Source: Deltaproteobacteria bacterium (GTDB taxonomy: Bacteria; Bdellovibrionota; Bacteriovoracia; Bacteriovoracales; Bacteriovoracaceae). From it: a stretch of DNA of 44,092 nt. The stretch is from the NCBI GenBank assembly GCA_006226755.1, contig SBGE01000255.1, forward strand, positions 1 to 44,092, in the 5' to 3' direction. This document shows positions 1-44,092 of this stretch, piece by piece; within the stretch, counting starts at the first letter, position 1, and each line of letters starts with the position of its first letter. A program made the translations under genes and the position numbers. Under the pieces are notes generated by a model, which did no database searches, was not told the origin of the DNA, and worked only from the letters and a program-made list of their open reading frames with translations.

Positions 1-111
1 CAAAAATTCTTTAAATTTTACAAATGGAAATTTGATAAAATTCCAAATTGAAAGAAAGAATCCTTTGAAGCTGAATTTTTTTCCTTTTAGTGATCTAAGA
101 GAAATGATCCA

Positions 112-405
112 ATGTGTGACATGTCCCTGAAAATTCCCAATGAAGCCCGTGAATTTTCCCATGAGCTGTGGAACAAATGCCATCACTTTTGCCAGAATTA
201 TCTGGAACCAAATGATCATGGCCATTTTCTTTTCGTGGGACTTATCTCTAATCCCAATGAGAAGAGTTTGGAATTTTTTAGGCGCAAGTTTGTGGTAGAG
301 TTCCCAGAACTTCTTAATGATCTTGATGATCAAAGAATCCATTTTAGTTTCTACTTTCGACCACTTTTTCAAATGACACCTATAATTCCAATTGTCTCGA
401 TATGA
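112..405 (+). CDS. Small hypothetical protein (97 aa)
   Basis: I do not recognise this protein. It is rich in Phe, His and Asn, has no signal peptide or membrane segment, and looks soluble. The frame opens after a TGA at 91-93. The ATG at 112 has a weak purine stretch (AAGAGA, 97-102) about 9 bases upstream; a second in-frame ATG lies at 121. Codon use resembles the neighbouring genes, which supports real coding. The last 15 residues become hydrophobic and Pro/Ile-rich, so a frameshifted or decayed 3' end is possible. No operon partner is evident: the next supported gene starts 225 bases downstream behind its own ribosome site. Confidence 0.45.
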   Translation: MCDMSLKIPNEAREFSHELWNKCHHFCQNYLEPNDHGHFLFVGLISNPNEKSLEFFRRKFVVEFPELLNDLDDQRIHFSFYFRPLFQMTPIIPIVSI

Positions 406-630
406 GACCTCATTACCTTATCGGGTATTTACGTAAAACATTAATAAACCGAGAAAATGACTCGTGTAATAATTGGAAGTCGTTGAAATCCCATACACCT
501 ACCGATTCCAGAGGAAAAAAAATCCATCCTTGCACAGAGGGATGCCCTGAATTGGAAAAAAGAAGATCGAACTCCGAGAAGCCTAATGTAACTGGGCTTC
601 TTGTACTTCGAGAAGTGGAGGAATGGAACT
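406..630. other. Gene-free leader upstream of a lipoprotein gene
   Basis: No convincing gene is seen; an 88-codon frame here lacks a ribosome site and has atypical composition. The stretch holds two small hairpins: CATCC/GGATG near 525-545, and GAGAAGCC pairing with GGCTTCTT near 576-603, which ends just before the ribosome site (GGAGG, 617-621) of the next gene. A 19-base element at 477-495 recurs at 1303-1321 with 17 identities. It may be a long 5' leader; no promoter could be assigned with confidence. Confidence 0.4.
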
Positions 631-1296
631 ATGAAACACCTGCTTTTGATTTTATTACTTTCTGTTAGTGCTGTTGGATGTGCAAACTTCGCTTATCCTG
701 ACAGAACTTTTATTGAGCAAATGGATCACGAGACTGATGGATTTTTTGTTCCAGGTCAGGACTTTTCTGTAGTTCCTGGGGATAACGGAGTTGAAGGAAG
801 AACGATGGATGAAATCCGCCAAAGAACTCCTGCTTCGGCCAGAACAAGAGAGGATGAGCTTGAATCGCGATCACTTGCTGGAGAACTTCGTGCGAAACTT
901 AATTCATTGGATGAACGAGAGTATGATGAATACGCACGCTACCGCGAATATCTCCCAACCAACTCAGATAAGTTGTACTATTTGAATCTTCCTCGTGAAG
1001 AGAGAGTTGATTATCTTATGACCAGAGGTTACGCACCTGAGATTAGTAAAAAATATCTCAAGGAAAAACAAAATGGTCGTGGAATGAGTTATTTTGAATC
1101 TCGTGCTGTTCGAGTAACCGAGATCACGCATGGAATGAGTAAGCTTCAAGTTCAAGACCTTTGGGGAAGACCAACACGTGTTGATGTTGCTGGAAATCCT
1201 GCCAATGAAAACGAGAGATGGTCCTTCTACGAAAGTGGTAAAGTACGCCAGGTTTTCTTCGAAAACGGCCGGGTTGCTGGCTGGATCGTCGACTAA
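631..1296 (+). CDS. Lipoprotein with BamE/SmpA-like C-terminal domain
   Basis: Predicted envelope lipoprotein of 221 residues. The start is the ATG at 631, nine bases after GGAGG; it gives a short signal peptide (MKHLLLILLLSVSAVGC) with the lipid-anchored Cys at residue 17. The central part is charged and rich in Glu, Arg and Tyr. The last 60 residues begin with Gly-Met-Ser-Lys, then VQDLWGRP, and end in short beta-like stretches with Trp and Phe. This is the pattern of the BamE/SmpA/OmlA fold (G-M-x-V-xx-G-x-P), known from outer-membrane assembly lipoproteins. Membership in the Bam complex is not shown: the protein is about twice the length of BamE and the central region has no known match. 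It is followed by a strong hairpin and seems to be transcribed alone. Confidence 0.75.
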   Translation: MKHLLLILLLSVSAVGCANFAYPDRTFIEQMDHETDGFFVPGQDFSVVPGDNGVEGRTMDEIRQRTPASARTREDELESRSLAGELRAKLNSLDEREYDEYARYREYLPTNSDKLYYLNLPREERVDYLMTRGYAPEISKKYLKEKQNGRGMSYFESRAVRVTEITHGMSKLQVQDLWGRPTRVDVAGNPANENERWSFYESGKVRQVFFENGRVAGWIVD

Positions 1297-1322
1297 TTAT
1301 TTAAGTCATTGAAATCTCATAG

Positions 1323-1353
1323 CGAAGAACCCCTTTTATAGGGGTTTGCTTCG
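1323..1353 (+). terminator. Strong hairpin after the lipoprotein gene
   Basis: AACCCCT (1328-1334) and AGGGGTT (1340-1346) pair around a TTTAT loop, extended by CGAAG (1323-1327) with CTTCG (1349-1353). No long T run follows, so it may stop transcription poorly or act as a processing or stability element. It lies 26 bases past the lipoprotein stop codon, just before the likely accA promoter. Confidence 0.55.
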
Positions 1354-1366
1354 TGTCAAATAATTG

Positions 1367-1372
1367 TATAAT
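1367..1372 (+). promoter_or_regulatory. Candidate -10 box for the accA operon
   Basis: A perfect TATAAT lies 90 bases upstream of the accA start. The best -35 (TTTGCT, 1345-1350, spacer 16) is poor and overlaps the 3' arm of the preceding hairpin. An initiation site near 1379 would give a leader of about 84 bases. Confidence 0.35.
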
Positions 1373-1462
1373 TCATTCTTTTCTTATATTCTGCCCCTCA
1401 ATCTAACGCCCCAAATCTGCTCGCTAAATGTGCGAAAGGTGCACTCAAGAAGAGGTGGAAAA

Positions 1463-2440
1463 ATGAGCAATCTTTTGAATGATTTTTCACTGGAGTTTGA
1501 AAAACCACTCCGTGATCTTGAAAATCAGATCCAAGAACTTAAAGACGTTACCAATAAAACAGGTGGAGTTGATCTAAGCAACGAAATCAATGCTCTTCAG
1601 AAGAAGGTTGATTCACTGTTGACCGAGATTTATGGAAACCTTACTCCATGGGATAGAGTTCAGTTATCAAGACACCCGAAAAGACCTCACTCAATTGATT
1701 ATATTCAAGAGTTGATTGAAGACTTCAAAGAAGTTTCAGGGGATCGTCGATTTGCCAATGATCCAGCAATCATCACAGGATTTGGTTATCTCGATGGGCA
1801 GAACGTTGCCGTAATTGGAATCGAAAAGGGTAGAAAAACCAAAGAAAAGGTTTTGCATAATTTCGGAATGCCAAGACCTGAAGGTTATAGAAAAGCACTG
1901 AGAATTATGCAAACCGCAGCACAGTTTAATATTCCTGTTGTTGCTTTCGTAGATACTCCGGGAGCTTATCCTGGTATCGGTGCAGAAGAGAGAGGACAGT
2001 CTGAGGCCATTGCAAAAAACTTGGCTGAAATGTTTGATGTAAAAACTCCAATCGTTGCCTGTGTCATCGGTGAAGGCGGTTCAGGTGGAGCTCTTGGAAT
2101 TGCTATCGCCGACAAAGTTTTGATGATGGAATATTCAATTTATTCAGTCATTTCTCCTGAGTCTTGCGCTTCTATTCTTTGGGCAGATCCAAAAATGGCG
2201 GAAACTGCAGCTAACTCATTACAGTTGAGCCCTGAAAAAGCTCTTGAGCTCAAGGTGATTGATGGAATTATTCCAGAGCCAATTGGTGGAGCTCAAAGAG
2301 ATTGGCCGGTTGCCATGAACAAAGTAAAAGAAGCGCTCACAAAAGAAATCAAAAGTTTGATCAAAATGGATATGAATAAAGTTCTTGAAGAAAGATTCAA
2401 CAAATTCAGATCCATGGGCAATCAAACCATAATTCAATAA
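1463..2440 (+). CDS. accA: Acetyl-CoA carboxylase carboxyltransferase subunit alpha
   Basis: Alpha half of the carboxyltransferase that moves CO2 from carboxybiotin to acetyl-CoA, the first committed step of fatty-acid synthesis. At 325 residues it is close to E. coli AccA (319). Visible hallmarks are the N-terminal helical part with LEFEKPLRDLENQIQELK, then HPKRPHSIDYI, the crotonase-type core with VDTPGAYPGIGAEERGQSEA, and the oxyanion region GEGGSGGALGIAIAD. The start chosen is the ATG at 1463 behind AGAGGTGG; upstream in-frame codons lack a ribosome site and would add an unrelated extension. It is the first gene of a tight run: yicC begins 11 bases after its stop. The beta subunit gene accD is not in the window. 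Confidence 0.97.
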   Translation: MSNLLNDFSLEFEKPLRDLENQIQELKDVTNKTGGVDLSNEINALQKKVDSLLTEIYGNLTPWDRVQLSRHPKRPHSIDYIQELIEDFKEVSGDRRFANDPAIITGFGYLDGQNVAVIGIEKGRKTKEKVLHNFGMPRPEGYRKALRIMQTAAQFNIPVVAFVDTPGAYPGIGAEERGQSEAIAKNLAEMFDVKTPIVACVIGEGGSGGALGIAIADKVLMMEYSIYSVISPESCASILWADPKMAETAANSLQLSPEKALELKVIDGIIPEPIGGAQRDWPVAMNKVKEALTKEIKSLIKMDMNKVLEERFNKFRSMGNQTIIQ

Positions 2441-2451
2441 TAGAGGTAGAT

Positions 2452-3327
2452 GTGTCACTTCAATCCATGACAGGGTACGGACGAGGAGAAGCAGCAGGAG
2501 ATAATTATACTGTTGTTACTGAAATCAAGAGTGTGAATCATAGATTCAAGGATATTCGTTTCAAAATGTCTTCTATGTTTGCTCCGATTGAAATGGATTT
2601 GAAAAAGACATTAGGCGAGTCATTTCACCGTGGAAGCTTCGATATCTTTATCAATTACAAACGAAGTGAAAACAACACAAAATTTGATGATATTGATCCA
2701 GCTAAAGTGAAGAACTTTCTGGAAATGATGAAGAAAGCTACCGATCAGATTGATGTGGATTTTGAATGTTCTTATACAGATTTTCTCAGATCAGAATTCA
2801 TGGCCGATCAAGATGATACCAAGTCTGAGGAACTTCAGGCCCTTGCTAGAGAGGCCTTCGGGAAAGCTGTAGCGGCTTTGACTGTTTCGAGACAAGGCGA
2901 AGGCGAAAAGATGGTCAGTGTTTTGAAGGATCATCGCGATATATACAATCAGCACTACCAAGAGATAGCGAAACAGGCAGATACTTTTCAGACTCATATT
3001 GAAGAAAGACTTAAAAAGAAGTTTCAGGACTTTCAAGCCGAAATCAAAATAGATGAGCCACGTTTCCTTCAAGAAGTGGTTTACTATCTTGAAAAGATGG
3101 ATGTTCACGAAGAAATAAATCGGATCAAGGCTCACCTGGAGAAATTTGACCAACTTCTTACGACCAATAGAGAAGTAGGAAGACAAATTGACTTTCTCGT
3201 TCAGGAACTTGGTAGAGAAACAAATACTATTGGTTCTAAATCCTCAATGAAAGAGGTTTCAGACAATGTTGTTCAAATGAAAGTTCAACTGGAAAAAATC
3301 CGCGAACAAGGATTGAATCTGGAATGA
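2452..3327 (+). CDS. yicC: YicC family endoribonuclease
   Basis: Full-length YicC-type protein (291 residues; family usual is about 290). The N terminus SLQSMTGYGRGEA and the C-terminal part with VQELGRETNTIGSKS are family signatures. Known members act as endoribonucleases that help degrade RNA, including the small RNA RyhB in E. coli. The start is GTG at 2452, preceded by AGAGGTAG. It overlaps gmk by four bases (ATGA), which indicates translational coupling. The yicC-gmk pairing is common in bacteria; what it means functionally is not settled. Confidence 0.92.
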   Translation: MSLQSMTGYGRGEAAGDNYTVVTEIKSVNHRFKDIRFKMSSMFAPIEMDLKKTLGESFHRGSFDIFINYKRSENNTKFDDIDPAKVKNFLEMMKKATDQIDVDFECSYTDFLRSEFMADQDDTKSEELQALAREAFGKAVAALTVSRQGEGEKMVSVLKDHRDIYNQHYQEIAKQADTFQTHIEERLKKKFQDFQAEIKIDEPRFLQEVVYYLEKMDVHEEINRIKAHLEKFDQLLTTNREVGRQIDFLVQELGRETNTIGSKSSMKEVSDNVVQMKVQLEKIREQGLNLE

Positions 3328-3890
3328 AAAAAGGAAAAATCGTCATCATTGTTGCTCCTTCCGGTTCTGGAAAGTCCACACTGATCAAAAAACTCAAACA
3401 GGAGTTTCCAGAGTTGGTGGAATCTGTGTCATTCACAACCAGACCGATCAGAGAGGGAGAAGTTGATGGTGTTGCCTATAATTTTTTGAATGAGGAAGAA
3501 TTCAAGGCAAAAATAGACGCGGGAGATTTCCTGGAGTGGGCGAAAGTTCACGGAAATTATTACGGAACCGATAAGAATTTTGTTAAATCTCGGATTGATA
3601 AAGGTGTAAACCTACTTTTTGATCTCGATGTTCAGGGGACTGATAGTTTCAAGTCTCATTTTAAAGACGACGCCAAGGCCATCTTTATTGCTCCTCCTTC
3701 AATTGATGAGCTAGAGAACAGGCTAAGAGGTCGAGGAACAGATTCCACAGGAGTCATCAATTTGAGATTAGAGAACTCGAGAAAAGAGATATTGAGAAAA
3801 GATGACTACGATTACTGTGTCGTTAACGATGAATTGGTCAGGGCTTTCGATGAACTTAAAGTCTTGGTAAGATCAATATTGGAGAATTAA
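3324..3890 (+). CDS. gmk: Guanylate kinase
   Basis: Phosphorylates GMP to GDP with ATP, feeding GTP and (p)ppGpp pools. The 188-residue protein shows the P-loop APSGSGKST at residues 11-19, then SFTTRPIREGEVDGVAY and the GMP-binding Tyr/Glu region (FLEWAKVHGNYYGT), and the lid/C-terminal RLRGRGTD stretch. It starts inside the end of yicC and is followed one base after its stop by the (p)ppGpp synthetase gene. That order mirrors gmk-rpoZ-spoT of enteric bacteria but without rpoZ. The product GDP/GTP is the direct substrate of the next enzyme, so coupling makes metabolic sense. Confidence 0.97.
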   Translation: MKKGKIVIIVAPSGSGKSTLIKKLKQEFPELVESVSFTTRPIREGEVDGVAYNFLNEEEFKAKIDAGDFLEWAKVHGNYYGTDKNFVKSRIDKGVNLLFDLDVQGTDSFKSHFKDDAKAIFIAPPSIDELENRLRGRGTDSTGVINLRLENSRKEILRKDDYDYCVVNDELVRAFDELKVLVRSILEN

Positions 3891-3891
3891 T

Positions 3892-6078
3892 TTGTATCAG
3901 CCCCTGGATTTCTCACATGAAAGAGATATTGCTCTCGACGATCTTAAACGTCGAGTCCAGGCCTATTATCCTGATGCAAACTTTGCTCTTCTGGAAAAAG
4001 CCTATTATTTCGCTGAAAAAGCACATTCTGGACAAGTAAGAAGCTCTGGAGAAGAATACTTCATCCACCCAATCAACGTAGCAGCTACCTTGATCAAGCT
4101 CAGGCTTGATATGGATAGTATTGCAGCAGGACTTCTTCATGATGTTGTAGAAGACTGTGGTGTTACACCTGAAGAGATTGATAAAGAGTTTGGTCCCGAT
4201 GTCTGTCAAATTGTTGTTGGATTGACCAAAATCTCTAAAATCAAATTCAAAACTAAAGAAGAGAGCCAGGCAGAGAACTTTAGAAAGATGGTCGTGGCCA
4301 TGGCCAAGGATTTACGAGTTATTATCGTAAAGCTTGCTGATCGTATGCATAACATGCGGACTCTTCAGTATGTTAATGAAGACAAGCAGAAGAAGATTGC
4401 TCAGGAAACTCTGGATATTTATGTCCCATTGGCCTCTCGACTGGGGATCAACTCGGTTAAAGGTGAATTAGAGGATCTATGTCTGAGATTCCTTCACCCC
4501 GAAATCTATTATCGACTTGCTGAAAAAGTGGCGATGAAGAAATCAGAGCGTGAGAAATATATCAATGAAACTGTTCGTGTTATCTTGGACAAGTTGATTG
4601 ATTATGGAATGAAGTCGTTAGTAAAGGGGAGACCAAAGCATTTCTTCTCTATTTATAAAAAGATGATTGCCCGAGGTGTAGACTTCGAACAGATTCAGGA
4701 TGTTTTGGCATTCCGAATCATCGTTAATAATATCACTGAGTGCTATAAGGCTTTGGGGATTATTCACTCCTCATTCACTCCGATTCCTGGTCGATTCAAG
4801 GATTATATTGCGATACCAAAGATCAACAACTACCAGTCTTTGCACACGACAGTTATTGGACCGAAGGCGGAGCGAATTGAAATCCAAATTCGTACTGATG
4901 AAATGGATGAGGTTGCTGAGACCGGGGTTGCTGCCCACTGGAAGTATAAAGAAGGAATCAAGTCCGGAAAGAGAAAGCTGGATTGGGTTCAAGAGCTTCT
5001 GGAATTCAACCAAAGTGTTGATAACAATAGTGAGTTCATGAATGTGGTCAAAAATGACCTCGATATGGGTGGAGTATTTGTCTTTACTCCGAATGGAGAT
5101 GTGAGAGAACTTCGTTATGGAGCCACTCCATTGGATTTTGCCTATGCGATTCACACTGATGTTGGAAACAGATGTGTCGGTGCGAAAGTTAACGGTAAGA
5201 TGGTTCCACTAAGACATACTTTGAAGTCCGGTGACACCGTTGAAATTATGACCAGTAAGAATCAGTCTCCTTCAAAAGACTGGTTGAATATAGTCAAAAG
5301 TTCTAGAGCAAAAACCAAAATCAAGCAGTACTTGCTCAAGATTGAAAGAGATCAAAACCAGGACCTTGGAAAAGAGATTCTTGAAAAAGCATTTAGAGTC
5401 TTTGGAACATCACTTTCAAAAGTTCTTAAAAGTGGGGAACTTGCCAAAGTCATCAGTGAGTTAAAATACTCGGATGAAGAAGAACTCTATATTCACGTAG
5501 GTTCAGGGAAATTTTCGGCCAAAGATATTATTGAAAGAATTCCGGCCTTGAAAAAAGAAGAAGATAAGGACGCTGAAAAACTCAAAGAAATCAATTCTTA
5601 CAGCCAAAAGCTTTCCAAAAGTGTTCGTAAAAAATCAAATAAAGACAATGCTGTCATTGTCGATGGTATGAACGACGTGATGGTAAGAATGGCCAGATGT
5701 TGTAACCCGATTCCTGGTGACCCTATCATGGGCTATATCACCAGAGGGAGAGGGATTACTGTTCATCATGTCGATTGTACTCGGGTAGAGGCAGGTGACT
5801 TGGCCAGAACAGTCAATGTTGAGTGGAACTCTGAATTCAACTTCAAGCATCCTGTGAATATTCGAGTCATTACTCACGATAAACCGGGTATTCTATCCTC
5901 AATATCAAAAGTCATTACTGGGATTAGCGTTAACATTCGTTCTGCTATTGCCAAATCCCTTCCTGATAGAAAGGGCTCGTTTATTTTTGAAGTGGAAGTC
6001 AAAGACTATTCAGAGCTTTTGAAAACAATCTCTACTATTGAATCGCTTGAAGAAGTCATCTCTGTAAATAGAGTCTGA
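3892..6078 (+). CDS. spoT: Bifunctional (p)ppGpp synthetase/hydrolase (RelA/SpoT type)
   Basis: Long RelA/SpoT homologue of 728 residues that makes and degrades the alarmone (p)ppGpp. In order: the HD hydrolase domain with HPINVAATL and an intact LLHDVVED motif (about residues 60-95) plus ADRMHNMRTL; the synthetase domain with GRPKHFFSIYKKM and the RFKD motif typical of bifunctional enzymes (monofunctional RelA has ExDD); a TGS domain beginning VFVFTPNGDVRELRYGATP; a conserved cysteine pair (ARCCNPIPGD); and a C-terminal ACT domain (VITHDKPGILSSI). Both activities are therefore expected. The start is an unusual TTG at 3892, seven bases after GGAG (3881-3884), one base after the gmk stop. The stop abuts the stop of the convergent DUF218 gene. 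Confidence 0.95.
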   Translation: MYQPLDFSHERDIALDDLKRRVQAYYPDANFALLEKAYYFAEKAHSGQVRSSGEEYFIHPINVAATLIKLRLDMDSIAAGLLHDVVEDCGVTPEEIDKEFGPDVCQIVVGLTKISKIKFKTKEESQAENFRKMVVAMAKDLRVIIVKLADRMHNMRTLQYVNEDKQKKIAQETLDIYVPLASRLGINSVKGELEDLCLRFLHPEIYYRLAEKVAMKKSEREKYINETVRVILDKLIDYGMKSLVKGRPKHFFSIYKKMIARGVDFEQIQDVLAFRIIVNNITECYKALGIIHSSFTPIPGRFKDYIAIPKINNYQSLHTTVIGPKAERIEIQIRTDEMDEVAETGVAAHWKYKEGIKSGKRKLDWVQELLEFNQSVDNNSEFMNVVKNDLDMGGVFVFTPNGDVRELRYGATPLDFAYAIHTDVGNRCVGAKVNGKMVPLRHTLKSGDTVEIMTSKNQSPSKDWLNIVKSSRAKTKIKQYLLKIERDQNQDLGKEILEKAFRVFGTSLSKVLKSGELAKVISELKYSDEEELYIHVGSGKFSAKDIIERIPALKKEEDKDAEKLKEINSYSQKLSKSVRKKSNKDNAVIVDGMNDVMVRMARCCNPIPGDPIMGYITRGRGITVHHVDCTRVEAGDLARTVNVEWNSEFNFKHPVNIRVITHDKPGILSSISKVITGISVNIRSAIAKSLPDRKGSFIFEVEVKDYSELLKTISTIESLEEVISVNRV

Positions 6079-6732
6079 TTAAAGCGATGGTCTGGCGTCT
6101 TTGTCCCAGAGAAGAAGAAATCCCCACGTACGAGTAATTTTGAAAACTTCTTTATAAAGAATCTTGAGACTTCTTATGTTGTCATAGCTGGTTTGGATGC
6201 CTGTGTAATAGAATTCATAACCATAATCATCCGGCATGAGCTTGTTCATAATGAGTTTGATGCGCATAATGTGGTAGTCATGGCTGACAATCAAAATTCT
6301 TTTGAGTCCATTGTGTTTTCTTAAATACCTAAGTGTCGAAAGAACATTCTCAACCGTATTTGATGCGAGATAATCGATCTCGATTAAATCTGGATTGGGT
6401 GGGTTTACGGATTCTTTGAGATCAAGAAGAGTATCCACACTGTTTTTTGAGTATACTCCAGTGATGAAAACTCTGGGTTGGTTATAATCCTTCGCTTTCT
6501 TTAGACCGTAACCGATTCTACCCTTGTCTCCAGTGAAGACGACAATAGCGTCAGGTGGCCTTTTGAAAAAAGCTTCCTGGCTTTCTTTGTTTTCATCTTC
6601 TGATACAACGATGAAGAACATACAGCTAAGAGTATAGAGAATAAAAAGAAGTAGGAGAAAGAAGCCCACATTACGAGAATATCGCATGTAACGTGTGCTT
6701 CTTGTCTCGAATACGTACTTGGAAGTAAACAT
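6079..6732 (-). CDS. DUF218/YdcF-SanA-like membrane-anchored protein
   Basis: 217-residue protein with one N-terminal membrane helix (about residues 22-42) and a DUF218 domain facing the periplasm by inference. The domain shows the opening PPDAIVVFTGDKGRIGYGLKKA, the middle SNTVENVLSTLRYL and the late ILIVSHDYHIMRIKLIM, as in SanA, ElyC and YdcF. Family members affect envelope integrity or peptidoglycan precursor use, but their reaction is unproven. It is the last gene of a maeB-ridA-DUF218 run, sharing one base (TAATG) with ridA. Its stop abuts the stop of the convergent spoT gene, with no terminator between. Confidence 0.85.
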   Translation of the reverse strand: MFTSKYVFETRSTRYMRYSRNVGFFLLLLFILYTLSCMFFIVVSEDENKESQEAFFKRPPDAIVVFTGDKGRIGYGLKKAKDYNQPRVFITGVYSKNSVDTLLDLKESVNPPNPDLIEIDYLASNTVENVLSTLRYLRKHNGLKRILIVSHDYHIMRIKLIMNKLMPDDYGYEFYYTGIQTSYDNIRSLKILYKEVFKITRTWGFLLLWDKDARPSL

Positions 6733-7109
6733 TATCTGGCTGCAATGACCTCAATCTCAACCAAAGCACCTTTTGGAAGAGCTGGGACTTCAACACAGCT
6801 TCTGGCCGGATAAGGCGCAGAAAAATAGTTTTCGTAGGCTTTGTTGACCTCTCCAAAATTAGCTAGGTCTGTTACAAAAATACTTGTCTTGATGATGTTC
6901 TCTCTCTTCATGTCTTGAGCTTCAAGTAATCCATCAATATTCTTCATGATTTGATCCAGCTGCCCTTTGAAGTCTTCTTTCATTTCCATTGTGGCAGGAT
7001 CAAGTCCGATTTGACCTGAAAAATAAGTCACTCCAGCATATTCTACGCCTTGAGAGTAGGTACCTACTGCAGCAGGGGCTTTATCTGTTGAAACAATTTT
7101 CTTATCCAT
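6732..7109 (-). CDS. ridA: RidA family reactive imine/enamine deaminase
   Basis: 125-residue RidA/YjgF/UK114 protein; such enzymes hydrolyse reactive enamine/imine intermediates (for instance 2-aminoacrylate) and protect PLP enzymes. Family marks are [21 protein letters not shown] near the N terminus, the middle [12 protein letters not shown], and the C-terminal [22 protein letters not shown], which holds the catalytic Arg and the Glu of the active pocket. The start ATG overlaps the last 8 bases of maeB in another frame, implying translational coupling. Length matches the family's 120-130. Confidence 0.95.
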
Positions 7110-9417
7110 TCTTCATACCTCTTTCACGTTTAAACTCATCTACAATTGAGAGAAGAGCAGTCAGGTTACACATATTCACAATTTCAGAAATTGTAGCAGT
7201 TCTTTGGATAATATTTGCACTTCCCGTTAGTGGAACTAGTACAGGTCCAATCGCATCTGCATCTGAGAGCTGCGCGAGAAGTTTGTAGGAAATGTTGGCA
7301 GAAGCCAGGTTAGGGAAGACGAGAATATCGGTTGGTCCCTTCAATTCGTTGAAAGAGAAAAGCTTGTCGAGAATTCTCTTGTTAACTGCAACGTCTGCCT
7401 GCATTTCACCTTCACATTCCATGTTTGGATATTTTTGTTTGGCAATTTGAACTGCTTTCTTAACTTTTTTTGCATCAGGATGAGCATTTGATCCAAAATT
7501 TGAAAAGCTCAAGAAGGCCACACGAGGCTCTTTCTTCATCAAGCTGTGATAAAGTTCTGCAGTTGCCGCTGCAATCTCTACCAAGTCTTCTGCACTTGGA
7601 TCAATTTGCGCCGTACAGTCTGCAAGAAAGAGAACTCTATCTTTGAATACCATCAGAAAAATACCAGCAGCTTTTCTGTGCTTCTCTGTACCGATAACTT
7701 TCATGATTGGTGTAAAGCATTCTGGATAGGATAGAGTTGGTCCTGCAATAAAGGCTTCTGCAAGTCCTTGCTCTACCATGCTTGCACCAAAATAGTTCTC
7801 TTGTGCCATCATATCTTCTGCATGGTAGTGAGAAACACCGTCTCTTTGTTTTTTCTTGGTGAACTCAGTAACAAACTTATTAAAGTGTTCACTTTTGGCC
7901 GGAGTAATAATTGGTAGTTCTTTAAGTTTATCAAGTCCCAAGGATGACATCTTGTCGTGGATCTTGGTTTTACTTCCCAATAGAATTGGATCAATTTTTC
8001 CCTCGTCAACAAGATGGCTGACAGCTTGAAGAATCCTGGTGTTGGAGCCTTCTGCGAAAACCATTTTTACAGGACCTTGTCTCTTAACCCAAGTTGAAAG
8101 ACGGTCTCTTAGGGATTTCATCAGAGCACCGGAAGTTCCGAGTCTGTCCTCAAGTGAATTGGCATATTCTTGCAGATCTTCAATTTGAATTCTAGCTACA
8201 CCTGAATCCATAGCAGCTTTTGCAACAGCTGGAGCGACTCTGGTCAATGCTCTGGTATCAAATGGTTTTGGAATGATGTACTCAGGTCCAAATGTGAAAT
8301 TATCCTGATCGTAAGCAAGTTTTACTTCTTCAGGAACTTCTTCCCTGGCCAGGTCTGCAAGAGCACGTACAGCTGCCATTTTCATTTCACTATTAATTTT
8401 TCTGGCCCTTACATCCAAAGCTCCTCTGAAAATAAAAGGGAAACCAAGAACGTTGTTTACTTGGTTAGGATAATCAGAGCGTCCTGTTGCCATGATGGCA
8501 TCATCTCGAACTTCTGCGACTTCTTCGGGTAGGATTTCTGGTTCAGGGTTGGCCATGGCAAAGATAATTGGATTAGGTGCCATTGTCTTGACCATTTCTT
8601 TTGTAAGAACGCCTTTAGCAGAACAACCAATAAAGACATCAGCATCAACCATGGCGTCTGCCAATGTTCTCTTTTCAGTTTTGACAGCGAACATATCTTT
8701 GTATTTGTTCATACCATCAGTTCTTCCTTGGTAGATAACGCCTTTCGAGTCGGTCATGAAAAGGTTTTCTTTTTTCGCTCCAAGGTCTACGAATAATTGA
8801 GCACAAGCGATGGAAGCAGCTCCAGCTCCACTGAAGACCATAACAACTTCATCAATTTTTTTGCCTGTTATCTCAAGAGCATTAAGAAAACCAGCTGAAG
8901 CGATAATGGCCGTTCCATGTTGGTCGTCGTGGAAAACAGGAATGTTCATTTTTTCTACGAGTTGGCGCTCGATTTCAAAGCACTCAGGTGCTTTGATATC
9001 TTCAAGATTGATTCCACCAAAAGTAGGTTCTAGTTTTTCAACAACACTAACCATTCCTTCAACTGTTGGTTCATCAACTTCAATATCGAAAACGTCAATG
9101 TCAGCAAATCTTTTAAAGAGGACGCCTTTACCTTCCATTACTGGCTTACCGGCAAGAGCTCCAATATTTCCAAGCCCTAAAACAGCTGAACCATTGGAGA
9201 TAACTCCAACTAAGTTCCCTTTGGTTGTGTACTTATAGGCATCATCAGGATTTTTTGCAATTTCAAGACAAGGTGCTGCTACTCCTGGTGAATAGGCAAG
9301 TGAAAGATCATTGCTGGTAAGAGTAGGTTTAGTTGTCGTAACCTCAATTTTTCCAGGTCTTCCATCTTCATGATATTTGAGTGCGGCTAAATATTTGGCG
9401 TTCTTTTCATCGGCCAT
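7102..9417 (-). CDS. maeB: NADP-type malic enzyme with C-terminal phosphotransacetylase-like domain
   Basis: Hybrid malic enzyme of 771 residues (E. coli MaeB 759), converting malate to pyruvate and CO2 with NAD(P)H. The N-terminal enzyme domain holds catalytic Tyr42 ([10 protein letters not shown]), Lys97 (MEGKG) and the metal/substrate motif FHDDQHGTA (162-170), followed by the Rossmann glycines [15 protein letters not shown]. The C-terminal third (from about residue 440) is a phosphate acetyltransferase-like domain ([13 protein letters not shown], ending with [12 protein letters not shown]). In known MaeB proteins that domain is regulatory, sensing acetyl-CoA, and is not an acetyltransferase. 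The start ATG follows AAGGAAG. First gene of the maeB-ridA-DUF218 run; a TTGACA on the minus strand (9463-9458) lies upstream but has no good -10. Confidence 0.96.
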
Positions 9418-9487
9418 AGAGCTTCCTTTTTGAGAAAAAATTAATCCCCCTAGGCTATGTCAAAATACTTAAGGTTTCCATGCCAAG

Positions 9488-9504
9488 CGGGTTAATTTAA
9501 CTCG
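9488..9504. promoter_or_regulatory. 17-bp palindrome upstream of maeB
   Basis: CGGGTTAATTTAACTCG is a near-perfect dyad between the symporter stop codon and the maeB start, just upstream of a TTGACA on the minus strand. It could be an operator. As a symporter terminator it would lack a U run. No regulator can be named from sequence. Confidence 0.3.
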
Positions 9505-9512
9505 GTGCAGGT

Positions 9513-10952
9513 CTATGACGCAGTTTGTTTTTCACCTTTAAATACAAAGGGATAGAGAATTAGCCCTAAGGTTGTCGAAAGAATGCCGATGTAAAGCTCA
9601 TCAATATTGGCTGCAAAGCCTGAATGGGAGGCATTTCGCCAGTAAGAAGTTCCGATAATTCCAAGAACACAGGCGAAAATGAACTGATTATCTTTGATCT
9701 TTCCTGGAAACAAATAGCCATACACTACCGGTAAAAGCAGGCAGCTTGCGGAGTAACTTCCAAGAGTTTTCCAAACTTTTTTAATATTTCCTTCAAAGGC
9801 AACCGCCATGAAGATAGAGATAATTCCCACACTGACTATGCCAAGATGATGAAGCATCACTTTGCCTTTGAACTTTTTAGGAACCAAGTCATAAGAAACA
9901 GTTGTTCCGGCCAAAAAGAGATAAGAATCGAGAGTCGAGAGAATTGTAGCGAGTATTCCTGCCAGAACAAAACCTCTTACCCCTGAAGGAAGTAATTGAA
10001 CGGCATAAGTAAGATAGGCTTGTCCTGACTCAGCTTCAGGGATGACAGCACGAGCATACATCGCTCCAAATGTGGTGCAGATGTCAAAACAAAACCAGAT
10101 GAGTGTTGAAATCAGAATTCCTTTCTTGGCAACTTTTGGTGATTCAGCGGCAAAGACTCTTTGATAAAAATTTGGATCAACCAGTGTCGAAAGGGCGATA
10201 AATCCCCAGACGAGAGTTGTTGCCAATGTTTCTCCTCCAGTCAGGTGAAAATGAGTCTCAGGAAGATTTGCTTTTAAAAATCCCAATCCACCGAACGTTG
10301 TCATGGAAAGAAGTAAGATCAAAAATACACCAGAGCACATGACAAAGAACTGGACAAGGTCTGAGAAGACGACAGCTCTAAAGCCTCCCCACATTGAATA
10401 GAGTATCACTAGGAAAACGCCTGCACTCATGCAGACAACAAGACTTCCTCCAAATAAAGCCTTTAGGAAGAGTCCAAGACTGATGACATATGCAATTGGG
10501 AGAACGTTGAAAAAATTAAAATAACCACTCAAGATAGCAGATCTTGGCCCAAACATTTTGCTGATAAGATCCGGCAAGGTGACTGCTTGATAACTCTTCA
10601 CATGATCAATGATGAATAAGGCAAAGATTATATAGGCTACGTACCAAAAAGCCCCTTGGGTTACAAAATTAAATATTCCCTTCTTAAATGCAATCTCTGT
10701 GACTCCAAAAATTCCACCGTACCATGTTGCAACCAGAGTTCCGACAAACATAGGAAGAGTCAGATGTCTTCCCATTAAAAGAAGATCCAGAAAATTGGCC
10801 TGTTCGTTGTCTTCGTCAATTTCTCTATTCTTTCTAAGCTCGCCATAGATTACAGCAGCAAATGTACAGAAGAGAACAAGACCAAAGATCGTCCAATCAA
10901 GAGGTGTGATAATTTCAGAGAGAGTAACTTTAGGTGAAAAGGACTGGGACAC
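9513..10952 (-). CDS. Sodium:solute symporter family transporter, predicted thiamine or precursor importer
   Basis: 479-residue inner-membrane protein with about 12-13 hydrophobic segments and SSS-family marks: a GGF-RAVVFSDLVQFFVM stretch after transmembrane segment 5, and LAGILATILSTLDSYL, the segment that carries sodium-site residues in this family. It begins with GTG at 10952, six bases after AAGGAG (10964-10959). The substrate cannot be read from the protein, but the leader is a TPP riboswitch whose closing stem borders the ribosome site. Import of thiamine, thiamine phosphate or a pyrimidine/thiazole moiety is therefore the best inference. An SSS transporter under THI-element control, named ThiV, has been proposed in comparative genomics; whether this is its orthologue needs a tree. 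Close SSS relatives carry pantothenate, proline or sugars. Confidence 0.85.
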   Translation of the reverse strand: MSQSFSPKVTLSEIITPLDWTIFGLVLFCTFAAVIYGELRKNREIDEDNEQANFLDLLLMGRHLTLPMFVGTLVATWYGGIFGVTEIAFKKGIFNFVTQGAFWYVAYIIFALFIIDHVKSYQAVTLPDLISKMFGPRSAILSGYFNFFNVLPIAYVISLGLFLKALFGGSLVVCMSAGVFLVILYSMWGGFRAVVFSDLVQFFVMCSGVFLILLLSMTTFGGLGFLKANLPETHFHLTGGETLATTLVWGFIALSTLVDPNFYQRVFAAESPKVAKKGILISTLIWFCFDICTTFGAMYARAVIPEAESGQAYLTYAVQLLPSGVRGFVLAGILATILSTLDSYLFLAGTTVSYDLVPKKFKGKVMLHHLGIVSVGIISIFMAVAFEGNIKKVWKTLGSYSASCLLLPVVYGYLFPGKIKDNQFIFACVLGIIGTSYWRNASHSGFAANIDELYIGILSTTLGLILYPFVFKGEKQTAS

Positions 10953-10954
10953 GG

Positions 10955-11045
10955 GATTCTCCTTACGGCAGCTCTAACTGCATCAAGTTCTAGGGTCGCC
11001 CTCTTTAAAGGACCTCTCAGTTACTTTTGGTAACTCCCCTGAATC
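10955..11045 (-). promoter_or_regulatory. TPP (thiamine pyrophosphate) riboswitch
   Basis: Read on the minus strand, the 5' leader of the symporter shows the THI-element layout. GAUUC (11045-11041) can close stem P1 with GAAUC (10959-10955). GGGGAGUUAC is followed by a CAAAA loop and GUAACUGAGAGG, with the invariant CUGAGA (11020-11015). Then come GACCCUAGAACUUGAUG and a GCAG/CUGC hairpin, and finally CGUAAGGAGA (10967-10958), a form of the conserved 3' core CGUAGGGA. The Shine-Dalgarno AAGGAG (10964-10959) is itself part of that core, and the P1 strand lies between it and the GTG start. Ligand binding should therefore shut off translation. No terminator hairpin is visible, which supports translational control. 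Confidence 0.88.
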
Positions 11046-11076
11046 GTCTAATGTCCCAGTTCTACATGGAGCGGAA

Positions 11077-11472
11077 TTAGTTGTCTAGATTGCCTCCAAA
11101 CTTTTCGCTAATTTCGATTTCTATTCCATTAGGGTCTACAACATAAACGGAACGGCTTCCTGGGTATTCTACGTGCCCACCGTACTCGTAAGGAATCGCT
11201 TCGTGGTCCAATTTCTCAATAATTCCATCATAATTGAGAACATTGACTCCAAAGTGGTTAAAGAAACCTGAAGCGACCTCTCCTGCTCCAAGACTTTCGT
11301 AAAGGCATAGGTAGAACCCGTCTTTCTTTCCAATAATGGAATATTTATTACCAAGACTACTTGTTCCTGATTCTTTTTCATCGAGATCAAAGAGCTTTTT
11401 GTAGAAGTCCTTTGAAAGTTCAAGATTTTTTACATTTAGATTGAGATGATCAATCCCTCTTATATCAAACAT
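11077..11472 (-). CDS. Glyoxalase/VOC-fold metalloprotein
   Basis: 131-residue protein with one vicinal-oxygen-chelate unit pair: it opens GIDHLNLNVKNLELSKDFYKKLF and closes RSVYVVDPNGIEIEISE. Likely metal ligands are His9, His74 (FNHFGV) and the Glu of EIEISE, as in glyoxalase I, dioxygenases and thiol transferases of this fold. The substrate is unknown. The start ATG follows AAGGAGA. It lies 11 bases downstream of a 41-residue gene and divergent from oxyR, so a role in oxidant or electrophile defence is a reasonable guess from context only. Its stop is 32 bases before the TPP riboswitch, so some readthrough into the symporter is possible. Confidence 0.85.
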   Translation of the reverse strand: MFDIRGIDHLNLNVKNLELSKDFYKKLFDLDEKESGTSSLGNKYSIIGKKDGFYLCLYESLGAGEVASGFFNHFGVNVLNYDGIIEKLDHEAIPYEYGGHVEYPGSRSVYVVDPNGIEIEISEKFGGNLDN

Positions 11473-11483
11473 GATTATTCTCC

Positions 11484-11609
11484 TTAAATCATTCTGTTGT
11501 TTACAATGCTTTTGCTTTTATTGAGCCTACAATTGGCATAAGCATAGGCCCTTTCGAATTTGAGGTTCCCAAACAAAAGGGTTTCAAAGATTTCTAGTAT
11601 ATATTTCAT
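11484..11609 (-). CDS. Small unknown protein (41 aa) divergent from oxyR
   Basis: A 41-codon frame beginning MKYILEIFETLLFGNL and ending in a basic, Asn/Ser-rich tail, preceded by an excellent ribosome site (AAGGAG, seven bases before ATG). It is immediately upstream of the VOC gene, whose ribosome site begins at the stop codon, so the two are probably co-transcribed and coupled. No family is recognised. The first 15 residues form an amphipathic or weakly membrane-active helix, and residues 21-25 read AYAYA. It is an unusually good small-gene candidate because both the start signal and the coupling are visible. Confidence 0.6.
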   Translation of the reverse strand: MKYILEIFETLLFGNLKFERAYAYANCRLNKSKSIVNNRMI

Positions 11610-11641
11610 TTTGTTTCTCCTTGTTGAGTGATGCCTTGATT

Positions 11642-11659
11642 ATCGTCATTTTTGACAAT
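11642..11659. promoter_or_regulatory. Dyad operator candidate between oxyR and the small gene
   Basis: ATCGTCATTTTTGACAAT is an inverted repeat (GTCA/TGAC arms with outer AT) 33 bases upstream of the 41-residue gene's start. It lies where a regulator of the leftward operon would bind. It is distinct from the OxyR-like site to its right. Confidence 0.35.
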
Positions 11660-11670
11660 AAATAAATTCG

Positions 11671-11702
11671 ATAGTATTTATAGGCTTATAGTAAAAATCT
11701 AT
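11671..11702. promoter_or_regulatory. OxyR-like binding site (probable autoregulatory)
   Basis: ATAGTAAAAATCTAT (11688-11702) fits the OxyR half-operator ATAGnTnnnAnCTAT in 9 of 10 fixed positions. Two more ATAG elements lie at 11671 and 11680. The site ends 11 bases before the oxyR start, so OxyR could repress its own gene and act on the divergent 41-residue/VOC operon. The left half does not match the full four-element consensus well. Confidence 0.5.
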
Positions 11703-11712
11703 CGGAGTTCTG

Positions 11713-12651
11713 ATGACATTGACTCAACTTGAATATGCCCTTGCTGTTGATACGCATAGACATTTTGGAAAGGCCGCAAAATCTTGTCATGTGACCCAAC
11801 CAACCTTGAGTATGCAACTTTCGAAGCTAGAAGATGAAATGGGAATTATCCTTTTTGATCGTTCAAAGTCCCCGATACTTCCTACAGATGAAGGTGCTGC
11901 ATTTCTCAAACAGGCCAGAGTCGTTATCAAGGAATTTCGAAGATTAGGAGATGTCATTCAAAATGAAGGAGAAGATCTTTCAGGAAAACTTCATTTAGCC
12001 GTCATCCCAACTTTGTCTCCTTATGTGATTCCTCTTTTTGCCAAGAAATTTTCTATGACTTATCCCAAAGTAGAATTAATCATAGAAGAAAGAAAGACAG
12101 AAGAAATTATCAAATTACTAGATGAAGATAAAATTGATGTCGGTTTGTTGGTAACTCCTCTTGGGATAGATACCTTAATTGAAAGAGTTCTATTCTATGA
12201 GGAATTCTTTCTTTTCTGTAATCCTGCTTCTGCGATGTTCAACCGAAAGAAAGTCACTACAGAAGAAATTGACAACGAAAATTTGTGGATATTGGATGAA
12301 GGACATTGCTTTCGCGATCAAGTTCTTAAGATATGTAAATACAAAGGGAAGAGAAAGGGCGATATTCAATTTCAAAGTGGAAACCTGGAAACTTTGAAGA
12401 ATATGGTTAAATCATGGGGAGGAGAGACTCTTCTTCCTAAATTAGCCGTTGATCAACTCGATTCCAATGAAAAGAAATGGGTAAGATCTTTTTCTTCTCC
12501 AGTACCTACTCGTGAAGTCTCTCTTGTACACAATCGTATTTATCTCAAAGAAAAATTTATAGAAGCTCTTCAAGAGGTCATAATCAATTCCCTTCCAAAA
12601 AGTGTAACGACCCTTAAGTCTAAATCTCTAAAGGTTGTCCCTTTGAACTGA
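11713..12651 (+). CDS. oxyR: Hydrogen peroxide sensor and LysR-type regulator OxyR
   Basis: 312-residue LysR-type regulator closely following E. coli OxyR (305). The N-terminal helix-turn-helix reads LEYALAVDTHRHFGKAAKSC then HVTQPTLSMQLSKLEDEMG. The sensing domain keeps GHCFRDQVLKIC with cysteines at positions 199 and 208, the same numbers and spacing as the peroxide-reactive Cys199 and resolving Cys208 of E. coli. LETLKNMV follows, as in the family. Disulfide-based peroxide sensing is therefore expected. The start ATG is preceded by GGAG (11704-11707). It is divergent from a 41-residue gene and a VOC gene, with an OxyR-like site between. Catalase or peroxiredoxin genes, the usual targets, are not in this window. 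Confidence 0.95.
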   Translation: MTLTQLEYALAVDTHRHFGKAAKSCHVTQPTLSMQLSKLEDEMGIILFDRSKSPILPTDEGAAFLKQARVVIKEFRRLGDVIQNEGEDLSGKLHLAVIPTLSPYVIPLFAKKFSMTYPKVELIIEERKTEEIIKLLDEDKIDVGLLVTPLGIDTLIERVLFYEEFFLFCNPASAMFNRKKVTTEEIDNENLWILDEGHCFRDQVLKICKYKGKRKGDIQFQSGNLETLKNMVKSWGGETLLPKLAVDQLDSNEKKWVRSFSSPVPTREVSLVHNRIYLKEKFIEALQEVIINSLPKSVTTLKSKSLKVVPLN

Positions 12652-12693
12652 AGTCAAAAGGAAACCAGTGTCACTCTGACCATTTTTCATTGA

Positions 12694-12725
12694 AAAAGCC
12701 TAAGTGCCTATGAATAAAGGCTTTT
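12694..12725 (+). terminator. Possible oxyR terminator
   Basis: AAAAGCCT (12694-12701) pairs with AGGCTTTT (12718-12725) across a 16-base loop, followed after five bases by TTTTT. The loop is long and the stem AT-rich, so efficiency is doubtful. Confidence 0.35.
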
Positions 12726-12775
12726 GCCCATTTTTAGTCTCTTTTCAGTCTGATAGAAAAAGTTGAAGTTTTAAA

Positions 12776-12811
12776 CAAAGCAAATCAAATCAAATATGAT
12801 TTAATGCTTTG
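12776..12811. promoter_or_regulatory. Extended dyad upstream of the protease gene
   Basis: CAAAGCA (12776-12782) and TGCTTTG (12805-12811) enclose AAATCA-AATA-TGATTT (12787-12802). The two nested inverted repeats share one centre, 60-95 bases before the protease start. It could be an operator bound by a dimer or a leader hairpin; no regulator is identifiable. Confidence 0.4.
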
Positions 12812-12870
12812 GCCTTCTTGATAAACCCGGGATTGGGTGAATGGCAACGTCAACGGAAGAGGGAGTTCTC

Positions 12871-14373
12871 ATGAAGAGAGAGAGGAAAGAAGGGAAGTTC
12901 GTATTTTTTATTTTAGGATTCATGCTTTTGGTTACGGCCTGTGGGAGACAGGAAAAACCAACGGATTTTGCAGGAGTCTTTAGTAGTCAAATCATCATTG
13001 GTGATCTTGACTGGAAAGAAATCACAACATTATCAACATCAAATCCAATTCGTAGTAACGGTAAAGCTGTAGGTGCTGTCGATCTACCTGTGATGGGAAG
13101 TCGTTGTACAGGCTTTCTTATTTCTGAAGATGTCTTTATGACAAATCATCACTGTATACCTACCAGCAGTCATTCGCGTGGAGTAACAGTAAAGTTCAAA
13201 CATGAAAAAGGAGTCAGTGCTGCCGATCACGCTAAATATGATTGTTCGGAGTTTATTGGGAACAATCAAGAATTGGATTTTGCGCTTTTGAAATGTTCTG
13301 GAAGTCCTGGTAGGAAGTTTGGATTTGTAAAGCTTGATTCAGATCAGAAGTCGCAGGGGTCATCTATTTATATAGTCCAGCAAAATTGTGATTACTATAA
13401 TGACAGTAACTGTGACTGGACTAAAAAATACAGTGAAGGGAAGATTACAAAAGTTGCAGCTGAGTATTCACACGATGCAGACACTCTAGGTGGGTCTAGT
13501 GGTTCTCCAATGTTCAGTAAAACGACTCATGAAGTAGTGGGAATCCATCACGCAGGTGCTGGCAATAACGGAATGGGTAGAGGTTACGAAAACTTTGCGG
13601 TACCGATGTCAAAAATAGTCCCTTACATCTTGACGCATTTTCCACAGGTTGATCTTGGAGGCTCTGGTGATGATACTGATCAGGATTCAGGTGATCAAGG
13701 TCAAGATTATGAGCCAAACAATAGTCTGACTAATGCAGCAGTTGTAGGACTTCCATTCTATGCAGATTTGAGCATATCAAGCAGTACAGACAATGATTAC
13801 TTCAAAGTTAAAACAAATAGCTCTGGGAAACTTAAAGTCAAAGTATCGTTTGTTCACTCGAAAGGAGACTTGGATGTTAAGCTGATCAACGGTTCCAAAC
13901 AGACAATTGCAAAAAGTGAATCTACTTCAAGTGTTGAGCAGATTGAATTTGAAGTAGGAGAAGGCACATTCTATATCAAAGTATTTGGTTATAAAGGAGC
14001 TAAGGGTAGTTACAAAATTGAAGCGACATTTGAAGGTCAAGCTGCTGGAAATGAGCCAAACGATTCAATTGCTACAGCTACACCAGTGGCCCTGCCGACG
14101 GTTCTAAAAAAAGAGATAGAATCTGATGGAGACAAGGACTTTTACGAAATCAAGTTGGCCTCAACAAAAACTGTGAGTGCAAGTTTGTCTTTTAGCCATA
14201 GCAGGGGAGATCTTGATCTTTATATCTTGAATACCGACGGCGAAGTTGTCGATAAATCGACTGGAACAAAGGATCTTGAAGCGATCTCAAGATCGCTATC
14301 CAAAGGTACTTATTATGTTGTGGTAGTTGGCTATAAATCAGCTACAGGCTCTTATCAATTGAGTCTCAAATAG
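12871..14373 (+). CDS. Secreted trypsin/V8-like serine protease lipoprotein with two PPC domains
   Basis: 500-residue predicted lipoprotein. The ATG at 12871, seven bases after GAGGGAG, gives a signal peptide ending in LLVTAC with the lipid Cys at 24; an ATG ten codons upstream would bury it. The protease domain (about 60-260) shows the triad: His94 (TNHHC), Asp136 (ELDFALL) and Ser210 (GGSSGSP), the GxSGSP form of Glu-specific V8-type enzymes. Several Cys residues may form disulfides. An acidic Asp/Gly linker (about 263-280) leads to two bacterial pre-peptidase C-terminal (PPC) domains, each opening with an EPN motif and ending with a Tyr-Lys-rich strand (YKGAKGSYKI; YKSATGSYQL). PPC domains usually aid secretion or substrate binding. 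A role in digesting prey or host protein is inferred only from the presumed lifestyle. A bidirectional terminator follows. Confidence 0.9.
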   Translation: MKRERKEGKFVFFILGFMLLVTACGRQEKPTDFAGVFSSQIIIGDLDWKEITTLSTSNPIRSNGKAVGAVDLPVMGSRCTGFLISEDVFMTNHHCIPTSSHSRGVTVKFKHEKGVSAADHAKYDCSEFIGNNQELDFALLKCSGSPGRKFGFVKLDSDQKSQGSSIYIVQQNCDYYNDSNCDWTKKYSEGKITKVAAEYSHDADTLGGSSGSPMFSKTTHEVVGIHHAGAGNNGMGRGYENFAVPMSKIVPYILTHFPQVDLGGSGDDTDQDSGDQGQDYEPNNSLTNAAVVGLPFYADLSISSSTDNDYFKVKTNSSGKLKVKVSFVHSKGDLDVKLINGSKQTIAKSESTSSVEQIEFEVGEGTFYIKVFGYKGAKGSYKIEATFEGQAAGNEPNDSIATATPVALPTVLKKEIESDGDKDFYEIKLASTKTVSASLSFSHSRGDLDLYILNTDGEVVDKSTGTKDLEAISRSLSKGTYYVVVVGYKSATGSYQLSLK

Positions 14374-14380
14374 GTCTCGC

Positions 14381-14420
14381 AAAAAAAAAGCCAGCTCGAA
14401 GAGCTGGCTTTTTCTTTTTT
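14381..14420. terminator. Bidirectional intrinsic terminator
   Basis: AGCCAGCTC (14389-14397), loop GAA, GAGCTGGCT (14401-14409), flanked by nine A on the left and a T-rich run on the right. It serves both the protease gene (+) and the convergent hydrolase gene (-), whose stop lies in the T run. Confidence 0.92.
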
Positions 14421-15390
14421 ATTTGTTTTCTTCAAGAAACTTTCTGGCCCTAAGTTCAGACCAGTAATACTCACCATCAAAATTCACAAATCCGACATGA
14501 CCGCCACTTTCAGGAATCTCTAAAAAGAGATTTTTATTGCGAGCACATTCTCTTATGGGGTAGCAACTTTTTCCAATGATAGGGTCATTCTTGGCATTCA
14601 CTATCAAAGAAGGAACTTTGATGTTTTCAAGGTATTGTTTAGAACTTGATCTTGAATAATAGTCGTCTGCATTCTTGAAGCCATGCAGGGGGGCAGTGTA
14701 CTTTTCTGTAAACTCATGCACAGTTCTAACTTTGAAAACATTTTTTACATCGACGATATCTTCGATATTTACGATGTCATTTTTCATAATGATCTTTTGT
14801 TTCATAGTTTTTAGAAATTCTAGCATGTAACCAGAATTTAATTTTCTATGAAGCTCTCTGTTTGAACAGCTTAGGTCCGCAGGCATAGAGAACATGATGG
14901 CCTTGTCTATTTCAGAAGGAATATCATTTCCTCTCTCTCCTAAATACTTACCAGTAAGGTTGGCTCCCAGACTAAAACCTATCAGTGAAATGCTCTCATA
15001 TTCTTTAAGAGAAACAGCATGATCGACGACCGTTGCAAGATCATATGTCGCACCTGCATGGTAAAAGATTTTTAATCGATTGAGTTCCTGACTACAACCT
15101 CTCATGTTCCAGGCCAGAACATCATAATTGTACTGATTGAGCTTTTTAGTCATTCCCTTGATGTAAACAGAATCGGAGTTTCCCTCAAGTCCATGTGAGA
15201 GGATGACTAATTTTTTCGATCCAACTTTAGAAAAGTCGAGATCGAGAAAGTCTCCATCAGAAAGTTCGAGTCTCTTACGTTCATAAGTTACGTCTTCAAC
15301 ACTTCTGAAAAAATAAGGGTAAATGGTTTGAATATGTCCATTGGCAAAGAAACGTGGGGCTGTATAGCTTGAATCCTTCAATAACGGCAC
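14419..15390 (-). CDS. YheT-family alpha/beta hydrolase
   Basis: 323-residue alpha/beta hydrolase of the YheT/ABHD1-3 type. The N terminus keeps the family signature FFANGHIQTIYPYFF. The catalytic set is Ser140 (GFSLGAN), Asp269 (NAKNDP) and His298 (SGGHVGF), with HGLEGNSDS as oxyanion loop. Relatives act on lipid or ester substrates; the E. coli member has no firm substrate. The start is GTG at 15390, spaced four bases from AAGGAGG. An overlapping ATG two bases upstream is in another frame. It lies 84 bases after trmH on the same strand and may be the third gene of that run. Confidence 0.88.
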   Translation of the reverse strand: MPLLKDSSYTAPRFFANGHIQTIYPYFFRSVEDVTYERKRLELSDGDFLDLDFSKVGSKKLVILSHGLEGNSDSVYIKGMTKKLNQYNYDVLAWNMRGCSQELNRLKIFYHAGATYDLATVVDHAVSLKEYESISLIGFSLGANLTGKYLGERGNDIPSEIDKAIMFSMPADLSCSNRELHRKLNSGYMLEFLKTMKQKIIMKNDIVNIEDIVDVKNVFKVRTVHEFTEKYTAPLHGFKNADDYYSRSSSKQYLENIKVPSLIVNAKNDPIIGKSCYPIRECARNKNLFLEIPESGGHVGFVNFDGEYYWSELRARKFLEENK

Positions 15391-15474
15391 ATGTCCTCCT
15401 TATACATTTTCACGTTAGTCCAAAGTCAACCTACAGTTTAACTCATGTAAGTTCAAATTTGCATCAGGCAAAAC

Positions 15475-16200
15475 TTAGGCGTTTTGTTGAAATTTCAGTA
15501 TCTTCGATGCATTTTTGACGGACCGTGCAAAAAATTCGGCTCGAAGACGAGTAATTTCGGCCTCATTCAGATTTCCCATTTTTCCAAGTCGTTTGATTCG
15601 ATCCTGAAAGACTTGATAGCAAATAATGGCCGCTGCCACACTGATATTGAATGATTCTGTAAATCCAACAGTTGGAATAATGATATTCAGATCAGATTGT
15701 TCGAGCATGTAATCGCTCACACCTTCAAGTTCATTTCCAAGGACGATGGCAGTTGGAATTGTGAAGTCTACTTCTGAAATAGGAATGGCCTTGGCGGTCA
15801 AGTGAGTTGTGGCTATTCGATAACCTTTTTCTTTTAACTTCTTAATACAAGGTTCTGGTTCTTCCCATTTCGTCATGTGAACCCATTTATGAGCACCTTG
15901 AGTCGTTCTTTTGGAAATTTTAGTTCTTTTACTTTCGACGATATTAATTGGAAGGATGCCAAAGTTTTCAGCAGAACGGACAACAGCATTAATGTTTCCT
16001 GTGTCGTATAATCTTTCAAGAACCAAAGTGATGTCACATGTTTTGTCTTCCATGACTTTTTCAATTCTCTCTTTTCGCCCGTCTTGAAGTTGTTCGCTGA
16101 AACACTCAAAAATCTGGTGAGGAGAATATTGAATATTGTCGAGAACGAGATGTTCTTCGAGAGGAAAAAGTGTGGAAAATTGTGAATTATCTGTGGTCAT
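15475..16200 (-). CDS. trmH: tRNA/rRNA 2'-O-methyltransferase, TrmH type
   Basis: 241-residue SPOUT-class methyltransferase. All three knot motifs are visible: NINAVVRSAENFG (motif 1 with the catalytic Arg), AIVLGNELEGVS (motif 2), and IIPTVGFTESFNISVAAAIICYQ (motif 3, shown in part). The length and the C-terminal helical extension match TrmH, which methylates the ribose of Gm18 in tRNA by S-adenosylmethionine. A related rRNA enzyme cannot be fully excluded, but RlmB-type N-terminal domains are absent. Its ATG overlaps the stop of the preceding secreted-protein gene by four bases. In enterics trmH follows spoT; here it lies about 9 kb away. Confidence 0.85.
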   Translation of the reverse strand: MTTDNSQFSTLFPLEEHLVLDNIQYSPHQIFECFSEQLQDGRKERIEKVMEDKTCDITLVLERLYDTGNINAVVRSAENFGILPINIVESKRTKISKRTTQGAHKWVHMTKWEEPEPCIKKLKEKGYRIATTHLTAKAIPISEVDFTIPTAIVLGNELEGVSDYMLEQSDLNIIIPTVGFTESFNISVAAAIICYQVFQDRIKRLGKMGNLNEAEITRLRAEFFARSVKNASKILKFQQNA

Positions 16201-17177
16201 AAGCCACCAATAATTACTTCAAATTTAAGTGAAATGGAAGGGATAAATTCCCAGTTTTGTGCTCTTGGAAAGGTTCCGAGTGAGGATATCTCCATAAAAA
16301 ACCAGTTCTTATGAAGGAGTTGTCTATAGGCAATCGATAAATCGTAATTTGTGATCATAGGTTGAGGTCTGGTGGAACCAATGGCCTTGGCACTATAGGA
16401 GATCCCTCTTCTGTTACTTAAAGTATGATACAAAGTCGGGCCATGAACTATGGTGAATGTATCCGTTTCATCCCACCAGGTGGCAGTATTTTGAAAACGG
16501 AAAAGTTTGTTGTCTGCAATTTGATAGTCAAAATCAAGAGAGCTTGTTTCTCCAAATCCTTCTTCGAGATACCAAAAGATCGATTGCTCCGCGATGGCCT
16601 CAATTGAGAAGGGAAGTTTCCAATTTCGTCTTAACCTTGCTCTCGCAAATGGCTCAGGAGGGATATCAACTCTAATTCCTGTGTCGGCGAAAAAATTCCA
16701 GTTTCTGGTTTCGTTAATAAGATATTGAAGAGCCGCTGTTGTTTTCACTTTTTGATTCAAATCAGTTTCTTCTCCAGGTTGTTTGACTGGAGTTGACTCT
16801 TCTGCGGATGTTACTTGACTTTGATCGTCGGCTTTTCTTTCAAAGACGAATTTGAAGCGCTTTTGGGTATAGGGAAGATGAATCTTGAATCTAATATTTG
16901 CTTCACTGTCGAGATTTTGTCCTTCAACTTTGGTTGTTTGTACCCACATTCTTATCTGACTATTGTTTGTGATATCTTCACCTCTGTCGACACCAAAGAA
17001 GCGATCGATTCTGGTGCCGAGTAAAACAATACTCTTGGATAAGGCGGTATGGGCTTCATTAAGAGAAATAGAATAGGGTTTGTCTTCTGGGGGGGGATCT
17101 TTATCTGTAGAATAAAATTCTTTAGCAGGAGCCTGCTGATTGAACAAAACAAATATGAATATTAAAAGTATTCTCAC
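16197..17177 (-). CDS. Secreted or outer-membrane protein of unknown function
   Basis: About 326 residues. The start is uncertain: the GTG at 17177 yields a clean signal peptide (MRILLIFIFVLFNQQAPA) but has a poor ribosome site. A longer frame exists, but it would cross the promoter and first codons of the divergent DUF3015 gene. The mature protein has alternating polar and aromatic stretches (IEAIAEQSIFWYLEEG, LFRFQNTATWWDET), consistent with a beta barrel or a periplasmic beta protein. A Glu/Pro-rich insertion lies in the middle. No family is recognised. It overlaps trmH by four bases (ATGA), an odd partner for a tRNA-modifying enzyme. Confidence 0.7.
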   Translation of the reverse strand: MRILLIFIFVLFNQQAPAKEFYSTDKDPPPEDKPYSISLNEAHTALSKSIVLLGTRIDRFFGVDRGEDITNNSQIRMWVQTTKVEGQNLDSEANIRFKIHLPYTQKRFKFVFERKADDQSQVTSAEESTPVKQPGEETDLNQKVKTTAALQYLINETRNWNFFADTGIRVDIPPEPFARARLRRNWKLPFSIEAIAEQSIFWYLEEGFGETSSLDFDYQIADNKLFRFQNTATWWDETDTFTIVHGPTLYHTLSNRRGISYSAKAIGSTRPQPMITNYDLSIAYRQLLHKNWFFMEISSLGTFPRAQNWEFIPSISLKFEVIIGGL

Positions 17178-17224
17178 AATTACTATTTTGGTCTGTTTTT
17201 CTCGTCCTGACAAAAATTGGTTTC

Positions 17225-17253
17225 TTGACCCGAGCAGGTCTCGGAAAGATAAT
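17225..17253 (+). promoter_or_regulatory. Sigma-70-type promoter with dyad in its spacer
   Basis: TTGACC (17225-17230), a 17-base spacer, and GATAAT (17248-17253), five of six matches in each box. The spacer contains CCGAG-CAGGT-CTCGG (17230-17244), an inverted repeat exactly between the boxes. It should drive the DUF3015-DUF4105 pair from about 17260. Confidence 0.75.
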
Positions 17254-17274
17254 AGATAAAGACATGGAGGTTTT

Positions 17275-17730
17275 ATGAAATTGATCAAATTATTTGTAGC
17301 TATGGCTTTTTTGACATCAACGGCAGCTGTTATGGCCGGTGACTCAAGTTCTGGATGTGGAGCTGGGTGGTATATCTTCAAGAAGAATTCACTGGTTTCT
17401 TCTTCATTGCGTGCAACTACGAATGCAATTCTATTGAACGCAACTTTTGGAATGACTTTTGGTACATCTAACTGTTCTCAACACAGTATTGTTAAAGTTG
17501 AAAAAGAAGCTATCTATTTTGCAGAAGCAAATCACAATCAATTGATGTTGGATATTGCCAGAGGCGAAGGTGAGTACCTTAATGCGTTTTCAGAAATTGT
17601 CGGATGCAAAGAGGACAAACTTGGAAAATCACTCCAGACCAATTTTGACAAGATTTACTCTGATGTAAATGAAAACTCTGTAAAAGTTCTGGATAAAATT
17701 GTCCTCCACGGTGAATGTACAGCTGTTTGA
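17275..17730 (+). CDS. DUF3015 family secreted protein
   Basis: 151-residue exported protein. The signal peptide (MKLIKLFVAMAFLTSTAAVMA) is followed by SSSGCGAGWYIFKKNSLVSS and later FGMTFGTSNCSQHS, both typical of DUF3015. A third and fourth Cys (VGCKED; HGECTAV) suggest two disulfides. Function is unknown in the family, which is found mainly in predatory and other Gram-negative bacteria. The start follows GGAGG with good spacing and a strong upstream promoter. The DUF4105 gene starts inside its last 16 bases, so the two are translated together. Confidence 0.85.
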   Translation: MKLIKLFVAMAFLTSTAAVMAGDSSSGCGAGWYIFKKNSLVSSSLRATTNAILLNATFGMTFGTSNCSQHSIVKVEKEAIYFAEANHNQLMLDIARGEGEYLNAFSEIVGCKEDKLGKSLQTNFDKIYSDVNENSVKVLDKIVLHGECTAV

Positions 17731-19553
17731 TTCGCCTCCTCACTTTTCTCATTTTATATAGTTCGGCAGCAGTTTTTGCTGCCGATTTATTTGATCCCAT
17801 TCAATCACTTTCTAGAACTCGACATTGGCAACTTTTACTACATATGGATATTGGGCCATCGAAATGGTCCTCAAGGGTGGATAGTCCCGAATTCTTTTTT
17901 AGTAAGTCTGGAAAAAGGGATCCGGATGCTGAGTTGAAAAGTACTATTCACCATTTTCAAATGCCTTATAAAGGTGACCCTAATAAGCATCCTTTATGTC
18001 GTTTCCCAGCTAGAAGAAAATTCATAGAAAAAAAATTAAATCTTAAATTCTCTAATGTCAGATGTCCTGATTTTGAAGAATGGAAAAAGGGAATAAATCC
18101 AGTAGGAGTTACTTTGGTTTTTGCCACATCTTATCCTGGAAATCCAGCTTCAATGTTCGGGCATACCTTCTTACGTTTTCGTCGAGGCAATAAAGTAAAT
18201 GATCTTTTGGACTATGGAGCAAATTATGGTGCCAATACTGACGGATCTGATAACCCTCTATTTTATGCTGTAAAGGGATTATTCGGGGGATATAAAGGAT
18301 CATTTTCAGTTAGTCCGTATTATCAAAAAGTGAACGAGTACGGACAAATTGAAAGTCGTGACTTATGGGAATATGAACTCAAGTTATCTGCATCTCAGAT
18401 TGACCTGATGATCTCTCATTTATGGGAGCTTTATTACAATGCCTGGCTTGATTATTGGTTTGTCGATGAGAATTGCTCTTATGTTCTAGCCGCCTTGATC
18501 AATGTTGCTAATCCTGATTGGAAGTTAGTTGACTCTAGAAAATGGTTTGTCATGCCACATGATATTGTAAAGAAAGTATCAATGCAGATACCTCTTCGTT
18601 CTATCAAATTTCGACCTGGAGTAAAGAAAGTCTTAGAGGAGAGATTGGAGCATCTTGATGGTGAACAAAGAGATAAGTTCGAGAGATTGATTGACGGAAA
18701 AAATGTCAAAAGTTTAAAAACAGATACTTTGGATGCAGGATTGGATTATTTCAATTACAAAAAAATGAAACAGAAGGGACAGCTCTCTAAAAAAGAAAAT
18801 AGTCTCTATCAAAAACTACTGGTCGCGAGATCAAAAAGAAGTGATAGAGGAAACCTTATTTTCGTTCCAACCAAAAACAGACCTGATGATGCTCACCAGT
18901 CGAGTCTTCTCGGTATGACCGTCTCTCACGATAAGGATAAGTTTTCCTATTTCTTCACTAATGAACAAGTTTTCAAAGATTGGATAGATGCTGATAAAGG
19001 TTATGAACCTTTTAGTCGCTTTAAGGCCTTCGGATTCACAGTCAAGGCCAGTGAGTTGAGAATTGAATTTGATAATCTAAATTTGGTTTCTGCGACTTCG
19101 CATACTCCGTGGAATACTATTGATGCTTCTGTCTCATGGGAAGTGAATTCAGGTTATAGGAGAGTTTGGGATAATCGTTGCGACAACTGTTTTCCTCTTG
19201 AGCTTGAGGGAAAAGTTGGTCTTTCATTTATGAGTACTCATGATTCCTTATTTACTCTTCTTGTTGGAGGTTTTGGGCAGGCCCATGGAGATCTTCCGGA
19301 TGGGCATGGAGCAGGTTGGATTGTCACGTCGAGGATGGGGCACTCAGCGAACGACAAGCTCAAGTTTTTTATCGAAGGAAACATCAAGTCCGATCAAGCA
19401 AACAAAAACTCTGATTGGTATCTTGATTCCACGGCCGGACTTACCGTGTCTGTAGAGAGAGTGGGAGACATTCAATTAAAGACTGTTGTCAGAAAAATTA
19501 AAGAGGGTCCTGAAAAAATAATGCATCAGTTGGCCTTGAACTTTTTTTACTGA
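17715..19553 (+). CDS. DUF4105 (Lnb N-terminal-like) envelope protein
   Basis: 612-residue exported protein with signal peptide LLTFLILYSSAAVFA. The DUF4105 domain (about 140-290) shows GVTLVFATSYPGNPASMFGHTFLRF, then GLFGGYKGSFSVSPYY, a WEYEL strand, and VDENCSYVLAALI; the His in FGHT and the Cys in ENCSY resemble a papain/NlpC-like His-Cys pair. The C-terminal 250 residues are rich in aromatic strands and end in FFY, suggesting an outer-membrane barrel. The family includes the N-terminal part of lacto-N-biosidase-associated proteins; its activity is not established. ATG at 17715 overlaps the DUF3015 gene; a TTG at 17727 is an alternative start that would leave a shorter signal peptide. Confidence 0.82.
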   Translation: MYSCLIRLLTFLILYSSAAVFAADLFDPIQSLSRTRHWQLLLHMDIGPSKWSSRVDSPEFFFSKSGKRDPDAELKSTIHHFQMPYKGDPNKHPLCRFPARRKFIEKKLNLKFSNVRCPDFEEWKKGINPVGVTLVFATSYPGNPASMFGHTFLRFRRGNKVNDLLDYGANYGANTDGSDNPLFYAVKGLFGGYKGSFSVSPYYQKVNEYGQIESRDLWEYELKLSASQIDLMISHLWELYYNAWLDYWFVDENCSYVLAALINVANPDWKLVDSRKWFVMPHDIVKKVSMQIPLRSIKFRPGVKKVLEERLEHLDGEQRDKFERLIDGKNVKSLKTDTLDAGLDYFNYKKMKQKGQLSKKENSLYQKLLVARSKRSDRGNLIFVPTKNRPDDAHQSSLLGMTVSHDKDKFSYFFTNEQVFKDWIDADKGYEPFSRFKAFGFTVKASELRIEFDNLNLVSATSHTPWNTIDASVSWEVNSGYRRVWDNRCDNCFPLELEGKVGLSFMSTHDSLFTLLVGGFGQAHGDLPDGHGAGWIVTSRMGHSANDKLKFFIEGNIKSDQANKNSDWYLDSTAGLTVSVERVGDIQLKTVVRKIKEGPEKIMHQLALNFFY

Positions 19554-19624
19554 TTGCAGAACGATTAACAATTGATTAGACTACTATTAGGGGCCGCTAA
19601 TAACTTTCATAAGAAGGACTAATT

Positions 19625-19759
19625 ATGGAATTTGAAACTCTTCTCAAGCAAATTAAAGACGCCCGGCAAAATCCAGAGACAAATCAAGCCTATCTGCAAG
19701 AACTCGAAGGAAGTTTTATTCGTTTGATTCTTCAGGCCGAAGATCGTCTGATTATGTAA
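19625..19759 (+). CDS. Small unknown protein (44 aa)
   Basis: A 44-codon frame behind AAGGA, seven bases before ATG. The product (MEFETLLKQIKDARQ then two helical stretches to the end) is acidic and predicted fully helical, with Leu/Ile at helix spacing, as in small dimeric coiled-coil or helix-turn-helix proteins. No family is recognised. It lies alone in a 396-base gap between the DUF4105 gene and deoC, with TCTGC/GCAGA able to form a weak hairpin shortly after its stop. Confidence 0.55.
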   Translation: MEFETLLKQIKDARQNPETNQAYLQELEGSFIRLILQAEDRLIM

Positions 19760-19811
19760 ATCAGGTCTGCCTTTATTGCAGATCGATCATCTTATTTTTG
19801 TAGTTTCGCTA

Positions 19812-19817
19812 TATAAT
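19812..19817 (+). promoter_or_regulatory. Candidate -10 box for the deoC operon
   Basis: A perfect TATAAT, 132 bases upstream of the deoC start; no good -35 is seen at 16-18 bases. If used, the transcript would start near 19824 with a leader of about 125 bases that contains the hairpin at 19867-19889. Confidence 0.35.
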
Positions 19818-19866
19818 GAGGCGATGCGCCGTTCTACCTCGTAATTTCAAATGCTTGTGTAGATTT

Positions 19867-19889
19867 AAGGCACTGACTTCAGTGGCCTT
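19867..19889 (+). terminator. Hairpin in the deoC leader
   Basis: AAGGCACTGA (19867-19876) pairs with TCAGTGGCCTT (19879-19889) with one bulged G. The following bases, CCTGTTTTCT, are T-rich but not a clean run. It could end transcription of the 44-residue gene or act as an attenuator before deoC. Confidence 0.4.
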
Positions 19890-19949
19890 CCTGTTTTCTC
19901 CAATGTATGGTTTCAGGGTTTAAATCAACGACATTTAGGAGGAGCCAGT

Positions 19950-20921
19950 ATGGCAACGGTAAGCCTGAAAGTCCCCGGAGGAAACAAGATTACGATTCCT
20001 CATTATCCAATCGACATGATTGGTGCAGATGAAAGAGCGGGAACTTTCACAAAAAGAAGTATTAAAAAGCAAAGTAAGCTTGATGCTCTTTATCTCGCAA
20101 TTGAGATGACGGATCTGACGACTTTGGGAGGAGATGATACTCCAGGAAAAGTTGAGCAGCTTTGTGGAAAGGCCATCAATCCGGTTCCGCCTCAATATCT
20201 TGAAGAATTAAGTCGGCTTGTTCCGAATAAAGAATTGAGACCAATCCCAAGTGTGGCGGCCGTTTGTGTTTATCCAGAACAAGTGCCAGTCGCTGTTAGA
20301 TGCTTGGAAGGAACAGGAATCAATATTGCATCAGTAGCAACAGCATTCCCTGCTGGTCAGCTTCCTCTTGATATCAAACTTAAAGATGTTCAGCGTGCCG
20401 TAAAATTTGGTGCGACTGAAATCGACATGGTGATTGATCGTGGAGCTTTCTTACGTGGAGATTATCAGAAAGTATTTGATGAAATCGTTGCAGTGAAAGA
20501 GGCCTGTGGTGAGGACGTTCACTTGAAAGTGATTCTTGAAACAGGTGAACTTAAAACATATGACAATGTTCGATTGGCAAGTTGGATGGCAATGGAAGCT
20601 GGTGCTGATTTCATCAAGACATCGACTGGTAAAGTTCAACCTGCAGCTACAATGCCTGTTACATTGATTATGCTTCAAGCGATTCAGGACTTCTATGAAC
20701 AAACGGGCAAGAAGATTGGAATGAAGCCTGCAGGTGGAATTAAAACCGCCAAACAAGCTATTCATTACCTGGTGATGGTCAATGAAACACTTGGAAGTGA
20801 TTGGCTTGATCCACACATGTTTAGATTTGGTGCCAGTACATTGCTCAATGATTTGCTAAGGCAGATTTTTGCTCAGTACTCAGGACAATATTTTTACGAT
20901 GACATTTTTTCTCTAGATTAA
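19950..20921 (+). CDS. deoC: Deoxyribose-phosphate aldolase, long form
   Basis: Cleaves 2-deoxyribose 5-phosphate to glyceraldehyde 3-phosphate and acetaldehyde, the last step of deoxynucleoside catabolism. Catalytic residues are clear: Lys223 in FIKTSTGK (Schiff base) and Lys259 in GMKPAGGIKT, with the Asp of EIDMVID. At 323 residues it is longer than E. coli DeoC (259) and resembles the extended form found in animals (about 318), with the extra length at the N terminus. A perfect AGGAGGAG ribosome site precedes the start. It leads a three-gene run with two aldehyde-dehydrogenase genes, a natural place to send the acetaldehyde. In a predator the substrate could come from prey DNA; that is inference. 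Confidence 0.96.
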   Translation: MATVSLKVPGGNKITIPHYPIDMIGADERAGTFTKRSIKKQSKLDALYLAIEMTDLTTLGGDDTPGKVEQLCGKAINPVPPQYLEELSRLVPNKELRPIPSVAAVCVYPEQVPVAVRCLEGTGINIASVATAFPAGQLPLDIKLKDVQRAVKFGATEIDMVIDRGAFLRGDYQKVFDEIVAVKEACGEDVHLKVILETGELKTYDNVRLASWMAMEAGADFIKTSTGKVQPAATMPVTLIMLQAIQDFYEQTGKKIGMKPAGGIKTAKQAIHYLVMVNETLGSDWLDPHMFRFGASTLLNDLLRQIFAQYSGQYFYDDIFSLD

Positions 20922-20937
20922 GAGATAGGAAGATATC

Positions 20938-22518
20938 ATGACTAAGAAAAAAACAACGAAGAAAGCCGCTAAGAAGACAGCGAAAAAGTCTACTTCTAAA
21001 GCCGCTAAAACAAAGACTCCGAAAGCTGCTAAAAGTGTAAAGAAGACTACTAAGAAAGCTGCTCCAGTTAAGACAAAGAAATTTGTTTTTGATTACGATC
21101 CAGCACCTGAATCAAAGGCGATTGTGAATATCAAATCCCGCTATGAGCATTTCATCAATGGTGAATTTGTCGCTCCAGTTGCAGGAAAGTATATGGACAC
21201 AATCAACCCTGCTACGACTGAGGTCTTGGCAAAGGTTGCTGTTGGAGATGCTAAAGATGTCGACAAGGCCGTTAAAGCTGCAAGAAAAGCTTTTGAAGGA
21301 ACTTGGGGACAGATGTCTGGATCTGAAAGGGGAAAATACCTTTTTAGAATCGCTAGAATCCTTCAGGAAAGAGCAAGGGAGTTTGCCGTTCTTGAAACTT
21401 TGGATGGAGGCAAGCCGATCAAAGAAAGTCGTGATGTCGATGTCCCTTTGGCCGCTGCACATTTCTTTTACTACGCTGGATGGGCAGATAAAATCGAATA
21501 CGCAGTTCCTGGAAGAGAAGCAAAGCCAGTTGGTGTTTGTGGCCAAATTATTCCTTGGAACTTTCCACTATTGATGGCCGCTTGGAAAATTGCCCCGGCT
21601 TTGGCCGCTGGAAATACGGTTGTACTTAAACCAGCTGAACAAACCTCTCTAACAGCTCTATTGTTGGCTGAAGTTTGTCAGGAAGCAGAACTTCCTGCTG
21701 GTGTGGTCAATATTGTAACTGGTGCTGGAGAAACTGGTGCCGCCATCACGGCCCACCAAGATATCAATAAAATCGCCTTCACTGGTTCAACTGATATTGG
21801 GAAAATCATTGCAAAAGCAATTGCTGGAAGTAACAAAAAACTTACTCTTGAGCTTGGCGGTAAATCCGCAAATATCATCTATGAAGATGCAGCTCTTGAT
21901 CAGGCGGTTGAAGGTGTTGTTAATGGAATCTTCTTTAACCAAGGACACGTTTGTTGTGCTGGTTCCAGAGTTCTTGTAGAAGAATCTATAGCTGATACTT
22001 TCATCAAGAAACTTGAGAAAAGAATGAAGCAGCTAAGAGTTGGTGATCCAATGGATAAAAACACAGACGTTGGTGCTATTAACTCCAAAGAGCAACTTGA
22101 TAAAATCAAAGCTTTAGTCGCAAAAGGCAAGACTGAAGGTGGGAATTTCCACGAAGCAGATGTCAAAATTCCTTCGAAAGGATATTTCTGCAAACCTTGT
22201 TTTTTTGCTCATCAATCAGCTTCGAGCACTATTTCCAGAGTTGAAGTTTTTGGACCTGTTCTCTCAATTCAAACTTTTAGAACTCCAGATGAAGCTATCA
22301 CCAAAGCTAATGATACCAATTATGGCCTAGCAGCTGGGATTTGGTCTGAAAAAGGAAGTAAGATTCATAAGACTGCTCTGGGACTTAAGGCCGGGGTTAT
22401 TTGGGCCAATACCTACAATAAATTCGATCCGACTGCTCCTTTTGGAGGGTTCTTCGAAAGTGGTTATGGTCGTGAAGGTGGACTTCAAGGAATTCTTCCA
22501 TACTTGGAGGTGAAATAA
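20938..22518 (+). CDS. Aldehyde dehydrogenase with lysine-rich histone-like N-terminal tail
   Basis: 526-residue NAD(P)-dependent aldehyde dehydrogenase. The catalytic domain (about 65-526) is complete: Asn208 (IIPWNFP), Glu305 (LELGGKS), catalytic Cys339 (NQGHVCCAGSR) and the late EVFGPVL and GGFFESGYGREGG motifs. Odd is a 48-residue N-terminal tail with 21 Lys and 9 Ala in KKAAKK-type repeats, like histone H1 or AlgP tails. Such tails usually bind DNA, RNA or polyphosphate. It starts 16 bases after deoC behind GATAGGAAGA, so oxidation of DeoC-derived acetaldehyde to acetate is a likely job. It ends overlapping the next ALDH-like gene by one base (TAATG). The domain order active ALDH then inactive ALDH recalls ALDH16, here as two proteins. 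Confidence 0.9.
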   Translation: MTKKKTTKKAAKKTAKKSTSKAAKTKTPKAAKSVKKTTKKAAPVKTKKFVFDYDPAPESKAIVNIKSRYEHFINGEFVAPVAGKYMDTINPATTEVLAKVAVGDAKDVDKAVKAARKAFEGTWGQMSGSERGKYLFRIARILQERAREFAVLETLDGGKPIKESRDVDVPLAAAHFFYYAGWADKIEYAVPGREAKPVGVCGQIIPWNFPLLMAAWKIAPALAAGNTVVLKPAEQTSLTALLLAEVCQEAELPAGVVNIVTGAGETGAAITAHQDINKIAFTGSTDIGKIIAKAIAGSNKKLTLELGGKSANIIYEDAALDQAVEGVVNGIFFNQGHVCCAGSRVLVEESIADTFIKKLEKRMKQLRVGDPMDKNTDVGAINSKEQLDKIKALVAKGKTEGGNFHEADVKIPSKGYFCKPCFFAHQSASSTISRVEVFGPVLSIQTFRTPDEAITKANDTNYGLAAGIWSEKGSKIHKTALGLKAGVIWANTYNKFDPTAPFGGFFESGYGREGGLQGILPYLEVK

Positions 22519-23357
22519 TGAAAGTAGTAAAAACGATTAAACTTTATATTAATGGTGAATTTGTTCGTACTGAATCTGGTCGTTCTTACAGTTATAATGT
22601 CGCTGGAAAGAACACTCAATTTGCCAGACTTTGTCAGGCTTCAAGAAAAGATTTCAGAAACGCCGTAGAATCATCTAAAGAAGGTTTCAAATCATGGGCC
22701 TCTAAAACGGCTTATAATAAATCACAAATTCTATATCGAATGGCTGAAATGACTGAAGGGAAAAGACATGAGTTTGAAGAGCTTTTCATGGAAGCTCTCG
22801 GGAAAACTCAAGGAGAAGCAACAGCAATGGTTGATAGTGCCATTGATACATTTGTTTACTATTCAGGATTTTGTGACAAGTTTCATCAAATTGCGGGCTC
22901 TATCAACCCTGTCGCTGGACCATTCCACAACTTTACACATATTGAAGGTGTCGGTGTAACCACACTGGTTGAAGATGATGAATTTGATTTCCAAAAACTT
23001 GTAGATTCAATTTGTTCTATTTTAACAGGTGGAAACAGTGTGATTGTTCTTCTCGGTGAAGGATGTCCTGCTGTATTAGGTCCTCTGGCAGAAGTCTTTG
23101 CAACTTCTGATCTTTCTAATGGGACTGTTAATATCCTTAGCGGACATCTAGACGAACTCAGAGACTATATTGCACAACACAGAGAAGTGAGAAGTGTAAG
23201 TTTCCAAAGCTCTCGCGAAGATGTTTTCCATGATATGAAACAAAAATCTACTGACAACATGAAGAGAATGATTCCAAGACATAAGAAGCAAAAGTGTCTT
23301 GAAAATATTCTTAACTTTGTTGAATACAAAACAGTTTGGCATCCGGTCGGATACTAA
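22518..23357 (+). CDS. Truncated ALDH-like pseudoenzyme
   Basis: 279 residues with the N-terminal half of the aldehyde-dehydrogenase fold: LYINGEFVRTESGRSY, a helix with KSQILYRMAEMTEGKRHEF, then FVYYSGFCDKFHQIAGSINP, and ILTGGNSVIVLLGEG and GTVNILSGH in the cofactor-binding part. The catalytic NQGxxC segment and the ELGG glutamate segment are absent, so it should have no dehydrogenase activity. In ALDH16 proteins an inactive second ALDH domain is fused to an active first one; this gene looks like that second domain as a separate partner. Translational coupling (TAATG) to the active enzyme supports a complex. The last bases overlap the stop of the convergent NagB-like gene. Confidence 0.8.
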   Translation: MKVVKTIKLYINGEFVRTESGRSYSYNVAGKNTQFARLCQASRKDFRNAVESSKEGFKSWASKTAYNKSQILYRMAEMTEGKRHEFEELFMEALGKTQGEATAMVDSAIDTFVYYSGFCDKFHQIAGSINPVAGPFHNFTHIEGVGVTTLVEDDEFDFQKLVDSICSILTGGNSVIVLLGEGCPAVLGPLAEVFATSDLSNGTVNILSGHLDELRDYIAQHREVRSVSFQSSREDVFHDMKQKSTDNMKRMIPRHKKQKCLENILNFVEYKTVWHPVGY

Positions 23358-23974
23358 GGTTTTAATTCTTCCAGCGCCATCACCATGAGCCGATCGTGCT
23401 TGTGGAGATGGCTAACCGGAAGGTCCATGTCCTTGTTAAGAAATTTTTGAAAAACTTCTCTTTTTCCCTCTCCTGACACAATCAAAAGAACAGCTTCAGT
23501 ATTAAGAAATGCTCCAGCTCCATAAGATAATCCCCTGGCACCATCTTCAAGTTCCAAAGTTTTTCGTGTGGACTCTGTTAGTTCAACTTCACCAAAAGTG
23601 AAATCGGGTTCCATATGAGGTTCGTGAAAGGCAACGTGACCGTTTAGGCCGAGGCCTAAAATTCCAAGACTGGCTCTGTTTTGTTGGTCTAAAGTAATAT
23701 TGATAATTTGGTCTTTAAATGAAGGGAGATGTTCATCGAAAAAATCCATGAAAAGATTCTTTTTTGAACCAGTTATGACTTCGTCTATTTGAAAAAATTT
23801 AACACCTTTGGCCCAGGCTTTGTCCGACTGCTCCCATATCTTATAAAGACCTTTTGGGGTTCCTCCAGCAGGAACAAAAATGGAAGGTTCCTTACAACTA
23901 CTGATATTTTCAAGGACCCATTGATGAGCCGCCAAGGAGAGTTCATGATAGTCTTTGAAATATATCAGTTCCAT
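23354..23974 (-). CDS. NagB/6-phosphogluconolactonase-family protein, probable amino-sugar phosphate deaminase
   Basis: 206 residues, shorter than NagB (about 240-266). The N-terminal phosphate loop reads FVPAGGTPKGLY, the catalytic Asp is in FQIDEV, and GLGLNGHVAFHEP gives the catalytic His and Glu. The last is the NagB pattern (GxNGHIGFNEP of Gram-positive enzymes) and not the DGHTASLFP of 6-phosphogluconolactonase. Conversion of glucosamine 6-phosphate to fructose 6-phosphate and ammonia is most likely. No ribosome site precedes the ATG; a TATAAT ends six bases before it, so the mRNA may be leaderless. Divergent from an LmbE-type deacetylase gene, which would fit amino-sugar use. Confidence 0.75.
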   Translation of the reverse strand: MELIYFKDYHELSLAAHQWVLENISSCKEPSIFVPAGGTPKGLYKIWEQSDKAWAKGVKFFQIDEVITGSKKNLFMDFFDEHLPSFKDQIINITLDQQNRASLGILGLGLNGHVAFHEPHMEPDFTFGEVELTESTRKTLELEDGARGLSYGAGAFLNTEAVLLIVSGEGKREVFQKFLNKDMDLPVSHLHKHDRLMVMALEELKP

Positions 23975-23980
23975 GGTTGA

Positions 23981-24009
23981 ATTATACTACGGGAGTCAAA
24001 ACATGGGAA
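23981..24009 (-). promoter_or_regulatory. Promoter giving a possible leaderless mRNA (NagB-like gene)
   Basis: On the minus strand: TTCCCA (24009-24004), a 17-base spacer, TATAAT (23986-23981), then six bases and the ATG at 23974. The expected start of transcription falls on the A of the start codon. It overlaps the start of the divergent LmbE-type gene. Confidence 0.55.
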
Positions 24010-24680
24010 AAAAACAAGCATATATTATTTCGGCCCATCCGGATGATGAGTCCATTTTCTTTGCGGGTTTAATACTGTCTCACTCAGAAGTTGACTGGCA
24101 TGTCTATTGTGTAACTGATGGTGATGCAGATGGAAACGGTGAAATTCGAGCCGACCAATTTAATCGAGCATGTGAAGCATTGGGAGTCACAAAGTGTGAA
24201 ATCTTAGGATATCCCGATGTCTATGAAAAGAGACTTGATATAGAGAAGCTTTCAAAAGAATTGTCTCAACTACCTGTTCCTGATTACGTTTATACTCATG
24301 GAATCTTGGGAGAATATGGTCACCCTCATCATCAAGATGTATGTGTGGCGACCTATAGAACATTTAAAGAAAAAACTGAGGTTTTTAGCGTTGCCTATAA
24401 TTGTCACCCAGAGCAGGCGCTTGCGCTCAATCAGGATCAGTATGACATTAAGACAAAAATTTTGGTGGATATTTATCACGCCGAAACTCGAAGATTTGTG
24501 AATTTCATTCAGGCGTATTGGTCTGAGGGATTTTCAAAAGTAAGTCAGGAAGAAATTGAAGAGCTGTATAAATATTTTGTAGAGGGGATTAAGCCTGATC
24601 TGAATAAACTTAAAAAGTTTGGATGGTATTGGCCTTACCTTGAACACAATGGGGGACAAGTCGCCCCCAGACCATTCTAG
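24003..24680 (+). CDS. PIG-L/LmbE-family N-acetylsugar deacetylase
   Basis: 225-residue zinc deacetylase of the PIG-L/LmbE fold. Metal and catalytic motifs are AHPDDE near residue 10 and HPHHQD (about 105-110). Relatives deacetylate GlcNAc-inositol, diacetylchitobiose or bacillithiol and mycothiol precursors; the substrate here is open. The start ATG at 24003 follows GGGAG by seven bases; an upstream in-frame ATG would overlap the divergent gene and add a non-family extension. With the divergent NagB-like gene it could form a two-step route from a GlcNAc compound to fructose 6-phosphate, if a kinase exists elsewhere. Its TAG stop interlocks with the TAG of the convergent deacetylase gene (CTAG). 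Confidence 0.85.
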   Translation: MGKKQAYIISAHPDDESIFFAGLILSHSEVDWHVYCVTDGDADGNGEIRADQFNRACEALGVTKCEILGYPDVYEKRLDIEKLSKELSQLPVPDYVYTHGILGEYGHPHHQDVCVATYRTFKEKTEVFSVAYNCHPEQALALNQDQYDIKTKILVDIYHAETRRFVNFIQAYWSEGFSKVSQEEIEELYKYFVEGIKPDLNKLKKFGWYWPYLEHNGGQVAPRPF

Positions 24681-26770
24681 TTAAGACAAACTTCTTTAAT
24701 TAATTTCTCAGAAGCTTTGATGTTGTCTATTTTGACGATGTATCCCTTTGAAGATTTTCTTGCCTTGAACTGATCTATTCCTTCATTACATTTCTCAAGA
24801 GATGAACTGCCCGCGTGAATATTGACCTCAAACTCACCAGAGTCAAAACTTGCGTTGTTCAATATTTCAAGTTTGGTCGTAGGAGATTCATAGAATTTTG
24901 TTTCAAGATTGGACTTTAATTTCCACCAAGTGGAGGTTGCTGCCAAGGTCCAAAATGATGTTGTCTTAGAGGACTGTAAAACGTTGCTGATAAACATGTC
25001 TAAAGCTTTTAGGGCCACGGAACTGGTGAAAATATGGGTGTGAACACTGAAAAAGAAAGCCCCATTAAGACTTTTTACATGTTCAAAGTGAGATCTCATA
25101 TAATTGTTAACAATCTCAGGGGTAGATAGAATCCTATTATTTTTTATGTTTGAATCATCTGGAACTACTCTTGGGATAATAACAAGTTCTTCATTTGTAA
25201 GGAGAAGAGGTGAGTATCTGAAAAAGGATTGATCGCTGAAAATATACTCAAGTCCATTTTGAAAAATTGGTGATAAAGATGCATTGTCAAGCGTTTCTTC
25301 TGGAGGACGTATACCTATAACTTTCTGTAATGAAAATTCTTCAATAGCGTGTCTTGAAAGTTGAAGGTCATTAAAAACATCGGATGAGTTTCGACCTTTT
25401 AAGTTTTTGTGTGAAGTTGTATGTGAAGCAAGTTCAATATAATTGGGGAGATCTCGCACCTGACTCATATTATCTTTCATAAGGTCAGTTACTAGAAAAA
25501 TTGTTGCGGGTATTTCATATGAAGTAAAAATATCTGTGAGCTCTTCTAGTCTACTGAATTGGTCTTCCGTATCTATGGCAATTGCAAAAACCGAATCAAT
25601 AGCACTGTATCTCCAAACAGGGACAGTCGCATAAGCAGCTCCAGAAAAATCTGCTAATTTAGTAAGAATCCATGTATCGGAATACTCAATATCGTTTTTA
25701 TTTTGATCTGAAGGGCTTAATGGATCCAGTAATGTTAAAAGGGTACTGTCATTGTATTGTAAAGCTCTTGGATTAAAGGGTTTTGTCCTATATCCAGTTT
25801 CATCCATATTCGGAATACCATCATAACTAGATTCAATGAGATCTCCAGCGATTCCTTTCTCAAACTTTACGGAATTATCGAGAGGGACCCAGTTTAATTG
25901 CAGGCCAGGAGGCACTGGTCCAAAACCCTTGATTTTTGTCGGGTAGAATTCACTCAATTTTTTGTTTTCTACTAGTTTACTGATATTCTCGCCGACCCAT
26001 TCTTTTCGAGGTGTTTTGTTTAAGTTCATTTTGCCCAAAGCACCTGTAGCAAATATCTTGATATTTGGATTGAGAATGGCTTTTTTAACGTTACTTAATT
26101 GACCATCGGTAAGTATGTTTAGCTGGGGAAGAATATAGATCCCCTCATCTTGGAATGATGTTCCCGTATACTTCCAGTTGAGTTCATTTCGCTTTAAAAA
26201 ATTAGTCCAGCTTTTTAAGGACGTTTCAAATAGATATTCATTTCTGTTATTACTGAGGCGAACAATGAATATCTTTTCATTTTTCAGAATGGAAAGAAGA
26301 TTTCTTTTGTAGTTGATTAGATTGTTCCCAATTTTTTCATCAAAAGAGGAGAATTTGAAATTTGGATTAAACTCATGTTTGGCCAGGAGACCTTGTTGAA
26401 GGAGTTGCTTGTAACGTTCGGCTTCAGAGACACGATCCATGAGTTCCCGTCTGAAACTAAGATGATTTTCTAAAAGAAAGAAGGTGAAAATAATAAGAGT
26501 TACGCCACCATAGGTCCAAACGAGTTTTTTTCTTCTTTGCTTGGGACTTTTCTTTTTTAGCTCTTTCATTGTCAGAATCTCGTTATTCTTTCTCGAAAGA
26601 TGGGGAGCGTAGCGACGAAAGAAGCTTCCTTCAAGATTAACAGTTCCATCTGAAGATTTAGTCTTCATCGAATATCTGAATTTGAAGATGATATAAGTCA
26701 CAAGTGTCATGAAAATTGTGGCCAGAGATATAGAAAGCAGAAGAACATTGAAAAAATATTTTACTTCCAT
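24677..26770 (-). CDS. Membrane-anchored polysaccharide deacetylase (NodB/CE4) with extra periplasmic domain
   Basis: 697 residues. Two membrane helices (about 6-30 and 84-101) flank a basic cytoplasmic loop. Residues 160-260 resemble a glutamine-amidotransferase-like (flavodoxin-type) fold (YILPQLNILTDGQLSNV, then KIFATGALGK). The NodB domain spans about 393-600 with Asp400/Asp403 (IDTED), His450 and His454 (SHTTSH) and RPPEE around 488. A small beta domain ends the protein. It should deacetylate a secreted polysaccharide at the outer face of the inner membrane. It is not PgaB: there is no lipobox and no C-terminal glycoside hydrolase. It overlaps the glycosyltransferase gene by one base (TAATG), so polymer synthesis and deacetylation are linked. 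Confidence 0.85.
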   Translation of the reverse strand: MEVKYFFNVLLLSISLATIFMTLVTYIIFKFRYSMKTKSSDGTVNLEGSFFRRYAPHLSRKNNEILTMKELKKKSPKQRRKKLVWTYGGVTLIIFTFFLLENHLSFRRELMDRVSEAERYKQLLQQGLLAKHEFNPNFKFSSFDEKIGNNLINYKRNLLSILKNEKIFIVRLSNNRNEYLFETSLKSWTNFLKRNELNWKYTGTSFQDEGIYILPQLNILTDGQLSNVKKAILNPNIKIFATGALGKMNLNKTPRKEWVGENISKLVENKKLSEFYPTKIKGFGPVPPGLQLNWVPLDNSVKFEKGIAGDLIESSYDGIPNMDETGYRTKPFNPRALQYNDSTLLTLLDPLSPSDQNKNDIEYSDTWILTKLADFSGAAYATVPVWRYSAIDSVFAIAIDTEDQFSRLEELTDIFTSYEIPATIFLVTDLMKDNMSQVRDLPNYIELASHTTSHKNLKGRNSSDVFNDLQLSRHAIEEFSLQKVIGIRPPEETLDNASLSPIFQNGLEYIFSDQSFFRYSPLLLTNEELVIIPRVVPDDSNIKNNRILSTPEIVNNYMRSHFEHVKSLNGAFFFSVHTHIFTSSVALKALDMFISNVLQSSKTTSFWTLAATSTWWKLKSNLETKFYESPTTKLEILNNASFDSGEFEVNIHAGSSSLEKCNEGIDQFKARKSSKGYIVKIDNIKASEKLIKEVCLN

Positions 26771-28071
26771 TAATTCATTCCTTTCCTAGTCAATTGACCC
26801 CATTTCATAGGGATATTTAAGAGTTCATCTACCATCGAGTAGAAACGAATAATTTCCAACATAAATCCATAAGTAAGCCTTCCAATAATGGCTAAAAAGA
26901 TTAACGACTTTACTTCTCTTTCCGTAATAATCGAATAAAGGGCCAATGTCGCATCCATGATAGTGAGACCAGCGAAAAATGGTCCATACAGATTTCCTAT
27001 ATCAAACTGTAAGGCAAAAAATATTGTCAGCATGGCAAATACAAAATTTATAGTAGGAATTAACATCGTTTCTACACCGACATAAAGTAAGGTTGCAATC
27101 GATCTCCAGTTTAAATTATGCCTACGGAATTTTAGAATGTTTTTTGTGATGGCTTGGATCGTACCGCGCGACCAACGATATCTTTGAACGAAAAGTTCAT
27201 AGAGATTGTCTGGAACTTCTGTGTAAGCAATGACATCGGGACTATATTTAATATGCCATCCATCGGTAAGTAGCTTTATTGTAAGATCAGCATCTTCTGC
27301 AAAGGTTTTAGTTTCGTAACCTCCTACTGAGAGAACAGCTTCTTTTCTGAAGACACCAATAGGACCAGGAACAATGGTTACAGCATTAAGTGAACTTTGT
27401 GCTGTTTTATGAAAATTCAGACCTATGATGTATTCAAGCTTTTGAAAAAGCCCCAGCATGTTTTTAACGCCTCTAACTCGAACGTTACCTGCCACGGCGG
27501 CTAAATTTTCGTTATTGTTAAAAAATGGCAGGGCGTTAGCGACAACTTCTGGATGAAGTTTACTATCAGCATCCATACAGATAACAAAGTCACCTAAAGC
27601 CTCCATGATTCCTCTATTTAGAGCATCGGCCTTTCCACCATTCTCCTTGAGAATAACTCGAACATTGGGCATGTTTTTTGCCATTTCATGGGCCTTGATG
27701 AAGGTGTCATCTGTACTACCGTCATCGACCACAAGAATTTCTAAATTTGGATATTCGATCAGACTGACTGAGCGAATAGACTCCTGAATTACAGCTTCTT
27801 CATTGAAGCACGGGATGATAATCGTCACTATCGGATCATAATCCATTTCTGTCAGAGTTTGCCGGAAGAGGTAATCCCAAAATGACAAACCTAAAATTAT
27901 CACTGACCTCATACAAATCAGATAAAGATAATAAAACATGGCCAGGACTACTGGTTTGGCTATGGCCGGAGTTTCCCAGTTCACATCGACACTGAAATAG
28001 TAAACGGCTAAAAAAACTACTGCGATGAAGATTATCCAAGCTTTGGTAAATGTATCTGTAGATTCATCCAT
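26770..28071 (-). CDS. Processive family-2 glycosyltransferase, PgaC/IcaA-like
   Basis: 433-residue membrane glycosyltransferase. Two N-terminal helices (about 11-27 and 37-62), then the GT-A catalytic domain: IIIPCFNEE, VVDDGSTDD, ENGGKADALN, MDADS (DxD, 167-169), EDADLT (259-264, catalytic base) and QRYRW (296-300). Three to four C-terminal helices form the export channel. Layout, length and motifs are those of poly-beta-1,6-GlcNAc synthase (PgaC/IcaA), with hyaluronan and chitin synthases as near relatives. The polymer is probably built from GlcNAc, given the deacetylase that follows. It shares one base with the receiver-domain gene before it (TGATG). No PgaD-like small subunit was seen. 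Confidence 0.92.
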   Translation of the reverse strand: MDESTDTFTKAWIIFIAVVFLAVYYFSVDVNWETPAIAKPVVLAMFYYLYLICMRSVIILGLSFWDYLFRQTLTEMDYDPIVTIIIPCFNEEAVIQESIRSVSLIEYPNLEILVVDDGSTDDTFIKAHEMAKNMPNVRVILKENGGKADALNRGIMEALGDFVICMDADSKLHPEVVANALPFFNNNENLAAVAGNVRVRGVKNMLGLFQKLEYIIGLNFHKTAQSSLNAVTIVPGPIGVFRKEAVLSVGGYETKTFAEDADLTIKLLTDGWHIKYSPDVIAYTEVPDNLYELFVQRYRWSRGTIQAITKNILKFRRHNLNWRSIATLLYVGVETMLIPTINFVFAMLTIFFALQFDIGNLYGPFFAGLTIMDATLALYSIITEREVKSLIFLAIIGRLTYGFMLEIIRFYSMVDELLNIPMKWGQLTRKGMN

Positions 28072-28988
28072 CAGTTAGCCGTCATTCCAGAGAAAACGCG
28101 AGCAATTTTGAGCTGAAACAATCTAATTGAAGAGTTGCTCGTTCGAGTCATGTAAATGTGAGAACCCTTAAAACTTGTGTTGATCAGTCGAGAGAGTTCC
28201 ATCGTTTTAGAGAGTGCTTTTTCCTGTTCATTCAAATCATAGAGATTTCGAGGTTCATCAAAAACCAAGTGAAAGTTATGAAGACTTTCAGATGTGAAAC
28301 CGAAGATATCTGCCATGATGGGTGAAATATTTTGCATAAATGGAAATTTTTGGATCATAGAAGATTTAATTTCAAGAAAAATAAGTCTCTCTTCTTCGAT
28401 GAATTTTTCAAGTTCATCGTCATTAAAATCTTTACCTTGAGTCCAACTCAAGAAAACTACTTTTTCACCTTTGCGCAGTAAGGATTTGACTTGAGTAAAG
28501 ATAAGCTTATTTTTCTCCAAATCGTTAAATGTAATGGTGCAGTTGAAGTCGCCTCTTTTTGATTTAACTGTTTGGTTAAGAGAACGGAAAATATTTTTTA
28601 ATGTCTTCGCGAGAGATTCTGTCTTTACAGGTTTTCTTAAAAAACCGTTGGCTCCAAGTGAATCAAGGCGGGTTCTGATATGTTCACCAGTATCAGATGA
28701 CATGCAGATGATTGGGATACTAGCAGTAAATGGGTGTTCTCTAAAAATTTTCAGAGCTTCGTAACCATCAATATTAGGCATTTGAAGATCGAGTATGATC
28801 CCAGAAGGAGAGCTTTTTTCAGCTTCTTGAATGGCCTCTATTGGATCAATAATCGTTTTTGTTTCGAAATCGCTTTCTAATACTTTTTTGAATAGTGTGA
28901 GAATCTCTTCATCATCATCTATTAAAAACAAAAGTGGTTTTTCAAGAGCGATAGGCTCAATACTTTGGGGTTCGTTTATAACTTCCAT
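28071..28988 (-). CDS. Receiver-domain protein with unknown C-terminal output domain
   Basis: 305 residues. A CheY-like receiver spans about 18-135: LFLIDDDEEIL with the acidic pocket, phospho-acceptor Asp67 (IILDLQMP), Ser97 (CMSSD) and Lys119 (LRKPV), all intact. The remaining 170 residues are alpha/beta with KVVFLSWTQGKDFNDDELEKF and LHNFHLVFDEPRNLYDL; no DNA-binding, GGDEF, EAL, HD-GYP or PilZ motif is seen. It is co-translated with a polysaccharide synthase, so it may gate polymer synthesis after phosphorylation by a kinase. The upstream ribosome site is weak; TAAAAT lies six bases before the ATG. No cognate kinase is adjacent; a stand-alone kinase ATPase domain occurs 10 kb away. Confidence 0.82.
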   Translation of the reverse strand: MEVINEPQSIEPIALEKPLLFLIDDDEEILTLFKKVLESDFETKTIIDPIEAIQEAEKSSPSGIILDLQMPNIDGYEALKIFREHPFTASIPIICMSSDTGEHIRTRLDSLGANGFLRKPVKTESLAKTLKNIFRSLNQTVKSKRGDFNCTITFNDLEKNKLIFTQVKSLLRKGEKVVFLSWTQGKDFNDDELEKFIEEERLIFLEIKSSMIQKFPFMQNISPIMADIFGFTSESLHNFHLVFDEPRNLYDLNEQEKALSKTMELSRLINTSFKGSHIYMTRTSNSSIRLFQLKIARVFSGMTAN

Positions 28989-29041
28989 TTCTCAATTTTA
29001 GCATCCTTAGATACTTGAAATCAGGAGGAAGTTTGTTCCAA

Positions 29042-30010
29042 TCAATAGAAGTAATTAAATGAGAAAAAGAGTCGGTCACTGTACCAAATACTGCCACTTT
29101 GGCGACTTTGAATTCTTTCGTATCCGACCTTCATATTGGTGTTTTCTCTTTTGCCATATTGTAAAGAAAGGTTCGTGTAGAAACCATCTCCCCAGTTGCT
29201 TGATTCATCCTGAAATCGATTAAGATTGGCCGCTAGAGCTATTTGAAATTTTTCAGCGAAGGGTTGTACGATTTCGAATCTGGGTCCTAGACTTAAAAAA
29301 CGGTGTGGTGTCCAGTAGTCTACTTTGTCTTGTTCGAAACGAGTGTACTCCACACCCGCACCAATCAGATACCAAGTCTCAGTTGGTCCAATCTTGTACT
29401 TTATATCAAGATCTTGGTGATAACTTGAGTTTTCGTCCGTGTACTCTGAGTTTCTCCCTCGTAATGAAATTCTTAAGTTTGTACTAGGAGTAATCAGAAA
29501 TGAATGATGAATAGTTTTTTTCCTCGTGAAACTTTCAATTGCTCCACTTAACTGTAGATCTTGATAATTCCAATCTGAAACGTAGGCTAATCTGGAGTTC
29601 AACCATTTTCCTACAAGTTGATTATGCTCTATCGAAAGTGGTGCAGTGCTATGTTTTTTTGAGTTAGATTTATTTTCGAGTTGATGTATCCCAGTCTTTA
29701 AAATACTGCTGGAATTTGGAGACCATTTTTGTCCGACTATAGCGAAGACATTGATTCCGGTAAATTGTGAAACCCCACCTGAACCTGTTTTGTATGAAGC
29801 ACCAAATCCATAATCAAATCCAGACGGAGATTCTCCTGTATAGTCCCATCCTGGATAACGTCTATTTTTGAGCCAAGTAATGTTTTGTTCCCTCAATGTG
29901 AAATGATCACGAGTGTCAGTCACAGAGCTGTCAAAATTAAAGTGAGACATGTCTGCAGCATGCAGAAGGGAAACCTTAAAGATCAGAATTAAAATGACAA
30001 TATTTCTCAT
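29042..30010 (-). CDS. Outer-membrane beta-barrel, candidate polysaccharide export porin
   Basis: 322 residues with a signal peptide (MRNIVILILIFKVSLLHA) and strong alternating beta patterns through the whole length, ending SFNYFY, a terminal aromatic as expected for Bam-dependent barrels. A YWTPHRFLSLGPRFE stretch resembles the C-terminal barrels of PgaA/BcsC-type exporters, but no TPR domain precedes it. It is 53 bases upstream of the receiver-domain gene on the same strand, followed by the synthase and deacetylase, so it is the natural outer-membrane exit for the polymer. There is no ribosome site; the ATG lies six bases after a CATAAT box, suggesting a leaderless message. Confidence 0.72.
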   Translation of the reverse strand: MRNIVILILIFKVSLLHAADMSHFNFDSSVTDTRDHFTLREQNITWLKNRRYPGWDYTGESPSGFDYGFGASYKTGSGGVSQFTGINVFAIVGQKWSPNSSSILKTGIHQLENKSNSKKHSTAPLSIEHNQLVGKWLNSRLAYVSDWNYQDLQLSGAIESFTRKKTIHHSFLITPSTNLRISLRGRNSEYTDENSSYHQDLDIKYKIGPTETWYLIGAGVEYTRFEQDKVDYWTPHRFLSLGPRFEIVQPFAEKFQIALAANLNRFQDESSNWGDGFYTNLSLQYGKRENTNMKVGYERIQSRQSGSIWYSDRLFFSFNYFY

Positions 30011-30016
30011 GCATTA

Positions 30017-30045
30017 ATTATGAATGAGAAATTGATCATTGGAAA
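30017..30045 (-). promoter_or_regulatory. Candidate promoter of the polysaccharide operon, possibly leaderless
   Basis: Minus strand: TTTCCA (30045-30040), spacer 17, CATAAT (30022-30017), then six bases to the ATG at 30010. The geometry equals that of the NagB-like gene. It lies in the 53-base gap after the large lipoprotein gene, so transcription could also read through from there. Confidence 0.45.
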
Positions 30046-30063
30046 TGGGTAAAAGGGGACAAT

Positions 30064-32664
30064 CTAGAGTTTGATTGTCCCAGGGATCGCCATGTCCTCA
30101 AGTACTGGGACAGTGTCATTTTTGTAATATCTTTCCATCATTGCTGTATTGCTAGGAAGTTGGTCTATTTTTTCGAGGTAGATCACTTTGGTGTCATCAG
30201 TCATAAGGTTATAAAAGAGTTCGTAATTGTCTTTCCCTCTGATGATCTTTCCTAGGTAATTTTCAGAAATACTCCAAGGATCTCTGATAACTGAATCTGA
30301 TGGCTTTTGTTCACCCACGTAGTACCAGCTTTCTTCAATCCACTCCTTTTGAGTCTTGTCCTTACAAATTCTCAGACGCTTCTTGTTTAATTTCTTTTCT
30401 GTTTGAATGTTGTTGTATCCACCAAATCCCATTCCCATACCGTAATAAGGAGCAGGTTTGACGACTTCATATTCAACACCTTCAAAAAGAACACAGTTGT
30501 TGATGCTGGCTTCAAAACCTAGTTTAAGTTCATCAACAAAGAGATTTCTACTTCTTGAGAATTGAGCTCGGCTGGTTGTGCCCTGACTTTCATCTCTTGA
30601 CCAAACCTTGGCAATATCTGCATTGACTCCTGCTCCGAGACTTAGAATTTTAAGAAAAGGAATTTCAAGTTTTGCACTCAGACCACCACCGAAGCTAATT
30701 CTTTTAGAAACAGATGTTCGTCTACTCTCTCCACTATAAATAAGGAAGCCTGTCCCTATCCCGATTTTATCAGTACTGGTGAATAGCTTTTGCGGTTTTC
30801 CGGTGATTTCTTCAATATGCTTGAGACCAGTTCCTTTTATGTAACGAGAAGGATTTCTTTTACATCCATGGTACTCAGCTGGAAAATTGTAGCTGTCCCA
30901 TAGAATACCTTCGACAAGGACTTTGGGGAAAAAGTATGAACAAACTTTACCAAGAAGTTCTTTCTTGTTTGGATCATCCAGTAGGGAGTTGAAGTCGGCT
31001 TCGGTGATTTGGTCTTCAACCAGTACCAAAGAAGATTTAGACCTCTTAAGCGTTTTGATGTCTTCTTGTTTAAGAGGATTGTCTTTATGTAGCTCGGTGA
31101 AAATATCAGATGGATTACCTTGCCATTTGGACTCAAGAGCAGCAGCTTTCATTAGTGCTGAAATAGGATTCAATTTCTGCCTTAATATGTCGTTTGTAAT
31201 ATTTAATTCAGATTGAGCAATCAAGTCTCTATCATGAGGACGTAGACCTACACTCAGCTGGTGAGTTGAAGCAAGAAACTTACCAGAGACAATCACTGGT
31301 TGAAGATTGAAGGCCTCTGGGTCTTTAGGTGTTAGTTCGAGAACGGCTATTGTTCTGGCTGCAGACTCGGCTAATTGATCAAATCTAAATGGGAGATCAA
31401 TAGTCGTTAAAATTTTGTTATTAATAACTTCAACTTCTTTTTGAGTACCAGAAATAAACTTGAATTGATCAATGTTTTCAGCAGTGAGTTCTGTCGCACC
31501 TTTGGTCGCAGCGAGGATCGAAACTTTTAAAATGAAATATCCGGTATAAATATCTTCAATAATTCTATTGGTTGAGTAACTGTGTCCTCTGTTTATTTTT
31601 GGAGCTAGCTCAATCAGATAAGATTTGGCTACACTTAGATCAAGATACTTATTTACTTTGTAACCCTCTTCTTTGTTTCCAAGAAATGTATAGCGTACAG
31701 AATCTAAGTGAAGTTTAGCTTTCTCTCCAACTGGGTTTTGTGGAGGTTCTCCCGCTCGAGAGTCCCAACCGTGGTTTCGACCATTCACCCATGGATTGAT
31801 GTAGATGTCTCTATTGAGAATTTGACCTTTGAGAGGGCCATCAACAGCTTGAACAACGAGTCTTCGCGGAATCCATCTCGTTGCTTGGAATTGATCATAT
31901 TCAGTATAGATGTTTGCTCTCAAACATCCTTTAAGGTCTGTTTTGTTGACAACTTCTTGAACAACATCACCATTTTCATCAAGAACTTTCATTTCTATGA
32001 TCTGACTTGAGACTGCAGACATGTCCGCTTTGATCTTGAAACAACCAATCCATTTTGTAATCACTCTCTTGTTGGCACGAGAGTCATCATGTTGAGTATC
32101 GTAACCACCAAAGTAAATAGTGAGATCGGTCATATCAAAATCAACTTCCATGTCTTCTTTACCGGCCGTAATTAATTGGTCCTCTGGTAGTGGCTCATGC
32201 TGGAGGTCAACAAAATTGTTTGTAAACATATTAAAGGCGTACTTGATATTCAAAGTGCCTGAGAATTGACCTGATGTGGTAATAGTTCTGTTGAAAAGAA
32301 CATATCTGTTGTGGAAGCTTGCTTTCATTTCCACTTTTTCAGTCCACCGAAGACATCCATTGGCATCGGAGACAGTAGTTTTTGGAGTTTTAGTATTGAT
32401 GGAAAATTGCTGATTTCTAATTGGATCGAGAAGTACACTTTCTTTCAAGCATACAGTAACCATAAATGTTTTGTGAGTTGGTCTTGTTACTGTCGCAGCA
32501 TTTTCAAAAACTTCCTGAATTGATGAAGCATTCAAACTGGAAACAATCAGATTACTCTGTGGGGAATCGGTATTAACATTTTCGTCTACACCTGCAGAGC
32601 ATCCATACAGCATTTGGCCTACAATGATCATGGCAAGAAATTTAATGATATTAGAAAATCTCAT
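30064..32664 (-). CDS. Large lipoprotein of unknown function (866 aa)
   Basis: Signal peptide with lipobox MLYGC; lipid Cys at 22. The first 350 residues contain repeated beta modules that each carry paired Cys (TVCLKES then NGCLRWT; IGCFKIK then KGCLRAN), suggesting two related immunoglobulin-like, disulfide-bonded units. A middle helical part (about 440-560) leads to a Gly-rich region with ISFGGGLSAKLEIPFLKILSLGAGVN, which may be membrane-inserting, and a C-terminal domain with further Cys. No family is recognised. It overlaps the preceding barrel gene by 14 bases and so is probably made together with it; a barrel-lipoprotein complex at the outer membrane is a fair guess. Linkage to the polysaccharide genes downstream is only positional. 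Confidence 0.75.
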   Translation of the reverse strand: MRFSNIIKFLAMIIVGQMLYGCSAGVDENVNTDSPQSNLIVSSLNASSIQEVFENAATVTRPTHKTFMVTVCLKESVLLDPIRNQQFSINTKTPKTTVSDANGCLRWTEKVEMKASFHNRYVLFNRTITTSGQFSGTLNIKYAFNMFTNNFVDLQHEPLPEDQLITAGKEDMEVDFDMTDLTIYFGGYDTQHDDSRANKRVITKWIGCFKIKADMSAVSSQIIEMKVLDENGDVVQEVVNKTDLKGCLRANIYTEYDQFQATRWIPRRLVVQAVDGPLKGQILNRDIYINPWVNGRNHGWDSRAGEPPQNPVGEKAKLHLDSVRYTFLGNKEEGYKVNKYLDLSVAKSYLIELAPKINRGHSYSTNRIIEDIYTGYFILKVSILAATKGATELTAENIDQFKFISGTQKEVEVINNKILTTIDLPFRFDQLAESAARTIAVLELTPKDPEAFNLQPVIVSGKFLASTHQLSVGLRPHDRDLIAQSELNITNDILRQKLNPISALMKAAALESKWQGNPSDIFTELHKDNPLKQEDIKTLKRSKSSLVLVEDQITEADFNSLLDDPNKKELLGKVCSYFFPKVLVEGILWDSYNFPAEYHGCKRNPSRYIKGTGLKHIEEITGKPQKLFTSTDKIGIGTGFLIYSGESRRTSVSKRISFGGGLSAKLEIPFLKILSLGAGVNADIAKVWSRDESQGTTSRAQFSRSRNLFVDELKLGFEASINNCVLFEGVEYEVVKPAPYYGMGMGFGGYNNIQTEKKLNKKRLRICKDKTQKEWIEESWYYVGEQKPSDSVIRDPWSISENYLGKIIRGKDNYELFYNLMTDDTKVIYLEKIDQLPSNTAMMERYYKNDTVPVLEDMAIPGTIKL

Positions 32665-33745
32665 AACTCTTCCTCAAGAAAATTGAAATGATCCTTTCAT
32701 CAGACTGATAAGGAGTTGTTACAATTGGGTCCGCCTGGACACCTTTTGCTCCGTACTCTAGACCATTTGTCAGGTCTTCTACTTTTAGGCTGACGGCATT
32801 CCCAACTCTATTTACGTTTCCATAGGTTTTGCTTGAGTAGTAAGCAACAGTTGAGTCTGATTCATTTTTAAATGTTTCAATTCCTAGTTTAAAAATTCTG
32901 TTGTTTGACTCTATAGCCAGACTTGGACCAATCTTATAACCAAGATTTTTTCCGTCTGGGGCGTTTGAATTCAAATGCCATGCAGAGTTTAGCGATATGG
33001 TAGTTCCAGCGATCGCCTTTAGATCGATGTTCATGTCTCCATTCCAACCAACAAATGAGTATCTAAACTTATTGTTGTAAGTTCCTATGCCTGAAACGGA
33101 GTTACCTAATAGTCGACTTTCGTAAGCTACAGATGGGCTTAGCTCATCAAATGCATAATGACCTATACTTGCATTTAGCGAGAGTAAGTTTCCTTCTCCT
33201 ATTAATCTTAACTTCTCGTTGAAGAATCTAGCTGAACCCTCGCTTACTGACCCAAGTCGTCTCGAGAGAGTATAATTCGATGGTATTGATTGAATAAGAT
33301 CAAACTGAATTGTCCAATTACTTACTTTGTATTCAAAAATTTCCCTGGCCCCAATAAAGGGGGTTGAAGTCACAAATAATGGATTATTGTGGTAGCTCTG
33401 ATTGATAGCTCCAAGTTTGACAGTCGAAAATTTAAAAGGTGTATAGATCATCTCAGCGTGACCAAGATAGGGGGTATTCGTCGGCTTAAAACTTCCCGCC
33501 CCGTAAACAGTTTCGCTGCTTCCTGTTTCTAAAGAAAATCCACCTTCAACATCTATGAGAAAATTTGAATAAAGCGATTGTTTGAATTCAATAGCAGATG
33601 AAAGACCAAAAGTTCTGGCCTCATTCTTATCTCCACTAACATGGTCACCGGAAAGTCCAATTGTCGTGGAAAGCTCAATCCCTTCAGTTGCGCCAACTGA
33701 ATGAATCAATCCGAGTAATGTGACGAGAAAAATTCTGCTTTTCAA
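32651..33745 (-). CDS. Outer-membrane beta-barrel protein of unknown function
   Basis: 364 residues. The start is TTG at 33745 behind AGGGA, yielding signal peptide MKSRIFLVTLLGLIHSVGA. The mature part is made of alternating strands with Tyr/Asn/Ser-rich loops and ends YEIF, the terminal-Phe signature of barrels. Length fits 14-16 strands. No family could be named. Its last 14 bases overlap the lipoprotein gene, so the two form an operon unit at the head of the leftward run. Confidence 0.72.
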   Translation of the reverse strand: MKSRIFLVTLLGLIHSVGATEGIELSTTIGLSGDHVSGDKNEARTFGLSSAIEFKQSLYSNFLIDVEGGFSLETGSSETVYGAGSFKPTNTPYLGHAEMIYTPFKFSTVKLGAINQSYHNNPLFVTSTPFIGAREIFEYKVSNWTIQFDLIQSIPSNYTLSRRLGSVSEGSARFFNEKLRLIGEGNLLSLNASIGHYAFDELSPSVAYESRLLGNSVSGIGTYNNKFRYSFVGWNGDMNIDLKAIAGTTISLNSAWHLNSNAPDGKNLGYKIGPSLAIESNNRIFKLGIETFKNESDSTVAYYSSKTYGNVNRVGNAVSLKVEDLTNGLEYGAKGVQADPIVTTPYQSDERIISIFLRKSYEIF

Positions 33746-34011
33746 AATTTTTTGTCCCTAAAATATCCAACAATTGGCCTGTTTTAACACGTCACGAAAA
33801 AATGTGGGGGAAATGGTAAAACTTACAGACCGAAGCTTGTTAGTAAGTAGCTGAATTTATTCACTTTTGTCGTCTGTTAGATTTTAATCAGGATGGCCTA
33901 AACAAATAGAATGTTTATAATTTCAATGTCTTACGGAGATTTTACTGTTGTTTTACACACGATCGACAAGCTGGTTGGTAATCTGGATGCAGAGAATAAC
34001 CAGGGATTTTT
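33746..34011. other. Divergent intergenic region before the desaturase gene
   Basis: Holds the start signals of the leftward barrel gene and the rightward desaturase. AGGGA (near 34001) is the desaturase ribosome site. A 34-codon frame from 33911 ends in a TGA that overlaps the desaturase ATG (ATGA); it may be a coupled leader peptide or chance. No convincing promoter was found. Confidence 0.4.
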
Positions 34012-35079
34012 ATGACAACGCAACAAGACCCGAAAAACTGGAAAAAATTAGTAAGACCCTACATGGAAGCCGACAACAAAAGAAGTTGGTGGCAAGTCGC
34101 TAATACTCTTATTCCTTATATCGCTACTTGGTATTTGGCCTATCGTTCATTAGAAGTTTCTTACTGGCTAACTTTGTTCTTCTGCTTATTGAATGCTGGG
34201 TTCATGGTCAGAACTTTTATTATCATGCATGATTGTGGACACGGATCTTTTTTCAAATCAAAAAAGCTCAGAACAATCGTTGGATACATTACAGGTTTTT
34301 TGACTTTTACTCCTTACGAGCAATGGACAGCTGACCATGCCGCTCATCACCAGACATCAGGAGATCTTGATCGAAGGGGGAGAGGAGACGTTTGGACTGT
34401 AACGGCACAAGAGTTTTCTAATATGTCTTGGAAAGAAAAGCTAGGTTACAAGCTTTACAGAAATTTCTTCGTCACGTTTGTAATTGGACCAATTTATCTT
34501 TTCCAATTTCGATTCAGATTTACTGCGAAGAGAGATGATGCAAAAGGGAGAAAGAGCGTTCATATTTGCAATGTAGCCTTGGCCATCATTATTGGCTCTC
34601 TCGTTTACGCTATTGGTTGGAAAGCTTTTCTCATGATTCAAATTCCTGCTGCTTTGGTTGCTCAATTTGCAGGAACATGGCTGTTTTATGTTCAGCACCA
34701 GTACGAAGATGTTTACTGGGAAAGACATGAAAAATGGGATTATTTCGATGCAGCTATGCAAGGATGTAGCTACTTTAAAATGAATAAAGTTCTTCAGTGG
34801 TTTACTGGTAATATTGGTTTTCACCATCTTCACCATTTAAGCCACTTGATTCCTAATTACAGGCTTGAAGAGGCCATGAATGACAATGAAATTTTCCAGA
34901 ATCCAAGTGTAGTAACTTGGGGAGATTGTTGGAAGACAGCTTTCCTCAAGGTTTATGATGAAGACCGTAAGGAACTCATTACATTCTCTGAGTACCGTAA
35001 ACGTTATAACGCAAAAATGTTCTCTTTCTTGAATGAGACAACTTTCGTTACTAATCTTACTGAGTCGATTGCTAAGTAG
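34012..35079 (+). CDS. Membrane fatty-acid desaturase
   Basis: 355-residue integral di-iron desaturase. The three histidine boxes are complete: HDCGH (about 73-77), HAAHH (about 109-113) and HHLHH (about 275-279), between four hydrophobic segments. The type is that of acyl-lipid omega-6/delta-12-like desaturases (DesA-like), which put double bonds in membrane lipids with O2 and reduced ferredoxin. The regiochemistry cannot be read from sequence. It stands alone, with its own strong terminator, so temperature- or lipid-responsive control at its promoter is plausible but not visible. Confidence 0.92.
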   Translation: MTTQQDPKNWKKLVRPYMEADNKRSWWQVANTLIPYIATWYLAYRSLEVSYWLTLFFCLLNAGFMVRTFIIMHDCGHGSFFKSKKLRTIVGYITGFLTFTPYEQWTADHAAHHQTSGDLDRRGRGDVWTVTAQEFSNMSWKEKLGYKLYRNFFVTFVIGPIYLFQFRFRFTAKRDDAKGRKSVHICNVALAIIIGSLVYAIGWKAFLMIQIPAALVAQFAGTWLFYVQHQYEDVYWERHEKWDYFDAAMQGCSYFKMNKVLQWFTGNIGFHHLHHLSHLIPNYRLEEAMNDNEIFQNPSVVTWGDCWKTAFLKVYDEDRKELITFSEYRKRYNAKMFSFLNETTFVTNLTESIAK

Positions 35080-35106
35080 AATATACTAATTTTGAATGAT
35101 TAAATG

Positions 35107-35133
35107 CCTCCGGTTTATCCGGAGGTTTTTTTT
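35107..35133 (+). terminator. Intrinsic terminator after the desaturase gene
   Basis: CCTCCGG (35107-35113), loop TTTAT, CCGGAGG (35119-35125), then eight T. A textbook rho-independent terminator. Confidence 0.95.
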
Positions 35134-35281
35134 GCCATCAATTTGTGTTTTATTCGTATTTGATGTTTAGATGTGAATGAACCAGCGTATTTAATGCCCC
35201 TTATTTCAGTATGTTAGGAGCAATATTTTCCTTTTAAGCCAATCTTAAGATCACAAAAGAAACGATGCTAAGATTAAGTTT

Positions 35282-36229
35282 ATGAGTCAAGAACCCAAGT
35301 ATTGTAAAATTCCTCCTCGTCTGATTGAGAAATATGGAAAGAGTTTTCCATTCGATGTTTATTTAAAACTTGGGCCATCAAAGATTATTAAGATTTCTCA
35401 CGGAGATGAGGACATCATTGAGATCTATAAGAAGTATCGTAGCAAAGGTGTAGAAGATGTCTACGCTCTCCAGGAAGAATACAAAAAGTTCATTAATTAT
35501 ATGCGAAAGGCGATCAAGAATAAGTTTTTTGATGAGTCTACTATAGATGATAGAGTGACAACTTTGGACAGCTGTTATGGAGTTGCCAAAGAGGCTTTCC
35601 AAAAGATTGGGGTCACTGAAGAAAGTATTGCTTTAGCTCAAGATATAGCCAAGAAGTCTCTTGAATCACTGAATGAGCAGCCAAATATTTTTAAATTTTT
35701 CGAACGCTTCAAAGAAAATTGTAGCGAAGAGTATATGTACAATGTGACGCTGACTTTTACCATTACTTCAATGATGGAATTTGTAGATTGGGCCTCTTCT
35801 GCAATTAAAGAAAAATCAGTCATGGCCGTAATGCTGAGAGATTTGATTTTAACTCCAGAACATTTTGAAGAAATCAAAAACTGGGATGGAGATAGAAACT
35901 CTCTTTCAAAAATGGCCTTGAACCATCCGATTCTTGTTGCTGATATGCTTCAGCAAGATAACAAAAATTGGGTATCATCTGAAATTATTCAAATTATTCA
36001 ACAGCATCATGAAAGACCACATGGAACAGGATTTCCTGCAGGTACCAAACATCTTCAAATATCTCAACTCTCGGCGATTCATATTGTAGCTGATGTTTTT
36101 ACCGATAAGCTAATTCAGTCAGAGTTCAATTTTAAGGAAAAAGACAAGATCTTGAGCGAGATTGAGAATAACTTCTACGTGGGGACATTTAGAAAAGCCG
36201 TTGATGCCTTAAGAGATATGTTTGGCTAA
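35282..36229 (+). CDS. Degenerate HD-GYP-type protein
   Basis: 315 residues, soluble. The N-terminal 75 residues (FDVYLKLGPSKIIKI, then KGVEDVYALQEEYKKF) resemble a small sensory module found in front of HD-GYP and PilZ-like proteins. The C-terminal part keeps HHERPHGTGFPAG (242-254; compare HHE...DGxGYPxG) and the late Asp271 in IVADVF. At the place of the LHDIGK metal motif it reads MLRDLIL, so the HD histidine is replaced by Arg. Loss of c-di-GMP hydrolysis with retained binding is therefore likely. The ribosome site is weak, and AATCTTA/TAAGATT (35241-35275) could fold across the region just before the start. The 3' end overlaps the convergent hydrolase gene by 21 bases. Confidence 0.75.
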   Translation: MSQEPKYCKIPPRLIEKYGKSFPFDVYLKLGPSKIIKISHGDEDIIEIYKKYRSKGVEDVYALQEEYKKFINYMRKAIKNKFFDESTIDDRVTTLDSCYGVAKEAFQKIGVTEESIALAQDIAKKSLESLNEQPNIFKFFERFKENCSEEYMYNVTLTFTITSMMEFVDWASSAIKEKSVMAVMLRDLILTPEHFEEIKNWDGDRNSLSKMALNHPILVADMLQQDNKNWVSSEIIQIIQQHHERPHGTGFPAGTKHLQISQLSAIHIVADVFTDKLIQSEFNFKEKDKILSEIENNFYVGTFRKAVDALRDMFG

Positions 36230-37030
36230 GAAATTTTCTATTTTTTCATTAACTTCATCAGCATTTTCATACATCGCCATGTGGCCAGCATTTTCAAGAA
36301 CACAAAACGATTCTGGTTTTAAGAGATTTTTCAAGCGAACACCTTCTTTGAGGTCAACGATTTTGTTGTGGTCGCCCCAGAACAGTAAAGTTGGAGTTCT
36401 TAATAATTTTGCTTTGAAATAATTTTCGGTAGTAAAGCTCTCTATATTTTGAAGCAGCAATAACCTAGATTTTTTCTGTTTGTCTGTTTGGTAAACTTCT
36501 TTGAATTTTTTGAATAGATCTGAGTTTTCATCAGGATCCTTTCCAAACAAGAGTGCTGGAAGACGTTTCCTTTCTCTACGGCCTCCCATCGCCTTTACAA
36601 TCAAACCTCCGATTAAATCCTTCAAGAAATCTGAAAGGATGAGTTTTTTATGTAAAAATCTTGCTAAAGGTGTTTCGTAAATTTTAATGCCTGGACATAT
36701 ATTGAAGAGAATTAGTGATTTAACCTTATCTGGATTTTTCAAGGTATGGAGAAGAGCAATTGATGAGCCTATGCAGTTTCCAATCAAAACATAAGAATTT
36801 AAATTTTGTTCTTTAATGAATTTAGAAAGGCATTTTTCATGATAGTCAAGAGTCGGCTCCTCAAGAGGATCGGGCGATTTTCCAAATCCTTCCAGGTCAA
36901 TGGCCAAACAAGTATAGCGAGTTGAAAGCTGATCGATCTGTTTTTCCCATATCTGATGGAAACCTCCACCGTTGTGAATAAAAATCAAAACAGGACCAGT
37001 GCCTTTTTGTAAAAAATGAAGAGAACTCAT
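36209..37030 (-). CDS. Alpha/beta hydrolase with Cys at the nucleophile position
   Basis: 273-residue alpha/beta hydrolase. The oxyanion loop is HNGGG (19-23). The nucleophile elbow reads GNCIGSS, placing Cys86 where Ser is usual (GxSxG). The acid is Asp220 (WGDHNKIVD) and the base His250 (NAGHMAMYE). Cys nucleophiles occur in dienelactone hydrolase and a few thioesterases of this fold; a changed reaction, or a non-catalytic role, is possible. The cap region (about 120-175) is basic. It converges with the HD-GYP-like gene, sharing 21 bases. A small membrane-protein gene lies 23 bases upstream on the same strand. Confidence 0.82.
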   Translation of the reverse strand: MSSLHFLQKGTGPVLIFIHNGGGFHQIWEKQIDQLSTRYTCLAIDLEGFGKSPDPLEEPTLDYHEKCLSKFIKEQNLNSYVLIGNCIGSSIALLHTLKNPDKVKSLILFNICPGIKIYETPLARFLHKKLILSDFLKDLIGGLIVKAMGGRRERKRLPALLFGKDPDENSDLFKKFKEVYQTDKQKKSRLLLLQNIESFTTENYFKAKLLRTPTLLFWGDHNKIVDLKEGVRLKNLLKPESFCVLENAGHMAMYENADEVNEKIENFLAKHIS

Positions 37031-37053
37031 GAAAACATTATTTCATGGATTGC

Positions 37054-37308
37054 TTACTCGATAAACTTGGTTTGCGGAGTAGGAGGTAGTTTTTTCTTTT
37101 TCACTGGGGCAGGAGAAAGTCCTCTTTGAAGGACAAATGAAGAACCCCAGCTAATAATGAGGTTGGAAGCAAAAAGTAAGAGGAGAAAGGAAATGCTGAA
37201 GAATAGCGCTACTTTTGGGTCAATAAAGATAGCTCCCATCGTTAGGGCCACCATCTGGAGAACCAGACCAAGAATTGATGTAAGTAGTGCAAAAATAAAG
37301 CGTTTCAT
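37054..37308 (-). CDS. Small membrane protein (84 aa)
   Basis: Two predicted membrane helices (about 4-28 and 34-54), separated by a very short loop with FIDPK, then a cytoplasmic tail rich in Pro and Lys (SPAPVKKKKLPPTPQ). No family recognised. It is upstream of the Cys-type alpha/beta hydrolase on the same strand with a 23-base gap, so they may be co-expressed; no functional link is visible. Confidence 0.65.
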   Translation of the reverse strand: MKRFIFALLTSILGLVLQMVALTMGAIFIDPKVALFFSISFLLLLFASNLIISWGSSFVLQRGLSPAPVKKKKLPPTPQTKFIE

Positions 37309-37396
37309 GAGTACAAGTTGGGGGTGAATAGAGAAGCGTCAAGGTTACAAAAAGAAATTATTTGCCGTTTAATGTTGTTGTGCATTATAAGGGCTT

Positions 37397-38263
37397 ATGC
37401 TTAAGCGAATTTACATAGAAATCAGTAATATATGCAATCTTCAGTGCACTTTCTGTCCCGTTGTAGAGCGTGACAAAAAAGTGATGTCACTCTCTGATTT
37501 CAAAAGAGTATTGAGTGAAGCTTCACCTTTGGCCGAAGAAGTCTGTCTTCATTTGATGGGCGAACCACTTGCACACCCTGAGTTCTCAAAAATTTTGAAC
37601 GTCTGTGAGGAAGCTGGAACAAAAATCCAGCTGACAACGAATGGTGTTGTCATTGAGAAGAAAGCAGTTGAACTCTTGAATTCAAAAGTCATCAGGCAAA
37701 TTAACTTTTCTATACAAGCATACAAAGACAATTTTCCAGATCGACCACTTCAGTCTTATTTAGATCCTATTTTTGAATTTACTAAAATGGCTTTTGAAAC
37801 CAGACCTGAACTTTATATCAATTATCGATTGTGGAACCAGCAGGATTCAGAAGTTGCAGCTGAAGAGAATGAAGAGTTTTATCGAATGGTGGAAGAATCC
37901 TTTGACTTAGAGGTAAATCGAAACATTCAAGTTGAATCGATTAAGAGTAAAAAATTAGTCAATCGCCTTTATCTACATTTTGATAGCCGCTTCGAATGGC
38001 CATCATTTGATCTTCCTCCTCAAGGTGAAGTTGGAAGATGTCATGCTCTGATCAGCCATATTGGAATTCATGCCGATGGAACCGTCGTTCCATGCTGCTT
38101 GGACAAGGAAGCCAATATCCCTTTGGGAAATTGTTTGGAGGAAGATTTAGTTTCTATTTTGAATTCGGAACGGGCAATGGCAATGAAAACAGGTTTTCAA
38201 AATAACAGAAGAGTTGAAAAATTCTGTCAACATTGCACATTTATCAATAGATTTTCAAAGTAG
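37397..38263 (+). CDS. Radical SAM protein with SPASM-like C-terminal cysteines
   Basis: 288 residues. The iron-sulfur motif CNLQCTFC (Cys13, 17, 20) sits at the start of a radical SAM barrel; HLMGEPLAHPEF and QLTTNGV are typical of the SPASM/twitch subfamily. After residue 210 come CHALISHIGIHADGTVVPCCLD and later CQHCTF, a cysteine set able to hold an auxiliary cluster. Such enzymes modify peptides, tRNA or small molecules; no precursor peptide or maturation partner is next to it, so the substrate is unknown. It overlaps the convergent barrel gene by nine bases at the 3' end. Confidence 0.88.
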   Translation: MLKRIYIEISNICNLQCTFCPVVERDKKVMSLSDFKRVLSEASPLAEEVCLHLMGEPLAHPEFSKILNVCEEAGTKIQLTTNGVVIEKKAVELLNSKVIRQINFSIQAYKDNFPDRPLQSYLDPIFEFTKMAFETRPELYINYRLWNQQDSEVAAEENEEFYRMVEESFDLEVNRNIQVESIKSKKLVNRLYLHFDSRFEWPSFDLPPQGEVGRCHALISHIGIHADGTVVPCCLDKEANIPLGNCLEEDLVSILNSERAMAMKTGFQNNRRVEKFCQHCTFINRFSK

Positions 38264-38908
38264 ATCAACAGCGATACCAAACTGGAGAGTGAACTCCCAA
38301 GCACCTTGTTTCTTTTTGTACTGAGATCCTGGAAGATTATAGTTAACCCCACTTAGTGAATACTTATCGAGAACAATTCTTCTCAAAATGGCATTTGTGT
38401 TTAAAAAGGCGAAAGAGCCACCAGCACCAAGTCCGAATCCTTTTCCTTCATACTCATCACCTTGAGAAAAAGGGTTTTCACCAACTGGTTGTGCATATGT
38501 CGCCTGACCCTTTACTTTAGCGTAATATTCTCCAATCAAGTAAATGGGCATCGCAGGTAAGTCGACCATGACAAATGCTCCATACATTGTTCTTTCAAAA
38601 ACGTTGTCATAATCTTCAGCACCATCAAAACCATTTTGAACATTGGCATCTTCTCGTTCGCCTTCCCATTGTTGTTTGGAGTAATCGCCGACGACACCGG
38701 CCTTCACCAACATATAACTAATTCCTAACCGGCCACCGATTCCTGCATGAAGTGTCCATCCTCCGTGATTCAGGTCTCTGGTTGAATTATATGCTTCAGG
38801 ACTATCAGAGAGGTCACTAAAGCCAATTTGACCATATCCTCCAGCATAGAAAAGGGCGTGAGAAGTTAGAGGAAGAAGAGTTAGAAATAATAGTATGACT
38901 TTTTTCAT
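38255..38908 (-). CDS. Outer-membrane beta-barrel protein (217 aa)
   Basis: Signal peptide MKKVILLFLTLLPLTSHA, then alternating glycine- and aromatic-rich strands (GGYGQIGF, GAFVMVDLPAMPIYLIGEYYAK, GFGLGAGGSFAF). This suits an eight-strand barrel of the OmpA/OmpW size class. A charged loop (about 75-105) is Asp/Glu-rich. It ends VDLL, without the usual terminal Phe. No family name can be given. It appears to be a single gene with its own start signal near 38910. Confidence 0.7.
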   Translation of the reverse strand: MKKVILLFLTLLPLTSHALFYAGGYGQIGFSDLSDSPEAYNSTRDLNHGGWTLHAGIGGRLGISYMLVKAGVVGDYSKQQWEGEREDANVQNGFDGAEDYDNVFERTMYGAFVMVDLPAMPIYLIGEYYAKVKGQATYAQPVGENPFSQGDEYEGKGFGLGAGGSFAFLNTNAILRRIVLDKYSLSGVNYNLPGSQYKKKQGAWEFTLQFGIAVDLL

Positions 38909-39091
38909 TTTATCTCCGGACCTTTTATAACATCTGATTAGTCAAAAAATTGATTGAAAGTGATGTCATTTTGTCAGTTATATTCTAGCTTGAAAATGTC
39001 CTTTTTCTCCAAGCGCGCATTTTATTGATCCATTTGTGGAAAAACTTACCTTTTTAGGTCGGCATCCCGGCCATTATTTGGGGGATTCTTT

Positions 39092-39679
39092 TTGTCGCCA
39101 AATTTGGAAAAAATTGCAAAATACAATAAGAAAATAAGTGATATTAATGAGAAAACGATAAGTATGCTAAAAGGACTATTGAAGCTCTCCAGGCAACCTG
39201 ACCATCGTCTTCACTCTGTGAAATTTTTAGAGGTATGGGAAAGTTTGTACCCTTTAGTTGAAAACAAACTTAAGTATGCTGGGATTGAACTGCAAGGAAA
39301 TTTCAGGGAGCATATGGATAAACGTTATCTCGCTCTTGTCGAGTATCTGGCCCAAGTGTTTTTGAATTTGATTATCAATTCCATTCATTCCATAGAAGAA
39401 AATTGTAAGAAAAATGAGCGAAGATATATTCAAATAGATGTGTACCCCGGAAAAAGTGTAACCTTGTTTGAGATTAGTGACTCTGGTCCAGGAGTCCCAG
39501 AAGAGTTGATTGATAAGATTTTTGTTTCTTATTTTACAACGAAACAAGAGGGAACCGGAACCGGACTGGGTTTAAGCATTTGTCGTACTGTAATGGAACG
39601 AATGGATGGTGAAATTCAAACCAAAAAGATCAATAACAAAAACTTCTTTGAGGTCCGTGTCTTATCAGACGACGCCTAG
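39092..39679 (+). CDS. Stand-alone histidine-kinase ATPase domain
   Basis: 195 residues. The start is TTG at 39092 with a GGGGGA ribosome site seven bases upstream; the frame is closed by a TGA at 39026. The HATPase motifs are all present: N box QVFLNLIINSIHSI, G1 DSGPGVP, F box IFVSYFTTK and G2 GTGLGLSI. The preceding 75 residues are helical and basic but hold no recognisable phospho-acceptor His motif, and there is no sensor or membrane segment. It may be the catalytic half of a split kinase, an anti-sigma-like kinase, or a remnant. No response regulator is adjacent. Confidence 0.75.
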   Translation: MSPNLEKIAKYNKKISDINEKTISMLKGLLKLSRQPDHRLHSVKFLEVWESLYPLVENKLKYAGIELQGNFREHMDKRYLALVEYLAQVFLNLIINSIHSIEENCKKNERRYIQIDVYPGKSVTLFEISDSGPGVPEELIDKIFVSYFTTKQEGTGTGLGLSICRTVMERMDGEIQTKKINNKNFFEVRVLSDDA

Positions 39680-39714
39680 TGTTGCTTCTAAGCCCCTAAA
39701 TTCGGGAATTTTCG

Positions 39715-39728
39715 ACCTTAATTAAGGT
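39715..39728. promoter_or_regulatory. 14-bp perfect palindrome upstream of the sulfide unit
   Basis: ACCTTAATTAAGGT is a perfect dyad, about 20 bases before the Fnr-type box. The half ACCTTAAT recurs at 39762-39769, abutting the -10 box. It is a good candidate operator for a repressor. Confidence 0.5.
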
Positions 39729-39734
39729 GCAAAT

Positions 39735-39748
39735 ATGATCTTTATCAA
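39735..39748. promoter_or_regulatory. Crp/Fnr-type binding site
   Basis: ATGATCTTTATCAA matches TTGATnnnnATCAA in nine of ten positions. Its centre (39741.5) is 41.5 bases upstream of the transcription start predicted from the -10 at 39771-39776, the classic class II activator position. Confidence 0.65.
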
Positions 39749-39770
39749 ACAAATTATACAAACCTTAATC

Positions 39771-39776
39771 TAGAAT
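39771..39776 (+). promoter_or_regulatory. -10 box of the DUF1641-sqr promoter
   Basis: TAGAAT, with predicted start of transcription near 39783 and a short leader to the ATG at 39805. No -35 box is seen; the Fnr-type site takes its place. Confidence 0.5.
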
Positions 39777-39804
39777 AGTCCCAGACTTCATAAAGGAATT
39801 TTTT

Positions 39805-40479
39805 ATGTCAGATGATTCTACATTGGAATTATTAAAGTCCATCGATTCTCGACTCGCAAGATTAGAGAACCGAATGGAAGAAACACCAAAAATGGCTTTG
39901 GATGGATTTGCTATATTGGGGGATTCCCTAGATGAAAAATTCAATCCTCATACTGAAGAGGGAATTGGAAATCTTGCCAAATTTGAGAAAGTTCAAAAAT
40001 TAATGGACTTGCTTCAAGATAAAGACACATTGGATGCTATTGTTACACTAACAGAATCTTTAAAGGACTTGGGGCCTTTGGTTGAAAAAGTGAAGCTTCT
40101 CGAAGATGGAATCTCTATGTTTGCAGATTCTTTCGATGAGATCTCTGAGCAGGCAATGGCAAAAGGATTCGAAATTGAGGAGTTTTCGAATCAACTCAAA
40201 AAACTTTCACTTCTTCTTATTAATGCTTTCGAATCGGGAGCATTCACGAATCTTTTAGATTCCGGAATTCTTGATCCTAGAGCGATTGAAACTGTCGGAG
40301 CAGTTGGGCGATCTATGGCGGTAAGTAGTGAAGCCCGGAAAGTTGAGGTCGGTCCTTTTCGAGTTTTAACTTCATTGATGGATAGAGACATTCAACGAGC
40401 GCTTGGATTTCTTCTAACTTTTGCAACTCACTTTGGAAGAACACTTAGCGAACAAAAAACTAAAGCAATTAAGGCATAG
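39805..40479 (+). CDS. DUF1641 family protein
   Basis: 224 residues, acidic and mostly helical. The N terminus (LLKSIDSRLARLENRM) is a short coiled coil. The C-terminal part (about 155-190) with GILDPRAIETVGAVGRSM is the DUF1641 core. This family is commonly encoded next to sulfide:quinone oxidoreductases and formate-dehydrogenase-like proteins and may serve as a partner or membrane anchor; its chemistry is unknown. It sits nine bases before the sqr gene and shares its promoter. The ATG is preceded by AAAGGAA. Confidence 0.82.
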   Translation: MSDDSTLELLKSIDSRLARLENRMEETPKMALDGFAILGDSLDEKFNPHTEEGIGNLAKFEKVQKLMDLLQDKDTLDAIVTLTESLKDLGPLVEKVKLLEDGISMFADSFDEISEQAMAKGFEIEEFSNQLKKLSLLLINAFESGAFTNLLDSGILDPRAIETVGAVGRSMAVSSEARKVEVGPFRVLTSLMDRDIQRALGFLLTFATHFGRTLSEQKTKAIKA

Positions 40480-40488
40480 GGGATATAT

Positions 40489-41688
40489 ATGAGCGAAAAA
40501 ATGAAATATCAAATTGTCATAGTTGGATCTGGAACTGGAGGACTTTCAACAGCTGCCAGAATTTTGCATGATTATCCAGATCGTAAATGGGATATTGCCA
40601 TTATAGACCCCTCTGAAAAGCATTATTATCAACCACTTTGGACTCTCGTGGGCGCCGGAGTTTTTCCAAAAGAGGATTCTGAAAGAAGTCAGGCGGACTT
40701 TATTCCTGATGGAGTGAAATGGATTAAACAGAAAGTTACAACTTTCCAGCCTGATCAAAACAGCGTGACTTTGGATAATGGAGCTGTTGTTGAATATGAC
40801 TACTTGGTTGTCGCTGCCGGAATTCAGATGGACTGGCATAAAATTAAAGGCTGTGAAGAGACACTTGGTAAAAATGGTGTGACTTCAAACTACATCTATG
40901 AACTTTCTGAGTATACGTGGGAGAACCTTAGAAACCTTAAGTCCGGAAATGCAGTATTCACTCAGCCACCAATGCCTATTAAATGTGCTGGTGCACCTCA
41001 AAAGATTGTTTACATGGCTGAACATTATCTTGCTAAGAATGGACTTAAAGATAAAGTTGATATTACTTTTTGTATTACTGGTCCTGGAATCTTCGGTGTC
41101 CCTAAATACAAGGCTGCACTCGAGAAAGTTCTTAAGAGAAAAAATCTTGAACCGAAATACGAACACGAATTAGTTGAAATCCGTGGCGAAGAAAAAATCG
41201 CAATTTTTAAAAAAGTTGGCGACGGTAGTTTGGTTGAAATCAAGTTCGACATGCTTCATGTTGTTCCCCCTATGAGTGCTCCAGATTTCATTAAGAAAAG
41301 TCCGATTGCTGATCAAGCAGGTTGGGTAGCAGTTGATATGTACACCACTCAACATGTGAAATATAAAAATATTTTCAGCTGTGGAGACTGCAGTTCAATG
41401 CCTACATCAAGAACAGGTGCAGCCATTCGAAAGCAAGTTCCAGTACTTGTTAAAAATATGGTGAGCTATATGGATGGCAAAGAATTATTGGCCAAATATG
41501 ATGGTTATGCCTCTTGCCCACTGGTTACGGGATACGGAACTTGTATTATTGCTGAATTTGATTACGACGGAAATGTGACTGAATCATTTCCATTTGATCA
41601 GGCCCAGGAAAGATTTAGTATGTATATGCTTAAGGCCTACGTTCTCCCGAGGCTCTATTGGCATGGAATGCTGAAAGGTCGAGCGTAA
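40489..41688 (+). CDS. sqr: Type II sulfide:quinone oxidoreductase
   Basis: 399-residue FAD enzyme that oxidises sulfide and passes electrons to quinone. The N-terminal FAD motif is GSGTGGLSTA (13-22). The redox cysteines are Cys166 (PIKCAGAPQK) and Cys343 (YASCPLVTG), the contexts of Cys201 and Cys379 in human SQOR, so this is the mitochondrial-like type II form, not the three-cysteine type I. The second FAD segment is FSCGDCSSMPTSRTGAA (about 296-312). The last 25 residues are hydrophobic and aromatic and should bind the membrane face. Type II enzymes usually donate sulfane sulfur to an acceptor; no sulfurtransferase or persulfide dioxygenase is adjacent. Expression should follow the Fnr-type promoter upstream of DUF1641. 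Confidence 0.93.
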   Translation: MSEKMKYQIVIVGSGTGGLSTAARILHDYPDRKWDIAIIDPSEKHYYQPLWTLVGAGVFPKEDSERSQADFIPDGVKWIKQKVTTFQPDQNSVTLDNGAVVEYDYLVVAAGIQMDWHKIKGCEETLGKNGVTSNYIYELSEYTWENLRNLKSGNAVFTQPPMPIKCAGAPQKIVYMAEHYLAKNGLKDKVDITFCITGPGIFGVPKYKAALEKVLKRKNLEPKYEHELVEIRGEEKIAIFKKVGDGSLVEIKFDMLHVVPPMSAPDFIKKSPIADQAGWVAVDMYTTQHVKYKNIFSCGDCSSMPTSRTGAAIRKQVPVLVKNMVSYMDGKELLAKYDGYASCPLVTGYGTCIIAEFDYDGNVTESFPFDQAQERFSMYMLKAYVLPRLYWHGMLKGRA

Positions 41689-41748
41689 ATTAAAGTGCTT
41701 AACGCAATGCTAGTTCCGAAATTGGGTGAATGCTAGATAGAAGTGTAA

Positions 41749-41754
41749 TATAAT
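41749..41754 (+). promoter_or_regulatory. Candidate -10 box of the CBS gene
   Basis: TATAAT, 27 bases before the ATG. No clear -35; instead AATGCTAG occurs twice (41706-41713 and 41729-41736), a direct repeat 23 bases apart that may bind an activator. Confidence 0.45.
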
Positions 41755-41781
41755 GACTCTGAATTTAGTGAGGAGTTAATT

Positions 41782-42228
41782 ATGAATATTTCTGAATTTA
41801 TGAGTTCACCTGCTTTTAGCGTCGGCCCTGATACAACTGTCGAAGCGGCAGCTAAAATCATGTGTGATAACAAAGTGAGTGCACTTCCCGTAGTTGATAG
41901 TGATTCAAAAGTCGTTGGTATTATCACAGAATCAGACTTTGTTGGTCGAGATGCCAAAGTCCCTCATGCTCTTGGAACTATTAAAGAGCTATTCGGACAA
42001 ATCCATAATTTTAATGATATTGAAGCCGTTTATAAATCGGCTAAAGATAAGAAGATCAGTGACGTTATGACTAAAGCAGTAAAGACTGTTGATAAAAATT
42101 CAGACCTTAATGATCTTCTTAAGATGATGTCAGATACGGGCCTTAAAAGAGTTCCTGTAACTGAAAATGGAAAACTAGTAGGAATGGTGACCAGAAAAGA
42201 TCTTATCAAGGCCTTTTTGAAGTCATAA
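41782..42228 (+). CDS. CBS-pair protein
   Basis: 148 residues made of two CBS motifs: residues 1-60 (VSALPVVDSDSKVVGIITESDF) and about 90-148 (LKRVPVTENGKLVGMVTRKDLI). Such small stand-alone CBS pairs bind adenine nucleotides (AMP, ATP, NADH) and sense energy state; partners are often unknown. A 25-residue insertion (VPHALGTIKELFGQI) lies between. The start follows GAGGAG. It lies 93 bases after sqr with its own -10, so it may be made with or apart from it. An intrinsic terminator follows. Confidence 0.9.
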   Translation: MNISEFMSSPAFSVGPDTTVEAAAKIMCDNKVSALPVVDSDSKVVGIITESDFVGRDAKVPHALGTIKELFGQIHNFNDIEAVYKSAKDKKISDVMTKAVKTVDKNSDLNDLLKMMSDTGLKRVPVTENGKLVGMVTRKDLIKAFLKS

Positions 42229-42260
42229 TTATTTTTTTGAAAATAAACGGAAAAAAATTA

Positions 42261-42285
42261 AGCCCTCGGATGAGGGCTTTTTAAT
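42261..42285. terminator. Intrinsic terminator between CBS and barrel genes
   Basis: AGCCCTC (42261-42267), loop GGAT, GAGGGCT (42272-42278), then TTTTT; A-rich on the left, so it can serve both convergent genes. Confidence 0.92.
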
Positions 42286-42286
42286 T

Positions 42287-43087
42287 TTAGAATGCGAAAG
42301 AAAGTTTTCCACTCACTATGCTGGTATCAAATACATTTTCGTATTGGGCAGCAATTCTAAGAATCAAAAGGTTCAATTCCACTCCAGCAAAATACTGAAA
42401 ACTTGATCCATCAGTTGATGAAGACTGAGCAGTTGTAAAAGTGGTATCGAAGATTTGAGCAGCTCCAGATGCCTTAAGGGTTGTGTCTCTCGATACATAA
42501 CCAATACCAGCATAAGGTTCAAGTACCATCAAGTTGGCACTGGCCAAAAGAGTAACACCCATAGTTTTATTTTCTAGACTAACTTCAGTAGCGACAGCAT
42601 CAATGGTGTCTTTGAAACTGATATCAGTCATTCCGTAATGTCCTCTAACGGCAAGATCCATAAAAGGAATAGGAAGCAGACTTGAGAAGGTCCACTTCAC
42701 TCCGAGAGAATAATTACCAATTGTAAGATCTCCAAGTTCTTGTTCTGGAAGCATGATTAGCTCAGCTGTAATTCCGAATGGAACAGACACGGCACCCATC
42801 AAGCCAGCATTGGCCAATTTATCCAACGGGTCAGCTTCGGTAGGGTTCGTTCTTTTTGTGATTTTTGCAATCTCTGGAGCATCAGTTACACCGGCAACGA
42901 TACCTACTTCAAATCCAAAAATTGCTCCGAGAGAAGCAGCTGGGGTCATTGGACGGTGAACGAAGTTGGCTGAAAATTCTTTTGAGATATTTTCGAGATC
43001 AGCAGAGGTTAGATCGTTGAAACCTGGAGTTTCAGCAAAGAGGTTTGTCGTACTAATCATCAACAATATGCAAATGATCTTTTTCAT
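42287..43087 (-). CDS. Outer-membrane beta-barrel protein (266 aa)
   Basis: The start ATG at 43087 follows AAGGAAGG and gives signal peptide MKKIICILLMISTTNLFA; a longer in-frame start lacks a ribosome site. Alternating strands run from about residue 45 (GAIFGFEVGIVAGV), and the end is KLSFAF, the terminal Phe of barrels. About ten to twelve strands are likely. A plug-like helical N-terminal segment (NDLTSADLENISKEF) precedes them. No family is named with confidence. Confidence 0.72.
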   Translation of the reverse strand: MKKIICILLMISTTNLFAETPGFNDLTSADLENISKEFSANFVHRPMTPAASLGAIFGFEVGIVAGVTDAPEIAKITKRTNPTEADPLDKLANAGLMGAVSVPFGITAELIMLPEQELGDLTIGNYSLGVKWTFSSLLPIPFMDLAVRGHYGMTDISFKDTIDAVATEVSLENKTMGVTLLASANLMVLEPYAGIGYVSRDTTLKASGAAQIFDTTFTTAQSSSTDGSSFQYFAGVELNLLILRIAAQYENVFDTSIVSGKLSFAF

Positions 43088-43179
43088 AAATCCTTCCTTG
43101 GTTATTGAGCTTAAATAGCGCTCAAACTTAATTATACTACTTGAAAATAAAGTCCACAAATTGACTGAACTTGAAAAAC

Positions 43180-43590
43180 TTATTCAACGCGACAGAATCC
43201 ATAAGGTTCATATCGACCCGAAGGGATGCCAAGAGTTTCTGATCCAAAATCAAGAATTGACCAGAGGCCATTTTGTTCTCCAGGACCTACGTGAATAAAA
43301 TTGAAACGGAGTTTGTCTCTTTGAACCATGGCACCCAGATACCATTTTGAAAGATTGTCCCACTTCATCGTCGCCAGTTTGAAATCTGATCCACCAAAAG
43401 AGAGAGTTTCACTTCCTTTTTTCAAATGAAAATATTTGATATGGGCTCCACTTGGAATATCTTTCCAAGACTCCATTACAATTTCCAGCTTATCTCCTGT
43501 TTGAATCAGGGTGTATTCACACTTGATTGTTGTACCAAAGGCGATAAGGGGAAGTAGTGAGAGCGTGAAGATTAAAGTTTTCATTCTCAT
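43180..43590 (-). CDS. Small secreted protein of unknown function
   Basis: About 136 residues. Two in-frame ATGs (43590 and 43584) give nearly the same signal peptide (MKTLIFTLSLLPLIAFG); no good ribosome site is seen for either. The mature protein is beta-rich, with two cysteines (KCEY near the start and FCRVE at the very end) that may close a disulfide. It looks like a small periplasmic or surface beta domain. No family recognised. Divergent from another exported protein at the right edge of the window. Confidence 0.6.
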   Translation of the reverse strand: MRMKTLIFTLSLLPLIAFGTTIKCEYTLIQTGDKLEIVMESWKDIPSGAHIKYFHLKKGSETLSFGGSDFKLATMKWDNLSKWYLGAMVQRDKLRFNFIHVGPGEQNGLWSILDFGSETLGIPSGRYEPYGFCRVE

Positions 43591-43745
43591 AGGATAGGAA
43601 AGGAGCTGAAATGTCGTCAAATGCTTGAAAAAAGGTATCTAACTACCTGAAATTATACCGCAGAATTCCTATAAGAATTTCAAAACTCTTTAAAATTGCA
43701 GTGATTATATGTAAAACAACGCAAATTATTTAAAAGGGTATTCCT

Positions 43746-44092
43746 ATGAAAAAGATTATTATTCTTCTGGCCGGCTTGATGGCCTTTAGTTCTGCCTTTG
43801 CTGCAGACCCAGTCGCTATTCGTGATGAGTTAGCTAGTCTTATTGTTGGAACTGGAACATCAAAACCAGTAGGGGCTAAACCTTATTTCTCAGCTAGGTA
43901 TAGAGTAAATAAATACGATGAATGTACGATCGATTTGTTTTCACATTTCTCCTATGATGATCAGCTAAAGCAAACTCGTGCAATGATTTCATTTTGGGAG
44001 TTTAAAGGCATGTCTAAGAGTCAATTGAGTCTTGTGAATGTTCCTGAAGGATCTGATTTGACTGCTAAAAGCGAGCTTATACTAACGGCTCC
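43746..44092 (+). CDS. Exported protein, cut by the right edge of the window
   Basis: At least 115 codons stay open to the end of the window. The start ATG follows AAAAGGG and gives signal peptide MKKIIILLAGLMAFSSAFAA. The mature part seen is DPVAIRDELASLIVGTG then a KPYFSARYRVNKYDECTID stretch. No family recognised and the C terminus is missing. Its placement divergent from another small secreted protein suggests an envelope-related locus continues beyond the window. Confidence 0.65.
   Translation, partial: MKKIIILLAGLMAFSSAFAADPVAIRDELASLIVGTGTSKPVGAKPYFSARYRVNKYDECTIDLFSHFSYDDQLKQTRAMISFWEFKGMSKSQLSLVNVPEGSDLTAKSELILTA

Follow-up and report, generated by a model that had tools for sequence, protein, structure and literature searches.

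Sodium:solute symporter (SSS) genes under TPP riboswitches were reported as thiV in 2002, according to two later papers that cite the work (PMC2211319, PMC4260697), and ThiV/SSSP proteins are known from Methylobacillus, SAR11 and algae (PMC2211319, PMC4260697, PMC11452348). Transport of thiamine or of its pyrimidine precursor HMP has been proposed for such proteins (PMC2211319, PMC4260697); the choice between the two cargoes was left undecided in PMC4260697, and HMP is the cargo put forward for SAR11 (PMC11452348). A sequence-only reading of the locus described here noted that the SSS family is mostly known for sugars, amino acids and pantothenate. A TPP-riboswitch SSS transporter is, on this literature, a known type, and what our analysis appears to add is a narrowing of the substrate to thiamine by pathway logic. 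The present symporter resembles ThiV/SSSP in its PF00474 family, the TPP aptamer in its leader and its probable vitamin B1 role. The difference is that SAR11 ThiV serves an HMP auxotroph unable to use thiamine, whereas here only thiamine appears usable by the pathway. In the open-licence literature we found no report of TPP riboswitches in Bacteriovorax or Cloacimonadota.

Other thiamine systems are comparable in part. In sister genera without the symporter, the ECF transporter YkoEDC stands in its place behind the TPP riboswitch, but it is a primary ABC-type transporter whose fold is unrelated. The OMthi, PnuT and Tnr3 proteins of Bacteroides (PMC5613172) likewise combine a TPP-regulated TonB receptor, an inner-membrane thiamine transporter and a TPP-forming kinase; the inner-membrane step would here be taken by an SSS symporter instead of PnuT, and a search of the own genome for an ortholog of the TonB receptor gave no close one (best 24% identity).

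The window, i.e. the whole stretch of 44,092 nucleotides that was analysed, carries the following features around the symporter gene.

9513 to 10952, minus strand: sodium:solute symporter of 479 aa with GTG start, predicted thiamine importer (PF00474)
10943 to 11050, minus strand: TPP riboswitch aptamer (THI element), canonical, with the J4-5 motif of the pyrophosphate arm (RF00059, 63.0 bits)
11041 to 11045, minus strand: 5' strand of P1, GATTC (sequence and cmscan structure line)
10955 to 10959, minus strand: 3' strand of P1, GAATC, between Shine-Dalgarno and start codon (sequence and cmscan structure line)
10959 to 10964, minus strand: Shine-Dalgarno AAGGAG within the conserved aptamer 3' core CGTAAGGAGA (sequence; same overlap in aligned relatives)
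11051 to 11060, minus strand: possible outer helix P0, 5' strand (RNAfold MFE structure)
10943 to 10952, minus strand: 3' strand of the possible P0, over the GTG and codons 2-3 (RNAfold, shuffle test)
11077 to 11472, minus strand: gene of a glyoxalase-fold protein, 26 bp upstream of the aptamer on the same strand (PF00903)

The core motifs of the THI element quoted in the sequence-only reading are present in the printed sequence, and the riboswitch that they indicated was recovered with Infernal: RF00059 matches the window at 11050-10943 (minus strand) over the full model length (1-105), scoring 63.0 bits where the gathering score is 54.3, with an E-value of 3.6e-10 for the window. This was the sole Rfam match in the window and the single RF00059 match in the own genome (3.85 Mb, rated 100% complete). 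A score above the gathering cut-off together with intact CUGAGA thiamine and pyrophosphate arms places the element in the TPP riboswitch family.

The assignment of the downstream gene to the SSS family also holds, with 97.6 bits for the PF00474 SSF profile against a cut-off of 22.8. The AlphaFold model, built with a 62-sequence family alignment (mean pLDDT 88.2, pTM 0.88), has the SSS/LeuT fold, with SGLT2 and CHT1 as the best Foldseek matches (query TM 0.74-0.80). PanF and PutP, the SSS symporters of pantothenate and proline, belong to the same superfamily but are very remote from the symporter in the tree, and the NCBIfam scores are far under the equivalog cut-offs (TIGR02119, PanF, 52.5 vs 328 bits; TIGR02121, PutP, 56.6 vs 515.5 bits). 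The invariant TWYGG motif in TM1 of the symporter family aligns with ATWVGG of a solved SLC5A7-type choline transporter, and such a cation-type site would be compatible with a cationic substrate. The likeness to CHT1/SLC5A7-type transporters is confined to this TWxGG motif and the overall fold, at about 15% identity, and nothing in our data points to choline. No relatives of the symporter were found among viral contigs, and the SSS proteins from a plasmid search, of only about 23-29% identity, were uninformative.

We consider it likely that the symporter is a Na+-coupled inner-membrane thiamine importer which feeds thiamine pyrophosphokinase (TPK) under a translational OFF leader. The sequence-only reading connected the protein with thiamine by regulation alone; the importer reading now draws also on gaps in the thiamine pathway, on the alternation with ykoEDC and on the pairing with TPP-regulated TonB receptors. 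The reading had left thiamine or HMP as the cargo, and it is on this point that the pathway is most informative. With ThiC, ThiE, ThiG, ThiL, ThiD and ThiM of E. coli joined as one query, no match was obtained in the own genome at 1e-6, while the same query strongly matched ThiC in eight other genomes from the order. Searched by family, ThiE and ThiD gave weak partial matches below cut-off in the own genome. TPK is present; it scores barely over its cut-off (30.8 vs 30.7 bits) and carries the motifs GDGDS, DKDQTD and GERLDH, which we take to be typical of TPK. As far as homology shows, then, the cell could use thiamine and neither HMP nor thiazole, and since HMP would be useless to a cell in which ThiD and ThiE are not found and TPK is present, thiamine itself is the likely cargo. 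This is our main argument, and the absences in it come from homology searches of MAGs, some of which are incomplete.

The thiamine-related part of the earlier proposal is thus supported by the pathway gaps, and its HMP part has become improbable. Import of HMP, or of AmMP, has been proposed for SAR11, where the likely HMP transporter of Pelagibacter is ThiV, an SSS protein that likewise has a TPP riboswitch (PMC11452348). Without ThiD, ThiE, ThiG and ThiL, however, conversion of HMP to TPP would be impossible in the own genome, and the same enzymes were not found in 16 Cloacimonadota-type genomes, one Bradymonadales, one deltaproteobacterial and one Oligoflexales genome that carry the symporter family. 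For the Cloacimonadota-type genomes, the absence of the six biosynthesis enzymes extends to 18/18 when two genomes from a phylum search are added to the 16 first sampled. TPK, which requires thiamine, was found in the own genome and in the majority of those genomes (15/18 of the Cloacimonadota type, as well as Bradymonadales and one deltaproteobacterial genome). Biosynthesis genes do accompany the symporter in G044, G120, G121 and Pelagicoccus, the last being a counter-example with the full pathway, without TPK and with no aptamer called at the symporter.

The linkage of aptamer and symporter was followed through a sample of 129 genomes of the order, of which 88 have a symporter ortholog and 62 a TPP aptamer. 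At 32 of the 84 symporter loci examined for aptamers, a TPP aptamer lies at -18 to +22 nt from the start of symporter homology, and the arrangement of the window, with the core doubling as Shine-Dalgarno, recurs in 31 further genomes, which argues for more than chance. At the other 52 loci, including the whole genus g36, no TPP aptamer was called at the gene. The first gene downstream of the other 37 aptamers is a YkoE-like ECF gene in 16 cases, a putative TonB-dependent receptor in 13, thiC/thiG in 6 and an unnamed gene in 2. A symporter ortholog is missing from all 16 genomes in which the riboswitch precedes YkoE-like ECF genes (14 from one genus, 2 from another), and symporter and YkoEDC therefore appear to alternate, the 16 genomes counting as two lineages and not as 16 independent events. 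Of the 13 putative TonB receptors, 11 were searched with Pfam, and Plug and/or barrel domains were found in 10 of these, L038 giving no match; the receptors in G083 and G085 are assigned by sequence only.

It is conceivable, but unlikely, that the symporter responds to TPP while carrying an unrelated solute, for instance choline, pantothenate or a carboxylate that TPP enzymes require. The SSS family has a wide range of substrates, the riboswitch is missing from many orthologs of the symporter, and among solved sequences a choline-type transporter is nearest. Such a cargo is, however, difficult to reconcile with the alternation of the symporter with ykoEDC, with the fact that in two lineages it is paired with TPP-regulated TonB receptors, and with its co-occurrence with TPK in genomes free of the biosynthesis genes.

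Several neighbouring arrangements were noted in the same sample. Throughout genus g36 (L088-L115) the symporter has been kept, but no TPP aptamer can be recognised beside it, and in some members of the genus a TPP aptamer precedes a putative TonB receptor instead. TonB-dependent receptor-like proteins lie directly 3' of TPP riboswitches in ten Bacteriovoracaceae-type loci (L035, L036, L037, L039, L040, L041, L049, L062, L130 and L144), and are candidate outer-membrane thiamine receptors. The aptamers before unnamed genes precede small proteins of 121 and about 154 aa (L128:402-764:+ and L134, respectively); a Pfam scan of the former gave no match.

The leader itself is compact. The 3' strand of the closing stem had been placed between the Shine-Dalgarno and the GTG start, and P1 GAATC at 10959-10955 does lie there, overlapping the last G of the Shine-Dalgarno, which at 10959 is part of both elements. 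The Shine-Dalgarno (10964-10959) is separated from the GTG (10952-10950) by 6 nt, and in the aligned leaders of 30 genomes the core CGTAAGGAGA is mostly followed immediately by the start codon, as in the window. With the ribosome-binding site built into the aptamer itself, no separate expression platform would be needed, and from this anatomy and the known behaviour of TPP aptamers, direct translational repression by a TPP-stabilised P1 is the most likely mode of control. Thiamine would enter through the symporter, presumably with Na+, and would be converted by TPK to TPP in a genome with no detected thiamine biosynthesis genes; when abundant, TPP would bind the aptamer and stabilise P1 and the 3' core, which would then mask the Shine-Dalgarno together with the start region and prevent translation of the symporter. 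Such a leader, in which the aptamer core is the ribosome-binding site, would serve as a simple model for the direct control of translation.

The RNAfold MFE structure of the leader (-41.7 kcal/mol, z -3.3) contains a further helix P0, a duplex of 11060-11051 with 10952-10943 that is stronger than in 997 of 1000 shuffles. The helix is also found in the sister genome and is weaker in a third member of the genus. As a general feature of the leaders P0 was ruled out (mean z -0.6 over 31 leaders). In the own genus the predicted helix could additionally cover the start codon, although this is uncertain. It is very unlikely that the leader is a decayed or constitutive aptamer without regulation, its outer helix locking the start codon unless the upstream gene is translated: the possible P0 is indeed very stable and is preceded closely by a glyoxalase-like gene of the same orientation, but the core is canonical, with a score of 63 bits, and many genomes have conserved it together with the gene. 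The transcript may also leave out part of the outer helix, because a TATAAT-like sequence stands immediately 5' of the aptamer in several relatives.

Members of the own genus and three Halobacteriovorax-like genomes have a same-strand upstream gene at similar distance, and the glyoxalase-fold gene (11077-11472, minus strand) is a possible operon partner of the symporter. An OxyR-like LysR gene (11713-12651, plus strand) is divergent from the symporter; the glyoxalase-fold gene lies between the two here and in a few relatives, and in many other relatives the LysR and symporter genes are immediate divergent neighbours.

The thiamine importer proposed here would extend well outside the order. In a scan of named genomes, orthologs of 51-70% identity were found in Cloacimonadota, in MAGs labelled Armatimonadota, and in Elusimicrobiota, Verrucomicrobiota, Lentisphaerota and Bradymonadales; no TPP aptamer was called at the symporter in the Elusimicrobiota members searched. 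The Cloacimonadota ortholog shows 65-71% identity, and in a quick tree with partly weak support, used for topology only and with E. coli PanF and PutP as outside references, the Cloacimonadota group falls among Bdellovibrionota sequences, which suggests horizontal transfer. In Cloacimonadota the gene is divergent from a TonB-dependent receptor with its own canonical TPP aptamer.

The aptamers of the Cloacimonadota symporter leaders are of a variant kind. Published structures of the TPP riboswitch have a thiamine-sensing and a pyrophosphate-sensing helix (PMC11751092). In these leaders the TPP-like aptamer lacks the J4-5 internal loop (AU/CG in the RF00059 consensus), so that the canonical CUUGAUnCAG..CUGnCGUAAGG is replaced by CUU-A-UCGG..CCGA-AAAAGG; the thiamine-sensing arm (GGGG.G, CUGAGA) is fully preserved. 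In the crystal structures of the TPP riboswitch, J4-5 is the site of the pyrophosphate contacts. The variant was read in 14 leaders by alignment.

L162, 2906 to 3007, plus strand: variant aptamer
L164, 2914 to 3016, plus strand: variant aptamer
L170, 681 to 782, plus strand: variant aptamer
11 further leaders: variant aptamers

A shortened arm of similar kind is seen in two more Cloacimonadota leaders (L245, L266), and no recognisable aptamer was found at the symporter in the L166 and L177 leaders. The aptamers of the Cloacimonadota TonB receptors inspected keep the J4-5 loop; in L162 the canonical aptamer is at 2518-2418. RNAalifold on the variant set gave no compensatory changes, because the Cloacimonadota sequences are too similar, and the shortened arm is defined by sequence conservation and covariance-model alignment. 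The variant may respond to unphosphorylated thiamine, may have retained a weak affinity for TPP, or may be a relic. It is tempting to speculate, though we regard it as doubtful, that its ligand is thiamine, the presumed cargo of the symporter, or a different vitamer without phosphate. Together with the canonical TPP aptamer of the divergently oriented TonB receptor, a few hundred bases away, it would then form a pair of thiamine-family riboswitches with distinct specificities in one genome. If the variant binds a different ligand, it would be a new riboswitch specificity.

The sequence-only reading suggested that a predator could scavenge the vitamin from its prey. This is plausible for the present organism, but the occurrence of the symporter family also in Cloacimonadota, Elusimicrobiota and Verrucomicrobiota means that it is not specific to predatory lineages. 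Overall, the family occurs where genomes appear to leave only thiamine usable, which makes the choice between thiamine and HMP directly testable, and the symporter is a candidate route of vitamin B1 acquisition for the Bacteriovorax group and for several little-studied phyla.
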